Part shown: positions 1 to 64,000 of the stretch, one piece after another
Position numbering within the stretch: position 1 is the stretch's first letter
Layout of the letters: each line of letters begins with the position of its first letter
Translations under genes and position numbers: made by a program
The notes under the pieces: model-generated
The model's database searches: none
Seen by the model: the letters and a program-made list of their open reading frames with translations, nothing else
Told to the model about the DNA's origin: nothing
Assembly: GCA_003094535.1 (NCBI GenBank)
Contig: NATV01000116.1
Coordinates: forward strand, 1 to 64,000
Source: a gamma proteobacterium symbiont of Ctena orbiculata
Lineage (GTDB): Bacteria; Pseudomonadota; Gammaproteobacteria; Chromatiales; Chromatiaceae
Direction: 5' to 3'
Length of the DNA stretch: 64,000 nucleotides

Positions 1-2
1 TG

Positions 3-797
3 GGAAGGTTCAAACCCACAACGCCGATCGATGTCTCCCCCGGGCAGATGAAGGTCGGGCGCTACCTGGTAAGAGATAACAGAAACTACGGCATGATCGA
101 TGTGGCCACTGTGCTGCGCAAGTCGAGCAACGTCGGTGCGAGTAAGATCGCGCTGTCGATGCAGTCGGATGTGCTGTGGAATCTCTACTCGAAACTGGGA
201 TTCGGCGAGAGCCCCTACAGCCAGTTCCCCGGCGAGTCGAGTGGCCGTTTGCCCCACTTTTCCGACTGGTCCAGCTTCGAGCAGGCGACCCTCTCCTTCG
301 GCTATGGCCTATCGGTGACCCCGCTGCAGCTTGCCAGGGCCTATGGTGTGCTCGCCAATGACGGTGTGCGTCTGCCGGTCTCCCTGTTGCGGCAGCAACA
401 GCGCGAGGAGGGTGTGCGGGTAATGCGCAAGAGTACGGCGAGGAAGGTGGTTACGATGCTGGAGGCCGTGGTGACCAGCGAGGGAACGGCCCCCCTTGCC
501 GCCGTGCCCGGCTATCGAGTGGCGGGTAAGACGGGGACGGCGAAAAAATCGGTGGCGGGGGGCTACGCGGAGGATAAGTATCTCTCACTCTTCGTCGGTA
601 TCGCGCCGGCCAGTGATCCACGCCTGGTGATGGCGGTCTTTATCGACGAACCCAAGGGGAAGGAGTATTACGGTGGAATTGTTGCCGGACCTGTGTTCGC
701 CAAGGTAATGAGCGGTGCCCTGCGGTTGCTGAACATCCCGCCGGATAAACCCTGGCACGAGAACACCCTGATGGCACGCATGGGGGATCGTCAATGA
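3..797 (+). CDS. ftsI: Peptidoglycan D,D-transpeptidase FtsI (PBP3), 3' part, truncated by window start
   Basis: Frame open from base 3 (GRFKPTTPIDVSPGQMKVG); KTGTA motif (GKTGTAKKSVAGGY); directly upstream of murE as in dcw clusters. Confidence 0.93.
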   Translation, partial: GRFKPTTPIDVSPGQMKVGRYLVRDNRNYGMIDVATVLRKSSNVGASKIALSMQSDVLWNLYSKLGFGESPYSQFPGESSGRLPHFSDWSSFEQATLSFGYGLSVTPLQLARAYGVLANDGVRLPVSLLRQQQREEGVRVMRKSTARKVVTMLEAVVTSEGTAPLAAVPGYRVAGKTGTAKKSVAGGYAEDKYLSLFVGIAPASDPRLVMAVFIDEPKGKEYYGGIVAGPVFAKVMSGALRLLNIPPDKPWHENTLMARMGDRQ

Positions 798-2332
798 TGG
801 CCGCCGAGCAGCTCAGCAGAGGGCCTTCGTTGAGATCCCTGTTGCAGGGATTGGTAACGGTGCCCGCAAACGAGGATTGCGAAGTGACCGCGGTCACTCA
901 GGACAGCCGGGATGTGACACCCGGCGCCCTCTTCCTTGCCTGTGCCGGCGGGCAGCACCACGGATTGGCCTTTGCGGAGCAGGCGGTCTCCCAGGGGGCC
1001 GTGGCGATCGTCTGGGAAATGGATGGCGCGGAGGGGGAGAGGATAGCGGCAAGCCTGAAGTTGACTGCACCCCTGTTGGCTGTACCGCAGCTATCGCGTC
1101 ATGCAAGCTACATTGCCGGGCGATTCTACCGCCACCCCAGTCGCCGGATGAACCTTTACGGGATCACCGGGACCAATGGCAAGACCAGTATCAGCCTGTT
1201 GCTGGCCCAGGCCCTTGGAGAAGAGGTCCCTTGCGGTATCGTGGGTACTCTGGGTGTTGGTATGCCCGGACAGTTGCATCCCACCGGCTATACAACCCCC
1301 GATGCGGTAAGTTTGCAGAGGCACCTCTACGAACTGCAGCAACAGGGGGCGGGCGCTGTTTCCATGGAGGTCTCCTCGCATGCCCTGGACCAGGACCGGG
1401 CAGCGGCCGTGGCATTCGATTGCGCGATCTTCACCAATCTCAGTCGTGACCATTTTGATTATCATCAGACATTTGAAAATTATGCCGCGGCAAAAGGACG
1501 TCTGTTTCAGATGCCGGATCTCAGCAGTGCGGTGATCAACCTCGACGACAGCTTCGGCAAAAGCCTTGTCGGGTCCCTGGCGGAGGGAGTGAAGCTGCTT
1601 GGCTACACGCTGAAGCCGGCAGGCGATCTGCCTGCCGGTCTTGATGGCTGGGCGCGGGCCCTGGCAATCGATCCCACACCCGGGGGCATGCGGATCGGCA
1701 TCTCGACTCACGCGGGTGAGGCGGAACTGCAGAGCAAACTATTCGGCCACTTCAATGTGGCCAACTTGTTGGCGGTGCTGCTGGTGCTGTTGCATCGGGG
1801 CTGGTCGATGCAACGCAGCGTGGCTGTGCTTTCGAAACTCCACACCGTACCCGGCCGCATGGAGTTATTTGGTGGCGGCGAGAGGCCAAGCGTGGTGGTC
1901 GATTACGCCCATACCCCGGATGCCCTGGAAAAGGCCCTGCAGGCCCTGCGCGCCCATTGTCCGGGCAGCTTGAGTGTGGTGTTCGGTTGCGGTGGAGACC
2001 GCGACCGGGGTAAGCGCCCGCTCATGGGCGAGTTGGCTGAGGGGCTGGCCGAGCGGGTGGTTGTCACCGATGACAATCCCCGCAGCGAGGCGAGCAGTGA
2101 GATTATCCAGCAGATCCTCGCAGGAATGAAGCAGCCGGAAAGAGTGCGGATCGAACCTGATCGGCGCCGCGCCATCCGTGCGGCCATCGTTGATGCATCA
2201 GCGGGTGATCTTGTGCTGGTAGCGGGCAAGGGGCATGAGGATTACCAGCTGGTTGCGGGGAAGGTTCTCCATTTCGATGACCGTGAGGAAGTCACAGCCG
2301 CCCTCGAGGCATGGCCGGGGGTGATGGAGTGA
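794..2332 (+). CDS. murE: UDP-MurNAc-L-Ala-D-Glu:meso-DAP ligase MurE
   Basis: GITGTNGKTS ATP-binding motif, DYAHTPDALEKAL, DNPRSE motif; dcw position. Confidence 0.96.
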   Translation: MMAAEQLSRGPSLRSLLQGLVTVPANEDCEVTAVTQDSRDVTPGALFLACAGGQHHGLAFAEQAVSQGAVAIVWEMDGAEGERIAASLKLTAPLLAVPQLSRHASYIAGRFYRHPSRRMNLYGITGTNGKTSISLLLAQALGEEVPCGIVGTLGVGMPGQLHPTGYTTPDAVSLQRHLYELQQQGAGAVSMEVSSHALDQDRAAAVAFDCAIFTNLSRDHFDYHQTFENYAAAKGRLFQMPDLSSAVINLDDSFGKSLVGSLAEGVKLLGYTLKPAGDLPAGLDGWARALAIDPTPGGMRIGISTHAGEAELQSKLFGHFNVANLLAVLLVLLHRGWSMQRSVAVLSKLHTVPGRMELFGGGERPSVVVDYAHTPDALEKALQALRAHCPGSLSVVFGCGGDRDRGKRPLMGELAEGLAERVVVTDDNPRSEASSEIIQQILAGMKQPERVRIEPDRRRAIRAAIVDASAGDLVLVAGKGHEDYQLVAGKVLHFDDREEVTAALEAWPGVME

Positions 2333-3696
2333 ACAGTCTGCGTCTCTCTCAGGTGGCGGAACTGATGAACGCAAGCTGGTCCGGCGAGGATGTCAGTTTC
2401 AGCGCTGTCAGCACCGACAGCCGCACCCTGGTGGAGAAGGAACTCTATATCGCCTTGAAGGGGCCCCATTTCGACGGCCACGATTTCATCGCCCAGGCGC
2501 TTGAAAAAGGAGCGGTCGCGGTGATGGTGAGCCAGCCGCAGAGCTCTGAGATACCGCAACTGCAGGTTTCCGATACCCGGCTGGGACTCGGTCGCCTGGC
2601 TGCTATCTGGCGAGAATACTTTTCCGTGCCCTTGGTTGCGATAACCGGCAGCAACGGCAAGACCACCGTCAAAGAGCTGTTGGCCGCGATCCTTAGGCAG
2701 CGGGGCAGCGTGTTGGCTACCGAGGGTAACCTCAACAACGATATCGGCGTGCCCTTGACCCTGCTGCGCCTGCAGGAAGAGGCGTATGCGGTGGTTGAGA
2801 TGGGGGCCAACCATCAAGGAGAGATCGGCTATCTGAGCCAGATCGCCCATCCCGACGTGGCCCTGATCAACAATGCGGGCGCCGCCCACCTGGAGGGCTT
2901 CGGTAATCTTTTGGGGGTTGCCCAGGGGAAAGGGGAGATTCTCAGCGGACTCAAGGCCACCGGGGTGGGAGTGCTGAATGCCGACGATGAGTACTTTCCG
3001 CTGTGGCGGGATCTGCTCGGTGAACGCCGGATGTTGAGCTTCGGCAGCTCGGGGCATGCCAGCGTACGCTGCGACCTCTTCCGGGCGGAGATGCGCTGGA
3101 CCGACAGCGGTTATTACAACCAGATGCGGGTCGATTACCGGGAAGAGCGGTTCGATATCAGGCTTGCCCTTGCCGGACGCCACAATCTGATGAATGCCCT
3201 CGCCGCGATCGCCGGTGCCCTGGCAATGGGGTGTTCGGGGCGGGAGATCGAGCTTGGGCTGGCCAGCGTGGAGCCGGTGGCGGGTCGGCTGCAGATGCGC
3301 CTGTCGGCTTCTGGATACCGTCTTATCGATGATACCTACAACGCCAATCCCGATTCGGTGGCGGCCGCGGTGGATGTGCTGCGCAGCGCGCCGGGAGAGC
3401 AGATCCTGGTGTTGGGTGACTTGGCTGAACTGGGTGAACGATCCGTCGCCCTGCACGGCCAGCTTGGAGCGGATGCAAAACGGGCGGGCCTCTCCCATCT
3501 CTATACCCTTGGCGAGCTGAGCCGACATGCCGCCGAGAGCTTCGGCCGCGGCGCCCGGCCATTTACCGATCTGGATGAACTGATCGGGGTACTTGCCGGC
3601 GCGCTAAATGAGGGGGACACGGTGCTGGTGAAAGGATCCCGAAGCGCGGCCATGGAACGGGTGGTTGATCGCTTGATGAATGAGGGGAGGGGCTGA
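2311..3696 (+). CDS. murF: UDP-MurNAc-tripeptide:D-Ala-D-Ala ligase MurF
   Basis: [25 protein letters not shown]; start could be ATG 2311 or GTG 2329. Confidence 0.95.
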
Positions 3697-3698
3697 CA

Positions 3699-4781
3699 GT
3701 GTTGCTCTATCTTACCGATTGGCTTGCCCAGTTCGACAGCGGTTTCAGGGTGTTTCAATACCTGACCATGCGCACCATCCTCGGGGTGCTCACGGCACTG
3801 CTGATTTCACTGCTGCTGGGGCCGATGATGATCCGCCGGCTCAGCTTCCACCAGATCGGCCAGACTGTGCGCGATGACGGTCCGGAAACCCACTTTTCCA
3901 AGGCCGGGACGCCCACCATGGGCGGGGCGCTGATTCTGGTGGCGATCGCCATCGCCACCCTGCTCTGGGCCGATCTCAGCAACCGCTATGTCTGGATCGT
4001 GCTGATCGTGACCCTGATTTTCGGTCTCATCGGTTTGGTCGACGACTACAAGAAACTGGTACTCAACGATCCGAAGGGGCTGTCGGCCCGCTGGAAGTAC
4101 TTCTGGCAGTCGGTGGCCGGTCTGGGTGCGGCCCTGGTCTTCTACTTCACCGCCAGTTCACCCATGGAGACCGCGCTGCTGATCCCCTATCTGAAGGATG
4201 TCTCCCTGGACTGGGGACCGGTGTTTATTCTCTTCAGTTACCTGGTCATCGTCGGCTCCTCCAATGCGGTCAATCTCACCGATGGCCTCGACGGCCTGGC
4301 GATACTGCCCACGGTGATGGTGGGCGGAGCGCTGGGGGTCATCGCCTATGTCACCGGCCATTCCGATTTTGCCGCCTATCTGAAGATCCCCTATCTGCCC
4401 GGCGTGGGGGAACTGATTGTCTTCTGCGCCTCTCTGGTCGGCGCAGGATTGGGTTTTCTCTGGTTCAACACCTATCCGGCACAGGTTTTCATGGGGGATG
4501 TGGGCGCCTTGGCGCTGGGTGCCGCCCTGGGCGTGGTCTCGGTGGCGGTCCGCCAGGAGATCGTGCTCTTCATCATGGGCGGGGTATTCGTGGTGGAGAC
4601 GGTATCGGTGGTGCTGCAGGTCACATCCTATAAATTAACCGGCAAGCGCATCTTCCGCATGGCCCCCCTGCACCACCATTTTGAACTCAAGGGTTGGCCC
4701 GAACCTCGGGTGATTGTGCGTTTCTGGATCATCACCGTGATTCTGGTGTTGGTCGGTCTGGCGAGTCTGAAGATACGCTGA
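3699..4781 (+). CDS. mraY: Phospho-MurNAc-pentapeptide transferase MraY
   Basis: [38 protein letters not shown] motifs; GTG start. Confidence 0.97.
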
Positions 4782-6136
4782 TGACGGAACAAATGACGAA
4801 TTCTGGCAAGACGCTGATTGTCGGTCTGGGTGCGACAGGACTCTCCTGTGCCCGCTATCTGGCCGCACAGGGTATCCCGCTGGCGGTGACGGACAGTCGC
4901 GAGCAACCCCCGGGACTCGAGGCGCTGCGCAAGGATTATCCCGATATGGCGCTGTTCCTTGGCGGTTTCCAGGCGGAGGTGTTCCAGGCCGCCAGTCGCC
5001 TGGTGGTAAGCCCGGGCGTATCCCTCGACGAACCGTTGATACAGGCAGCCAGAGATCGCGATATTGAGATTGTCGGCGATGTGGAGCTCTTCGCCAGGGC
5101 GGTGAAGGCACCGGTTGTCGCGATCACCGGATCGAATGGAAAGAGCACGGTAACCTCCCTGGTGGGTGAAATGGCGCGAATGGCCGGACGCAAGGTCGCC
5201 GTGGGCGGCAACATTGGGGAACCTGTGCTCGATCTCTTGGATGATGACGTTGAACTCTATGTACTCGAACTCTCAAGCTTTCAACTGGAAAGCACCCGTT
5301 CGCTCAAACCACAGGCTGCGGTTGTGTTGAACATCTCGGCCGACCATATGGATCGTTACCGGGACCTGGAGGCCTATGCCGCCACCAAGGCTTCGCTCTA
5401 CGCCGGCAGCGAGATCATGGTGATAAACCGCGACGATTCGCGGGTCGCCGCGATGGTCCTGCCCGGGGCAAACATCGTCGGCTTCACCCTGAATGCCCCC
5501 ACCCACGGTGACTTCGGTCTGCATGAACAAGATAACATCCAGTGGCTGAGCGAGGGGCATACCCCACTAATGCCGGTCAGCGAACTGCGCATACCCGGCC
5601 GTCACAATGTGGCCAACGCCCTCGCGGCATTGGCCTTGGGCAGTGCGGTTGGGCTGCCGCAAAACGATATGCTGGCGGCGTTGAGAAGCTTCGCGGGTCT
5701 GCCCCACCGCACCCAATGGATCTCGGATAAGGGGGGTGTGCGCTGGTACAACGACTCCAAGGGCACCAATGTGGGGGCTACCATTGCCGCGTTAAGAGGG
5801 CTCCACCCCGAAAACGGTGACAGCCGCAGCGTCCTGATCGCCGGTGGTGACTGCAAGGATGCCGATTTCTCACCCCTGACGCCGGTCGTCGAGGAGACGG
5901 CCAGGGCCGTGGTACTGATCGGCAGGGATGCGACAAAATTGGAATCCGCGCTGACGGACAGCATACCCCTGGTGCATGCGACAACCCTGGAAGAGGCGGT
6001 CGACGCGGCCGCGGAGTTGGCGCAACCGGGTGATCGCGTATTGCTCTCGCCGGCCTGCGCCAGCTTCGATATGTTCCGCAACTTCGAGGCCAGGGGCGAG
6101 GCATTTATCCAGGCGGTGGAGGCGCTCCCGGCATGA
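4781..6136 (+). CDS. murD: UDP-MurNAc-L-Ala:D-Glu ligase MurD
   Basis: ITGSNGKSTVTSL, NDSKGTN motifs; ATG 4781 overlaps the mraY stop (ATGA). Confidence 0.95.
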   Translation: MTEQMTNSGKTLIVGLGATGLSCARYLAAQGIPLAVTDSREQPPGLEALRKDYPDMALFLGGFQAEVFQAASRLVVSPGVSLDEPLIQAARDRDIEIVGDVELFARAVKAPVVAITGSNGKSTVTSLVGEMARMAGRKVAVGGNIGEPVLDLLDDDVELYVLELSSFQLESTRSLKPQAAVVLNISADHMDRYRDLEAYAATKASLYAGSEIMVINRDDSRVAAMVLPGANIVGFTLNAPTHGDFGLHEQDNIQWLSEGHTPLMPVSELRIPGRHNVANALAALALGSAVGLPQNDMLAALRSFAGLPHRTQWISDKGGVRWYNDSKGTNVGATIAALRGLHPENGDSRSVLIAGGDCKDADFSPLTPVVEETARAVVLIGRDATKLESALTDSIPLVHATTLEEAVDAAAELAQPGDRVLLSPACASFDMFRNFEARGEAFIQAVEALPA

Positions 6137-7332
6137 GCACCCTGGCGCGGCCTCAAGCGAATGATGCCCGGGCGCGCAGGCCCGCTGCGCAACCTCTGCT
6201 CGACTGGTGGCTGCTTGGGGCGGCGGCGCTGCTGCTCTGCTTCGGCCTGGTGATGGTCTCATCGGCCTCGATGACGGTGGGTGATCGCATCGCCGGCTCA
6301 CCCTTCTTCTATGTTTATCGCCATCTCTTCGCCATCTTTCTGGGCTTGATCGCCGCCTACCTGGTGTTCCAGATACCGCTGGTGCAGTGGCAAAAGGCGG
6401 GACCGATGCTGGTCTTTATCGGTCTGCTTCTGCTGCTACTGCTGCTGCTGCCCGGTGTGGGTAAGACGGTCAACGGTGCGACGCGCTGGATATCCCTGGG
6501 CGGTTTCAATCTGCAGAGTTCCGAGTTCATGAAACTCTTCATGGTGCTCTATATCGCCGGGTATCTGGTGCGTCGCCGCGATGAAGTTGCCCGTTCCTTT
6601 TGGGGTTTCGCGAAACCGATGCTGCTGTTGATCATCACCAGTTCGCTGATCCTGCTGCAACCCGATTTCGGTACCACCGTGGTGCTCTTTGCCACCGCTA
6701 CCGGGATGCTCTTTCTCGGCGGTGTCGTGCTCTATCAGTTTGCCATGCTGATCCTGGTGGCGGGGGTGGCCGGTTGGGCGCTGATCTACTTCTCACCCTA
6801 TCGCTGGCAGCGGATGACCACCTATCTGAATCCCTGGGACGATCCTTTCAATACCGATTTCCAGCTCTCCCAGGCGCTGATCGCTTTCGGCCGCGGCGAG
6901 TTCAGCGGGGTGGGTCTGGGCAACGGCATTCAGAAACAGTTTTACCTGCCGGAGGCCCACACCGATTTCATCATGGCCGTGGTGGGCGAGGAGTTCGGCT
7001 TGATCGGCACCCTGGGTGTGATCCTGCTCTTCGCCTTCATCACCTGGCGCGCATTTCAGATCGGGGTCAAGGCGGAACAGGCGGGTCAGCGCTTTTCCAG
7101 CTATACCGCCTACGGGCTCGGATTATGGCTGGGGATGCAGGCCTTTATCAACATCGGCGTCAATGTCGGCATGCTGCCGACCAAGGGTCTCACCCTGCCG
7201 TTCATGAGTTACGGCAGCAACAGTATCATCGTCGTCTGCATGATGATCGCCCTGCTCTTGAGAATCGATCTGGAGCGAAGAGAGAAGGGGACGAAAAGCA
7301 GTCCCGGGAGGCGCTCATGGAGCCTCATGTAA
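6133..7332 (+). CDS. ftsW: Lipid II polymerase FtsW (SEDS family)
   Basis: Polytopic SEDS sequence, PEAHTDFIMAVVGEEFG, MPTKGLTLPFMSYG-like C-terminus; dcw position. Confidence 0.95.
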   Translation: MSTLARPQANDARARRPAAQPLLDWWLLGAAALLLCFGLVMVSSASMTVGDRIAGSPFFYVYRHLFAIFLGLIAAYLVFQIPLVQWQKAGPMLVFIGLLLLLLLLLPGVGKTVNGATRWISLGGFNLQSSEFMKLFMVLYIAGYLVRRRDEVARSFWGFAKPMLLLIITSSLILLQPDFGTTVVLFATATGMLFLGGVVLYQFAMLILVAGVAGWALIYFSPYRWQRMTTYLNPWDDPFNTDFQLSQALIAFGRGEFSGVGLGNGIQKQFYLPEAHTDFIMAVVGEEFGLIGTLGVILLFAFITWRAFQIGVKAEQAGQRFSSYTAYGLGLWLGMQAFINIGVNVGMLPTKGLTLPFMSYGSNSIIVVCMMIALLLRIDLERREKGTKSSPGRRSWSLM

Positions 7333-8396
7333 TGGTGATGGCGGGGGGCACCGGCGGACATCTCTTCCCGGCACTGGCAGTGGCCGACTGGATGAAACAG
7401 CGTGGCTGTCGGATTACCTGGTTGGGCAGTCGCTCCGGCATGGAGAACAGACTGATCCCGGATTACGGTTATCCCCTGGAGACGCTGCAGGTCAAGGGGC
7501 TGCGCGGCACTGGATTGATGCGTCATCTGACGGCCCCCTACACCATCAGCAAGGCACTTATGCAGGCCTATGGCGTGCTGCGTCGCACCCGGCCGAATCT
7601 AGTGCTGGGGATGGGGGGGTTCGCCTCCGGTCCCGGTGGGCTGGCTGCCAGGTTGATGCGCATCCCCCTGGTGATCCAGGAGCAGAATGCCATCCCCGGG
7701 CTGACCAATCGCCTGCTGGCCCAGTTCGCGACCAAGGTGTTCGAGGCCTTTCCCGGCAGTTTCGGCGCCGAGGCCCAGGCGGATACGGTTGGCAATCCGG
7801 TACGTCGGGAGATTATCTCCCTTGCCGCGCCGGAACAGCGTTTTGCCGAACGTGAAGGTGCCATCAGGCTGCTGGTTCTCGGCGGCTCGCTGGGCGCCCA
7901 GGCGCTCAATCAGTGCGTGCCCGAGGCTCTCTCCATAATGCCGCAGGAGTTACGGCCGCTGGTGCGTCACCAGGCGGGTGAAAAACTGCTCGACGAGACC
8001 CTGGCCAGCTATCGCAAGTTCTCGGTGGAGGCGGATGTGGTGGCCTTCGTCAACGATATGGCGGCAGTCTACGCCTGGGCCGATCTGGTGATCTGTCGTG
8101 CCGGGGCGTTGACAGTTTCCGAACTGGCGACGGCGGGACTGGGCGCCGTGCTCGTGCCCTATCCCTTTGCCGTGGACGACCATCAGACCCGCAATGCGGA
8201 GTTCCTGGTCAATGCGGAAGCGGCACAGCTTATTCCGCAACCCAGCCTCGATGGGCGCAATCTGGCGCGCTTGCTGGGCACCCTCTGTGGAGACAGGGAG
8301 AGGCTTTTGGCGATGGCCGTTGCGGCCCGCGGTTTGGCGAAACCGGATGCCGCCGCGCGGATAGGCGGCTACTGCCTGGAGGTGATCCAGCCATGA
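7317..8396 (+). CDS. murG: UDP-GlcNAc:lipid I GlcNAc transferase MurG
   Basis: [17 protein letters not shown]; the ORF-track extension to 6600 is only an alternate frame through ftsW. Confidence 0.95.
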
Positions 8397-9829
8397 GTGA
8401 ACAACTGCGCAATCGCTATGCACCGAACAGCATGGGCCGCATGCGCCGGATCCATTTTGTGGGTATCGGCGGTGCGGGCATGAGCGGCATTGCCGAAGTG
8501 ATGCTCAATCTCGGCTACCAGGTGACCGGTTCGGATCAACGCCAGAGCGCAACCACATCCCGACTCTCCGGGTTGGGGGCCGAGATCAGGCTTGGTCATC
8601 AGACAGAACATGTGCAGGGTGCGGATGCGGTGGTGATATCCAGCGCCATCAAAGAGGAAAATCCCGAGGTCATCGCGGCACGGGAGGCACGCATCCCGGT
8701 TGTGCCGAGGGCGGAGATGCTGGCGGAGATCATGCGCTTCCACTACGGTATCGCGGTGGCGGGTACCCATGGCAAGACCACGACTACCAGCCTAATCGCC
8801 AGTATTCTGGCCGAGGCCGGTCTCGATCCAACCTTTGTCATCGGCGGCAGACTCAACAGTGCGGGCGCCAACGCGCGCCTGGGCGACGGCGAATACCTGG
8901 TTGCCGAGGCCGACGAGAGCGACGCCTCCTTCCTCTGCCTGCAACCGATGCTGGCGGTGGTTACCAATATCGACGCCGATCATATGACGACCTATGGCGG
9001 TGACTTCAACCGCCTGCGCGGGACCTTTGTGGAGTTTCTTCATCACCTGCCTTTCTATGGCCGGGCAGTGCTCTGTATCGACGACGATGAGATTCGCCAA
9101 CTGTTGCCGGAGATCTCGCGCCCGTTCACCACTTACGGCTTTAGCGATGACGCCGATGTCAAGGCGACGGAGGTGGCCAGAGAGGGCTTGAAGACCCATT
9201 TCACCCTGCAGGCGGAGAGTCTCGATGAGGCGGTGGAGATCACCCTCAATCTTCCGGGCAGGCACAATGTCTTGAATGCGTTGGCGGCAGTATGCGTTGC
9301 CCTCGAGCTCAATATAGACACCACGAGCATGCGGAAGGCGCTGCTCAATTTCGCCGGTATAGGTCGCCGTTTTCAGACCCGGGGAGACTGCCGTGTCGAC
9401 GGCAAGCAAGTGATGCTGATCGATGACTATGCCCATCACCCGCGGGAGATCGAGGCCACCCTGTCGGCGGTCCGTGACGGCTGGCCGGAGCGGCGCCTGA
9501 TCGTGGTGTTTCAACCCCATCGCTATTCGCGAACCCAGGAGCAGTTCGAGGACTTTGTGCAGGTTCTCTCGAAGGCCGACCTGTTGATCGTCAGCGAGGT
9601 CTATGCCGCCGGGGAAGAGCCGATTCAGGGTGCGAGCGGACGCGACTTGAGTCGCGCCATCCGCATCCGGGGTCAGGTCGATCCGGTCTTTGTGGACCCC
9701 CTGGATGAACTGCCGGAACTGCTGCAGGGGTTGCTTCAGGAGGGGGATATCGTTCTCACTGTCGGTGCCGGCAACATCGGTTCCATTGCTGCGGAACTGC
9801 CCCGACAACTCTGTCAGGAGGTGGAGTGA
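8393..9829 (+). CDS. murC: UDP-MurNAc:L-Ala ligase MurC
   Basis: [36 protein letters not shown] motifs. Confidence 0.96.
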
Positions 9830-10011
9830 TGTACACAATCGATATGAAAAGGCTGCACCAGGGATGCGGTGAATCCCTGCAATCCAAACTGTCGGGTTTC
9901 TCGATTTTCAGATCATCGCTGATCGCCGATGTGGCAGTCGGTCAACGCCAATTCTCCAAAGCTGTGAGGCGTGAGGAGAAGAGCCGTCGAGAAGAGAGCG
10001 ATTTCAGATGA
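9829..10011 (+). CDS. Small hypothetical protein (60 aa) coupled between murC and murB
   Basis: ATG 9829 overlaps the murC TGA and its own TGA (10009-10011) overlaps the murB ATG; no family recognised. Confidence 0.45.
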   Translation: MYTIDMKRLHQGCGESLQSKLSGFSIFRSSLIADVAVGQRQFSKAVRREEKSRREESDFR

Positions 10012-10907
10012 TGCCTGCGTTAGATCAGCAATCCCTACGTGGTGAGATGCGCTTCAATGAGCCGCTTTCACAACATACGACCTGGCGGGTTGGAGGACCG
10101 GCCAGCTGTTTTTATCGTCCTGCGGATCGTGAGGATCTGGTCGCTTTTCTCACTCAGTTGGATAGGGATGAACCCCTCTTCTGGCTTGGACTGGGCAGCA
10201 ACCTGCTGGTACGGGACGGGGGCTTTAGAGGTACCGTGATTGCAACCAAGGGAACCCTGGTTGCCAGTGAGTGGCGCGGTGACCGTCTGCTTTATGCCGA
10301 GGCGGGCTTGGCCTGCGCCAAGGTGGCCCGCTTGGCGGCCAGGGCGGGGCTCTGTGGCGTGGAGTTCCTTGCCGGTATCCCCGGTACCCTGGGTGGCGCC
10401 CTGGCGATGAATGCCGGTGCATTCGGCGGCGAGACCTGGGAGCGCGTGGTCAGGGTGGAGACCATAGACCGTTATGGCGAGGTGCGCGATCACGAACCCG
10501 GGGATTTCGAAATCGGCTATCGCCAGGTGAACGGGCCCGCGGGAGAGTGGTTTCTCGCCGCCGAACTGCAGTTGGAGGCCGGTGATGGCGAAGCCGCGCA
10601 GCATCGGATCAAGGCGTTGTTGGAGCGGCGTGGGGCGACCCAGCCGACCAATCAACCCAGTTGCGGATCGGTTTTCCGCAACCCACCCGGCGATTTCGCG
10701 GCACGGCTGATCGAATCGGCCGGTCTCAAGGGCAGACGCCTGGGTGGTGCCCAGGTATCGGAGAAACACGCCAACTTCATTATCAACACCGGCAGTGCCA
10801 CGGCCAAGGATATTGAGCTGTTGATCGCCGAGGTGCAGCGTGAAGTGGCGGCCCGGAGCGGTGTAGAGCTGGTGACCGAAGTGCACCGGATCGGAGAGGC
10901 GAGATGA
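10008..10907 (+). CDS. murB: UDP-N-acetylenolpyruvoylglucosamine reductase MurB
   Basis: NTTWRVGGPA-like N-terminus (HTTWRVGGPAS), GLGSNLLVRDGGF, AGIPGTLGGALAMNAGAFG. Confidence 0.95.
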   Translation: MMPALDQQSLRGEMRFNEPLSQHTTWRVGGPASCFYRPADREDLVAFLTQLDRDEPLFWLGLGSNLLVRDGGFRGTVIATKGTLVASEWRGDRLLYAEAGLACAKVARLAARAGLCGVEFLAGIPGTLGGALAMNAGAFGGETWERVVRVETIDRYGEVRDHEPGDFEIGYRQVNGPAGEWFLAAELQLEAGDGEAAQHRIKALLERRGATQPTNQPSCGSVFRNPPGDFAARLIESAGLKGRRLGGAQVSEKHANFIINTGSATAKDIELLIAEVQREVAARSGVELVTEVHRIGEAR

Positions 10908-11842
10908 ACGGAAATGGACTGTCAGCAGCCTATGGCAGGGTCGCCGTATTGATGGGCGGTCAGTCTGCGGAACGCGAGGTATCGCTGAAGAGCGGTCGTG
11001 CGGTTTTGGATGCGCTGCTGACGAGAGGCATAGAGGCCGAAGCGGTGGATGTCGATGATGATGTGCTGGTTCGCCTCGCTGCCGGTAGTTATGAACGGGC
11101 ATATATCATTCTCCACGGCCGTGGCGGCGAGGACGGGGTTATCCAGGGCGCGCTGCAGCGGATCGGCATGCCCTACACCGGCAGCGGCGTGCTTGGATCG
11201 GCCCTGGCCATGGATAAATACCGTACCAAGGCGGTATGGCGCGGTGTGGGCATACCCACACCCGAATCGGTACTGATCGTGGATGAAGGCGACCTGGATA
11301 TGGCCGCAGCGCTCGGTTTCCCGCTGATGGTAAAACCGATATGCGAGGGTTCGAGCATCGGTATGAACAAGGTCGAGAACAGAACCCAACTGCACCGGGC
11401 CTGGGAACAGGCGAGGGTGTACGACTACCTGGTGCTGGCGGAGCGTTGGATCGTCGGCGAGGAGTACACAACCAGCATCCTGCAGGGGGAGGCGCTGCCG
11501 ATGATCCGGCTCGAGACGCCCCACCTCTTCTATGACTACGAGGCGAAATATTCGGCGGATACCACGAGTTATCACTGCCCCTGCGGTCTTGATGCGGCAC
11601 AGGAGTCCGATCTGCAGGCGCTCTGCCTGAAGGCATTCGATGCCGTCGGCGCCAGCGGCTGGGGTCGCGTCGATCTGATGCTTGACGAGCAGCGCCAGCC
11701 CTGGCTGATCGAGGTCAACACGGTTCCCGGAATGACCGATCACAGCCTGGTGCCGATGGCGGCCAGGGTGGCCGGCATCGAGTTCGATGAGTTGGTGGAG
11801 CGTGTCCTTGCCACCAGTCTCGGGAGGGATGGCGATGAGTAG
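10904..11842 (+). CDS. ddlB: D-alanine--D-alanine ligase
   Basis: VLMGGQSAEREVSLKSG, HGRGGEDG, EVNTVPGMTDHSLVPMAA. Confidence 0.95.
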   Translation: MNGNGLSAAYGRVAVLMGGQSAEREVSLKSGRAVLDALLTRGIEAEAVDVDDDVLVRLAAGSYERAYIILHGRGGEDGVIQGALQRIGMPYTGSGVLGSALAMDKYRTKAVWRGVGIPTPESVLIVDEGDLDMAAALGFPLMVKPICEGSSIGMNKVENRTQLHRAWEQARVYDYLVLAERWIVGEEYTTSILQGEALPMIRLETPHLFYDYEAKYSADTTSYHCPCGLDAAQESDLQALCLKAFDAVGASGWGRVDLMLDEQRQPWLIEVNTVPGMTDHSLVPMAARVAGIEFDELVERVLATSLGRDGDE

Positions 11843-12638
11843 CAATCGCAGGGCACGGACCGTACAGCCCACACCTCGCCCGGCATTGCTTGATAGCGCC
11901 AGAGTGACGCCGCTGCTGTTTATTCTGTTGCTGAGTCTGCTGATCGGCTGGGGCGTCACTCTGTTGCTCGATCCCCTGAACATGCCGGTGCGGGTGGTCA
12001 GTGTCGATGGAGAGATCAAGCATCTCGACAGGGAAGGACTGGAACAGACCGTCGCCCAAGCGGTGAGCGGCAATTTCTTCAGCGTCGATCTGGTTCGAAT
12101 ACGCCGCAAGATAGAGCAGCTGCCCTGGGTAAAAAGCGCCAGTGTGCGCCGGGTATGGCCCGATACCCTGGCGGTCAGGGTCATAGAACAGCTACCGCTG
12201 GCCTACTGGGGGGCGGATGCCATGGTGAATCATCAGGGTGAGGTGTTCAAACCGCAGCGGCTGCCGCGGCTGCAGGGTCTGGTCACCCTGGCGGGCGAGG
12301 AGGCGCAGGCGAAGAGGATTACCAAGGGGTATCTGAGGATGCGCACCCTGCTTGAGACAGCGGGTCTTGCCTTGAGGCGCCTCCGGGTCGATGCACGACA
12401 CTCTTGGCAAATCGAGACCGAGGGGGGGTTGCTGCTCGATCTAGGCAGGCGGGACGTAATGCCCAGATTGAGCCGTTTCGTACAGCTCTACCCCTTTCTC
12501 AAAGAACGCGTTGACGCCTCGCTGGAGCGCGTGGATCTACGCTACACCAACGGTTTTTCGGTCTACTGGCAAACCAATACAGAACAGCAATCACAAATGG
12601 ATAGCCCATCCAGTGGGGCTAGGATAGCGGGTAAGTGA
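11829..12638 (+). CDS. ftsQ: Cell division protein FtsQ
   Basis: One N-terminal TM, POTRA-like segment (LPWVKSASVRRVWPDTLAVRVIEQLPLAYWG); between ddl and ftsA; start 11829 or 11835. Confidence 0.9.
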   Translation: MAMSSNRRARTVQPTPRPALLDSARVTPLLFILLLSLLIGWGVTLLLDPLNMPVRVVSVDGEIKHLDREGLEQTVAQAVSGNFFSVDLVRIRRKIEQLPWVKSASVRRVWPDTLAVRVIEQLPLAYWGADAMVNHQGEVFKPQRLPRLQGLVTLAGEEAQAKRITKGYLRMRTLLETAGLALRRLRVDARHSWQIETEGGLLLDLGRRDVMPRLSRFVQLYPFLKERVDASLERVDLRYTNGFSVYWQTNTEQQSQMDSPSSGARIAGK

Positions 12639-13874
12639 ATGACTAAGCGAAGTGAGAAAAATCTCATCATCGGTCTTGATATCGGCACCTCCAAGGTTGT
12701 GGCGATCGTCGGTGAAATCAAAGCAGATGGTGGCATCGAAATCATCGGTATCGGTTCCCATCCCTCCCGTGGCCTGAAGAAGGGAGTCGTGGTGAATATC
12801 GAGTCCACGGTGCAGTCGATACAGCGTGCGGTTGAAGAGGCGGAACTGATGGCGGGATGCGAGATCCACTCGGTCTATGCCGGCATCGCCGGCAGCCATA
12901 TCCGCAGCCTCAACTCCCATGGCATCGTCGCGATCAGGGACAAGGAGGTGACCCACGGCGATGTGGAACGGGTCATCGATGCCGCCCGTGCAGTGGCGAT
13001 TCCCGCGGATCAGAAGATCCTCCACATCCTGCCCCAGGAGTTCATCATCGATGAGCAGGAGGGGATACGCGAACCCAGCGGCATGTCGGGGGTACGCCTC
13101 GAGGCGAGGGTGCATATGGTCACCGGCGCGGTGAGCGCGGCGCAGAATATCGTCAAGTGTATCCGCCGCTGCGGTCTCGAGGCGGATGACCTGATCCTGG
13201 AACAGCTCGCCTCCAGCCACTCGGTACTCAGCGATGATGAGAAGGAGCTCGGCGTCTGTCTGGTGGATATAGGCGGCGGCACCACCGATATCGCGGTCTT
13301 TACCGGCGGTGCGATCCGCCACACCGCAGTGATACCCATTGCCGGCGATCAAGTGACCAACGATATCGCTGTGGCGATGCGTACCCCGACCCAGCACGCT
13401 GAAGAGATCAAGATGAAATATGCCTGCGCACTCACCCAGCTGGCGACCAGTGATGAGACCATTGAGGTTCCCAGCATCGGTGAACGTCCGCCGCGCAGGC
13501 TCTCCCGTCAGACCCTGGCTGAAGTGGTGGAGCCAAGATATGAAGAGCTGATGACCCTGATCCAGGCGGAGTTGCGACGCAGCGGGTTCGAGGATGTCAT
13601 CGCCGGCGGTGTGGTGCTGACCGGCGGCAGTTCAAAGATGGAGGGGGTTATCGATCTGGCTGAGGAGGTGTTTCACATGCCGGTGAGGCTCGGGGTGCCG
13701 CAATACATCAGCGGACTCTCCGACGTGGTGCGCAATCCCATCTACTCGACCGGTGTGGGCTTGCTGTTGTTCGGTTTGCGAAATCGTACCCAGGGTGGGC
13801 ACGAATTGGCCAACGAAGGTGGCCTGAAGGCAATTTGGGAAAGGATGAAACATTGGTTTCAAGGCAATTTTTGA
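12639..13874 (+). CDS. ftsA: Cell division protein FtsA
   Basis: LIIGLDIGTSKVVAIVGE, DIGGGTTDIAVF, VVLTGGSSKMEG. Confidence 0.96.
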   Translation: MTKRSEKNLIIGLDIGTSKVVAIVGEIKADGGIEIIGIGSHPSRGLKKGVVVNIESTVQSIQRAVEEAELMAGCEIHSVYAGIAGSHIRSLNSHGIVAIRDKEVTHGDVERVIDAARAVAIPADQKILHILPQEFIIDEQEGIREPSGMSGVRLEARVHMVTGAVSAAQNIVKCIRRCGLEADDLILEQLASSHSVLSDDEKELGVCLVDIGGGTTDIAVFTGGAIRHTAVIPIAGDQVTNDIAVAMRTPTQHAEEIKMKYACALTQLATSDETIEVPSIGERPPRRLSRQTLAEVVEPRYEELMTLIQAELRRSGFEDVIAGGVVLTGGSSKMEGVIDLAEEVFHMPVRLGVPQYISGLSDVVRNPIYSTGVGLLLFGLRNRTQGGHELANEGGLKAIWERMKHWFQGNF

Positions 13875-13964
13875 AGCTTTTTTTGGGTGGGTATCCCAGA
13901 GGGGTGCCGCGAATGATGAATCTTTATTTTGTTCTGTTGGGCGCGACAGATAGAGGAGGTAGAC

Positions 13965-15143
13965 ATGTTTGAACTGATGGATACGCACAGCCAGAATGCT
14001 GTGATCAAAGTGATCGGAGTGGGCGGAGGCGGCGGTAATGCCGTCAGCCATATGTTGTCGGGTGATATCGAAGGCGTAGATTTCATCTGTGCCAATACCG
14101 ATGCCCAGGCACTGCGCAACAGTGAGGTGCGAACCCAGCTGCAGCTCGGCTCCGATATCACCAAAGGGCTCGGTGCCGGGGCGAATCCCGATATTGGCAG
14201 GCAGGCCGCGATGGATGATCGTGACCGCATCGAAGAGGTATTGACCGGTGCCGACATGGTATTTATCACCGCCGGCATGGGGGGCGGAACAGGCACCGGG
14301 GCTGCGCCCGTGGTTGCCCAGGTTGCCAAGGATCTGGGTATTCTGACCGTTGCGGTGGTCACCAAACCCTTCGGGTTCGAGGGCGGCAAGCGGATGAAGA
14401 TTGCCGAAAAGGGTATGGAGGAGCTGGGGGTTCATACCGATTCGCTGATCACTATTCCCAATGAGAAGCTGCTGGCGGTGCTGGGGAAGGATATGAGCCT
14501 GCTGAATGCCTTCAAGGCGGCAAACGATGTCCTGCTGCACGCCGTGCAGGGAATTGCGGAACTGATTACCCGTCCGGGACTGATCAATGTCGACTTTGCG
14601 GATGTTCGCACCGTGATGTCCGAGATGGGCGCGGCGATGATGGGATCGGGTGAGGCCTCGGGCGACAACCGGGCCCGGGAAGCGGCGGAGCGGGCGATTC
14701 GCAGTCCGCTGTTGGAGGATGTCAACCTGGCCGGCGCCAAAGGTATTCTGGTCAATATCACCGCAGGCATGAACCTGGCGATCGGCGAATTCGACGAGGT
14801 TGGCAACACGGTACGGGAGTTTGCCGATGATGATGCCACCGTGGTGGTGGGGACGGTCATCGATCCGGACATGCAGAACGATATGCGGGTGACCGTGGTC
14901 GCCACCGGCCTTGGCGAGCGCATCAAGGCGGAACTGCCCAGGGCAACGAATGTGGAGGAGATCGCCCCCGTTAAGCTGGTCGATGCGGAAGACCCGCAAG
15001 CGGTGCCGGATGACTACCGGGAGTTGGATCGGCCTACAGTGTTGCGAAATGGACAGACCAATCGTCCATCCGCCGCTGCCACCGCCGATGGCAACCTGGA
15101 TTATCTGGATATCCCGGCTTTTCTGCGTCGCCAGGCCGATTAA
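13965..15143 (+). CDS. ftsZ: Cell division GTPase FtsZ
   Basis: [23 protein letters not shown] tubulin signature; RBS GGAGG before ATG 13965. Confidence 0.98.
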
Positions 15144-15379
15144 GCCCTTCACAAATGGCGTTATTGGGCCTAGGATTTAGAGTTAGATAGTTGCAGAAAG
15201 ACAACATGTTGCATTTTTCGTTTCCAGAGAGCGATCAGTTGGTGTAGAATCGGCAACCTGATCATTTTTTGGTCACGGGCAGCATGTGCTGGCTGGCTAT
15301 TTCTAGAACCAGGCTCTTGTGTTAGCATGCGCGGTTTTTGGGCCTTTTGGGCGATTCACAGCTTAGGAGCTGAAAGTCG

Positions 15380-16297
15380 ATGATTTGGCAACGTACGTTG
15401 AAGAACGTTATACGCGCCACGGGAGTGGGATTGCATACAGGGGAGAAAGTCTATCTCACCCTGCGACCTGCGGCTCCGGATACCGGGATCGTTTTCAGAC
15501 GTGTCGACCTCGAGCCGCCGGTCGAAATACGCGCCTGTGCAGAAAATGTGGGTGACACCAGACTCTCGAGCACGCTGGTGCAGGAGGGTGTGCGGGTCTC
15601 CACGGTTGAGCACCTGCTCTCCGCCTTCGCCGGACTCGGAATCGACAACGCCTATGTCGATGTCAGTGCCGCCGAGGTGCCGATCATGGACGGTAGCGCA
15701 GGCCCATTCGTATTCCTGTTGCAGTCCGCCGGGGTTGAAGAGCAGAACAAGGCGAAGCGGTTCATTCGCATCAAGCGCAAGGTCGAGGTGGAAGAGGGGG
15801 ACAAACGCGCCTGTTTCGAACCCTTCGACGGATTCAAGGTCTCCTTCACCATCGATTTCGATCATCCCGCTTTCAAGGAACGCTCCCAGTTTGCCACCGT
15901 TGATTTCTCCTCCACCTCGTTCGTGAGAGAGGTCAGTCGCGCCCGTACTTTCGGTTTTCTACGAGATATCGAGATGTTACGGCAGAAAGAGTTGGCCCTG
16001 GGCGGGAGTCTCGACAACGCCGTGGTGGTCGACGACTACCGAGTGATGAATGATGACGGATTGCGTTATGAAGACGAATTCGTTAAACACAAGATTCTCG
16101 ATGCCATCGGTGATCTCTATCTTCTTGGCCACAGCCTGATCGGTGCCTTCAATGGCCATAAATCGGGCCATGCCCTGAACAACCGTCTCCTGAGAGAGCT
16201 GATCAACCAGCAGGATGCCTGGGAGGAGATCACCTTCGATGAGCCTGAAGACGCGCCGATCTCCTATATGAAACCGGTCCATCTGACTATCTCCTGA
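15380..16297 (+). CDS. lpxC: UDP-3-O-acyl-GlcNAc deacetylase LpxC
   Basis: [34 protein letters not shown] motifs. Confidence 0.97.
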
Positions 16298-16327
16298 TTT
16301 GCTAGAACGATCTACTTCTCACTATTC

Positions 16328-16352
16328 GGGCTGTCTGCGGACGGCCCTTTTT
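16328..16352 (+). terminator. Rho-independent terminator after lpxC
   Basis: GGGCTGT-ctgcgg-ACGGCCC stem followed by TTTTT. Confidence 0.8.
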
Positions 16353-16377
16353 ATTGCAGCCAGCCCAGTCTTTACAG

Positions 16378-16404
16378 ACAAAAAAACCCCGGCACAGGCC
16401 GGGG
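16378..16404 (-). terminator. Rho-independent terminator of the PEP-CTERM gene
   Basis: CCCCGGC-acag-GCCGGGG stem with A7 on + strand (U7 on minus transcript), just 3' of the minus-strand CDS. Confidence 0.8.
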
Positions 16405-16431
16405 CTTCTATTAGCCTGAGCTTGTCTCAGT

Positions 16432-16998
16432 TTAAGCTTTGGATTTGCGCATGCGAGTGGCGCCCAAGCCAATGATACCCGCACCCAGCAGGAGAAGCGT
16501 CGATGGCTCTGGCACACTGGCGGAGGGTGCGTCATCACCCCACGCAAGATAGGAACCTTCGCCGAAGACATGGTCTGGATTTACAAAGAAATCGTTAAAG
16601 CTGTCTGAAAGTGTGATTTGCCAGGTGTCACCCGGAAAGATGAAGGGATCAACAACGCTGACGCTGCCTGAGCATGAGAAGGCACCGCTGCTATTGCCAA
16701 ACCCGCAGTCTCCACTGCCAGAAATATGGACGGTATTGCCAGGATTGCCTATCCAGAAGTTGTAGAGCGAAATGTTTGTCTCACTTCCCCAGGACGGTGA
16801 ATAGTGAAACAGATTGAGTGAATAATGGATATCGAAATCATCTAGAAGATACTCGTCGTCCTGTACATAGATGACAGTGGGGGATCCGCCATCAACCCCG
16901 ACGCCGGAAAGGTTAACGAATACAGCATTGGAGGCTGTGGGTAGGGCGAGAACCGCAAAAGCGGTCAAACCCATGATGAATTGTTTGATTTTCTTCAT
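16432..16998 (-). CDS. PEP-CTERM sorting-domain protein, secreted
   Basis: Signal peptide MKKIKQFIMGLTAFAVLALPTASNA; C-terminal VPEPSTLLLLGAGIIGLGATRMRKSKA tripartite PEP-CTERM signal. Confidence 0.92.
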   Translation of the reverse strand: MKKIKQFIMGLTAFAVLALPTASNAVFVNLSGVGVDGGSPTVIYVQDDEYLLDDFDIHYSLNLFHYSPSWGSETNISLYNFWIGNPGNTVHISGSGDCGFGNSSGAFSCSGSVSVVDPFIFPGDTWQITLSDSFNDFFVNPDHVFGEGSYLAWGDDAPSASVPEPSTLLLLGAGIIGLGATRMRKSKA

Positions 16999-17268
16999 AG
17001 TGTATCGATCCGAAATTATGTGTCTGTTGATTGGTTAATTACAGAGTGATTCGATAAAGCCAATCTGCACACTGACATACGCAATTAGCGGGCCATGTTT
17101 GCTAAGTAAATGAATATGAAGAATATTTTATAAAACACTGTTTATATGCGGATTTGATTTGTAAAGCCAATCGACAGAATTTTAAGCCGTTTCTGTTTGT
17201 TTCCTGCAGCAGAGGGTATTCCTGGTCTTTAATGGGGAACGTTGTCGACAAGGGTGGCAGGACTGATT

Positions 17269-17703
17269 CTAAAGTTGCTTTGAATGCCGACTTAGTCGGA
17301 GCAATGCATCGCGCAGGAGCGGATCTTCTATGGTTTTCGCCAATTGTCGCATCTGCCTGCCAACTTCCTGGCTGAGTACCGGTTGATCTCCCTCCTTGAT
17401 GCGGGCCGCTCTCTTCGATTCATCGGGTAGGATAGCAGTGCGTACCTTTGCTACTCGTATACCGCGTTGCTGTAGTTGGCGCTGGAGTTGAGGCATGAGG
17501 TAACGGAAGCGGCTCGCCCACACAGGCGATGCAACGAAAAGAGTGAGCCTGCCATGCTGCAGAACGGACGCCTTCAGTTGGGAATCGAGGGGTGTTGGCA
17601 GGAGCAGTTTCAACTGCTCATGGAGTGCCCTTTGTGACGCCAGCTGTTTCCCTAGTTTGCCGTGGATTGCACCCGAAGCAACGATTTTCGATACCCATTT
17701 CAT
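17269..17703 (-). CDS. dciA: DUF721/DciA-like protein (likely start MKWVSK)
   Basis: LTLFVASPVWASRFRYLMPQLQRQL resembles DUF721 core; position between lpxC and secA typical of gammaproteobacteria. Confidence 0.75.
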   Translation of the reverse strand: MKWVSKIVASGAIHGKLGKQLASQRALHEQLKLLLPTPLDSQLKASVLQHGRLTLFVASPVWASRFRYLMPQLQRQLQQRGIRVAKVRTAILPDESKRAARIKEGDQPVLSQEVGRQMRQLAKTIEDPLLRDALLRLSRHSKQL

Positions 17704-17821
17704 GGTGTGAGCATAAGAGAATAAAACGATAAAAAACATCACATTTTGTGGAGAAAGTGATAAAGTTCGTTACTTTGTGACCGACAATAGTTGTATATAG
17801 CTGCGAATTGGCTGTTTTTTT

Positions 17822-18757
17822 GTGATGAAAATCATATACTTACACGGAATTGGACAGGCTTGCGGCACAGTCATGCGCTGTCTGCGTCTATCCCTTTTCA
17901 CGAGTCTTGTCGCCATCATCGGACTCGGGTTGGTCTGGGTTGGTTACCAGATGGGGGTCAATGATACGGAATTCCCGGAGCATCAGCTGGTGACCAGTCT
18001 GAAGGATACATTCGCCAGGGAGCGTCAATTTCTCGAGGATGCCAAATCCGATACCCAGGGAGAGATCGATGCCCTGGCAATCCGCCTCGGCCAGCTTCAA
18101 TCGCAACTCCTGCGCCTGGATGCCCTTGGTGAACGCCTGGTCAATATCGGCGGGCTCGACAAGGGCGAGTTTAGCTTCGATGCACCGCCCGCATTGGGTG
18201 GTCCTGAGGTGATTCACTCGGTCAGCGGGCAATCCGCACTTCCTGAACTGCTGCAGGAGATGGAGCAGTTGGAACAGCTGATCGAGCATCGAGGTCAGCA
18301 GCTTACCCTTGTCGAGGATCTGATCATGAACTCCAATCTGGAGGAGTCGGTGCACCCCACGGGGCGGCCGGTGAAAAAGGGTTGGATCTCCTCCTACTAT
18401 GGCATGCGCAACGACCCCTTCAGCGGAAAACGCAGCATGCACAAAGGGATGGATTTTGCCGGAAAGGATGGATCCGAGGTGGTCGCGGTCGCCGCCGGTG
18501 TTGTCACCTGGTCTGGGGAGCGCTATGGCTACGGCAAGCTGATCGAGATCAATCACGGCAAGGGGTACATCACCCGATACGGGCATAATAAAGAGATCCT
18601 GGTGGAGGTCGGCGATCGCATCAAGCAGGGTCAGGTGATCGCCCGGATGGGTTCGACAGGTAGGTCCACCGGTCCCCATGTCCATTTTGAAGTGGTGCGC
18701 AACGGCAGGACCATTGATCCCACACGCTACATACTCACCAAGCGCAACCAGGGGTGA
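17822..18757 (+). CDS. M23 family metallopeptidase (LytM-like), membrane anchored
   Basis: One N-terminal TM, coiled coil, GMDFAGKDGSEVVAVAAGVV, GPHVHFEVVRNGR. Confidence 0.93.
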   Translation: MMKIIYLHGIGQACGTVMRCLRLSLFTSLVAIIGLGLVWVGYQMGVNDTEFPEHQLVTSLKDTFARERQFLEDAKSDTQGEIDALAIRLGQLQSQLLRLDALGERLVNIGGLDKGEFSFDAPPALGGPEVIHSVSGQSALPELLQEMEQLEQLIEHRGQQLTLVEDLIMNSNLEESVHPTGRPVKKGWISSYYGMRNDPFSGKRSMHKGMDFAGKDGSEVVAVAAGVVTWSGERYGYGKLIEINHGKGYITRYGHNKEILVEVGDRIKQGQVIARMGSTGRSTGPHVHFEVVRNGRTIDPTRYILTKRNQG

Positions 18758-18932
18758 ACCGAACCCGGCGCGTAAGGATAGTTCCCGCCAAGCCCAAATT
18801 TGATTGAATCGATTCCCGCGCTTGCTGTCAATCTGCCTGTGCGGGTGCAATCCTGCCAACCCCAACCTTCAGCAATTCCACCGCTTGCTGTATGATCCAC
18901 CAATTTCGTATTTGCGACGGAAACCCCGATTA

Positions 18933-21746
<2,814 letters not shown>

Positions 21747-21747
21747 T

Positions 21748-22950
21748 ATGAGTAGTGCTCGCAGCACCATCCCGGGGATACGGCTCGGTACCGCGGCGGC
21801 GGGCATCAAGTATGCGGACAGGGACGATCTTGTCGTCGTGGAGATGGCGCAAACTGCAACTTGCGCCGCGGTGTTTACCCGGAATGCCTTCTGTGCCGCC
21901 CCGGTGCAGTTGGCGAAACGCCATTTGACCCAGGAATCGCCCCGGTATCTGCTTATCAATTCAGGCAATGCCAACGCGGGCACCGGCCAGCAGGGGATGC
22001 AGGATGCCCTTGATAGCTGCCACGGCGTGGCGACCTCCGCAGGCTGCAAAGTGGAGCAGGTACTGCCGTTCTCCACCGGTGTGATCGGTGAAAACCTGCC
22101 CGTCGAAGCGATCCGCGGCGCTATACCCGGCGCCATGGGCAGTTTGAGCGGCGATGGCTGGGAAGCGGCTTCCCGCGCCATCATGACCACCGATACCCGG
22201 CCCAAGCTTAGGTCACGACAGTTTGAGTTTGAAGGTGTCCGGGTAGGGCTCTGCGGTATGGCCAAGGGAGCGGGCATGATCCGTCCCGACATGGCGACCA
22301 TGCTGGCCTTTCTGGCCACCGATCTGAGTATCTCTCAGGCGCTGCTCAGGGAGTGTCTGGCTAACGCGGTCAAGCCTTCGTTCAACAGCATCACCGTCGA
22401 TGGCGACACCTCCACCAATGATGCCTGCGTGTTGATGGCCAGTGGCGCATCCTCACTCGCGCCGGTGGTTGACAGGGATTCCCCCCTCTACCGGCAGCTT
22501 GAGCATGAAGTGACTGAACTCTGTATCGATCTGGCGCGGGAGATCGTCCGTGATGGCGAGGGGGCGACCAAGCTGGTGGAGATTCTGGTGCAGGGCGCAG
22601 CCGACGAAACCGAAGCACGGGATGTCGCCTATACCATTGCCCATTCGCCGCTGGTCAAGACCGCACTCTTCGCCTCCGATCCCAACTGGGGCAGGATACT
22701 GGCCGCGGTGGGGCGCGCGGGGCTGGACGACCTCGATATCGATCGGGTCGAGATCTGGCTTGACGATCTCTGCATCGTGCGCAACGGTGGCCGCGTGGCT
22801 GAATACACCGAGCAGGCGGGTCTGTCGGTGATGGGTCAGAAGGAGTTCACCATTCGAGTCGTGCTTGGACGGGGTGGTGAACAGGCGCAGATAGTTACCT
22901 GCGATCTCTCCTATGACTATGTCAAGATCAATGCTGAATACCGAACCTAG
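21748..22950 (+). CDS. argJ: Bifunctional glutamate N-acetyltransferase/amino-acid acetyltransferase ArgJ
   Basis: KGAGMIRPDMATMLAF cleavage/nucleophile region, DGDTSTNDACV; 2 nt after secA stop. Confidence 0.95.
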   Translation: MSSARSTIPGIRLGTAAAGIKYADRDDLVVVEMAQTATCAAVFTRNAFCAAPVQLAKRHLTQESPRYLLINSGNANAGTGQQGMQDALDSCHGVATSAGCKVEQVLPFSTGVIGENLPVEAIRGAIPGAMGSLSGDGWEAASRAIMTTDTRPKLRSRQFEFEGVRVGLCGMAKGAGMIRPDMATMLAFLATDLSISQALLRECLANAVKPSFNSITVDGDTSTNDACVLMASGASSLAPVVDRDSPLYRQLEHEVTELCIDLAREIVRDGEGATKLVEILVQGAADETEARDVAYTIAHSPLVKTALFASDPNWGRILAAVGRAGLDDLDIDRVEIWLDDLCIVRNGGRVAEYTEQAGLSVMGQKEFTIRVVLGRGGEQAQIVTCDLSYDYVKINAEYRT

Positions 22951-22967
22951 AAGCAGCTGACACTCAC

Positions 22968-23909
22968 ATGATCCATGTCGCCGCCGCTGCCATCTTCGAT
23001 GCCGAAGGTCGCGTCCTTGTCACCAGGCGGGCCGACCATCTGCATCAGGGGGGACTGTGGGAGTTTCCGGGCGGTAAACGTGAACCGGGAGAGTCGATAG
23101 AACAGGCGTTGGCAAGGGAGCTCGATGAGGAGCTCGGGATTCTGCCGCTTGCGTATGATCCCCTGATACGGATCAGGCACAGTTACGGCGATCGCCGGCT
23201 GCTGCTCGAATTTTTTCGTGTCACGCGATATCAGGGCAGGGCCAGAGGTCTCGAGGCGCAGCCGTTAAAGTGGCTGTTGCCAAGTGAGATGGATCCGCAC
23301 AGATTCCCTGCCGCCGATCGGCCTGTAATCACCGCTCTGCGGCTGCCGAGTCGCTATCTGATCACCGGAGAGAATGCCAAGCAAGCGAAAAGCTTCCTCA
23401 GGCGGTTGGATCGTTCCCTCGAACAGGGGGTGGGTATAGTACAGTTGCGTGCCCACGGCTTGGCGGACGAGGGCTACCGTGAGCTGTTGTCGGCCTCGCT
23501 GACGCGCTGCCGCCTTCAGGGTGCGAGATTGATCGTCAATCGTCCCCAGGGGGTGGTGGACTGGCTGGGCACAGCCGATGGCATCCACTTCACCGCACGT
23601 CAGCTGATGTCGCTCGGTTGTCGGCCTCCTGGGGCCGGCCTCTTGGGTGCCTCCTGCCACAGTCCCGAGGAGTTGATGCGGGCTGTGCAACTGCAGCTTG
23701 ACTACGCGCTGCTATCACCGGTCGAGAAGACCCCATCCCATCCTCAGGCCACTACCCTCGGCTGGAGGCGTTTTGCCGAGTGGGTGGACGAGGTCAACAT
23801 ACCGGTGTATGCCCTTGGCGGCATGCACCCCGATTCCTTGTCGCAGGCAAAACGTGCCGGGGCACAGGGGATTGCGGGAATTTCGACCTTTTGGGTCATC
23901 AATCCATAA
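22968..23909 (+). CDS. Nudix hydrolase (MutT-like) fused to thiamine-phosphate-synthase-like domain
   Basis: Nudix box GGKREPGESIEQALARELDEELGI; C-terminal ThiE-like LGASCHSPEEL...YALGGMHPDSLSQAKRAGAQGIAGISTFW. Confidence 0.9.
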   Translation: MIHVAAAAIFDAEGRVLVTRRADHLHQGGLWEFPGGKREPGESIEQALARELDEELGILPLAYDPLIRIRHSYGDRRLLLEFFRVTRYQGRARGLEAQPLKWLLPSEMDPHRFPAADRPVITALRLPSRYLITGENAKQAKSFLRRLDRSLEQGVGIVQLRAHGLADEGYRELLSASLTRCRLQGARLIVNRPQGVVDWLGTADGIHFTARQLMSLGCRPPGAGLLGASCHSPEELMRAVQLQLDYALLSPVEKTPSHPQATTLGWRRFAEWVDEVNIPVYALGGMHPDSLSQAKRAGAQGIAGISTFWVINP

Positions 23910-24291
23910 ATCCATACTCTTTTATCATCGACTGCACGATCTTCACCGCATCCGGTGATTTATCGAGGAATTCAAAACCCGAATCATAAAATGCGGTATT
24001 GATGTCTTTGTCACTCCAGCGGCAGATCGCGTTGAAAGTGACTGGCTTAAGTTCACCTTGCGGATCGGGCAGGCGAATTTCGAGTTGCATCTCTTCCCCC
24101 GTCGGTACAGCTTTTTCGCTTATCAGCATCAAACCTCCGGTATTGATGTCAACGACATGCCCGATGGGGATATTTTGATCGACCTGCCATACCCGGAGAT
24201 AGTAGATGAGATGGCGCCGCTTGACGGTGCGTCTGTCCGTGGGATGCAATGCATTTTCCCGGTTGTGCTGACTTGGCCTCTTCATGTACAT
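23899..24291 (-). CDS. PilZ domain protein (putative c-di-GMP receptor)
   Basis: DRRTVKRRHLIYYLRVW...GHVVDINTGGLMLISE resembles the PilZ RxxxR and (D/N)xSxxG motifs. Confidence 0.8.
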   Translation of the reverse strand: MYMKRPSQHNRENALHPTDRRTVKRRHLIYYLRVWQVDQNIPIGHVVDINTGGLMLISEKAVPTGEEMQLEIRLPDPQGELKPVTFNAICRWSDKDINTAFYDSGFEFLDKSPDAVKIVQSMIKEYGFMD

Positions 24292-24572
24292 CGCTTTTCG
24301 CCTTCGGTTGTGCGGGTGTTATGGATTTCGAGTTTGCAGGATGCCATTCACATGAATCTCCATTAAACAAGAGATCGGCTGATCGCCGCAAGAACTTAGG
24401 TTTTCCCTCATACCTCGATCAAGAATCCAATTAATAGCGAAATATCAATAGTATGCAGGATATAAAAAAAGAAGTTATTTCTTGTTATGATGGTATTCTA
24501 TTGACAAGGCCCCTATGGTTTCGGCGCTGGCCGGGTCTATTTGCATGGAGTTGCTGGTTCATTGAGAGAGGG

Positions 24573-26681
24573 ATGACAAGTATGTTCGTTAAACTGTTCA
24601 ATCCTGAACTGTTGTCGAACTCAGAGTACCAACAGGCATTGGTTAGGTTGGCCATATGGCTGTTCAGTATCGTGTTTATGTGGCTCGGTACGACGACAGG
24701 TTACTATGCCGTTGATTACCAGCTCTTTATACTTCTCTACCAGTGCTACCTGTTTATCTTTCTGGCTATCCTGCTCAGCATTGTATTCAAACCCGGTCTG
24801 CCCTATCGCAAAGAGGTTACGCTTCTGCTCGATGTAAGCGCAACCAGTCTTGCCATCGTCATCACATCGGACGCCATCAGTCCATTCTATTTGGTCTACC
24901 TGTGGATCTACATTTCCTACGGGACAAGATATGGCAAGAGGCTTCTGATGTTGGCTGCCCTGCTCAGTTTTGTTGCCTACAATGGCGTGCTGCTCTATCT
25001 GGATGCATGGTGGAGCCATGGATTCGATGCCTTCTTTTTCCAGCTGTTGCTGGTGGTGCTCCCTCTTTATCAATACTTCTTGATGAAGAAGCTCCACATC
25101 GCCAAGGAGGAAGCGGAGAGTGCGAAAAAGGCACGGGGGGACTTCCTGGCCACCATGACGCACGAATTGCGCACCCCACTGATCGGGGTGATCGGCATGA
25201 CCAGACTGATGCAGGGAACTCCGTTGGACAAGGAGCAGAAAGAGTATCTTCACTCAATCCAATCATCGGCACATATGCTGAGATCCCTGATCAGCGATGT
25301 ACTCGATCTGTCCAAAATCGATGCCAATAAGCTGGAACTGGTAGCCGAGTGGTTCGATATCCGCAAGTTGGTCAAAAGCGTTACCGCGAGCCTGGCTGAA
25401 GAGGCTCACGACAAACAGCTTGAACTTCTTTGCTGGGTCGATCCGCAACTGCCTTGGGAACTCTACGGGGACAAGCTGAGAATTTCGCAGATTCTTTATA
25501 ATCTGCTCGGCAATGCGGTGAAGTTTACCGACAACGGCTACGTCCGCCTGGAACTGGTCCATGTGGTTGACTCCGGGGATTGTGCCCAGACCCACCTTTT
25601 GATCAGGGTCGAGGATACAGGCATTGGCATTCCGCAGGATCGACAGGCGTCTGTTTTTGATTGTTTCTGGCAAGCGGATATCGGCAATACACGCCGCTTC
25701 GAGGGAGCCGGATTGGGGACAACAGTGGTGCGAGATCTGACGCGGCTAATGGGTGGCACGGTGGATCTGGTCAGCGAATCGGGTGAGGGTTCAACCTTCT
25801 GTGTCAGGTTGCCGTTGCAGGTGAGGGGCGAAGCCGCTGGATCCAAAGCAGGTTTTCCGCTTGCCGGACGTACCCTACTGGTCTATGAGCGGAATCCCGT
25901 GGCGATGCGGCTTCACTGCAAGGTCGCGCGCGAGTTTGGAATGCAGGTTATCAGTGCAAGCTTCCCCGGCGAGTTTCTTGGCAATCTCGACAGCAGGGTT
26001 GAGTTGTTAATGGTATGCGACTCACTCCAGGATACTTCGATCAAAGAGATACTCTACAAGGCTCAGGCGGTGGCACCGACTTTGCCTGTTATTGTTGCGG
26101 GTTATCGTGGTCGCCTGAGTGAGATGGGTATGGTCAAGGATCCTGAAAATACTCTGATCAAGCCATTTCTCGCCGAGGACTTCGCGTTTATGGCGATGAA
26201 CGCCCTGGGACTCGAATTGAATCAGCGGCGACACGCAATCGTGGGCGATGACCTTTCGGCAAAGAGCGTGGGGATAAAAATTCTCCTTGCTGAGGACAAT
26301 GCCATTGCAGCCAAGGTGCTATCGACCTTGTTGACTCAACGCGGGCATAAAGTGCGGATAACCAGGGATGGCTTCGAGGCCTTGCAGGCGGTTGCCGATG
26401 ATGAGTTTCAACTGGCTTTTATCGATCTGCGTATGCCGAATATCGATGGCCTCGAGTTCACTCGACGCTACCGAAGTAATGAACCAAAGCATCGTTACAT
26501 GCCTATCTACGCATTGACCGCAAACAGTGTAGAGCAGATGTTCGAACACTGTGTCGAGGCGGGTATGGATGGATTTCTGACCAAGCCTGTCGAGCCGGAG
26601 ATGTTGGATGCGATAATCGATCAGTACAATTCCAATCGTGATCGAAACTGTATCGGACAGCCGCTCCCCCTCCCAACCTAG
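24573..26681 (+). CDS. RpfC-like hybrid sensor histidine kinase (multi-TM, HisKA, HATPase, degenerate REC, REC); no HPt seen
   Basis: H-box MTHELRTPLIGVIG, N-box NLLGNAVKFTDNG, EDTGIGIP, second REC FIDLRMPNIDG; start inferred at ATG 24573. Confidence 0.88.
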   Translation: MTSMFVKLFNPELLSNSEYQQALVRLAIWLFSIVFMWLGTTTGYYAVDYQLFILLYQCYLFIFLAILLSIVFKPGLPYRKEVTLLLDVSATSLAIVITSDAISPFYLVYLWIYISYGTRYGKRLLMLAALLSFVAYNGVLLYLDAWWSHGFDAFFFQLLLVVLPLYQYFLMKKLHIAKEEAESAKKARGDFLATMTHELRTPLIGVIGMTRLMQGTPLDKEQKEYLHSIQSSAHMLRSLISDVLDLSKIDANKLELVAEWFDIRKLVKSVTASLAEEAHDKQLELLCWVDPQLPWELYGDKLRISQILYNLLGNAVKFTDNGYVRLELVHVVDSGDCAQTHLLIRVEDTGIGIPQDRQASVFDCFWQADIGNTRRFEGAGLGTTVVRDLTRLMGGTVDLVSESGEGSTFCVRLPLQVRGEAAGSKAGFPLAGRTLLVYERNPVAMRLHCKVAREFGMQVISASFPGEFLGNLDSRVELLMVCDSLQDTSIKEILYKAQAVAPTLPVIVAGYRGRLSEMGMVKDPENTLIKPFLAEDFAFMAMNALGLELNQRRHAIVGDDLSAKSVGIKILLAEDNAIAAKVLSTLLTQRGHKVRITRDGFEALQAVADDEFQLAFIDLRMPNIDGLEFTRRYRSNEPKHRYMPIYALTANSVEQMFEHCVEAGMDGFLTKPVEPEMLDAIIDQYNSNRDRNCIGQPLPLPT

Positions 26682-26730
26682 GTTAGGGAGGAAGCAGGGG
26701 TGGCTCCAACCGGTTCAGTATGCCCGCTAG

Positions 26731-27579
26731 TTAGAGTGACAGGGCGTGCCAGATATCCAGGGTGGGCTTGGCCTGATTCATGGTATAGAAGTGCAGCCCA
26801 GGAGCGCCACCTTCCAACAGCCGCTCGCAAAGTCTTATTACTATTTCAGCGCCGTAACTGCGAATCGCTTCCAGGTCTTCACCAAATCCCTCGAGCCGTT
26901 TTCTCAACCAGCGGGGAATTTCAGCTCCACAGGCATCGGAAAAGCGGGCCAGTTGGGTGAAGTTTGTTATCGGCATTATGCCGGGTACGATCGGGATATC
27001 GATCTGCAGTTGTTGACAACTGTCGAGGAAGCGAAAATAGGCATCGGCGTTGTAGAAATACTGGGTGATTGCGCTATCCGCACCCGCAGCCACCTTTAAC
27101 TTGAAATAGTTCAGGTCCTGTTGCGCGCTGCTGGCCTGGGGATGGAACTCGGGATAGGCCGCAACCTCGATATGAAACTGCTGTGGATAGCGCTCCTGAA
27201 TCAGTTCGACCAGCTGATTGGCATGACCCAGGTCGCTCAGTTCCCCCATCCCTGTACCCGAGGGAAGATCGCCGCGCAGGGCGACGAGACGACGGATACC
27301 GATCGCTTTGTAGTGTGCCAGAATCTCCAGTATCTCATCCCGGCTGGCGCCGATACAGGATAGATGGGGTGCGGTGGTGATCTGCTCTTCGATCAGCCAC
27401 TCCACGGTATCGAATGTACGCTGCCGGGTAGATCCTCCGGCACCGTAAGTGACCGAAAAGAAGGCTGGCTGCTTGGCTCTCAATTCTCCGACGGCCTTTT
27501 GCAGATTTTCCTGGCCTCTTTCCGTCTTTGGCGGGAAGAGTTCAAAACTGAAGGTCTTTTGTTGATTATCTCTCTGCAT
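26731..27579 (-). CDS. metF: Methylenetetrahydrofolate reductase
   Basis: FSFELFPPKTERGQENL, SVTYGAGGSTRQRT, ITQYFYNADAYFRF. Confidence 0.96.
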   Translation of the reverse strand: MQRDNQQKTFSFELFPPKTERGQENLQKAVGELRAKQPAFFSVTYGAGGSTRQRTFDTVEWLIEEQITTAPHLSCIGASRDEILEILAHYKAIGIRRLVALRGDLPSGTGMGELSDLGHANQLVELIQERYPQQFHIEVAAYPEFHPQASSAQQDLNYFKLKVAAGADSAITQYFYNADAYFRFLDSCQQLQIDIPIVPGIMPITNFTQLARFSDACGAEIPRWLRKRLEGFGEDLEAIRSYGAEIVIRLCERLLEGGAPGLHFYTMNQAKPTLDIWHALSL

Positions 27580-27721
27580 GGTAAATCTTTCGTGCTAACG
27601 CCGGTAGGCCGCTGACCTGGATCGGCAAATGCCGCATGGGGCCAGGAAATGCCATGGCATATCGTTTTGAATGCTAAGATGCGACGCTGCCGTCACACCC
27701 CGGGATTTCATCAACCGTTAC

Positions 27722-29170
27722 TCAGTAGCGATAGTGATCGGGTTTGTAGGGCCCCTCGACCGGTACCCCGATATAGTCGGCCTGTTCCTGAGTAAGGGTT
27801 GTCAAATGGGCGCCGATTTTTTCCAGATGGAGTCGGGCAACCTCTTCATCGAGCTTCTTGGGAAGTACATAGACCTCGTTGTTGTAGTTTTCCGCATTGT
27901 TGAAAAACTCCATTTGGGCCAGAACCTGGTTGGAAAACGAATTTGACATGACAAAGCTCGGGTGTCCCGTGGCACAGCCCAGATTGACCAGCCTGCCTTC
28001 AGCCAGGATGATGATGCGTTTACCGTCCGCAAAGATAACGTGATGGACCTGGGGCTTGATCTCTTCCCATTGGTAGTGGCGAATGCCCGCAATGTCGATT
28101 TCGTTGTCGAAGTGGCCGATGTTACAGACGATGGCCTGGTCCTTCATCGCCGCCATGTGATCGTGGGTGATGATCTTAAAGTTGCCTGTGGTGGTGACAA
28201 AGATCTCACCCTCCGCCGCCGCCTCTTCCATGGTAACCACCCGATAGCCTTCCATCGCGGCCTGCAGCGCGCAGATCGGATCGATTTCGGTAATCCACAC
28301 GGTGGCTCCCAGACCGCGTAGCGATTGTGCACAACCCTTACCCACATCACCGTAACCGGCGACAACCGCGATCTTGCCCGCGATCATGACATCGGTGGCG
28401 CGTTTGATACCGTCTACCAGGGATTCCCGACAGCCGTAAAGATTGTCGAACTTTGATTTAGTGACCGAGTCGTTGACGTTCATGGCGGGGAACAGCAGGG
28501 TGCCCTGTTCCATCATCTGGTAGAGGCGGTGGACGCCTGTGGTGGTCTCCTCGGTCACGCCCTTGATCGATTCCGCCATACGGTGATAGCGCTTCGGGTC
28601 CTCTTCGAGACTGCGCTTTAACACCCCGAGAATGACACGCCACTCCTCGGGATCCTCCTCCCGAGGTTCGGGAACCGCACCGGCGTCGGCGAACTCGACA
28701 CCTTTGTGGACCAGCAGGGTAGCGTCTCCGCCATCGTCCAGAATCATATTGGGGCTACCACCGTCCGGCCAATTAAGGACTTGTTCGGTGCACCACCAGT
28801 ATTCCTCCAGGGTCTCTCCCTTCCAGGCATAAACCGGTATTCCCTCTGCGGCGATTGCGGCCGCGGCATGATCCTGGGTCGAGAAGATATTGCATGAGCA
28901 CCAGCGCACCTGCGCTCCGAGCGCAACCAGTGTCTCGATGAGAACGGCGGTCTGGATGGTCATGTGCAGGGATCCGGTGATTCGCGCCCCCTTCAGCGGC
29001 TGTTGCGGGGCGTATTTGCGGCGTATCGCCATCAAACCGGGCATTTCGGTCTCGGCAATGGCGATCTCACGACGACCGTATTCCGCCAGTGATATGTCGG
29101 CAATCTTATAGTCGGTAAACTGACTGGTACTGTCGCTGATTTTGTTGGTCAACTCACTCATGGTAGTCAT
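27722..29170 (-). CDS. ahcY: Adenosylhomocysteinase
   Basis: [61 protein letters not shown]-terminus. Confidence 0.98.
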
Positions 29171-29181
29171 CTCCTGAATAT

Positions 29182-29259
29182 CGTGAGTGAGCGCGGTTGG
29201 ATTGTTTGAGCTTCCCTTCCGAGCCTGGCGGACCCTGGATCCGTTGCAGCGCTCCTCGG
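29182..29259 (-). promoter_or_regulatory. S-adenosylhomocysteine (SAH) riboswitch upstream of ahcY
   Basis: Minus strand CCGAGGAGCGCTGCAACGG...GTCCGCCAGGCTCGG...AACCGCGCTCAC matches the SAH riboswitch conserved core (CCGAG/CTCGG P1, GAGCGC/GCGCTC pseudoknot) in the ahcY 5' leader. Confidence 0.92.
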
Positions 29260-29271
29260 AGAGGGGGTGTG

Positions 29272-29411
29272 TTAATTATGAATTATGAATTTTGAATTTT
29301 GAATTGTCGAGCGCGCTCCGCACGGCTGTTTTGAAACGCTATACCACATAACAAAAAGCGCGAGCGCAGCGAGCACGTTCAAATCAAAATTAACAATACA
29401 AAATTCAAAAT
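29272..29411. repeat. AT-rich imperfect inverted-repeat element (copy 1)
   Basis: Left taattatgaattatgaattttgaattttgaatt; right end reads cattttgaattttgtattgttaattttgattt on the opposite strand. Confidence 0.55.
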
Positions 29412-29417
29412 GTTTTT

Positions 29418-30602
29418 TTAGAGTCCGGCATCCTCCCGCAGCGCCTCCGCCTTGTCGGTCAGCTCCCAGGTAAATTCCTCGTCCTCGCGGCCAAAATGAC
29501 CGTAGGCTGCAGTCTTTTGATACTTGATCTGATCATAGTTCAGCAGGTCGAGCATGTTCAGGATGCCGTAGGGACGCAGGTCGAAATGGCTGCGCACCAG
29601 CTCGGCAATCTTCTCATCAGCCAGTTTGCCCGTGCCGAAAGTCTCGATCATGATCGAGGTGGGCTCGGCGACACCAATCGCATAGGAGACCTGGATTTCG
29701 CAGCGTTCCGCCAAGCCGGCGGCAACGATATTCTTCGCCACATAGCGTCCGGCGTAGGCGGCGGAGCGGTCTACCTTGGAGGGATCCTTGCCGGAGAAGG
29801 CTCCCCCGCCATGACGGGCGGAGCCGCCGTAGGTGTCGACGATGATCTTGCGTCCGGTGAGGCCGCAATCGCCTACCGGACCGCCAATGACGAAGCTACC
29901 GGTGGGATTGATGTGGATCTTCTCCTGGGGGCACCGGTCCAGCCACTCCTTTGGCAACACCGGTTGAATGATGTTCTCCATCACCGCCTCATAGAGATGC
30001 TTATAATCGATGTCCGGGTCGTGCTGGGTTGAGAGCACCACCGCACCGATGCCGCTGACCCTGCCGTCTTCGTATCGCAGGGTAACCTGACTCTTGGCAT
30101 CTGGACGAAGCCAGGGCAGGATCCCGGCCTTGCGTATCTCCGACTGCCGCTGCATCAATCGCTGGGCGTAGGTGATGGGCGCAGGCATCAGCACATCGGT
30201 CTCATCCGTCGCATAGCCGAACATCATCCCCTGATCGCCGGCGCCCTGTTCTTCCGGGCTGGTTCGATCCACCCCCTGGGCGATATCGCTCGACTGTTTG
30301 CCGATCAGTGACATCACGGCGCAGGTGGAGCCGTCGAAACCGACATCCGAACTGGTGTAGCCGATGTCGCAGACGACCCTTCTCACCAATTCGTCCAGGT
30401 CGATCCAGGCCTCTGTGGTGATCTCTCCGGCGACGATGACGGCACCCGTCTTGATCAGTGTTTCACAGGCCACCCGCGCCCTGTCGGGATTCGGATCGGT
30501 CTCGAGAATGGCGTCCAGCATGGCATCTGAGATCTGGTCGGCGACTTTGTCCGGGTGACCCTCTGAGACTGATTCGGATGTAAAAATAAAATCTTTTGCC
30601 AT
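29418..30602 (-). CDS. metK: S-adenosylmethionine synthase
   Basis: [49 protein letters not shown]. Confidence 0.98.
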
Positions 30603-30777
30603 TGAATTTCCTTAGACTTCTAATAAGACGGATGCCACAAGATATTCCATAAGGTGGGGATGGCGGACCACCGGTGGCGACAATTCCTTGCTTTGAGCGA
30701 AATCCGGATTTTACACATCAGTCTGCTTTTTGCATAATGCCCCACCCCACAATCAATTCAGATTATTAAAGGGATCA

Positions 30778-31347
30778 ATGATGGTTTCTTTACAGACCCC
30801 GATATGTGACTTTGGCGCGCCGGCCCCCGATTTTCTGCTGCCCGGTGTCGATGGCCGTGATTGGTCCTTGCAGCAGTGCGCAGGGGAACGCGGCCTGTTG
30901 GTGATGTTCATCTGCAATCACTGCCCCTATGTCAAGGCTGTACAACAGCGTATTGTGCGGGATACCAAAGAGTTAGCACTGTTGGGTATCAATTCGGTGG
31001 CAATCATGTCCAACGATCCCGCGGAATACGAGGAGGACTCGTTCGAGAATATGAAGCGGGTTTCCGAGCGGATGGGCTTTCCCTTTCCCTACCTGTTTGA
31101 CGAGAGCCAGGCCGTTGCCAAGTCCTACGGTGCCGTCTGTACGCCCGACTTCTTCGGTTACAATGCCGCGCTGGAGCTGCAGTATCGTGGCCGTCTCGAT
31201 GAGAGCCGCAAGGAGACCGCCCCGGGCAGTGTACGGCGGGATCTGTTCGAGGCGATGAAACAGGTAGCGGAAAGCGGCCACGGACCCAGTGAACAGATAC
31301 CCAGCATGGGCTGCTCCATTAAGTGGAGACAGGAGCCAACTGCTTGA
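30778..31347 (+). CDS. Thioredoxin-fold (AhpC/TSA-type) family protein
   Basis: APAPDFLLPGVDGRDWSLQQ...CNHCPYVKAVQQRIV; CxxC present. Confidence 0.85.
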   Translation: MMVSLQTPICDFGAPAPDFLLPGVDGRDWSLQQCAGERGLLVMFICNHCPYVKAVQQRIVRDTKELALLGINSVAIMSNDPAEYEEDSFENMKRVSERMGFPFPYLFDESQAVAKSYGAVCTPDFFGYNAALELQYRGRLDESRKETAPGSVRRDLFEAMKQVAESGHGPSEQIPSMGCSIKWRQEPTA

Positions 31348-31632
31348 TATTGTAAGGTTTATTAGGATATTAGGGTTTTTTCATCAAGCCAGCTTATTGC
31401 CCTGTAAAGTTAGCTGCTTTGCCGGGACCCTGGGCTTGGGTCAGAATAGCTGACCTTTGTCCGTGCGGATATCGGCTGTGCAATGGGGGCCAGATTCCCG
31501 GTTCGCTGTGAAATATCAATGCGAAGGGGTGCCGAAAAGGGGTTTATTGATAACGAATTCAGTGGCTTGCCACGCAATAACTTTTTATCCGACAGATACA
31601 AATTACTAACCAATTCTAATCAGGAGGGGTCA

Positions 31633-33621
31633 ATGTCCTCACGAAGAGAACTCGCCAATGCCATTCGTGCCCTGAGTATGGATGCAGTGCAGAAAGCCAA
31701 TTCAGGCCATCCGGGTGCGCCCATGGGTATGGCGGATATCGCAGAGGTTCTGTGGAACAACCATATGAAACACAATCCGGCGAATCCGGACTGGGCTGAT
31801 CGCGACCGCTTTGTTCTCTCCAACGGTCATGGTTCGATGCTCATCTACTCACTGCTGCACCTGACCGGCTATGAGTTGGGTATCGACGATCTGAAATCCT
31901 TTCGTCAGCTCCACTCCAAGACCCCGGGCCACCCGGAGTATGGGTATGCCCCGGGTGTCGAGACGACCACCGGACCTCTCGGACAGGGCATAACCAATGC
32001 GGTTGGCATGGCCCTGGCAGAGAAGACCCTCGCGGCACAGTTCAACAAACCGGGTCATGAAATCGTCGATCACAAGACCTATGTCTTTCTCGGTGACGGC
32101 TGCATGATGGAGGGTATCTCCCATGAGGCCTGTTCCCTGGCGGGCACCCTGGGGCTGGGTAAACTGATCGCCTTCTGGGATGACAACGGCATCTCGATCG
32201 ACGGCGAGACCGAGGGTTGGTTTACCGACGATACACCCGGCCGTTTCGAGTCTTACGGCTGGCACGTGATCCGCGATGTGGACGGCCATGACGCGGATGC
32301 CATCGATCGGGCGATCGAGGAGGCCAAATCGACCAGCAGCAAGCCGTCGCTGATCTGCTGCAAGACCACCATCGGCTTCGGTTCACCGAACCTGGCGGGC
32401 AGCCACGACTGCCATGGCGCTCCCCTGGGGGCCGACGAGATCGTCGCCACCCGTGAACAGCTGGGTTGGTCCCATGATGCCTTTGTGGTGCCCGATGAGA
32501 TCTATGCGGCCTGGGATGCGAAGGCTGCAGGCGCCAGTGCCGAGAGTGAATGGAATGAGCGCTTTGCCTCTTATGAGGAGGTCCATCAGGGGCTTGCCGC
32601 GGAATTTAAACGGCGCATGGAGGGGGGGCTTCCTGCTAACTGGGCCGAGGAGACCGCCAAGTACATCGCCGAGGTGAACGGCAAGGCCGAATCGCCGGCA
32701 ACCCGCAAGGCTTCACAAAACGCCCTCAACGGCTATGGACCCCTGCTGCCCGAGTTCCTCGGCGGTTCCGCCGATCTGTCGCCCTCCAACCTGACCGCCT
32801 GGTCCGGATCGAGTCCGATCAATGATGGCAACGCCGACGGTAACTACCTCTCCTATGGTGTGCGTGAATTCGGCATGTCCGCAATCATGAATGGTATCGC
32901 GCTTCACGGCGGTTTCATCCCCTATGGCGGTACCTTCTTGATGTTTTCCGAGTATGCCCGCAACGCATTGCGCATGGCGGCACTGATGAAGCTGCGCTCG
33001 ATCTTCGTTTATACCCACGACTCTGTCGGTCTGGGTGAGGACGGCCCGACCCATCAGCCTATCGAACAGATTCCGACCCTGCGCATGATCCCGAACATGG
33101 ATGTATGGCGTCCCTGTGACGGGGTTGAGACCGCTGTCGCCTGGAAGGCTGCCGTGGAGAAGAGTGACGGCCCCACCTCCCTGGTGTTCTCCCGCCAGGG
33201 TCTCGCCCATCAGGAGCGGAGCGATGAACAGATTGCCAATATCGAGAAAGGCGGGTACGTGATCAAGGATTGCGCCGGGACCCCAGATGCCATCGTTATC
33301 GCCACCGGTTCCGAGGTGGGTATCGCAATCCAGGGTGCCGCCGACTCCGGTAAAAATGTGCGCGTGGTTTCAATGCCGAATACCAAGGTCTTCGATGAGC
33401 AGGACGCGGCATACAAGGAATCGGTGCTGCCCGCGAATGTCACCGCCCGGGTTGCCGTGGAGGCCGCTGTCGCCGACGGCTGGTACAAATATGTCGGCAT
33501 CAACGGCAAGGTGATCGGCATCAACCGCTTTGGTGAGTCTGCGCCGGCAGGTGAGCTGTTCAAGGAGTTCGGCTTTACCGCAGAGAACGTGGCGGCGGCC
33601 ATCGACGAGGTTTCTGCCTGA
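31633..33621 (+). CDS. tkt: Transketolase
   Basis: [58 protein letters not shown] before ATG 31633. Confidence 0.97.
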
Positions 33622-33624
33622 TAA

Positions 33625-34710
<1,086 letters not shown>

Positions 34711-34720
34711 GACTGGCACA

Positions 34721-34749
34721 CCATGGGGCGGTCAAACACCGCCCCATGG
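34721..34749 (+). other. Perfect 12-bp hairpin after gap
   Basis: ccatggggcggt-caaac-accgccccatgg; no T tract, so mRNA stabiliser/processing site or weak terminator. Confidence 0.75.
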
Positions 34750-34760
34750 TGCAGTGCGGC

Positions 34761-34833
34761 GAATTTTGAACTATGAATTTACCTGCTTTCAATGCGGTGA
34801 CTCGCCACGTCATGAGTTCATAATTCAAAATTC
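34761..34833. repeat. AT-rich imperfect inverted-repeat element (copy 2)
   Basis: gaattttgaactatgaattt ... gagttcataattcaaaattc; ends related to copy 1 at 29272-29411. Confidence 0.6.
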
Positions 34834-34868
34834 ACACTGAAAAATTAGAATCGACCTAGGAGTTCCTA

Positions 34869-36050
34869 ATGTCTTTCATCAAGTTGACCGACCTCGACCT
34901 CGCCGGCAGGCGAGTCCTGATTCGCGCTGACCTCAATGTTCCCGTCAAAGACGGCAAAGTCACGTCGGATGCCCGAATTACCGCCTCCATGCCCACAATC
35001 GAGCACTGTGTCAAGGCGGGGGCCAGGGTACAGGTGATGTCTCATCGCGGTCGTCCCACGGAGGGTGAGGTGGATGCCGAGAACTCCATGCAGCCGATTG
35101 CCGATGACATGAGCGCCAAACTCGGTAACACGGTCCGTCTGGTCAAGGATTATCTGCAGAACGCCCCCGAGGTGGCGGAAGGCGAGGTGGTGTTGTTCGA
35201 GAACGTCCGCTTCAACAGCGGTGAGAAGAAAGACAATGAGGAGCTGGCTAAGAACTATGCCGCCCTCTGCGATATCTTCGTCATGGATGCCTTCGGCACC
35301 GCCCATCGCGCCCAGGCCTCTACCCATGGTGCCGGCAAGTTCGCGCCGACGGCCTGCGCCGGCCTGTTGCTGGCCGACGAGTTGGATAATCTCGCCAAGG
35401 CCCTGGCGAATCCCGCGCGGCCGATGGTGGCGATCGTGGGTGGTTCCAAGGTTTCAACCAAGTTGACCGTACTCGAGGCACTCTCCGAGAAGGTGGATCA
35501 ACTGGTGGTGGGTGGCGGTATCGCCAACACCTTCCTCAAGGCAACGGGCCACAACGTGGGAAAATCGCTCTGCGAAGACGATCTGGTACCCACCGCCCAG
35601 GCGTTGATCGAAAAGATGAAGGCGCGGGGCGCGAATATCCCCATTGCCACCGATGTTGTGGTCGGCAAGAACTTCGCGGAAGATGAGCCTGCGGTGCTGA
35701 AGACCGCCGCTGATGTTGCCGACGACGAGATGATTTTCGATATCGGACCGGACAGCGCCAATGAGTTGGCTGAGATCATCAAGAAGGCCGGCACCATTGT
35801 CTGGAATGGCCCGGTGGGGGTTTTCGAATTCGATCAGTTTGGTGAGGGTACCAAGACCGTATCCATGGCCATTGCCGAATCGGCTGGCTTCTCCCTCGCC
35901 GGCGGCGGCGACACCATCGCCGCGATCCAAAAGTATGATATCTATGACAAGGTTTCCTACATCTCCACCGCGGGCGGTGCCTTTCTCGAGTACCTGGAAG
36001 GCAAAACCCTGCCCGCGGTGGCCATGCTTGAGGCCCGTGCAGCTGAGTAA
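34869..36050 (+). CDS. pgk: Phosphoglycerate kinase
   Basis: [41 protein letters not shown]. Confidence 0.98.
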
Positions 36051-36067
36051 GATAGAGAATCGATCAT

Positions 36068-36094
36068 GGCTGAGCAGGGGCTCAGCCGGTTTTT
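36068..36094 (+). terminator. Intrinsic terminator between pgk and pyk
   Basis: ggctgagc-aggg-gctcagcc stem followed by ggttttt. Confidence 0.75.
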
Positions 36095-36122
36095 CATGGG
36101 TTAAGCATCTAGCTGGATCTGT

Positions 36123-37616
36123 ATGCCAAGACGAACAAAAATTGTAGCAACCCTGGGGCCGGCAACGGATGATCCCAAGGTACTGGATAAGATTATCCAC
36201 GCCGGGGCGGATGTGGTTCGCCTCAATCTTTCTCATGATCATCACGACTCCCAGCGCCAGCGGGCCGACAGAATACGCAATCGTGCCCGTGCCTGTGGAC
36301 GGCAGATTGGTGTCTTGGCCGATCTGCAGGGGCCGAAAATCAGAATCGGCCGCTTCACAACAGGCGCCATCGATCTCAACGAGGACGATAGCTTTATCCT
36401 CGATGCCGGCTGTGCCCTGGATGCGGGTGACCAGCAACGGGTCGGTCTCACCTATCCGCAACTGGCAGAGGATGTCAGCCGTGGCGATACCCTGTTGCTG
36501 GACGATGGGGCAATCGTGCTTTGGGTCTCCGAAGTCGAGGGCAGGGAGGTTCGCTGCAAGGTGGTCGTCGGCGGCAAGCTCTCCAACAACAAGGGTATCA
36601 ACAAACAGGGTGGCGGACTTTCCGCTCCGGCGTTGACCGAGAAGGATCGGGAGGATATCAAGTTCGCCGCCGAGATCGACGTCGACTATCTCGCGGTCTC
36701 CTTTGTACGCAATGGCGAAGATGTGGTAGAGGCGCGCCGTCTGCTGGAGGAGGCGGGAGGCCAGGGCGGCATCATCGCCAAGATAGAGCGTGCCGAGGCA
36801 CTGGACTGCATCGAGGAGATCATCCAGGCCTCCGATGCCATCATGGTGGCCCGTGGCGACCTCGGGGTCGAGATCGGAGACGCGGAGCTCCCCGCGGTAC
36901 AGAAAGAGCTGATCAAGACCGCGCGGGAGATGAACTGCGTGGTTATCACGGCGACCCAGATGATGCAGTCGATGATCGAGAATCCGATTCCCACCCGGGC
37001 CGAGGTGTTCGATGTGGCGAACGCTGTGATGGATGGAACCGACGCGGTGATGCTCTCAGCCGAGACGTCGATCGGTAAATATCCTCACAAGGTGATAGAG
37101 ACCATGGACCGGGTCTGCGTCGAGGCGGAAAAACACCAGTCCGCAAGGCGTTCGCATCATCGGCTCGACAGCGTCTTTGGCCGTGTCGATGAAGCAATTG
37201 CCATGGCCACCATGTATACTGCCAATCACTTGGGGGTGAAGGGAATTGCCGCCTTGACCGAATCGGGTTCCACGGTGAAATGGATGTCGCGAATCAGCTC
37301 CGGAATCCCAATCTACGCCCTTACGCGCCACGTTCGCACAAGACGCAAGGTGACCCTGTTTCGCGGGGTCTATCCGGTGAGTTTCGATGTCGCCAGCACC
37401 AACGTTGACAAGGTCAACGAAGAGGTGATCGACGAGTTGCTGCGGCGCGGCGAAGTTCGTGAGAACGACTTGGTGATCATCACCAAGGGTGACCGCTCCG
37501 GGGTGGAGGGTCAGACCAATATCATGAAAGTGATGCGCGTCGGCGAGCATGTGCTCGCTGACGAACAAGATGGATGGGTGAAGCCGACACAAGTGCTCCC
37601 CGAAGAATTGAAATGA
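36123..37616 (+). CDS. pyk: Pyruvate kinase
   Basis: [68 protein letters not shown]. Confidence 0.97.
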
Positions 37617-37644
37617 CTATAGACACAAAACCAAGGAGGCTATC

Positions 37645-38709
37645 ATGGCCCTGATATCCCTGCGCCAACTTCTCGATCATGCCGCGGAAAACGGCTACGG
37701 TCTGCCGGCGTTCAATGTCAACAACATGGAGCAGGTGCATGCCATCATGCAGGCTGCGGATGCAGCCAAAAGCCCGGTCATCCTGCAGGGCTCCGCCGGG
37801 GCTCGCTCTTACGCGGGTGAGCCTTTCCTGCGCCATCTGATCATCGCCGCGACCGAGATGTATCCGCAGATCCCGGTCTGCATGCACCAGGATCACGGAA
37901 CATCCCCGTCCGTCTGCCTGCGCTCCATCCAGTCGGGCTTCTCTTCCGTGATGATGGACGGCTCATTGATGACCGACGGCAAGACCCCCTCATCCTATGA
38001 CTACAATGTGGATGTGACCAAGACCGTAGTTGATATGGCGCACTCGGGTGGTGTATCGGTAGAGGGTGAGTTGGGTTGTCTCGGTTCCCTGGAGACCGGA
38101 CAGGCCGGTGAAGAGGATGGCATTGGCGCCGAGGGCACCCTCGACCACAGCCAGCTGCTGACCGATCCCGACGAAGCCGCCGATTTCGTCAAGAAGACCG
38201 GTGTGGATGCCCTGGCCATCGCCATCGGGACCTCCCATGGTGCCTATAAGTTCACCCGTCCGCCGACCGGCGACATCCTCGCCATCGACCGGGTGAAAGA
38301 GATCCATGCCCGTATTCCGGATACCCACCTGGTAATGCACGGTTCTTCGTCGGTGCCCCAGGATTGGCTGGCGGTCATCAATGAATATGGCGGAGACATG
38401 GGTGAGACCTACGGCGTTCCCGTGGAGGAGATTGTCGAAGGCATCAAGCATGGTGTGCGCAAGGTCAACATCGACACCGACCTGCGGATGGCTTCCACCG
38501 GCTCGATCCGTAAGCACCTGCATGACAACAAGTCCAACTTCGATCCTCGCAAGTTCCTCAAAGAGGCGACCAAGGCGATGTCGGATATCTGTAAGGCCCG
38601 CTATGAGGCCTTCGGTTCTGCAGGGATGGCGGAAAAGATCACCCCGGTCTCCCTGGAAGGCATGCAGAAACGCTACGAGAGCGGTGAACTCGATCCAAAG
38701 GTGAACTGA
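37645..38709 (+). CDS. fba: Class II fructose-bisphosphate aldolase
   Basis: [50 protein letters not shown]. Confidence 0.96.
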
Positions 38710-38729
38710 TTCTGCTGCGACACAGATGA

Positions 38730-38757
38730 AAAAGGGGGCCTAAGCCCCCTTTTTTTA
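38730..38757 (+). terminator. Rho-independent terminator after fba
   Basis: AGGGGGC-ctaa-GCCCCCT followed by T run. Confidence 0.9.
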
Positions 38758-38785
38758 TGACGGCTGCCAATCCCGGTACCGATCT

Positions 38786-39121
38786 CTACAGCAGGCCCTC
38801 CTTCTCCAGGGCTGTTTTGAGCTGGTTGGGATTGAAGCCAACGAATTTCTCCTCGCCGATGACAATCAGCGGCACGCTCTGTCCTCCAATCTCAAAAAAT
38901 TTCTTCTGCATTTTCCCAGGCTTACCGACATTGAAGTCAAGGAAAGGAATTTTATTCCTTTTTAACCACCGCTTCAGATGTTGGCAATGTGGGCACCTTA
39001 GGGTGGTGTAGATAACCACCCGGGCTGTTTTTATATTAACTGCAGACATAGAAGACAAAGCTTTATACCACAACTGCTGAATCTGATGGTTCGTACTCAA
39101 GTTTATATCAGGAGAAAACAT
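38786..39121 (-). CDS. Glutaredoxin family protein
   Basis: VVIYTTLRCPHCQHLKRWLKRNKIPFLDFNVGK...GGQSVPLIVIGEEKFVGFNPNQLKTAL; start may be the downstream ATG (MSAVNIKTARVV). Confidence 0.88.
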   Translation of the reverse strand: MFSPDINLSTNHQIQQLWYKALSSMSAVNIKTARVVIYTTLRCPHCQHLKRWLKRNKIPFLDFNVGKPGKMQKKFFEIGGQSVPLIVIGEEKFVGFNPNQLKTALEKEGLL

Positions 39122-39185
39122 TCACCTGTTAATATTGCAGCGGCACGATAGCAGAAAATCTGAAGTTCAAGGCGAATCAAATTCA

Positions 39186-40121
39186 TCAACCTGCGCGGTC
39201 TTTGCCAGCGTGCCAATCACCAGTCAATCTCTTTTCCGCCTCTTGATATTTTTCCGCCGTTTTATCAATTACCTCCTGGGGCAGTTCAGGACCGGGCGGT
39301 CGCTTGTCCCAGTCCAGTGTCTCCAGATAGTCACGCACGAACTGTTTATCGAAACTGGGGGGACTGCATCCGGGACGATATGAACTCGCAGGCCAAAAAC
39401 GTGATGAATCGGGCGTCAGCACCTCATCGATGAGTTGGATCCTGCCTTCGCCATCCAAGCCGAATTCAAATTTCGTGTCTGCAATGATAATACCCTTTTC
39501 AAGGGCGTAGTGCGCGGCCTGTCGATAAATAGCAAGACTTATGTCTCGAACCTGAATGGCGATCTCTTCACCCAGCAGTGCCTTTGCCTGTTCAAAGCTG
39601 ATATTGACATCGTGATCGCCCACCTCCGCTTTGGTCGAAGGCGTGAAAATGGGCTCAGGCAATCTGGCGGCCTGCTGTAACCCCCCGGGCAGGGGAATCC
39701 CGCATACGCTTCCTGTCTGTTGATACTCTTTCCAACCGGACCCTATTAGGTAGCCTCTGACTATCGCCTCCACCGGCAGGGGCTTGAGTTTGCGTACCAC
39801 AATCCAGCGGTCTCCCAGGATTTCGCGCTGTCGCGGGTCTGTTACAATCTCCTCGAGGGGGATGTCCGCGAGGTGGTTGGGGACGATATCGCGGGTGCGG
39901 TCGAACCAGAAGTTCGCCACCCTGGTCAGCACTTCCCCCTTTCCGGGTATGGGTTGCGGCATAACCACGTCGAAGGCGGAGAGTCGGTCGGTGGTGACAA
40001 TCAGCAGATGGCTATCATCCACTTCGTAGATATCGCGAACCTTGCCTCTGTTGAGCAACTTCAGATTCAGATCAGATTCAAACAGCGTGGTGCTGGCTTT
40101 ATTCATATCGCGGACCGACAA
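39186..40121 (-). CDS. purC: Phosphoribosylaminoimidazole-succinocarboxamide synthase
   Basis: [67 protein letters not shown]. Confidence 0.96.
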
Positions 40122-40278
40122 TGCAAAAATGTCATTATACCCAATGCGCTGATATGCCCTAGATAAAAATGTCTATTGCAACCGACGGCCGGATTTGGAT
40201 GCGGTAGGATCTTGTTGTCATCAATACCGATACAAGCTGGCAAATGACGTACATCCATCATCTGACAAGGTAGCTTCC

Positions 40279-40716
40279 GTGAACGACCAAAACGACTATC
40301 TGCAAGCCTTCAATGGGAGTTTTACCTCAACCCTGAGGTGGCATCAGTTGGACGCTTTGTGGCAGACCCTGAAACAGGATGCCGATGCTGGCTGGTACAT
40401 CTACGCCATAGGTGAGCCGCCTCCAACCTCGAGTGCCGATGCCGGGATGGTGTTGAAATTTATCGACGGCATCGACCAGCTGCTGCGGGATGAACATGAC
40501 GAGGACTATTGCGGCATCGTCTACGCCGACAATCTCGCGCAGCCCGGTTTCATCAAGATCTACGATCCCAACAATCTCGGTGTCTCCTGCGGCTATAGCG
40601 ATAATCCACCGCTGCCGGGCTGGGTGCTGAGCAAGCTCGCCCCGGTCGACCTCCCTGCGGTGGTGGCGCCGAAAAATCGCAAGCGGTGGTGGCAGGCGTT
40701 GTGGCGTAAACCCTGA
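40279..40716 (+). CDS. Conserved-looking hypothetical protein
   Basis: GTG start VNDQNDYLQAFNGSF; coding-like composition; no family recognised. Confidence 0.65.
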   Translation: MNDQNDYLQAFNGSFTSTLRWHQLDALWQTLKQDADAGWYIYAIGEPPPTSSADAGMVLKFIDGIDQLLRDEHDEDYCGIVYADNLAQPGFIKIYDPNNLGVSCGYSDNPPLPGWVLSKLAPVDLPAVVAPKNRKRWWQALWRKP

Positions 40717-40791
40717 AGAGAATCGGGATTTATTCGGTTGAATCGTGCTATCCTCTATTACCAAGTTATTTTGTAGGGAATTGGGTGGATT

Positions 40792-41211
40792 ATGACGACA
40801 ACCGATCACGGCACCGCAAGTAACGACTTGAGCGACCGACTCGCCATTACGCGAGGCGTGATGAACATGTTCGAAAGCTGGGGGCTGCAAGCAGAAGAGA
40901 TCATGGCGCTGCTGGATATGCAGGGCAAGGCGCGTCATCTATCCCAGTATCGCTACAACAAGCCGCTGCCGGACAGCCCCGATATCATGCGGCGGGTGGA
41001 GTATCTGGTACGCATTGATGATGCCCTGCGCACCACCTATCCGACCAACCCAAACATGGGTAAGCGCTGGCTTCGTCAACGCAACCACAAGTTCAACAGG
41101 CACAGCCCGCTATCGATGATGATCGGTGACGGGGAGCAGGGAATGATCTACGTGCTCTCCAGACTCGACTGTACCTTCGCTTGGGATCAGAGCGGCTCTA
41201 CACCCTGTTGA
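40792..41211 (+). CDS. MbcA/ParS/Xre antitoxin-family (DUF2384-like) protein
   Basis: HKFNRHSPLSMMIGDGEQGMIYVLSRLDCTFAWD resembles the MbcA/ParS C-terminal signature; N-terminal helical part. Confidence 0.75.
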   Translation: MTTTDHGTASNDLSDRLAITRGVMNMFESWGLQAEEIMALLDMQGKARHLSQYRYNKPLPDSPDIMRRVEYLVRIDDALRTTYPTNPNMGKRWLRQRNHKFNRHSPLSMMIGDGEQGMIYVLSRLDCTFAWDQSGSTPC

Positions 41212-41219
41212 TGGATGGA

Positions 41220-42179
41220 CTAGGCCTGCTCCAACCTCGTGAGCCAGGCATCCAAACCTTGGGCATCCAGGGTAAGATCCATCGACATCAGCTCATCAAT
41301 CGTCTCCGCTTCAAGACGGCAGCCATGTGCCTCCAGTCCCTGCATCATCCACGCATTCAGGCGGGCGCGAATCTCTGCGACACGTTGCGGTCCGGGTGCA
41401 GCGCTGGATGCGCGGGCGATGGCGGCAAAATCCTCTATACCTTGGCTTAATTTATTCGCCATCTCCAGTGGATTGCCGATTTCACCATAGTGGGTAAGGT
41501 AGATGCGTTGCGGGGAAAAGGCGGTCAACTTCCGCAGCGTGGCCAGCCACGTCTCGGGATCGAATTGTGTGGGCGTCGTCGGTGGCATGATGAATTGGCC
41601 ATTCTCGTTGTCGAACTCTCGATAGGAGAGACCGAAGGTGTCACCCGTGAAAAACGCCTGGCTCTCGGCGTCGTAGACACAGAAGTGGTGCCGGGCATGA
41701 CCGGGTGTGTCGAGGATGAGCAGTTCCCGCTCCCCGAATCTGATGCATGTCTGATCGGGAGCTTCTATGACACGGGTCTCGTCAACGGGAACCAGCCTGC
41801 CGAACTGCTTTTCGAATTCCGCTTCGCCGTAGACAGCCGTGGCGCCCGCTATCAACTTCGACGGGTCGATCATGTGCTTGGCGCCGTAGGGGTGAATCAC
41901 CAGAGATGCGTGAGGCAGCCTGCGCATCAGTTCACCGCTGCCACCGGCATGATCAAGATGGACATGGGTGGGTATCACATATTTCACCTGGGATGGGGCG
42001 ATCCCCTTCGCCTCCAGGAGATCCAGTAAATGGGGGACGCTATGGCTGGTGCCGGTATCGATAAATACGGCTTCTCCTTCTGACTCCACAAGGTAACAGG
42101 CCGCCAGCCCGGGGCGTTGATAATGGGTGTCGATACAGGTTATCCGGTTCGCATACTCAATCGTGTCGAGATTCGGCAT
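41220..42179 (-). CDS. MBL-fold metallo-hydrolase
   Basis: IPTHVHLDHAGGSGELMRRLP (HxHxDH), LDTPGHARHHFCVYD, FFTGDTFG. Confidence 0.93.
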   Translation of the reverse strand: MPNLDTIEYANRITCIDTHYQRPGLAACYLVESEGEAVFIDTGTSHSVPHLLDLLEAKGIAPSQVKYVIPTHVHLDHAGGSGELMRRLPHASLVIHPYGAKHMIDPSKLIAGATAVYGEAEFEKQFGRLVPVDETRVIEAPDQTCIRFGERELLILDTPGHARHHFCVYDAESQAFFTGDTFGLSYREFDNENGQFIMPPTTPTQFDPETWLATLRKLTAFSPQRIYLTHYGEIGNPLEMANKLSQGIEDFAAIARASSAAPGPQRVAEIRARLNAWMMQGLEAHGCRLEAETIDELMSMDLTLDAQGLDAWLTRLEQA

Positions 42180-42188
42180 CTTTGTTAT

Positions 42189-42794
42189 CTACTTCTCGCT
42201 GTTGTCTTGATTGCTAATGGACTCCTCTGATCCCTGCAGCAGGTTCTGGATATTGGAGCGGTGGCGCCAAAACAGGATCAGCGATATGACGACCTGCATT
42301 ACCACAAGTTCCGTCTCGGGCCAGATAACCCAGACGATCAGCGGCGCCAATGCCATAGAACCCAATGCCGAGAGCGAAGAGATGTTGACCAGCTTTGCCA
42401 CCAACAGCCAGACCAGGGCAACCGCCAGCCCGATTCCCCAGTGAAGGCCGAATTGCACTCCCAGTGCAGTCGCCACACCTTTGCCTCCCTTGAAGCCGAA
42501 GAAGACGGGGTAGAGGTGACCGGAGAAGGCTGCGATTCCGGTCAAGGCGAGGATAGGTACCGAGGCTTCGAGCAGATGTGCGGCCAGCATCGGCAACAAT
42601 CCCTTCAATGAATCGCCAAGCAGGGTGATCGCGGCCGCCTTTTTGCCGCCGATTCGCAGTACGTTGGTCGCTCCCGGGTTGTTCGACCCTTGACTTCTCG
42701 GGTCGGGCAGACCCATGACGCGACAGACAATGATGGCACTTGAAATGGAGCCCAGGAGATAGGCCCCTAGTATAAGTAGAGAGTCTGTGACCAT
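42189..42794 (-). CDS. plsY: Acyl-phosphate glycerol-3-phosphate acyltransferase PlsY
   Basis: YLLGSISSAIIVCRVMGLPDPRSQGSNNPGATNVLR, FFGFKGGKGVATALG. Confidence 0.96.
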   Translation of the reverse strand: MVTDSLLILGAYLLGSISSAIIVCRVMGLPDPRSQGSNNPGATNVLRIGGKKAAAITLLGDSLKGLLPMLAAHLLEASVPILALTGIAAFSGHLYPVFFGFKGGKGVATALGVQFGLHWGIGLAVALVWLLVAKLVNISSLSALGSMALAPLIVWVIWPETELVVMQVVISLILFWRHRSNIQNLLQGSEESISNQDNSEK

Positions 42795-43092
42795 GTCTGC
42801 GGTTGCTGGCTACACCATTAGGATTGAAGATGAGTGGTTAATCGGCCTCCATCATTCGATGACCGTTCTCTTCCGCTGCCCTGCCGATAGTGATGACAGA
42901 TACGCGGCCCGGTTGTACAGGCGCGGATCGCGGCTGATTTTGCCGGCCACATGTTGGAACAGAACATCAGATAATACAAGGCCTGACAACAGCCGGTGTT
43001 GTTTCAAGTCTATGTCTCGTGCACCACGGGGGTTTGCTCACTGGCTATTCTCCACTACCATGGGGTTTTATTCAGTATATGGCTCAATGTGT

Positions 43093-43449
43093 ATGGATAT
43101 TGTCTTTATCCGGGACTTGCGTGTCGATACCGTGATAGGTATCTACGACTGGGAGCGAAAAATCAGGCAAACGGTGATCTTGGATCTTGAGATGGGAGCA
43201 GATATCGCCAAGGCGGCCTCAACCGATGCGATCGAGGATACCCTCGACTACAAGGCGGTGAGTAAACGCCTTTTTGCCTTCGTGCAAGAGAGTGAATTCC
43301 AGTTGGTCGAGACCCTGGCGGAACGCTGTGCCGAGATTGTATTGAAAGAGTTCGAAGTGCCCTGGGTACGCTTGACGCTGAACAAGGTCGGTGCGGTCAG
43401 CAGCGCCCGTGACGTAGGCGTGATTATCGAACGGGGCCGGCGTGACTGA
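43093..43449 (+). CDS. folB: Dihydroneopterin aldolase
   Basis: MDIVFIRDLRVDTVIGIYDWERKIRQTVILDLEM, DTLDYKAVSKRL; the longer ORF start at 42787 is not supported. Confidence 0.94.
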   Translation: MDIVFIRDLRVDTVIGIYDWERKIRQTVILDLEMGADIAKAASTDAIEDTLDYKAVSKRLFAFVQESEFQLVETLAERCAEIVLKEFEVPWVRLTLNKVGAVSSARDVGVIIERGRRD

Positions 43450-43951
43450 ACGCAGGCTGGTCAATGCCTGGCTGAGTCTGGGCAGCAATCTGGCACCGGA
43501 GATCCATATTCCCACGGCGCTGCGCGAACTTGAACGCCTGTTCGGTGATCTCAGGATCTCCCCCATCTATGAGAGCCGTTCCATCGGTTTCGAAGGCGCT
43601 AATTTTCACAATCTGGTTGTGGGCATCCTTACCGACCATTCACCCAGAGAGTTGGTTGCGGAACTGCGCGAGGTGGAAAAGCGACACGGCAGGGAGCGCA
43701 CCCCGGAGAAGTTCTCTCCCCGTACCTTGGATATAGATCTGCTCACCTATGGCGAGCAGATACTCGATGACGGTCCGATCCAGCTTCCCCGGGATGAGAT
43801 CCGGAAATACGCATTTGTCCTGCTCCCTCTGTCGGAAGTGGCAGGGGACGAGATAGAGCCCCGGTCCGGGCGCACCTACAGCCAGTTGTGGGAGTCGTTT
43901 GAGGGTCAGGATCAGGACCTGTGGCGGCTCGATGGGGGCAGCGGTCTATAG
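43442..43951 (+). CDS. folK: 2-amino-4-hydroxy-6-hydroxymethyldihydropteridine pyrophosphokinase
   Basis: AWLSLGSNLAPEIHI, ESRSIGFEGANFHNLVV, FSPRTLDIDLLTYGE, LPRDEIRKYAFVLLPL. Confidence 0.93.
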   Translation: MTERRLVNAWLSLGSNLAPEIHIPTALRELERLFGDLRISPIYESRSIGFEGANFHNLVVGILTDHSPRELVAELREVEKRHGRERTPEKFSPRTLDIDLLTYGEQILDDGPIQLPRDEIRKYAFVLLPLSEVAGDEIEPRSGRTYSQLWESFEGQDQDLWRLDGGSGL

Positions 43952-44025
43952 GCCGGCGGGATGCAGCGGACTTGCCACCCGGTGGGTCGAAGGCCGCCGC
44001 TGTCGAACTTGTTGAATTCAATGGC

Positions 44026-44062
44026 AAAAAAAAACCCTGGCACCCTATCCCTGGGCGCCAGG
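44026..44062 (-). terminator. Orphan Rho-independent terminator on the minus strand
   Basis: Minus: CCTGGCGCCC-agggata-GGGTGCCAGG then U9; the single mismatch is a G.U wobble on minus but A.C on plus, favouring minus; no minus-strand CDS upstream. Confidence 0.8.
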
Positions 44063-44155
44063 ATCTCGTGTCGCAATGATTGGTTGGCAATTGGTTTCAA
44101 TCCATGGACGTCCCTGTTCCTTGCTGCTGTCCGTTGCTTCCTTGTATGCGACAGT
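44026..44155 (-). ncRNA. Candidate intergenic small RNA (about 130 nt), GGA-rich, ending in the orphan terminator
   Basis: Minus-strand TAGAAT -10-like box just upstream; closing stem TGTCGCA(44153-44147)/TGCGACA(44075-44069); five GGA motifs within 41 nt; terminal hairpin plus U9. Confidence 0.55.
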
Positions 44156-44327
44156 TACATTCTATGTGAATAACCTCAGAAAAAATGCAGGATTGATCTC
44201 AAATCCACGTAGGCATTTTCTGACACGGTGGGTGCAGACAACTTGATTCACCGACGCTTCTTTTGAAACAATCCGTCCCCACTATCAATCGGGTCGTTTG
44301 ACCGTGAATCCTCGAGGAAAAATCTCC

Positions 44328-45569
44328 ATGCCGCTGATCAGAGCATTCCCTGGACTGCGCCCCGCCGATGGGCGGGCAGTCGATGTCGCCGCCCCCCCCT
44401 ATGATGTCATGAACGAGGCCGAGGCCAGGGAGATGGCCCATGACCGTCCCTGGAGTTTTCTCCATATCTCGAGGCCGGAGATCGACCTTCCCCAGGGGAC
44501 CGATCCCTATGCCCCGGAAGTCTACGCCAAGGCGGCGGAGAATCTGCAGAGGATGGAGCGAGAGGGCGTCTTGATCCGGGACCGGAAGCCCTGTTTCTAT
44601 GTCTACCGCCTGACCATGGGCGGTCATCGACAGACCGGGCTGGTGGCAGCGGCTTCGGTGGAGGCCTATGACAGCGACCGCATCAAGAAGCATGAATTCA
44701 CGCGCCCGACGAAGGAGGATGACCGGGTGCGCCAGATCGATGCATTGAATGCCCAGACGGGCCCCGTTTTCCTGGTCTATCCGAGTGCGCCCAAGGTTGA
44801 CGCACTGCTCAGTGAGATATCGCAGCAGCCAGCTGAAATGGATATCACCGCCGCGGATGGGGTCAGGCACGAGGTCTGGCCCTTGGATGACGAGGAGAAG
44901 GTCGATCTGCTGACCCGGGAGTTCGACCGCATGCACGCCCTCTATGTCGCAGACGGGCATCACCGGTCCGCCGCGGGCTCGAGGGTGGCCGCGGCGAGGA
45001 GAGCGGCAAACCCGAACCATACCGGGGATGAGGCCTACAACTACTTCCTCAGCGTTATCTTTCCCCATAGCCAGATGCAGATCCTCGACTACAACCGGGT
45101 TATCAAGGATCTGCACGGCCTCGACAAGGCGGACTTTCTGAACCGGGTCGAGGCGGTGTTCCAGGTGACCCCCAGCGAACAGCCGGTCAAGCCGGATCAC
45201 AGCGCTGAGTTCGGCATGTATCTGGATGGACAGTGGTATCGCCTGCAGCTCGACTCGTCTCGGATCCCCGCTGATGATCCCGTGGCACGACTCGATGTCA
45301 GTCTGTTGGCTGACAATCTGATCGAACCGATCCTCGGTATCTCCGATCCACGTCGCGACACGCGGATCGATTTCGTCGGCGGCATCCGCGGCCTTTCCGG
45401 TCTGGAACAGCGGGTCGATTCCGGGGAGATGGCGGTGGCATTCTCGCTTTTCCCCACCAGTATGGTGCAGTTGATGGCGGTAGCGGATGCCGGCGAGGTA
45501 ATGCCGCCGAAATCGACCTGGTTCGAACCGAAACTGGCGGATGGTCTGGTAAGCCACCTGCTTGACTGA
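44328..45569 (+). CDS. DUF1015 family protein
   Basis: MPLIRAFPGLRPADGRAVDVAAPPYDVMNEAEAREM...HPLYVADGHHR-like (HALYVADGHHRSAAG) signature. Confidence 0.9.
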   Translation: MPLIRAFPGLRPADGRAVDVAAPPYDVMNEAEAREMAHDRPWSFLHISRPEIDLPQGTDPYAPEVYAKAAENLQRMEREGVLIRDRKPCFYVYRLTMGGHRQTGLVAAASVEAYDSDRIKKHEFTRPTKEDDRVRQIDALNAQTGPVFLVYPSAPKVDALLSEISQQPAEMDITAADGVRHEVWPLDDEEKVDLLTREFDRMHALYVADGHHRSAAGSRVAAARRAANPNHTGDEAYNYFLSVIFPHSQMQILDYNRVIKDLHGLDKADFLNRVEAVFQVTPSEQPVKPDHSAEFGMYLDGQWYRLQLDSSRIPADDPVARLDVSLLADNLIEPILGISDPRRDTRIDFVGGIRGLSGLEQRVDSGEMAVAFSLFPTSMVQLMAVADAGEVMPPKSTWFEPKLADGLVSHLLD

Positions 45570-45574
45570 AGCTT

Positions 45575-47779
45575 ATGGTCACCACCCGTAGCAGACTGCC
45601 GGAGGGGGATAGCGCGGATGTCACCGTCTTTTCCCATTGGCTGGAGATGCTACCCGACGATTTCGATGAGCAAGACCGCCTGATGCTGCGCAAGGCGGGG
45701 GAGTTCGCCCTGGCTGCCAATCCGGAAAAGCGGTTGCCCAGCGGCGAGACCCATATGCGCCACGCCCTGTCGGTGGCCGAGATTCTCACCAAGTTGCGCA
45801 TGGACCGCGAGACCCTTGCCTCTGCGCTGCTGCTGGGTGTGTTGCGGGATTCACAGATTACCCTCGATATGCTGCGGCGCGAACTGGGCGAGAGTACGGC
45901 CCACATGGTGGATGACCTGGCGCGCATCGATCTGCTGACCGATCTATCCAGCGAGGTTTCCGCGCAGGAAGAGGCGCAGCATGCGGAGAACCTGCGTCGT
46001 CTGCTGCTGGGCATCGCGGAGGATGTCAGGGTGATACTGGTGGTGGTGGCGGAGCAGCTCCATCTGATGCGATCAGCGCGAAAGCTATCCCTTGAGCTGC
46101 GTCGCCGCCTGGCCAAGGAGACCGAAGAGATCTATGCGCCACTGGCGAATCGGCTCGGAATCTGGCAGGTCAAGTGGGAGCTCGAAGACCTGGCATTGCG
46201 CTTTCTCCATCCCGATGAATACAAGCGCATAGCGAGTCAGCTGGATGGTCGACGTGCCGACCGGGAGCAGTTCATCAAGGAGATTATCGAGCTGTTGCGG
46301 GAGAAGTTTCTCGCTGTCGGTATCGATGCGGAGATCAATGGTCGGCCCAAACATATCAACAGCATATGGCGCAAGATGCAGCGCAAGGCGGTGGATATCG
46401 AGCAGATATTCGATCTCCGGGCGGTACGGGTGTTGGTGGATGATATCGCCCAGTGCTATGCGGCATTGGGTGTGGTGCACGGTTTGTGGAAACATATTCC
46501 CGGTGAATTCGACGACTATATCGCGACCCCGAAGGCCAATCTCTATCGTTCGATCCACACCGCGGTGATCGGACCGCAGGAGAAAACCCTTGAGGTGCAG
46601 ATCCGCACCCGGGAAATGCACTTCCACTCTGAGCTGGGGGTGGCGGCGCATTGGCGATATAAGGAGAACGCCAAGCAGGATAGCGATGTCGAGCGCAGAA
46701 TCGTACGCATGCGCCAGTGGCTGGAGAGGAACGAAGATGGGGCGGATGGTGCCGGGCAGGCGGACGGACCGGAGAGCGAATCGGGGCCAACCCGGATCTA
46801 TGTCCTGACCCCCAAGGGTAAGGTGGTGGAGCTGCCCAAGGGTTCGACCCCCCTCGATTTTGCCTATTCCATCCATACCGATGTGGGGCATCAGTGTCGG
46901 GGAGCGAGGGTGGATGGTCATATCGTGCAACTCAACCGCCCTTTGCGCAGTGGTGAGACCGTGGAGATTTTGACTGCCAAGAACGGTACCCCAAGCCGTG
47001 ACTGGATCAATCCTCACCTGGGCTATCTGCACACCGCCAAGGCACGCAACCGGGTCAAGCAGTGGTTCAAGCAACTCGATTTCGACCACCATGTGGAGCT
47101 GGGTCGCGCAGCCCTTGAACGCGAGATGACAAGGCTGTCGATTGTACAGAAGCCGGATCTGGAAGCGGCGGCCGCGAAGTACAATCTGGTGCACGTGGAG
47201 GATGTCTATGCGGCGATCGGCCGGGGAGATCTGTCGCCCATTCAGGTGGCCGGTTGGGGCAGCAGGGAACGCGTCGAGGCGGTTCCGAAATCGCTCACAG
47301 AGCCGCCCCGCGAGCAGCCCGTAGTCAAAGGGGAGGTGGTGGTTGCCGGTGTCGATGACCTGATGACAACCATCGGGCGCTGCTGCAAGCCGGTTCCTTA
47401 CGACCCCATCATCGGCTATGTCACCCGGGGACGGGGGGTTACCATTCACCGCTCCGACTGCCCCAATATTCGCGCACTGAAGAACCGTGAAGGCGACCGC
47501 TTGGTAAAGGTGCATTGGAGCGCGCACCAGCAAGAGACCAGTTATGCGGTGGATTTCCTGGTGGTTGCCGGTGATCGAAAAGGATTGTTACGGGATATAT
47601 CAACCATTCTGACCAATGAGGACATCGATGTCATCGGCGTGAACACCAGCAGCGACCGCAAGACCGACTCTGCCAGGATGCGCTTTACCGTCGAGGTGCA
47701 TGATATGGAACAATTGAGCCGGCTGTTGTCGAAAGTCGAACAGTTGCCGGATGTGAATTTGGTAAAACGGCTGGTTTAA
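45575..47779 (+). CDS. relA: RelA-type (p)ppGpp synthetase (monofunctional-looking)
   Basis: Synthetase RAVRVLVDDIAQCYAALGVVH...DYIATPKANLYRSIHTAV; TGS domain IYVLTPKGKVVELPKGSTPLDFAYSIHTDVGH; ACT domain; hydrolase HDxxED motif absent. Confidence 0.94.
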   Translation: MVTTRSRLPEGDSADVTVFSHWLEMLPDDFDEQDRLMLRKAGEFALAANPEKRLPSGETHMRHALSVAEILTKLRMDRETLASALLLGVLRDSQITLDMLRRELGESTAHMVDDLARIDLLTDLSSEVSAQEEAQHAENLRRLLLGIAEDVRVILVVVAEQLHLMRSARKLSLELRRRLAKETEEIYAPLANRLGIWQVKWELEDLALRFLHPDEYKRIASQLDGRRADREQFIKEIIELLREKFLAVGIDAEINGRPKHINSIWRKMQRKAVDIEQIFDLRAVRVLVDDIAQCYAALGVVHGLWKHIPGEFDDYIATPKANLYRSIHTAVIGPQEKTLEVQIRTREMHFHSELGVAAHWRYKENAKQDSDVERRIVRMRQWLERNEDGADGAGQADGPESESGPTRIYVLTPKGKVVELPKGSTPLDFAYSIHTDVGHQCRGARVDGHIVQLNRPLRSGETVEILTAKNGTPSRDWINPHLGYLHTAKARNRVKQWFKQLDFDHHVELGRAALEREMTRLSIVQKPDLEAAAAKYNLVHVEDVYAAIGRGDLSPIQVAGWGSRERVEAVPKSLTEPPREQPVVKGEVVVAGVDDLMTTIGRCCKPVPYDPIIGYVTRGRGVTIHRSDCPNIRALKNREGDRLVKVHWSAHQQETSYAVDFLVVAGDRKGLLRDISTILTNEDIDVIGVNTSSDRKTDSARMRFTVEVHDMEQLSRLLSKVEQLPDVNLVKRLV

Positions 47780-47836
47780 GTCCCATGATTAGATTGCCAG
47801 TCGGGCATGTCGCCGCTAAACTAACGCTTTGTTATA

Positions 47837-48988
47837 TTGCCCTTTTTCTCCTCCCTCACTGGCGCAAGACCGAGATCGCGAATACCTGCTTTGGCTAACG
47901 AAACAGAAATCACCAATCTCCTAGACCTTGATCTGCAGGGAATGGAGTCCTTTTTCCTGGGATTGGGCTCCAAGGCCTTTCACGGCAGGAATGTTTTCAA
48001 ATGGATACATAAACATGGAGTCACCGACTTCGATGCCATGACCGACATCTCGAAACGGCTGCGTCTGCAACTGCAGCAAGTGGCGCGGATCGAGCTGCCG
48101 CAACAGGTTTACGAACAGCCGGCAACGGACGGCACCCGGAAATGGGTGCTTGAACTCGGGGATGGCCAGCGTATCGAAACCGTGCTGATACCGGATGATG
48201 GCCGCAACACCCTCTGCGTCTCCTCCCAGGTGGGATGTGCCCTCGACTGCAGCTTCTGCTCCACGGCCCGTCAAGGCTTTAATCGCAATCTGACGGTTGC
48301 CGAAATCATCGGGCAGGTATGGGTCGCCAGCCGCAATCTGGGCAGCCCGCCGAGTAATATCGTCCTTATGGGCATGGGCGAGCCCCTGGCCAATTTCGAT
48401 GCGGTGATCACCGCGATGAAGATCATGCAAGATGATTTGGCCTACATGGTATCCAAGTATCGAGTTACTATAAGCACATCGGGGATTGTGCCGGCGCTCA
48501 AAAGACTGCGGGGACTGTGCGATGTCAGTCTAGCTGTGTCCCTGCATGCACCGGACAACGAGCTGAGGGATAAATTGGTGCCGATCAATCGGAAATATCC
48601 TTTGCAAGAGCTGATTCCCGCATGCCGTGAATATGTCAAAGGCGATAAACGGCGCAAGGTGACTTGGGAATATGTCATGCTGGATGGTATCAATGACTCG
48701 CTGCAACAGGCCAAGGCCCTGATCAGCCTCCTCGAGGGGACGCCATCGAAGGTCAACCTGATCCCTTTCAATCCCTTTCCAGGTACCGACTATCGAACAT
48801 CGCCGCCGGAGCGGGTGGAGGCCTTCCGTATGCGTTTGAAGCGATCGGGTATCATCGCCACAACGCGTAAAACCCGGGGCGAGGATATCGATGCCGCTTG
48901 TGGTCAGCTGGTGGGCAAGGTCAGAGATCGCAGCAACAGGGAGTTGCGCATGGAGAATTTGAGCAATATTAAACTGGGTGTTTCATGA
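47837..48988 (+). CDS. rlmN: 23S rRNA/tRNA adenine-C2 methyltransferase RlmN (start uncertain, possibly TTG 47893)
   Basis: VSSQVGCALDCSFCSTARQGFNRNLTVAEIIGQVW; LVPINRKYPLQEL. Confidence 0.96.
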   Translation: MPFFSSLTGARPRSRIPALANETEITNLLDLDLQGMESFFLGLGSKAFHGRNVFKWIHKHGVTDFDAMTDISKRLRLQLQQVARIELPQQVYEQPATDGTRKWVLELGDGQRIETVLIPDDGRNTLCVSSQVGCALDCSFCSTARQGFNRNLTVAEIIGQVWVASRNLGSPPSNIVLMGMGEPLANFDAVITAMKIMQDDLAYMVSKYRVTISTSGIVPALKRLRGLCDVSLAVSLHAPDNELRDKLVPINRKYPLQELIPACREYVKGDKRRKVTWEYVMLDGINDSLQQAKALISLLEGTPSKVNLIPFNPFPGTDYRTSPPERVEAFRMRLKRSGIIATTRKTRGEDIDAACGQLVGKVRDRSNRELRMENLSNIKLGVS

Positions 48989-49773
48989 AGTTGATCGCTG
49001 GTTATCTCTACTACCTCCTTATCGTTTCAGGATTGGTTCTGAGTGGCTGCGCGACCCAGCAGCAAACCACCGACACCACGGGCAACCTGGGTCGGGAGAA
49101 GCGCAGCAGCCCGGCGAAGATCTACGTGGAGATGGGTATGGCCTATATGCGGGACGGCCAGTCGGCGGTGGCGCTGCAGAAGCTGAAGAAGGCGCTGGAG
49201 GTGGATGAGAAGTCCGCAGAGGCCAACAACGTGATCGCCATTCTTTATGAACAGCTGGGCGAAACGGCTCGGGCCGGGAAACACTTTGACCGCGCGGTAG
49301 AGCTGGATGCGCGTGATCCCTATATCCGAAATGCCCGGGGAAGCTACAATTGTCGACTCGCTCGATACGATGCCGCCCTGGATGACTTTGAACAGGCCCT
49401 CGCCAATCCTCTCTATCCCACGCCGTGGGTGGCGATGACAAATGCCGGATTGTGCGTTGAGCGAGCGGGTGACGAAGCCAAGGCTGAAAACTTCTACCGC
49501 CGCGCACTCTCGGCCAATGCCACCTATCCCATAGCGCTTTTTCAGATGGCGGAGGTCTCATTGCAGCAGGAGAACGATCTATCCGCACGCGCCTATCTGG
49601 AGCGTTATCACAGCGAGGTCAAACCCACCGCCGCATCGCTTTGGTTGGGCGTGCAGATCGAGAAACGGTTACGGGATCTGGCAAAAAGCGCCGAGTATAG
49701 AATCAGACTGCTCAGGGAGTTCCCCGATGCGCCCGAGGTCCAGTTGCTCTACGAATCCGAACGAAGCAGATGA
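48985..49773 (+). CDS. pilW: Type IV pilus biogenesis/stability lipoprotein PilW (PilF), TPR repeats
   Basis: Lipobox LVLSGCATQQ; TPR-like helices; rlmN-pilW-rodZ context. Confidence 0.88.
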   Translation: MKLIAGYLYYLLIVSGLVLSGCATQQQTTDTTGNLGREKRSSPAKIYVEMGMAYMRDGQSAVALQKLKKALEVDEKSAEANNVIAILYEQLGETARAGKHFDRAVELDARDPYIRNARGSYNCRLARYDAALDDFEQALANPLYPTPWVAMTNAGLCVERAGDEAKAENFYRRALSANATYPIALFQMAEVSLQQENDLSARAYLERYHSEVKPTAASLWLGVQIEKRLRDLAKSAEYRIRLLREFPDAPEVQLLYESERSR

Positions 49774-50780
49774 ATGTCATGAGCAGAGATGAGAGTGACA
49801 CAGCCCCGGACGTGGTGATTGGGCCTGGTACGCAGTTGCGCAAGGCGAGAGAGAGACAGGGCCTTGATCAGGCCAAGATGGCCGCTCAACTGCATTTAAG
49901 CCAGGCGATGATAACCGCCTTGGAGGCCGATGATTTCGACAGTTTGCCCGGTCCGGTCTTCGTCCAGGGCTATCTGCGTAAATACTCGCGGTTGCTCGGC
50001 GTCAATGAGGATGCGGTTGTCGAGGCCTATCAAAATCTCTTACCTGTCTCCGATGAGCTGCCGATAACCGGGGCTCCCAAACGGGAGATGGGCAGTGAGT
50101 TGCATAGCGGATCCGGCCTGATGCGCTATGTGACCTGGGGTATTCTGCTGGTCATGGTGGTTCTGGTTTTCTACTGGTGGCTGACCCGTGTCGAGCTGGA
50201 TGAGCCTGTCGCCATACCGGACGGGGAACAGGATCGGGTCGGGGTGCAGGAGCTCACTGTCGAACAGCCCGTATCGCAGTCGATACCAGCTGAGGAGGAG
50301 ATGCCCCAGGCAGAAACTTCGTCGCAGCGTGTCGTGGAGGAGTCGGAGCAGGTGCTGAGTGAGATCGAAGAGGTACTCTCCACCTCCGACCGATTGCTGG
50401 AGCCTGCAGGCGAGGAGTCGCAGCAGCCCCAGCAAGTCGAAACCGAGGGGCAGGCGCCAGTGGTCGCTCCGCCCCCGGTGGCGGTCGCAACCCGGGAGAG
50501 CGATGTCGAAGAGACCTCTGGCAGTGTCTCGAAACGGGTGGTGTTCCAGTTCAGCGAACCCTGCTGGACCGAAGTTCGAGACCAAAACGGTAAGCTGCGC
50601 ATCTTTGGAGAGATCCGCTCCGGCAGGACACGTACCTTGGATAGTCGGTTGGGGCCTTTCAGCGTACTGCTGGGGAATGCCGCGGGGGTAAATCTGACCA
50701 TCGACGGGGAGCGCTTCGATCTCAAGCCCTTCACCCGCGGCAAGGTGGCCCGGTTCACCCTCGATCCAGAGCGTTTGTAA
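49770..50780 (+). CDS. rodZ: RodZ-like HTH cytoskeletal protein
   Basis: N-terminal HTH PGTQLRKARERQGLDQAKMAAQLHLSQAMITALEADDF, one TM, DUF4115-type C-terminus. Confidence 0.9.
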   Translation: MNVMSRDESDTAPDVVIGPGTQLRKARERQGLDQAKMAAQLHLSQAMITALEADDFDSLPGPVFVQGYLRKYSRLLGVNEDAVVEAYQNLLPVSDELPITGAPKREMGSELHSGSGLMRYVTWGILLVMVVLVFYWWLTRVELDEPVAIPDGEQDRVGVQELTVEQPVSQSIPAEEEMPQAETSSQRVVEESEQVLSEIEEVLSTSDRLLEPAGEESQQPQQVETEGQAPVVAPPPVAVATRESDVEETSGSVSKRVVFQFSEPCWTEVRDQNGKLRIFGEIRSGRTRTLDSRLGPFSVLLGNAAGVNLTIDGERFDLKPFTRGKVARFTLDPERL

Positions 50781-50954
50781 CCGCGTAGATACTCATCATG
50801 ATAGTGGCGGATTCTCGGCCTGTCGGGATTCTGAGCTAGCTGCGCACGGCGGCGAATGGCATGCCCTTTTCAAGTGGAGTACTAGGTCAAAACGACGGTT
50901 CCGTGGTACTCTTCACCGTTTTATCCGAAAGCCTCACGCTATTTACCTGAATCA

Positions 50955-52232
50955 ATGGCAAAGCAGATCCAAGCCATACGCGGGATGAAGGATATCCTGC
51001 CGCAACAGACGCCACTCTGGCAATTTCTGGAGGATCGGGTGCGCTCGGTACTCAGCCGCTACGGCTATGCCGAGATCCGCATGCCCATCGTCGAGATGAC
51101 AGAGCTGTTCAAGCGCTCCATCGGTGAAGTCACCGATATTGTGGAGAAGGAGATGTACACCTTTGCCGACAGAAACGGTGACAGCCTGACGTTGCGGCCG
51201 GAAGGCACCGCCGGTTGCGTGCGCGCAGGACTGGAAAACGGCCTTATCTTCAATCAGACGCAACGGCTTTGGTATCAGGGGCCGATGTTTCGTCACGAGC
51301 GTCCGCAGAAGGGTCGCTACCGCCAGTTTCACCAGATCGGTGTCGAGACCTTCGGCCTGACGGGGCCCGATATCGATCTTGAGCTGATCCTGATCACAGC
51401 CAGAATCTGGCGGGAGTTGGGGCTTAAGGATCTGGAGTTGCAGCTCAACACCCTGGGCACATCGGAGGAGCGTCGACACTACCGCGATCACCTTGTCGAC
51501 TATCTGCGCCAGCGCTTCGACGAACTCGACGAGGATAGCCGGCGCCGGCTGGAGAGCAATCCTTTGCGAATCCTCGACAGCAAGAATCCCCAGCTGGCAG
51601 CGGTGATCAAGGATGCGCCCAGCCTCATGGAGCACTTGGAGGAACAGTCGCTGAGGCACTTCGATCGCCTGCGCCAGGGGCTCGATGAGGCGGGAGTCGA
51701 CTACACGATCAATCCGCGGTTGGTACGGGGCCTCGACTACTATAGCCGGACGGTGTTCGAGTGGGTGACGGATAGCCTGGGTGCCCAAGGCACAGTCTGT
51801 GCCGGTGGACGCTATGATGGATTGGTCGAGCAGCTGGGTGGCAGACCGACACCCGCAGTAGGCTTTGCCATGGGACTGGAACGGTTGGTCGCCATGCTCG
51901 AGAGCCGTGATTTGCAAGAACAACTGGCCACTCCCGATGTCTACCTGGTGATGATGGGGGACCGGGCGTCCCGAGAGGGTGTGTTGCTGGCAGAACGATT
52001 GCGCAACGGGCTGCCCTGGCTGCGCCTGATCGGCCACTGCGGGGGCGGTACATTCAAGAATCAGCTGAAAAAGGCGGACCGCAGCCGGGCAGACTTTGCA
52101 CTGATCCTCGGCGAGGATGAGGTTGCACGCAAAGAGATAGGCCTCAAGCCCCTGCGCGGCAAAGGTGAGCAGCAACAGGTGGCACTGGCGCAATTGGAAG
52201 CCAGGCTTGAGGAAGTGATAATCCGTGGATAA
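50955..52232 (+). CDS. hisS: Histidine--tRNA ligase
   Basis: [43 protein letters not shown]. Confidence 0.97.
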
Positions 52233-52305
52233 TCATGAATAGCCGGCACGGCTATCTATCTGCCGGTGTAATTCAGCAAACAGTGAGTTATTGAAGGTAT
52301 ATACA

Positions 52306-52932
52306 ATGAGCGAGTATCAGACCGAAGAAGAACAGGTCGAGGCGATAAAACGCTGGTGGAAAGAGAACGGTACCTCGGTAATTGCCGGTCTGGTCATCGG
52401 ACTGGGTGGTGTCTTCGGCTGGCAGGCCTGGGGGAACTACAAGGACCGGATCGGCGCCGAGGCGGCACTCGCCTTCAATCAATTGGTGGCCGCCGTGGAT
52501 CGGGGGGACGGGGCTTCGGCGGCGAAGCAGGCGGAGCTGATGCGCGATAACTACGACAACAGCAGTTATGGTGTTTTCGCCGCAATGGCCGAGGCGAGAG
52601 TGAAGCTCGAAGCGGGTGATGCCGCCACCGCGATCTCCCGTCTGGAGTGGGCGGTACAGCGTGCGGACAACCCGGCGTTGAAACAATTGGTTCAACTCAA
52701 TCTTGCGAGGATCAAGCTCAATGAGGGAGACCTCGATGGCGCCGAAGAGCTGGTAGGTTCGGAGGCGGGCGGATTCGCGGGCGAGTTTGCGGTAATCCGT
52801 GGCGATATCGCCTTGGCCAGGGGCGACAAGGCTGCAGCTGCGGCTGCCTATACCCAGGCCATGACACTGGAGGTCAGCAACCGCAACCTGTTGCAGATGA
52901 AGCTCGACGATTTGGCGGCGAACACCCCTTGA
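52306..52932 (+). CDS. yfgM: YfgM/ancillary SecYEG-associated TPR protein
   Basis: MSEYQTEEEQVEAIKRWWKENGTSVIAGLVIGLGGVFGWQAW; between hisS and bamB. Confidence 0.9.
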   Translation: MSEYQTEEEQVEAIKRWWKENGTSVIAGLVIGLGGVFGWQAWGNYKDRIGAEAALAFNQLVAAVDRGDGASAAKQAELMRDNYDNSSYGVFAAMAEARVKLEAGDAATAISRLEWAVQRADNPALKQLVQLNLARIKLNEGDLDGAEELVGSEAGGFAGEFAVIRGDIALARGDKAAAAAAYTQAMTLEVSNRNLLQMKLDDLAANTP

Positions 52933-52939
52933 GGTTGAG

Positions 52940-54097
52940 ATGAAAACCGTAGTTTTCTGGCCCCTGTTGTTACTGCTCGCAGGCTGTAGCGCCTTTAGCG
53001 GCAAGGATAATGCGGATCCACCTTCCGAGCTGATTGAGCTGGAGCCGGAACTGCGAATCGAAGAGGTGTGGGACGCAGGTTTCGAGGATGCGGATGAGGC
53101 GATGCTTAAGCTGGCGCCGGTGATCAGCGAGGGGATTCTCTACGTTGCGGAACCCTCGGGCGAGGTGTTCGCCCTCGATCCCAAGACTGGCGACCGCCGC
53201 TGGTCTGTTGACACCGAGAGCCCGCTGAGCGGCGGTCCGGGGGTTGCCGAAGGTTCGATCGCCCTCGGCACCCTGGAAGCGGAATTGATCCTGTTGAGCA
53301 GCGAGGATGGTGCTGAAAGATGGCGGCGGCGTGTCAGCAGTGAGGTGCTTTCATCGCCGGTGATCAATGACAGGAAGGTGGTTTGTCGCACCACCGATGG
53401 CGGCGTCGCCGTCTACGCCATCGAGAACGGCGAGAAACGTTGGGTCTATGACCGCAGCGTTCCGGTGTTGACCCTGCGGGGCGACAGCTCCCCGATGGTT
53501 AACGATTACCAGGTATTGACCGGGTTTGCCGGCGGTAAGTTGGTCGGTCTCTCATTGGAGAGCGGTTTGGTGAACTGGGAGGCCACAATCTCCACCCCCA
53601 AGGGACGCACGGAGCTGGAACGGGTCGTGGATATCGATGCGGATCCTGTTTTGGTGGAGGGTACGCTCTATGTGAGCTCCTACCAGGGAGACGTCGCCGC
53701 TGTCTCCGAGTCGAGCGGCGTGGTGCTGTGGCGACGCAACATCTCCTCCCATGCCGGGCTCGATGCCAACTGGCGTCAGGTGTTCATTACCGACGATGAG
53801 GACCATGTCTGGTCGCTGGACGCCACCAACGGGGCCACCCTTTGGCAGCAGAAAAAGCTGCACGCACGCAAGCTCTCCGCCCCGGCGATGGTGGACGACA
53901 AGATCGTTGTAGGCGATTTCGACGGCTATCTGCACTGGCTCTCCCAGGAGGATGGTCGCCAGCTCGCCCGCATCAGGGTCAGCGGCGACGCCATTCGCCT
54001 GAAACCGCTGGTGATGGACGATATCGTCTATGTACTGGATGAGGGAGGCAACCTGAACGCCTTGCGTGCCCAGCCGATCGAGACCGAGATCCCCTGA
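52940..54097 (+). CDS. bamB: Outer membrane assembly lipoprotein BamB
   Basis: Lipobox [14 protein letters not shown]/beta-propeller repeats ([16 protein letters not shown]). Confidence 0.94.
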
Positions 54098-54098
54098 C

Positions 54099-55490
54099 AT
54101 GCTGCCGGTGATCGCCCTGGTCGGACGTCCCAACGTGGGTAAGTCGACCCTCTTCAACCGCTTGACTCGCAGCCGGGATGCCCTGGTGGCAGACCAGCCC
54201 GGTCTCACCCGGGATCGTAAATACGGCACCGGAAAACTGGGCAGACACCCTTATGTGGTGGTGGATACGGGAGGGATCAGCGGTGATCAGATCGGCATCG
54301 ATCAGCTGATGGAACAGCAGGTGATGCAGGCGATCGGCGAGGCCGACCACATCCTCTTTCTCCTCGATGCCAGGGAGGGTTGCACCGCGGGCGACGAGGC
54401 GATCGCCCAGCAGCTGCGGCGCAGCGGAAAACCGGTCACCCTCGCGGTCAACAAGAGCGAGGGGATCGAGGGCGATCTTGCCGCCAGCGACTTCTACCGG
54501 CTCGGTTTCAATCAGCTGCATACCATCGCCGCGGTGCATGGTCGCGGTGTGCGCGGCCTGATCGACGAGGTGCTGGACTCCCTGCCACCGGTGGAGCGGG
54601 GCTTGCCCGCGGAGGAGGGGGGAATTCACATCGCGGTGGTCGGCCGTCCCAATGTGGGTAAATCGACCCTGGTGAACCGGATGCTGGGCGAAGAGCGCGT
54701 GGTCGCCTACGATCAACCGGGTACGACGCGGGACAGCATCTACATTCCCTTCAGCCGCAACGACCGCCGCTACACATTGATCGATACAGCGGGGGTGAGA
54801 CGCCGCTCGCGCATCCGCGAGGCGATCGAGAAGTTCAGCATCATCAAGACGCTGCAGGCAATAGAAGAGGCCAATGTGGTGCTGATGCTGGTGGATGCGC
54901 GCCAGGGGATAGGCGAGCAGGATGCCACACTGGCGGGGCATGTGCTCGACAGCGGCAGGGCGTTGATCCTGGTGATCAACAAGTGGGATGGCTTGAGCGA
55001 AGAGCAGCGGGAAGGGGTCAAGAGCGAGATCGAGCGCAAACTGCCGTTTCTCAATTTCGCCCGCCATCACTACATCTCGGCACTGCACGGCTCCGGGGTG
55101 GGGGATCTCTTCGAACTGGTCGGGAAGGTCTATCTCAATGCCATGCGCGACCTGCCGACACCGGAACTGACACGCCTGCTCGAGGCCCTGGTGGAGGAGC
55201 ACCAGCCACCCCAGGTGCGCGGCCGCAGGATCAAGCTGCGCTATGCCCACCAGGGGGGAAAGAATCCGCCCATCATCGTTATCCACGGCAACCAGACGGA
55301 ACAGGTGCCGGACAGCTATAAACGCTATCTCGTCGGCCGCTTCCGCAAGGCGCTGAGGCTAGATGGCACACCCATCCGAATAGAGTTTCGTTCCGGCGAC
55401 AACCCCTACCAGGGAAAGCAGAACAGACTCACCAAGCGCCAGATCCAGAAGCGTCAGCGATTGAAGCAGTTCGTAACGCGGAAACGATGA
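54099..55490 (+). CDS. der: Ribosome biogenesis GTPase Der (tandem G domains)
   Basis: Two [11 protein letters not shown]-loops; KH-like C-terminus. Confidence 0.97.
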
Positions 55491-56779
55491 AGGCGAAACC
55501 CCTGGCCTACGCGGAGAAGCTGGAGACCCTGCTGAAGCGGTCGGGTATCGACCGACTCGAGTACGGACAACAGCAGTTTCTCCGCCAGCAGTGCCTCGAC
55601 TACCGCTTCACTCAGCAGGAGCTGCAACAGCTGAGTGATATCGCTGTCGATCTGGCGATGTGGGGAGAGCGGCCGCTGGACCAGGTCTGGCCGGATGCGG
55701 AATCCGGTAATCTCAATCCCAAGCAACGGCGCCAACGGCTCCTCGGGCGTCTGTCTGCTCATTGGCGGCAGCTGAAACAGAGGCCCAAGCGGTATCCCCG
55801 CTTGCCGCCGAAGGTGACGCAAGATCGACAGCGCATCAAGCACGTTGAAGTCGATAAGGAGAGGCTCGCCCTTGGGCCCTGCCCGGTGGCATCCCCCCGA
55901 ACCCGCTGCTGCAACCTGATGACCCTGGACGCGGTGGAGAACTGCGGTTTCGATTGCAGCTACTGCAGCATCCAGTCCTTCTATCATGGCGACGAGGTCC
56001 GTTTCGACAGGGATTTTGCCTCCAAGCTCGCCCGCCTCGAACTCGATCCGCAACGCAGCTACCACATCGGAACGGGTCAATCATCCGACTCCCTGATGTG
56101 GGGCAATCGAGGGGACGTACTGGATGCCCTCCTCGAATTTGCCTGGCGCAATCCAAACGTGATCCTGGAACTGAAGAGTAAATCGAAGAACGTCAGCCAC
56201 CTGATGAAGTCGGAATTGCCTCCCAACCTGATCGCTACCTGGTCGCTCAACACGCCGACGCTGATCGCCCATGAGGAGCATCTCACCGCTCCCTTGGAAG
56301 AGCGTCTGCAGGCGGCCCGTCGGCTGGCGGACCGGGGGGTGTTGGTGGGCTTTCATCTCCATCCCATGATCCACTATGCCGAATGGCAGGAGGAGTATGG
56401 CGCCATGCTGCAGAGCGTCCTGCACAGCTTCTCCGCGGAGGAAGTGGTCATGGTCTCCCTGGGTACGCTTACCTATATTAAACCGGTAATCAAGCAGCTG
56501 CGGGAGCGCAAGGGATTTCGCAGTAAGATTCTGCAGATGCCGATGGTGGAGAGCGATGGTAAGCTCACCTATCCCCGGGAGATCAAGGAACAGATGTTCA
56601 GCTTCGCCTATCAATCGTTGCAGCCCTGGCATGAGGATGTCTTTTTCTATCTCTGCATGGAGAATCAGCGTCTCTGGCGGCCGGTGTTCGGCTATGAGTA
56701 TGCCTCGAATCAGGACTTCGAAGCGGCGATGAAGCAGGCCTATCTAGACAAGATCGCTGCAAACGGGAACGCCCGGTGA
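55487..56779 (+). CDS. Radical SAM protein, spore photoproduct lyase (SPL)-like family
   Basis: [25 protein letters not shown] (CxxxCxxC), [21 protein letters not shown]; 4-nt overlap with der. Confidence 0.85.
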
Positions 56780-58224
56780 GCGCTGACCAGCTGTTGGTGG
56801 GGTTGAGCTTCTTCTGCTATCTGCTGACAGTGCTCGGCATCGGCATCGTCGCCTGGCGGCGAACCAGGAATCTATCCGACTTCGTTTTAGGCGGCAGAAG
56901 TTTGGGGAGCTGGGTTACCGCGTTCAGTGCCAGTGCCTCCGATATGAGCGGCTGGCTGCTGCTGGGGCTGCCGGGCTACGCCTATGTTGCGGGTCTTGAA
57001 TCGTTCTGGCTCGCACTGGGCCTGCTGATCGGTACCTGGCTCAACTGGCGTCTGGTGGCGGCGCGACTGCGCACTGCCTCCGAGGCGGCGGGGAATGCGC
57101 TCACACTGCCCGAATATCTCGCCAACCGCTTCGAGGATTCCAGTGGCCTGATCCGTCTATCCTCATCCTTATTCGTCCTCCTCTTCTTTCTTTTCTATAC
57201 CAGTTCGGGCTTGGTTGCGGGCGGCAAGTTGTTCGAGTCGGTGTTCGGACTGCCCTATTTTTGGGCGGTCGCCTCGGGTGCCTCCATCATTATTCTCTAT
57301 ACTGCATTCGGCGGCTTTCTCGCCGTCTCATGGACCGATCTTTTTCAAGGTCTGCTGATGCTGTTGGCGCTGGTGGCCATACCCCTCTATGCGCTGCCAG
57401 AGCTGGGCGGTGTCGATGGCTTTGTGTCGACAATGGGCAGTGTCAATAGGGAGCTGCTCAATCCGCTGACCAGCAGTCAGGGGGAGCCGCTCGGTTTGAT
57501 CGCCATCGTCTCACTGATGGCTTGGGGGCTGGGTTATTTCGGACAACCGCATATCCTGGCACGCTTCCAGGCAATTAAAGCGAGCGGGTTCGTGCCCAAG
57601 GCGGAGCGGATTGCCGTGAGCTGGGTCTTCATCTCCCTCACCGCCGCCTGCCTGGTGGGCCTGATGGGCGTTCCCCTATTCGAAGCCCCGCTGGAGGATG
57701 CGGAGACGGTCTTCATCCGCCTCGTCGAGCTGCTCTTCCACCCCCTGGTGGCCGGGATCTGTCTGGCCGCTATTCTGGCGGCCATCATGAGTACCGCCGA
57801 CTCCCAGCTATTGGTCTCCTCCAGCACCTTTACCGGTGACCTCTATCGCCTGTTGCTGCGTCAACAGGCGAGCGAGGCGGAGTTGGTGATAGTGGGTCGC
57901 CTGGCGGTGCTGTCTATTGCCTTGGTCGCCTTTCTTCTGGCACTGGATCGTGAGAGCAAGGTGCTCGACCTGGTCTCCTACGCCTGGGCAGGATTTGGTG
58001 CCGCCTTCGGTCCGGCGGTGTTGCTCTCCCTCTACTGGAACGGGATGAATCGTTGGGGGGCGTTGGCCGGGATTATCAGCGGAGGATTGACCGTGGTGAT
58101 CTGGAAGCCGCTGCAGGGCGGCATCTTCGACCTCTATGAAATCATCCCCGGCTTTCTCATCTCACTCCTGATGATCCTGCTGGTCAGCCGCGTAACCGCC
58201 GCCAGACAGGGCAGCGCAGGGTAG
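56776..58224 (+). CDS. putP: Sodium/proline symporter PutP-like (SSS family)
   Basis: FVLGGRSLGSWVTAFSASASDMSGWLLLGLPG; multi-TM; GTG start overlapping upstream stop. Confidence 0.92.
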   Translation: MSADQLLVGLSFFCYLLTVLGIGIVAWRRTRNLSDFVLGGRSLGSWVTAFSASASDMSGWLLLGLPGYAYVAGLESFWLALGLLIGTWLNWRLVAARLRTASEAAGNALTLPEYLANRFEDSSGLIRLSSSLFVLLFFLFYTSSGLVAGGKLFESVFGLPYFWAVASGASIIILYTAFGGFLAVSWTDLFQGLLMLLALVAIPLYALPELGGVDGFVSTMGSVNRELLNPLTSSQGEPLGLIAIVSLMAWGLGYFGQPHILARFQAIKASGFVPKAERIAVSWVFISLTAACLVGLMGVPLFEAPLEDAETVFIRLVELLFHPLVAGICLAAILAAIMSTADSQLLVSSSTFTGDLYRLLLRQQASEAELVIVGRLAVLSIALVAFLLALDRESKVLDLVSYAWAGFGAAFGPAVLLSLYWNGMNRWGALAGIISGGLTVVIWKPLQGGIFDLYEIIPGFLISLLMILLVSRVTAARQGSAG

Positions 58225-58520
58225 CTGTGCAGACCGGTACCTCCGCGCAGCTTGAGAATCGCTTTCAGGACGCCCGGGCAAGGTTCCATGGCTAGTCCAC
58301 CAGCCAATTGATCCTCCTGCTTTCAGCAAGATCAGAAGGTCCGTTTCGGCTGCCTGGGCCGGCAGTAAAAATGAACATCATTTAATAAAACATTGTTACA
58401 TATAGGAATCTTGTGCATGAGATCACTGTGTGAGCTGTGGGATAGTGTGATAGTGAGCACTTAGGTTCAACGGATGGACAGATCCAACAATGGAATGTAG
58501 ACAAGTAATCAGGAGTGATT

Positions 58521-59174
58521 ATGGGAAGAAGGGGTGAACACAGCAAATCGGAAATTGAGTGTATGGCCCTCGAGGCAGCGGAAGCCATCATCGAAGGCGA
58601 GGGTTTTGATGCACTCTCCGCGCGCAAGGTGGCTTCAGCCATCGGTTATACGGTCGGCAGTCTCTATTTCGTATTCAGAAATCTCGACGAACTGATACAG
58701 CGGATCAATGGGCGTACCCTTGACCAACTCTATGCCGGCCTGATCGAGGCGCTCTCGGACTGTCGGCATCCGCAGCAGTGCATCTATGCCCTGGGCGGCG
58801 GCTATCTGGCGTTCGCAGCCCGGCATCCGCATCGCTGGCGTATGATATTTGAACAGCAGCCAAGGGATGACAATCTCTCCATCGAAATCTACCAGGAGAA
58901 GATGGATCGGCTCTATGAATTGATGGAAATACAGCTGAAGGCGCTAGCAGCCTGTCCCGAGGAAGAGGTCTTCATTGCCACCAGGGCGCTCTGGAGCGGA
59001 CTACAGGGTGTCGCCTCAATGACCATAGGCCGAAAACCCGATCGCGAGGAAGAGCAGTGGGCGCAGAAGCTATCCAGGCATCTCATCGGCCACTATCTCG
59101 CCGGTCTAGGCACGACACAATTCAACAGCAGGGTCAATCAGTCCGTCGGTCGGCTCATCGACTGCCCGAAATGA
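58521..59174 (+). CDS. TetR/AcrR family transcriptional regulator
   Basis: N-terminal HTH ALEAAEAIIEGEGFDALSARKVASAIGYTVGSLYFVFRNLDEL. Confidence 0.88.
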   Translation: MGRRGEHSKSEIECMALEAAEAIIEGEGFDALSARKVASAIGYTVGSLYFVFRNLDELIQRINGRTLDQLYAGLIEALSDCRHPQQCIYALGGGYLAFAARHPHRWRMIFEQQPRDDNLSIEIYQEKMDRLYELMEIQLKALAACPEEEVFIATRALWSGLQGVASMTIGRKPDREEEQWAQKLSRHLIGHYLAGLGTTQFNSRVNQSVGRLIDCPK

Positions 59175-59357
59175 ACAGCATCAGGGGTCGGGTCTGAATT
59201 TATCTCATGCCCGAATTCACGCCCGGCCCGTTCCTCTCGGATTAAAACCCACTAAAATACTTGGTATCTAGTCGCGATTTTCGTGTAGAATCCTCCGCCA
59301 TGATTTTTCAGTAAATATGACGGACCCTCAATCTGTCCGCAGCAGGAGTAACTGACG

Positions 59358-60449
59358 ATGTCTGACCTGACACAAGATTCTGTAAATGAAGCCATCAAGG
59401 GGTATGTGGAACCACACCTCGAGAAAGACCTGGTAACCGCCAAGGCGATCAAAACCATCGGCATCGAGGGTGGCAAGGTGAGCGTGTCGGTTGAGCTGGG
59501 TTTTCCAGCCAAGGGCTGTATGGGTGATATTTCAGCAGCCATACAGGAGAAGGTGCGGACGCTGCCGGGCGTGGAGAACGTCGAGGTCGATATCAGCTCC
59601 AAGATCGTTGCCCATTCAGTACAGAAATCGCTCAAACCGATCGACAACATCAAGAACATCATCGCCGTTGCTTCCGGTAAAGGCGGTGTCGGCAAATCCA
59701 CCACGGCGGTCAACCTTGCCCTTGCCCTGGCGGAAGAGGGGGCCAAGGTCGGGGTTCTCGATGCGGATATCTATGGACCCTCTCAGCCACGCATGCTAGG
59801 GATCCAGGGTAAGCCGGAGTCGAAGGATGGCAAGACCCTCGAGCCGATGGAGGGCTATGGCATGCAGGCGATGTCGATCGGCTTTCTGATCGATGAAGAG
59901 ACGCCGATGATCTGGCGCGGCCCGATGGTAACCCAGGCGCTGGAGCAGCTGCTGAACGATACCAACTGGGATGGGCTCGACTACCTGGTGGTGGATCTGC
60001 CCCCGGGAACGGGCGACACCCAGCTGACCCTGGCGCAGAAGGTCCCGGTCTCCGGCGCGGTTATCGTCACCACCCCGCAGGATATTGCCCTGCTGGATGC
60101 GCGCAAGGGACTCAAGATGTTTGAGAAGGTTGAGGTGCCGGTGCTGGGTATAGTGGAAAACATGAGCATCCATATCTGCTCGAAATGCGGCCACGAGGAG
60201 CACATTTTCGGTCAGGGCGGCGGTTCATCCATGGCTGCCCAGTACAGCGTCGATCTGCTTGGTGCGCTGCCCCTCGATATCCGGATCCGTGAGGAGACCG
60301 ATGGCGGCAAGCCGACCGTCGTCGCCGAACCCGAATCCCGCATATCGCAGATCTATCGCGAGATTGCCCGTAAGACCGCCGCCAAACTCTCGTTGCAGGC
60401 CAAGGATTATGCGGCCAAGTTCCCGAATATCGTGATTCAGAACAATTGA
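59358..60449 (+). CDS. apbC: Iron-sulfur cluster carrier protein ApbC/Mrp
   Basis: ASGKGGVGKSTTAVNLALALA, CSKCGHEEHIFGQGGG; MIP18-like N-terminal domain. Confidence 0.95.
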   Translation: MSDLTQDSVNEAIKGYVEPHLEKDLVTAKAIKTIGIEGGKVSVSVELGFPAKGCMGDISAAIQEKVRTLPGVENVEVDISSKIVAHSVQKSLKPIDNIKNIIAVASGKGGVGKSTTAVNLALALAEEGAKVGVLDADIYGPSQPRMLGIQGKPESKDGKTLEPMEGYGMQAMSIGFLIDEETPMIWRGPMVTQALEQLLNDTNWDGLDYLVVDLPPGTGDTQLTLAQKVPVSGAVIVTTPQDIALLDARKGLKMFEKVEVPVLGIVENMSIHICSKCGHEEHIFGQGGGSSMAAQYSVDLLGALPLDIRIREETDGGKPTVVAEPESRISQIYREIARKTAAKLSLQAKDYAAKFPNIVIQNN

Positions 60450-60477
60450 CGGCGTTGGTTGCAGGTTGTCGTCTTAC

Positions 60478-61119
60478 TCAATCCTTTATCCAGGGGCTAT
60501 CCGGCGATAGCGCCTGCCATCTGTTTATGACGCCGCAGAAAAGTTCTGCGGTACGCTGGGTGTCGTAGATTGCCGAATGTGCCTCACTGCTGTCCCAGTC
60601 GAGACCGGCGGCCTTTGCCGCCTTGGCGAGCACGGTTTGGCCGTAGGCCATGCCCGCCAGGGTGACGGTGTCGAAGGTGCTGAAGGGATGGAAAGGGTTG
60701 CGCTTGATGCCCGTTCTTTCGACGGCGGCATTGAGGAAGCCCAGATCGAAAAAGGCATTGTGGCCTACCAGGATCGCCCGTTTACACCCGCTTGCCTTGA
60801 CCGCCTTGCGGATGGGGGCAAACAGCTGCCGCAGGGCCTCCTTCTCAGGCAGCGCGTCGCGAAACGGGTGCTGCGGATCGATGCCGTTGAATTCAAGTGC
60901 CTTTGGGTCGATATTGGCACCCTCGAAGGGAATCAGGTGGTAGGCATGGGTCTCGGCAGGATAGAGCATGCCCGCCTGATCGATGGCGATGGTGGTTGCT
61001 GCAATCTCAAGCAGGGCATCCTTGGCGGCATCGAATCCACCCGTCTCAACGTCGACAACCACAGGCAGATAGCCGCGAAATCTTTCTCCCATTACGCTGT
61101 TGTAGGTGATCTCACTCAT
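60478..61119 (-). CDS. rnt: Ribonuclease T (DEDD exonuclease)
   Basis: [62 protein letters not shown]. Confidence 0.93.
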
Positions 61120-61388
61120 CGACGCTAGGATAAAGAAAGGTGTTCTGTTTTACGACTCTTTTTAGGCGGTTCCCGGGCATGCGGATTGCCGGTTTGATTG
61201 ATTAAATTCTATTCAAAATCGGATATCGATGGTGTTTCGGGACAAAATCATGCAAGTTTGACTATTTTCATTTCACCTGCGGCCGATCAGGCTGATATGA
61301 TGTCGTCCTTAACTGTTCCTTAAGTAAAGAAGAAGAGGTCCTGGTTAATCGATGCTCTCAAGTGAGCAGCTGTTAATCGGTCCGATCA

Positions 61389-62156
61389 ATGAGCTTGAGC
61401 GCCGTGAGTAATAGGATTGTCATTGTCAGCCTGCTGCTGCTGTTTCTTTCCGGCTGTGCCAGTATGCAGAACCGGCACCCGGCCGATCCTATCGAGACTG
61501 TCAATCGCGGGGTCGATCAGTTCAACCAGGAGTTCGACAAGGCGGTGGCCAAGCCCGTGGCCAAGGGATATCGCATCGTCACTCCCTCGCTGCTGGATTT
61601 GGGGATAACCAACTTTTTCAACAATCTCGCCGATGTCCCATCGGCGGTCAACAATCTGCTGCAGCTCAAACCGACCCATGCGCTGACCGATCTCGGGCGG
61701 GTCTGTATCAATACCACGCTGGGTATCTTCGGACTCTTCGATGTGGCGTCCGATATGGGCATACCCAACTATAAAGAGGACCTGGGACAGACCCTGGGAT
61801 TTTGGGGAATGGGTGATACGCCCTACCTGGTTGTGCCGTTCCTTGGTCCCACCACGTTGCGTGATCTGATTGGCCTGGTCGGTGACACCTGGATGAATCC
61901 GATCAGTTATCCGAGTCAGGATACCTACTATGCCCTGACTACCCTGCGACTCATCGATGTACGGGCCGATTTGCTGGAGGCAGGAGACGTTTTGGATGAG
62001 GCTGCCGTGGATCGATACGCCTTCCAGCGGGAGTTTTATCTGCAAAAGAGGGAATCGCAAATTAAGGACGGCCCCAACCATATGAGTGAAGACGACCTCT
62101 TCGATGACACCTTTTTCGATGACGAGGAGGCACCCTTCCCTGAGGATGAGTTGTGA
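61389..62156 (+). CDS. mlaA: MlaA/VacJ lipoprotein (start could also be GTG 61404)
   Basis: Lipobox LFLSGCASM; DPIETVNRGVDQFN; LGFWGMGDTPYLVVPFLGPTTLRD. Confidence 0.94.
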   Translation: MSLSAVSNRIVIVSLLLLFLSGCASMQNRHPADPIETVNRGVDQFNQEFDKAVAKPVAKGYRIVTPSLLDLGITNFFNNLADVPSAVNNLLQLKPTHALTDLGRVCINTTLGIFGLFDVASDMGIPNYKEDLGQTLGFWGMGDTPYLVVPFLGPTTLRDLIGLVGDTWMNPISYPSQDTYYALTTLRLIDVRADLLEAGDVLDEAAVDRYAFQREFYLQKRESQIKDGPNHMSEDDLFDDTFFDDEEAPFPEDEL

Positions 62157-62159
62157 GAA

Positions 62160-63191
62160 TCAGGCAACCAGCTGCCAGTTGATCATCTCCCCGCCGCCCA
62201 GTGGGACGACACGATCCTGACCGAATTGATAGCTATCCGGTGATTTCCAAGGCCGCTTCTCCAGGGTGATCCTATCCCGGTTTCTGGGCAGACCATAGAA
62301 GTCGGGGCCGAAGAGGCTGGCGAACCCCTCCAGCCTGTCGAGGGCGTCGGCCCGCTCGAAGACTTCAGCATAGAGCTCTATCGCGGCGTGCGCCGTATAA
62401 CAGCCTGCGCAACCGCAGGCGCACTCCTTGGCGTGCTGTGGATGGGGTGCGCTGTCGGTTCCGAGAAAAAAGTGTGGTTCACCACTGGTTGCCGCCTCGA
62501 TCAAGGCCGACTGATGGCTCTCCCGCTTCAGGATCGGCAGGCAGTAGTAGTGGGGACGTATGCCGCCGACCAGCATCGCATTACGGTTATACATCAGATG
62601 CTGCACCGTGATGGTCGCCGCGATGTTGCCCTCAGTGGCGCGGATGAAATCGACCGCCTGCCTGGTGGTGATATGTTCAAAAACCATGGGCAGGGCGGGA
62701 AAGTCCCGTGCCAACGGCTGCAGATGGCGATCGATAAAGACCTGTTCACGATCGAAAATGTCCACTTCTGGATCGGTCACTTCGGCGTGAATCAGTAGTG
62801 GCAACCCCTCTTTCTGCATCGTCTCGAGGGCCGGATAGCAGTTTCTGATATCGGTGACGCCGGCGTCGGAATGGGTGGTCGCGCCGGCCGGGTAGAGCTT
62901 TATACCGTTGACAATACCGCTCTGCTTCGCTGCGATCACCTCATCACTGCTGATGCGGTCCGTCATATAGAGGGTCATCAGCGGCTTGAAGTCACTGTTC
63001 TGCGGCAGCGCGGCAAGGATACGCTCCCGGTAGGCGATGGCCATGGCCGTTGTCGTGACCGGCGGTTTCAAATTGGGCATCACGATGGCGCGGGCGAAAC
63101 GTTCTGCACTGTGGGCGACTACGGATGCCATGGCTTCGTCGTCACGAAGATGGAGATGCCAGTCGTCAGGTCGGATGAGGGTGATTTGCAT
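62160..63191 (-). CDS. pyrC: Dihydroorotase
   Basis: RPDDWHLHLRDDEAM, MPNLKPPVTTTAMA, GTDSAPHPQHAKECACGCAGCYTA. Confidence 0.97.
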   Translation of the reverse strand: MQITLIRPDDWHLHLRDDEAMASVVAHSAERFARAIVMPNLKPPVTTTAMAIAYRERILAALPQNSDFKPLMTLYMTDRISSDEVIAAKQSGIVNGIKLYPAGATTHSDAGVTDIRNCYPALETMQKEGLPLLIHAEVTDPEVDIFDREQVFIDRHLQPLARDFPALPMVFEHITTRQAVDFIRATEGNIAATITVQHLMYNRNAMLVGGIRPHYYCLPILKRESHQSALIEAATSGEPHFFLGTDSAPHPQHAKECACGCAGCYTAHAAIELYAEVFERADALDRLEGFASLFGPDFYGLPRNRDRITLEKRPWKSPDSYQFGQDRVVPLGGGEMINWQLVA

Positions 63192-63379
63192 GCTGTACCG
63201 ATCCGGGTGGTTATTTCGTTTTTGGGAATATTAGAAAATTCCTATTTAAAGGTTTTTTACAATTAGAAATCGCAATTTGTTAAATTAAGTAATTACTAAT
63301 ATTCTATATCTCGAAGGCTACGCTGTATCTGCTTTCTAAAATACATCACGATTACATTCTATCTCGAGGAGAGTGAATA

Positions 63380-63742
63380 ATGAAAAAGATCGTTCAAGCT
63401 TCAGCAGCTGCTGCTCTGATCGTTGCTTCCGCTTCCGCTTCCGCATGGTGGGGCGGCCCAGGCTGGGGAAATCGCGGCTGGAACAACGACGGTTGGGGTG
63501 ACGGCTGGGGTGACGGCTATGGTGACTTCAGCTTCGGTATGAGCGGTAGCGCTCGCGGTTCCGGCTATGGTCGTGGCTACAACGCCTATCGCGACTACTA
63601 TGGTTACGGTCCCTATGGCTATGGTGCACCTTATGGTTATGGTGCTCCTTATGGTTATGGCTATCCGCCTGTAGCACCGGCTGCACCGGCTGCACCGGCT
63701 GCACCGGCTGCTCCTGCTACTCAGGCTGCTCCCGCCAAGTAA
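63380..63742 (+). CDS. Sulfur globule protein-like secreted Gly/Tyr/Trp-rich protein
   Basis: Signal peptide [58 protein letters not shown], (YGYGAP)n, (APA)n tail; RBS GAGGAGAG. Confidence 0.85.
63674..63709 (+). repeat. Coding tandem repeat, four copies of gcaccggct
   Basis: Four exact 9-bp units encoding APA/PAA tail of the sulfur globule-like protein. Confidence 0.95.
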
Positions 63743-63841
63743 AGCGGTACAGAGCCAAATCACAGGGAATCCTCGGCACAGGGACGTGCACAGGCAACTA
63801 AGCGTGGTTTTCGACAATATATAATTTCCGGGTACGCAAAA

Positions 63842-64000
63842 ATGAAAAAGATTTCTATCATTGCCGCGGCTATCGCCATGGCAGCCTCATCGGCAACTGT
63901 CAATGCCTGGTGGGGCAACGACTGGGGTGACGATTTCTTCGGTGACGGTTTCGGCGCTGGTGATTTCGACTTCTCTTTTAACATGCATGCGCGCGGCAAC
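63842..64000 (+). CDS. Second sulfur globule protein-like gene, truncated by window end
   Basis: MKKISIIAAAIAMAASSATVNAWWGNDWGDDFFGDGFGAGDFDFSFNMHARGN; same architecture as the upstream gene. Confidence 0.82.
   Translation, partial: MKKISIIAAAIAMAASSATVNAWWGNDWGDDFFGDGFGAGDFDFSFNMHARGN

Follow-up and report, generated by a model that had tools for sequence, protein, structure and literature searches.

A putative Csr/Rsm-type small RNA gene in bacterial symbionts of clams and tubeworms, with complementarity to the csrA mRNA leader

Does the gap between folK and a DUF1015 gene in the 64,000-nucleotide stretch of symbiont DNA analyzed here (the window) encode a small RNA (sRNA) that titrates CsrA/RsmA, as an earlier note proposed while marking the functional link as an inference? 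The locus and its parts are as follows.

44027 to 44155, minus strand: putative small RNA gene, ~125 to 130 nt, start inferred (± ~5 nt), covariance model match of 144.8 bits
44159 to 44164, minus strand: −10 box TAGAAT (almost genus-wide as TAGAMT)
44147 to 44153, minus strand: 5′ arm of the closing stem, UGUCGCA (DNA TGTCGCA), with compensatory changes in relatives
44069 to 44075, minus strand: 3′ arm of the closing stem, UGCGACA (DNA TGCGACA), with compensatory changes in relatives
44036 to 44062, minus strand: terminator hairpin, both sides changed in 11 of 12 pairs, GGA in the loop
44053 to 44062 and 44036 to 44045, minus strand: terminator stem arms CCTGGCGCCC and GGGTGCCAGG, pointing leftward
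44026 to 44034, minus strand: terminator U-tract of nine U
43442 to 43951, plus strand: folK (HPPK; Pfam PF01288), convergent downstream neighbor
44328 to 45569, plus strand: DUF1015 gene (Pfam PF06245), divergent upstream neighbor

The leftward terminator with nine U, the 7-bp closing stem, and the TAGAAT ~5 nt ahead of that stem (found at exactly 5 nt) that the earlier note had described are all present on the minus strand, and the terminator is the longest match of the terminator scan. Its argument that a G·U pair favors the minus strand is borne out by 55 relatives, which give 60 G·U cells versus 21 A·C cells. The minimum free energy of the RNA is −44.2 kcal/mol, compared to −32.2 ± 3.4 kcal/mol for shuffled sequences (z = −3.6), and is better than that of all 200 shuffles. 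The locus qualifies as a free-standing intergenic gene with its own Rho-independent terminator, while its promoter is inferred from the −10 box only.

A nucleotide search of 56 genomes recovered the sRNA from 22 of 22 Candidatus Thiodiazotropha genomes (lucinid clam symbionts, according to the named records) with 76 to 94% identity to the window; no match was found outside Candidatus Thiodiazotropha in those 56 genomes. The folK-DUF1015 site is constant across the genus. A genus-derived covariance model identified relatives in 51 of the 146 genomes sampled from the family and in 24 of 61 genera, including Sedimenticola and tubeworm symbionts, and the tubeworm-symbiont loci share the neighbor arrangement seen in Candidatus Thiodiazotropha. 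Among 55 diverse sequences, 13 pairs of the closing stem and terminator have changed on both sides, with 135 compensatory cells compared to 37 in shuffles. The test was repeated with 53 sequences including paralogues; the two tests together give 13 to 14 of 19 pairs and 130 to 135 cells versus ~36. Shifting the stem partners abolishes the covariation signal. Swaps in the closing stem among relatives include C-G to U-A and C-G to A-U. The earlier note had stated that a sequence not conserved beyond the strain would refute its proposal and had suggested looking for covariation among relatives; the sRNA is kept genus-wide and further, and compensatory change is strong in both stems. The same data bear on whether this is a free sRNA at all, since its transcription toward folK would also fit an RNA antisense to folK or a 5′ leader on the minus strand. 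However, the strong covarying terminator stops the RNA ahead of folK, no minus-strand gene lies downstream, the RNA is conserved next to a freely diverging folK side, and relatives occur at other loci, such as typA. We find a folK leader or antisense RNA scarcely credible and treat the locus as a free-standing sRNA gene.

Rfam scans of the window gap at E values up to 10 gave no match to CsrB, CsrC, RsmX, RsmY, or RsmZ, and scans of ten relatives' loci, including a paralogue, at E values up to 1 gave no match to any Csr/Rsm family. Since no Rfam family matches, the RNA would represent a new Csr/Rsm-type family; as judged from sequence, it is a previously uncatalogued sRNA gene of clam- and tubeworm-symbiont bacteria.

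Several other matches were set aside. Rfam matches to HSR-omega and CRISPR were judged to be due to chance. A weak model match on contig C68 of the window's own genome (G000) was rejected because it has one GGA and no UvrY box, and the matches L192, L194 to L197, and L200, all outside the family and without the box, look like chance or terminator-only matches. L078 (Collinsella) is a motif match by pattern only. Separately, an S-adenosylhomocysteine (SAH) riboswitch occurs at window positions 29182 to 29263 (minus strand), with 68.5 bits versus a gathering score of 37.

If the RNA binds CsrA, its GGA motifs would be the expected contact sites.

44139 to 44141, minus strand: GGA site 1 (AAGGA), invariant in the genus
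44130 to 44132, minus strand: GGA site 2 (ACGGA), invariant in the genus
44118 to 44120, minus strand: extra GGA (AAGGAAC), common to the window and sister genome G019 only
44108 to 44117, minus strand: CsrA consensus hairpin ACAGGGACGU (AC-ANGGAN-GU) with GGA site 3; ACANGGANGU is genus-invariant
44101 to 44103, minus strand: GGA site 4 (AUGGA), invariant in the genus
44048 to 44050, minus strand: GGA site 5 in the terminator loop, invariant in the genus

In the oriented genus alignment, GGA is invariant at five sites while neighboring positions vary. The five GGA motifs in 41 nt that had been claimed are there (RNA positions 15 to 55), and a sixth, which the earlier note did not list, lies in the terminator loop. 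The claim of high GGA density stood only in part: the raw count does not exceed expectation convincingly (6 versus a shuffle mean of 3.7; P ~0.09), whereas the ANGGA form is clearly enriched (6 versus 1.1; P = 0.0002). In the hairpin of site 3, GGA is predicted to be unpaired with a probability of 0.95, and the genus-invariant ACANGGANGU hairpin fits the CsrA SELEX consensus RUACARGGAUGU (PMC7652899). The RNA meets the Csr/Rsm class criterion of several GGA motifs in loops matching the CsrA consensus.

Transcriptional control offers a second class criterion, a GacA/UvrY-type inverted repeat upstream of the gene, and this is also met.

44208 to 44225, minus strand: UvrY/GacA-type inverted repeat TGTCAG-AAAATG-CCTACG, its center ~64 nt ahead of the inferred start

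The box, which the earlier note missed, lies within the upstream sequence TGTCAGAAAATGCCTACG; for reference, UvrY of Escherichia coli binds TGTGAGAGATCTCTTACA at csrB (PMC4682653). It occurs 70 to 73 nt ahead of the model start in 59 of ~80 relatives and was not part of the search model. No good −35 hexamer was found in the sRNA promoter, which fits an activator-dependent promoter.

Other features of the upstream region were also recorded. A second, partial UvrY half-site lies ~22 bp downstream of the main box (in the window, at ~44186 to 44208, minus strand), and the boxes seen at 70, 92, and 113 to 114 nt in different relatives differ successively by about two helical turns. The sequence TTTTGAAACAATCC (44261 to 44274, plus strand), located between the UvrY box and DUF1015, is invariant in 22 of 22 genus genomes and nearly invariant in the tubeworm-symbiont loci too; it is probably a promoter or regulator site of DUF1015.

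An independent test used the box alone, searched in three genomes. This search led to a paralogue between typA and pip (G000, contig C113, positions 2025 to 2148, minus strand), whose box is, apart from the window site, the one conserved in all three genomes ahead of a GGA-rich, terminator-bounded RNA. The remaining boxes in the three genomes were rejected because no such RNA lies downstream. The paralogue box sits at 92 nt, i.e., two helical turns further out. A covariance model (R2) detected both copies in 22 of 22 genus genomes and four tandem copies at typA in five genomes, giving five sRNAs per genome. The four-copy arrays are L203, L204, and L205 (the typA-pip gaps of G016, G010, and G012, respectively) and likewise those of G002 and G007. 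In the G016 array, a separate UvrY box and a separate terminator accompany every copy; the one closest to pip, with three GGA motifs, is degenerate. The typA site is more widespread than the folK-DUF1015 site and reaches other families.

Titration of CsrA further requires that CsrA and its BarA-UvrY/GacS-GacA control system be encoded, and they are. In the window's own genome, UvrY/GacA scored 270.9 bits (below the NCBIfam equivalog cutoff of 280), its gene being followed by a uracil-DNA-glycosylase-like gene and then uvrC. A BarA-like hybrid kinase scored 727.7 bits, again below the equivalog cutoff (890); the BarA N-terminal model PF09984 did not detect this kinase in the same genome, whereas the NCBIfam model did. 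The csrA gene was identified for 20 of the 22 congeners, with a product near-identical to E. coli CsrA. The csrA of the window's own genome falls in a contig gap of the draft, contig C76 stopping between lysC and the expected place of csrA, so a naive gene search would report csrA as absent. We rejected true absence in favor of an assembly gap. This gap, between C76 and C77, lies between lysC and the tRNA-Ser side. Extra divergent CsrA-like genes were noted beside the main csrA in G001, G002, G006, G007, G008, G016, and G020.

Conservation, covariation, the upstream box, the paralogue found from the box, and the encoded Csr system all lend support to the proposal of a CsrA/RsmA-titrating sRNA. 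By inference, phosphorylated UvrY/GacA, receiving its phosphate from the BarA-like kinase, would bind the box ~64 bp upstream and turn on the sRNA promoter, which lacks a good −35 hexamer. The ~125-nt RNA, with its five invariant GGA sites, would then sequester CsrA dimers, as inferred from motif, structure, and genetic context, and this sequestration would free CsrA-controlled mRNAs. We hold with good confidence that this is a Csr/Rsm-type sRNA that sequesters CsrA and most likely also pairs with csrA mRNA, in the absence of transcript, binding, or pairing data.

The case for pairing starts from an element that does not look like a CsrA site in its sequence and that had also been overlooked in the earlier note.

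44080 to 44090, minus strand: genus-invariant element UUGCCAACCAA, with complementarity to the leader of csrA mRNA

The complement of UUGCCAACCAA was searched in two genomes, and 1 of its 59 places in G004 lies a short distance upstream of csrA, on the same strand as that gene. The csrA leaders of 18 congeners were then read, and all carry GGCTTGGTTGGCAA, which is exactly complementary to UUGCCAACCAA and, in the leaders measured, lies ~73 to 85 nt ahead of the start codon; the sequence downstream of it varies widely. The csrA leader of the window's own genome is missing from the assembly. For window-type RNAs, the core complement is 11 to 13 nt long, and the chance of such a match in one leader of one genome is ~0.001. 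We used the length of exact complement and not duplex energies, because whole-length energies ignore internal structure.

A genome from a different genus (G148, a single contig of 2.6 Mb, of which 1.6 Mb was scanned) served as an out-of-sample test. Its sRNA reads CUGAGUUUGCCAACCAAGCC. If the pairing is real, the G148 csrA leader should follow the flank of this sRNA (AAACUC) and not the Thiodiazotropha flank (AAUGG or AAAGG). In the leader, GGGTTGGTTGGCAAACTCAG, the core lies 62 nt ahead of the ATG, and sRNA and leader share 17 contiguous complementary bases, flank included. The flank of the sRNA (CUGAG) and that of the leader (CUCAG) both depart from Thiodiazotropha, in step. Within the 1.6 Mb, no complement to the sRNA is longer than the 17-mer at csrA (~0.02 of that length would be expected on both strands); the one other 17-nt complement pairs with the GC-rich 3′ part of the sRNA. 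In a third genus, represented by the tubeworm symbiont G175, csrA was absent from the 400 kb examined. The criterion for a base-pairing sRNA, seed complementarity that is conserved and covaries, is met, with one genus outside Thiodiazotropha examined.

These data also weigh on whether the RNA is no more than a CsrA-sequestering sRNA, with UUGCCAACCAA a structural or protein site and the match to the csrA leader coincidental or otherwise caused. All features of the Csr class are satisfied without pairing, the exact core is missing from 20 of 81 aligned sRNA copies, and whole-molecule duplex energies between the sRNA and csrA are unremarkable in several species and often so within the genus. However, coincidence does not readily explain a leader element invariant in every congener read amid variable surroundings, or flanks in G148 that changed together to extend the match. 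The UUGCCAACCAA element is also more exposed on average than the rest of the RNA (0.60 versus 0.44), with parts of it predicted to be paired inside the window's own RNA. Sequestration without pairing is unlikely in our estimation, though it cannot be dismissed. If the shared sequence were instead a DNA-binding protein site, placed in opposite orientations in the sRNA gene and the csrA leader, no RNA pairing would be involved; RNA-level complementarity as such cannot be told apart from an inverted DNA site. Yet a protein site should keep a single consensus across genera, whereas sRNA and leader flanks changed in step, and a position deep within the transcribed sRNA would be odd for an operator; we consider such a site very improbable. 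Given complementarity that is both conserved and covarying, the sRNA most likely base-pairs with csrA mRNA, the pairing itself being inferred.

What pairing would do to csrA was approached by folding 15 distinct genus leaders. In these predictions, the 5′ end, ACCAGUC, has two alternative partners: UUGGU within the element and a GACUGG adjoining the Shine-Dalgarno sequence. When the element was kept unpaired, as it would be by pairing with the sRNA, 11 of the 15 leaders moved to the Shine-Dalgarno-side form, the probability of that helix rising from a range of 0.03 to 0.49 to one of 0.86 to 0.99; the other four are already in this form, and no switch is predicted there. In most genus leaders, pairing of UUGCCAACCAA with the conserved leader element would accordingly be predicted to free the 5′ segment to sequester the Shine-Dalgarno region of csrA, which would reduce CsrA synthesis alongside CsrA activity. 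The modeled folds suggest that sRNA pairing represses csrA, but the direction of the effect remains open, because the same switch was not evident in folds of the G148 leader. That the sRNA titrates CsrA and also flips the csrA leader from a hairpin hiding ACCAGUC to a helix sequestering the Shine-Dalgarno region, with one UvrY signal cutting both activity and synthesis, is a possibility that we advance only tentatively.

The pairing might also act in reverse, with an abundant csrA leader sponging or destabilizing the Csr sRNAs and thereby shielding CsrA from titration. In gill-dwelling Ca. T. endolucinida, csrA ranks first in the reported list of annotated genes with high transcription, with a median TPM of ~80,000 (PMC13137333). 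Five sRNA copies in each of five genus genomes would also fit such an arrangement. TPM values of very short genes such as csrA may be inflated, however, direct data are lacking, and the leader switch predicted above would point rather to csrA translation as the process affected. We regard reverse action as a serious rival, if on balance an unlikely one, and continue to favor an sRNA that sequesters CsrA and pairs with csrA mRNA.

Among known systems, the RNA resembles RsmX, RsmY, and RsmZ of Pseudomonas, with which it shares a similar size (RsmX is 110 nt), multiple GGA motifs (6 to 10 in the Rsm RNAs), a GacA-type upstream box, and occurrence in several copies, which may be in tandem (rsmX-1/rsmX-2; PMC7911923). 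What sets the window sRNA apart from these RNAs is its lack of an Rfam covariance match, its long closing stem, the GGA of its terminator loop, and its conserved csrA-complementary element. CsrB and CsrC of enterobacteria likewise antagonize CsrA under the control of UvrY, carry ANGGA-type sites, and have an inverted repeat of 18 bp upstream (PMC4682653). CsrB, however, has 22 GGA motifs (PMC7652899). E. coli CsrB and CsrC are also longer (369 and 246 nt versus ~125 nt), their UvrY site lies at about −183 instead of about −64, and their longest complements to the csrA leader are 8 and 7 nt. McaS of E. coli is, to our knowledge, not a dedicated UvrY-controlled Csr sRNA. It resembles the present RNA as a base-pairing sRNA that also antagonizes CsrA (PMC7652899, citing Jorgensen 2013), but the accessible portion of that source describes no pairing with csrA mRNA. 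In Bacillus subtilis, CsrA promotes the pairing of SR1 with ahrC mRNA; this target is not csrA, and the source does not describe SR1 as sponging CsrA (PMC11882849).

In the open-access papers searched, we found no report of a Csr sRNA pairing with csrA mRNA and none of any sRNA from Candidatus Thiodiazotropha; both negatives are weak, because only open-access literature was covered. Nor did we find anything in these papers on what restrains CsrA in these uncultured symbionts. If the csrA pairing is true, a sponge RNA would also target the message of the protein it sponges, a layer of control undescribed for Csr sRNAs in the papers searched. A UvrY-controlled CsrA antagonist, present in up to five copies per genome, would be a direct candidate for a switch in the symbiont lifestyle.
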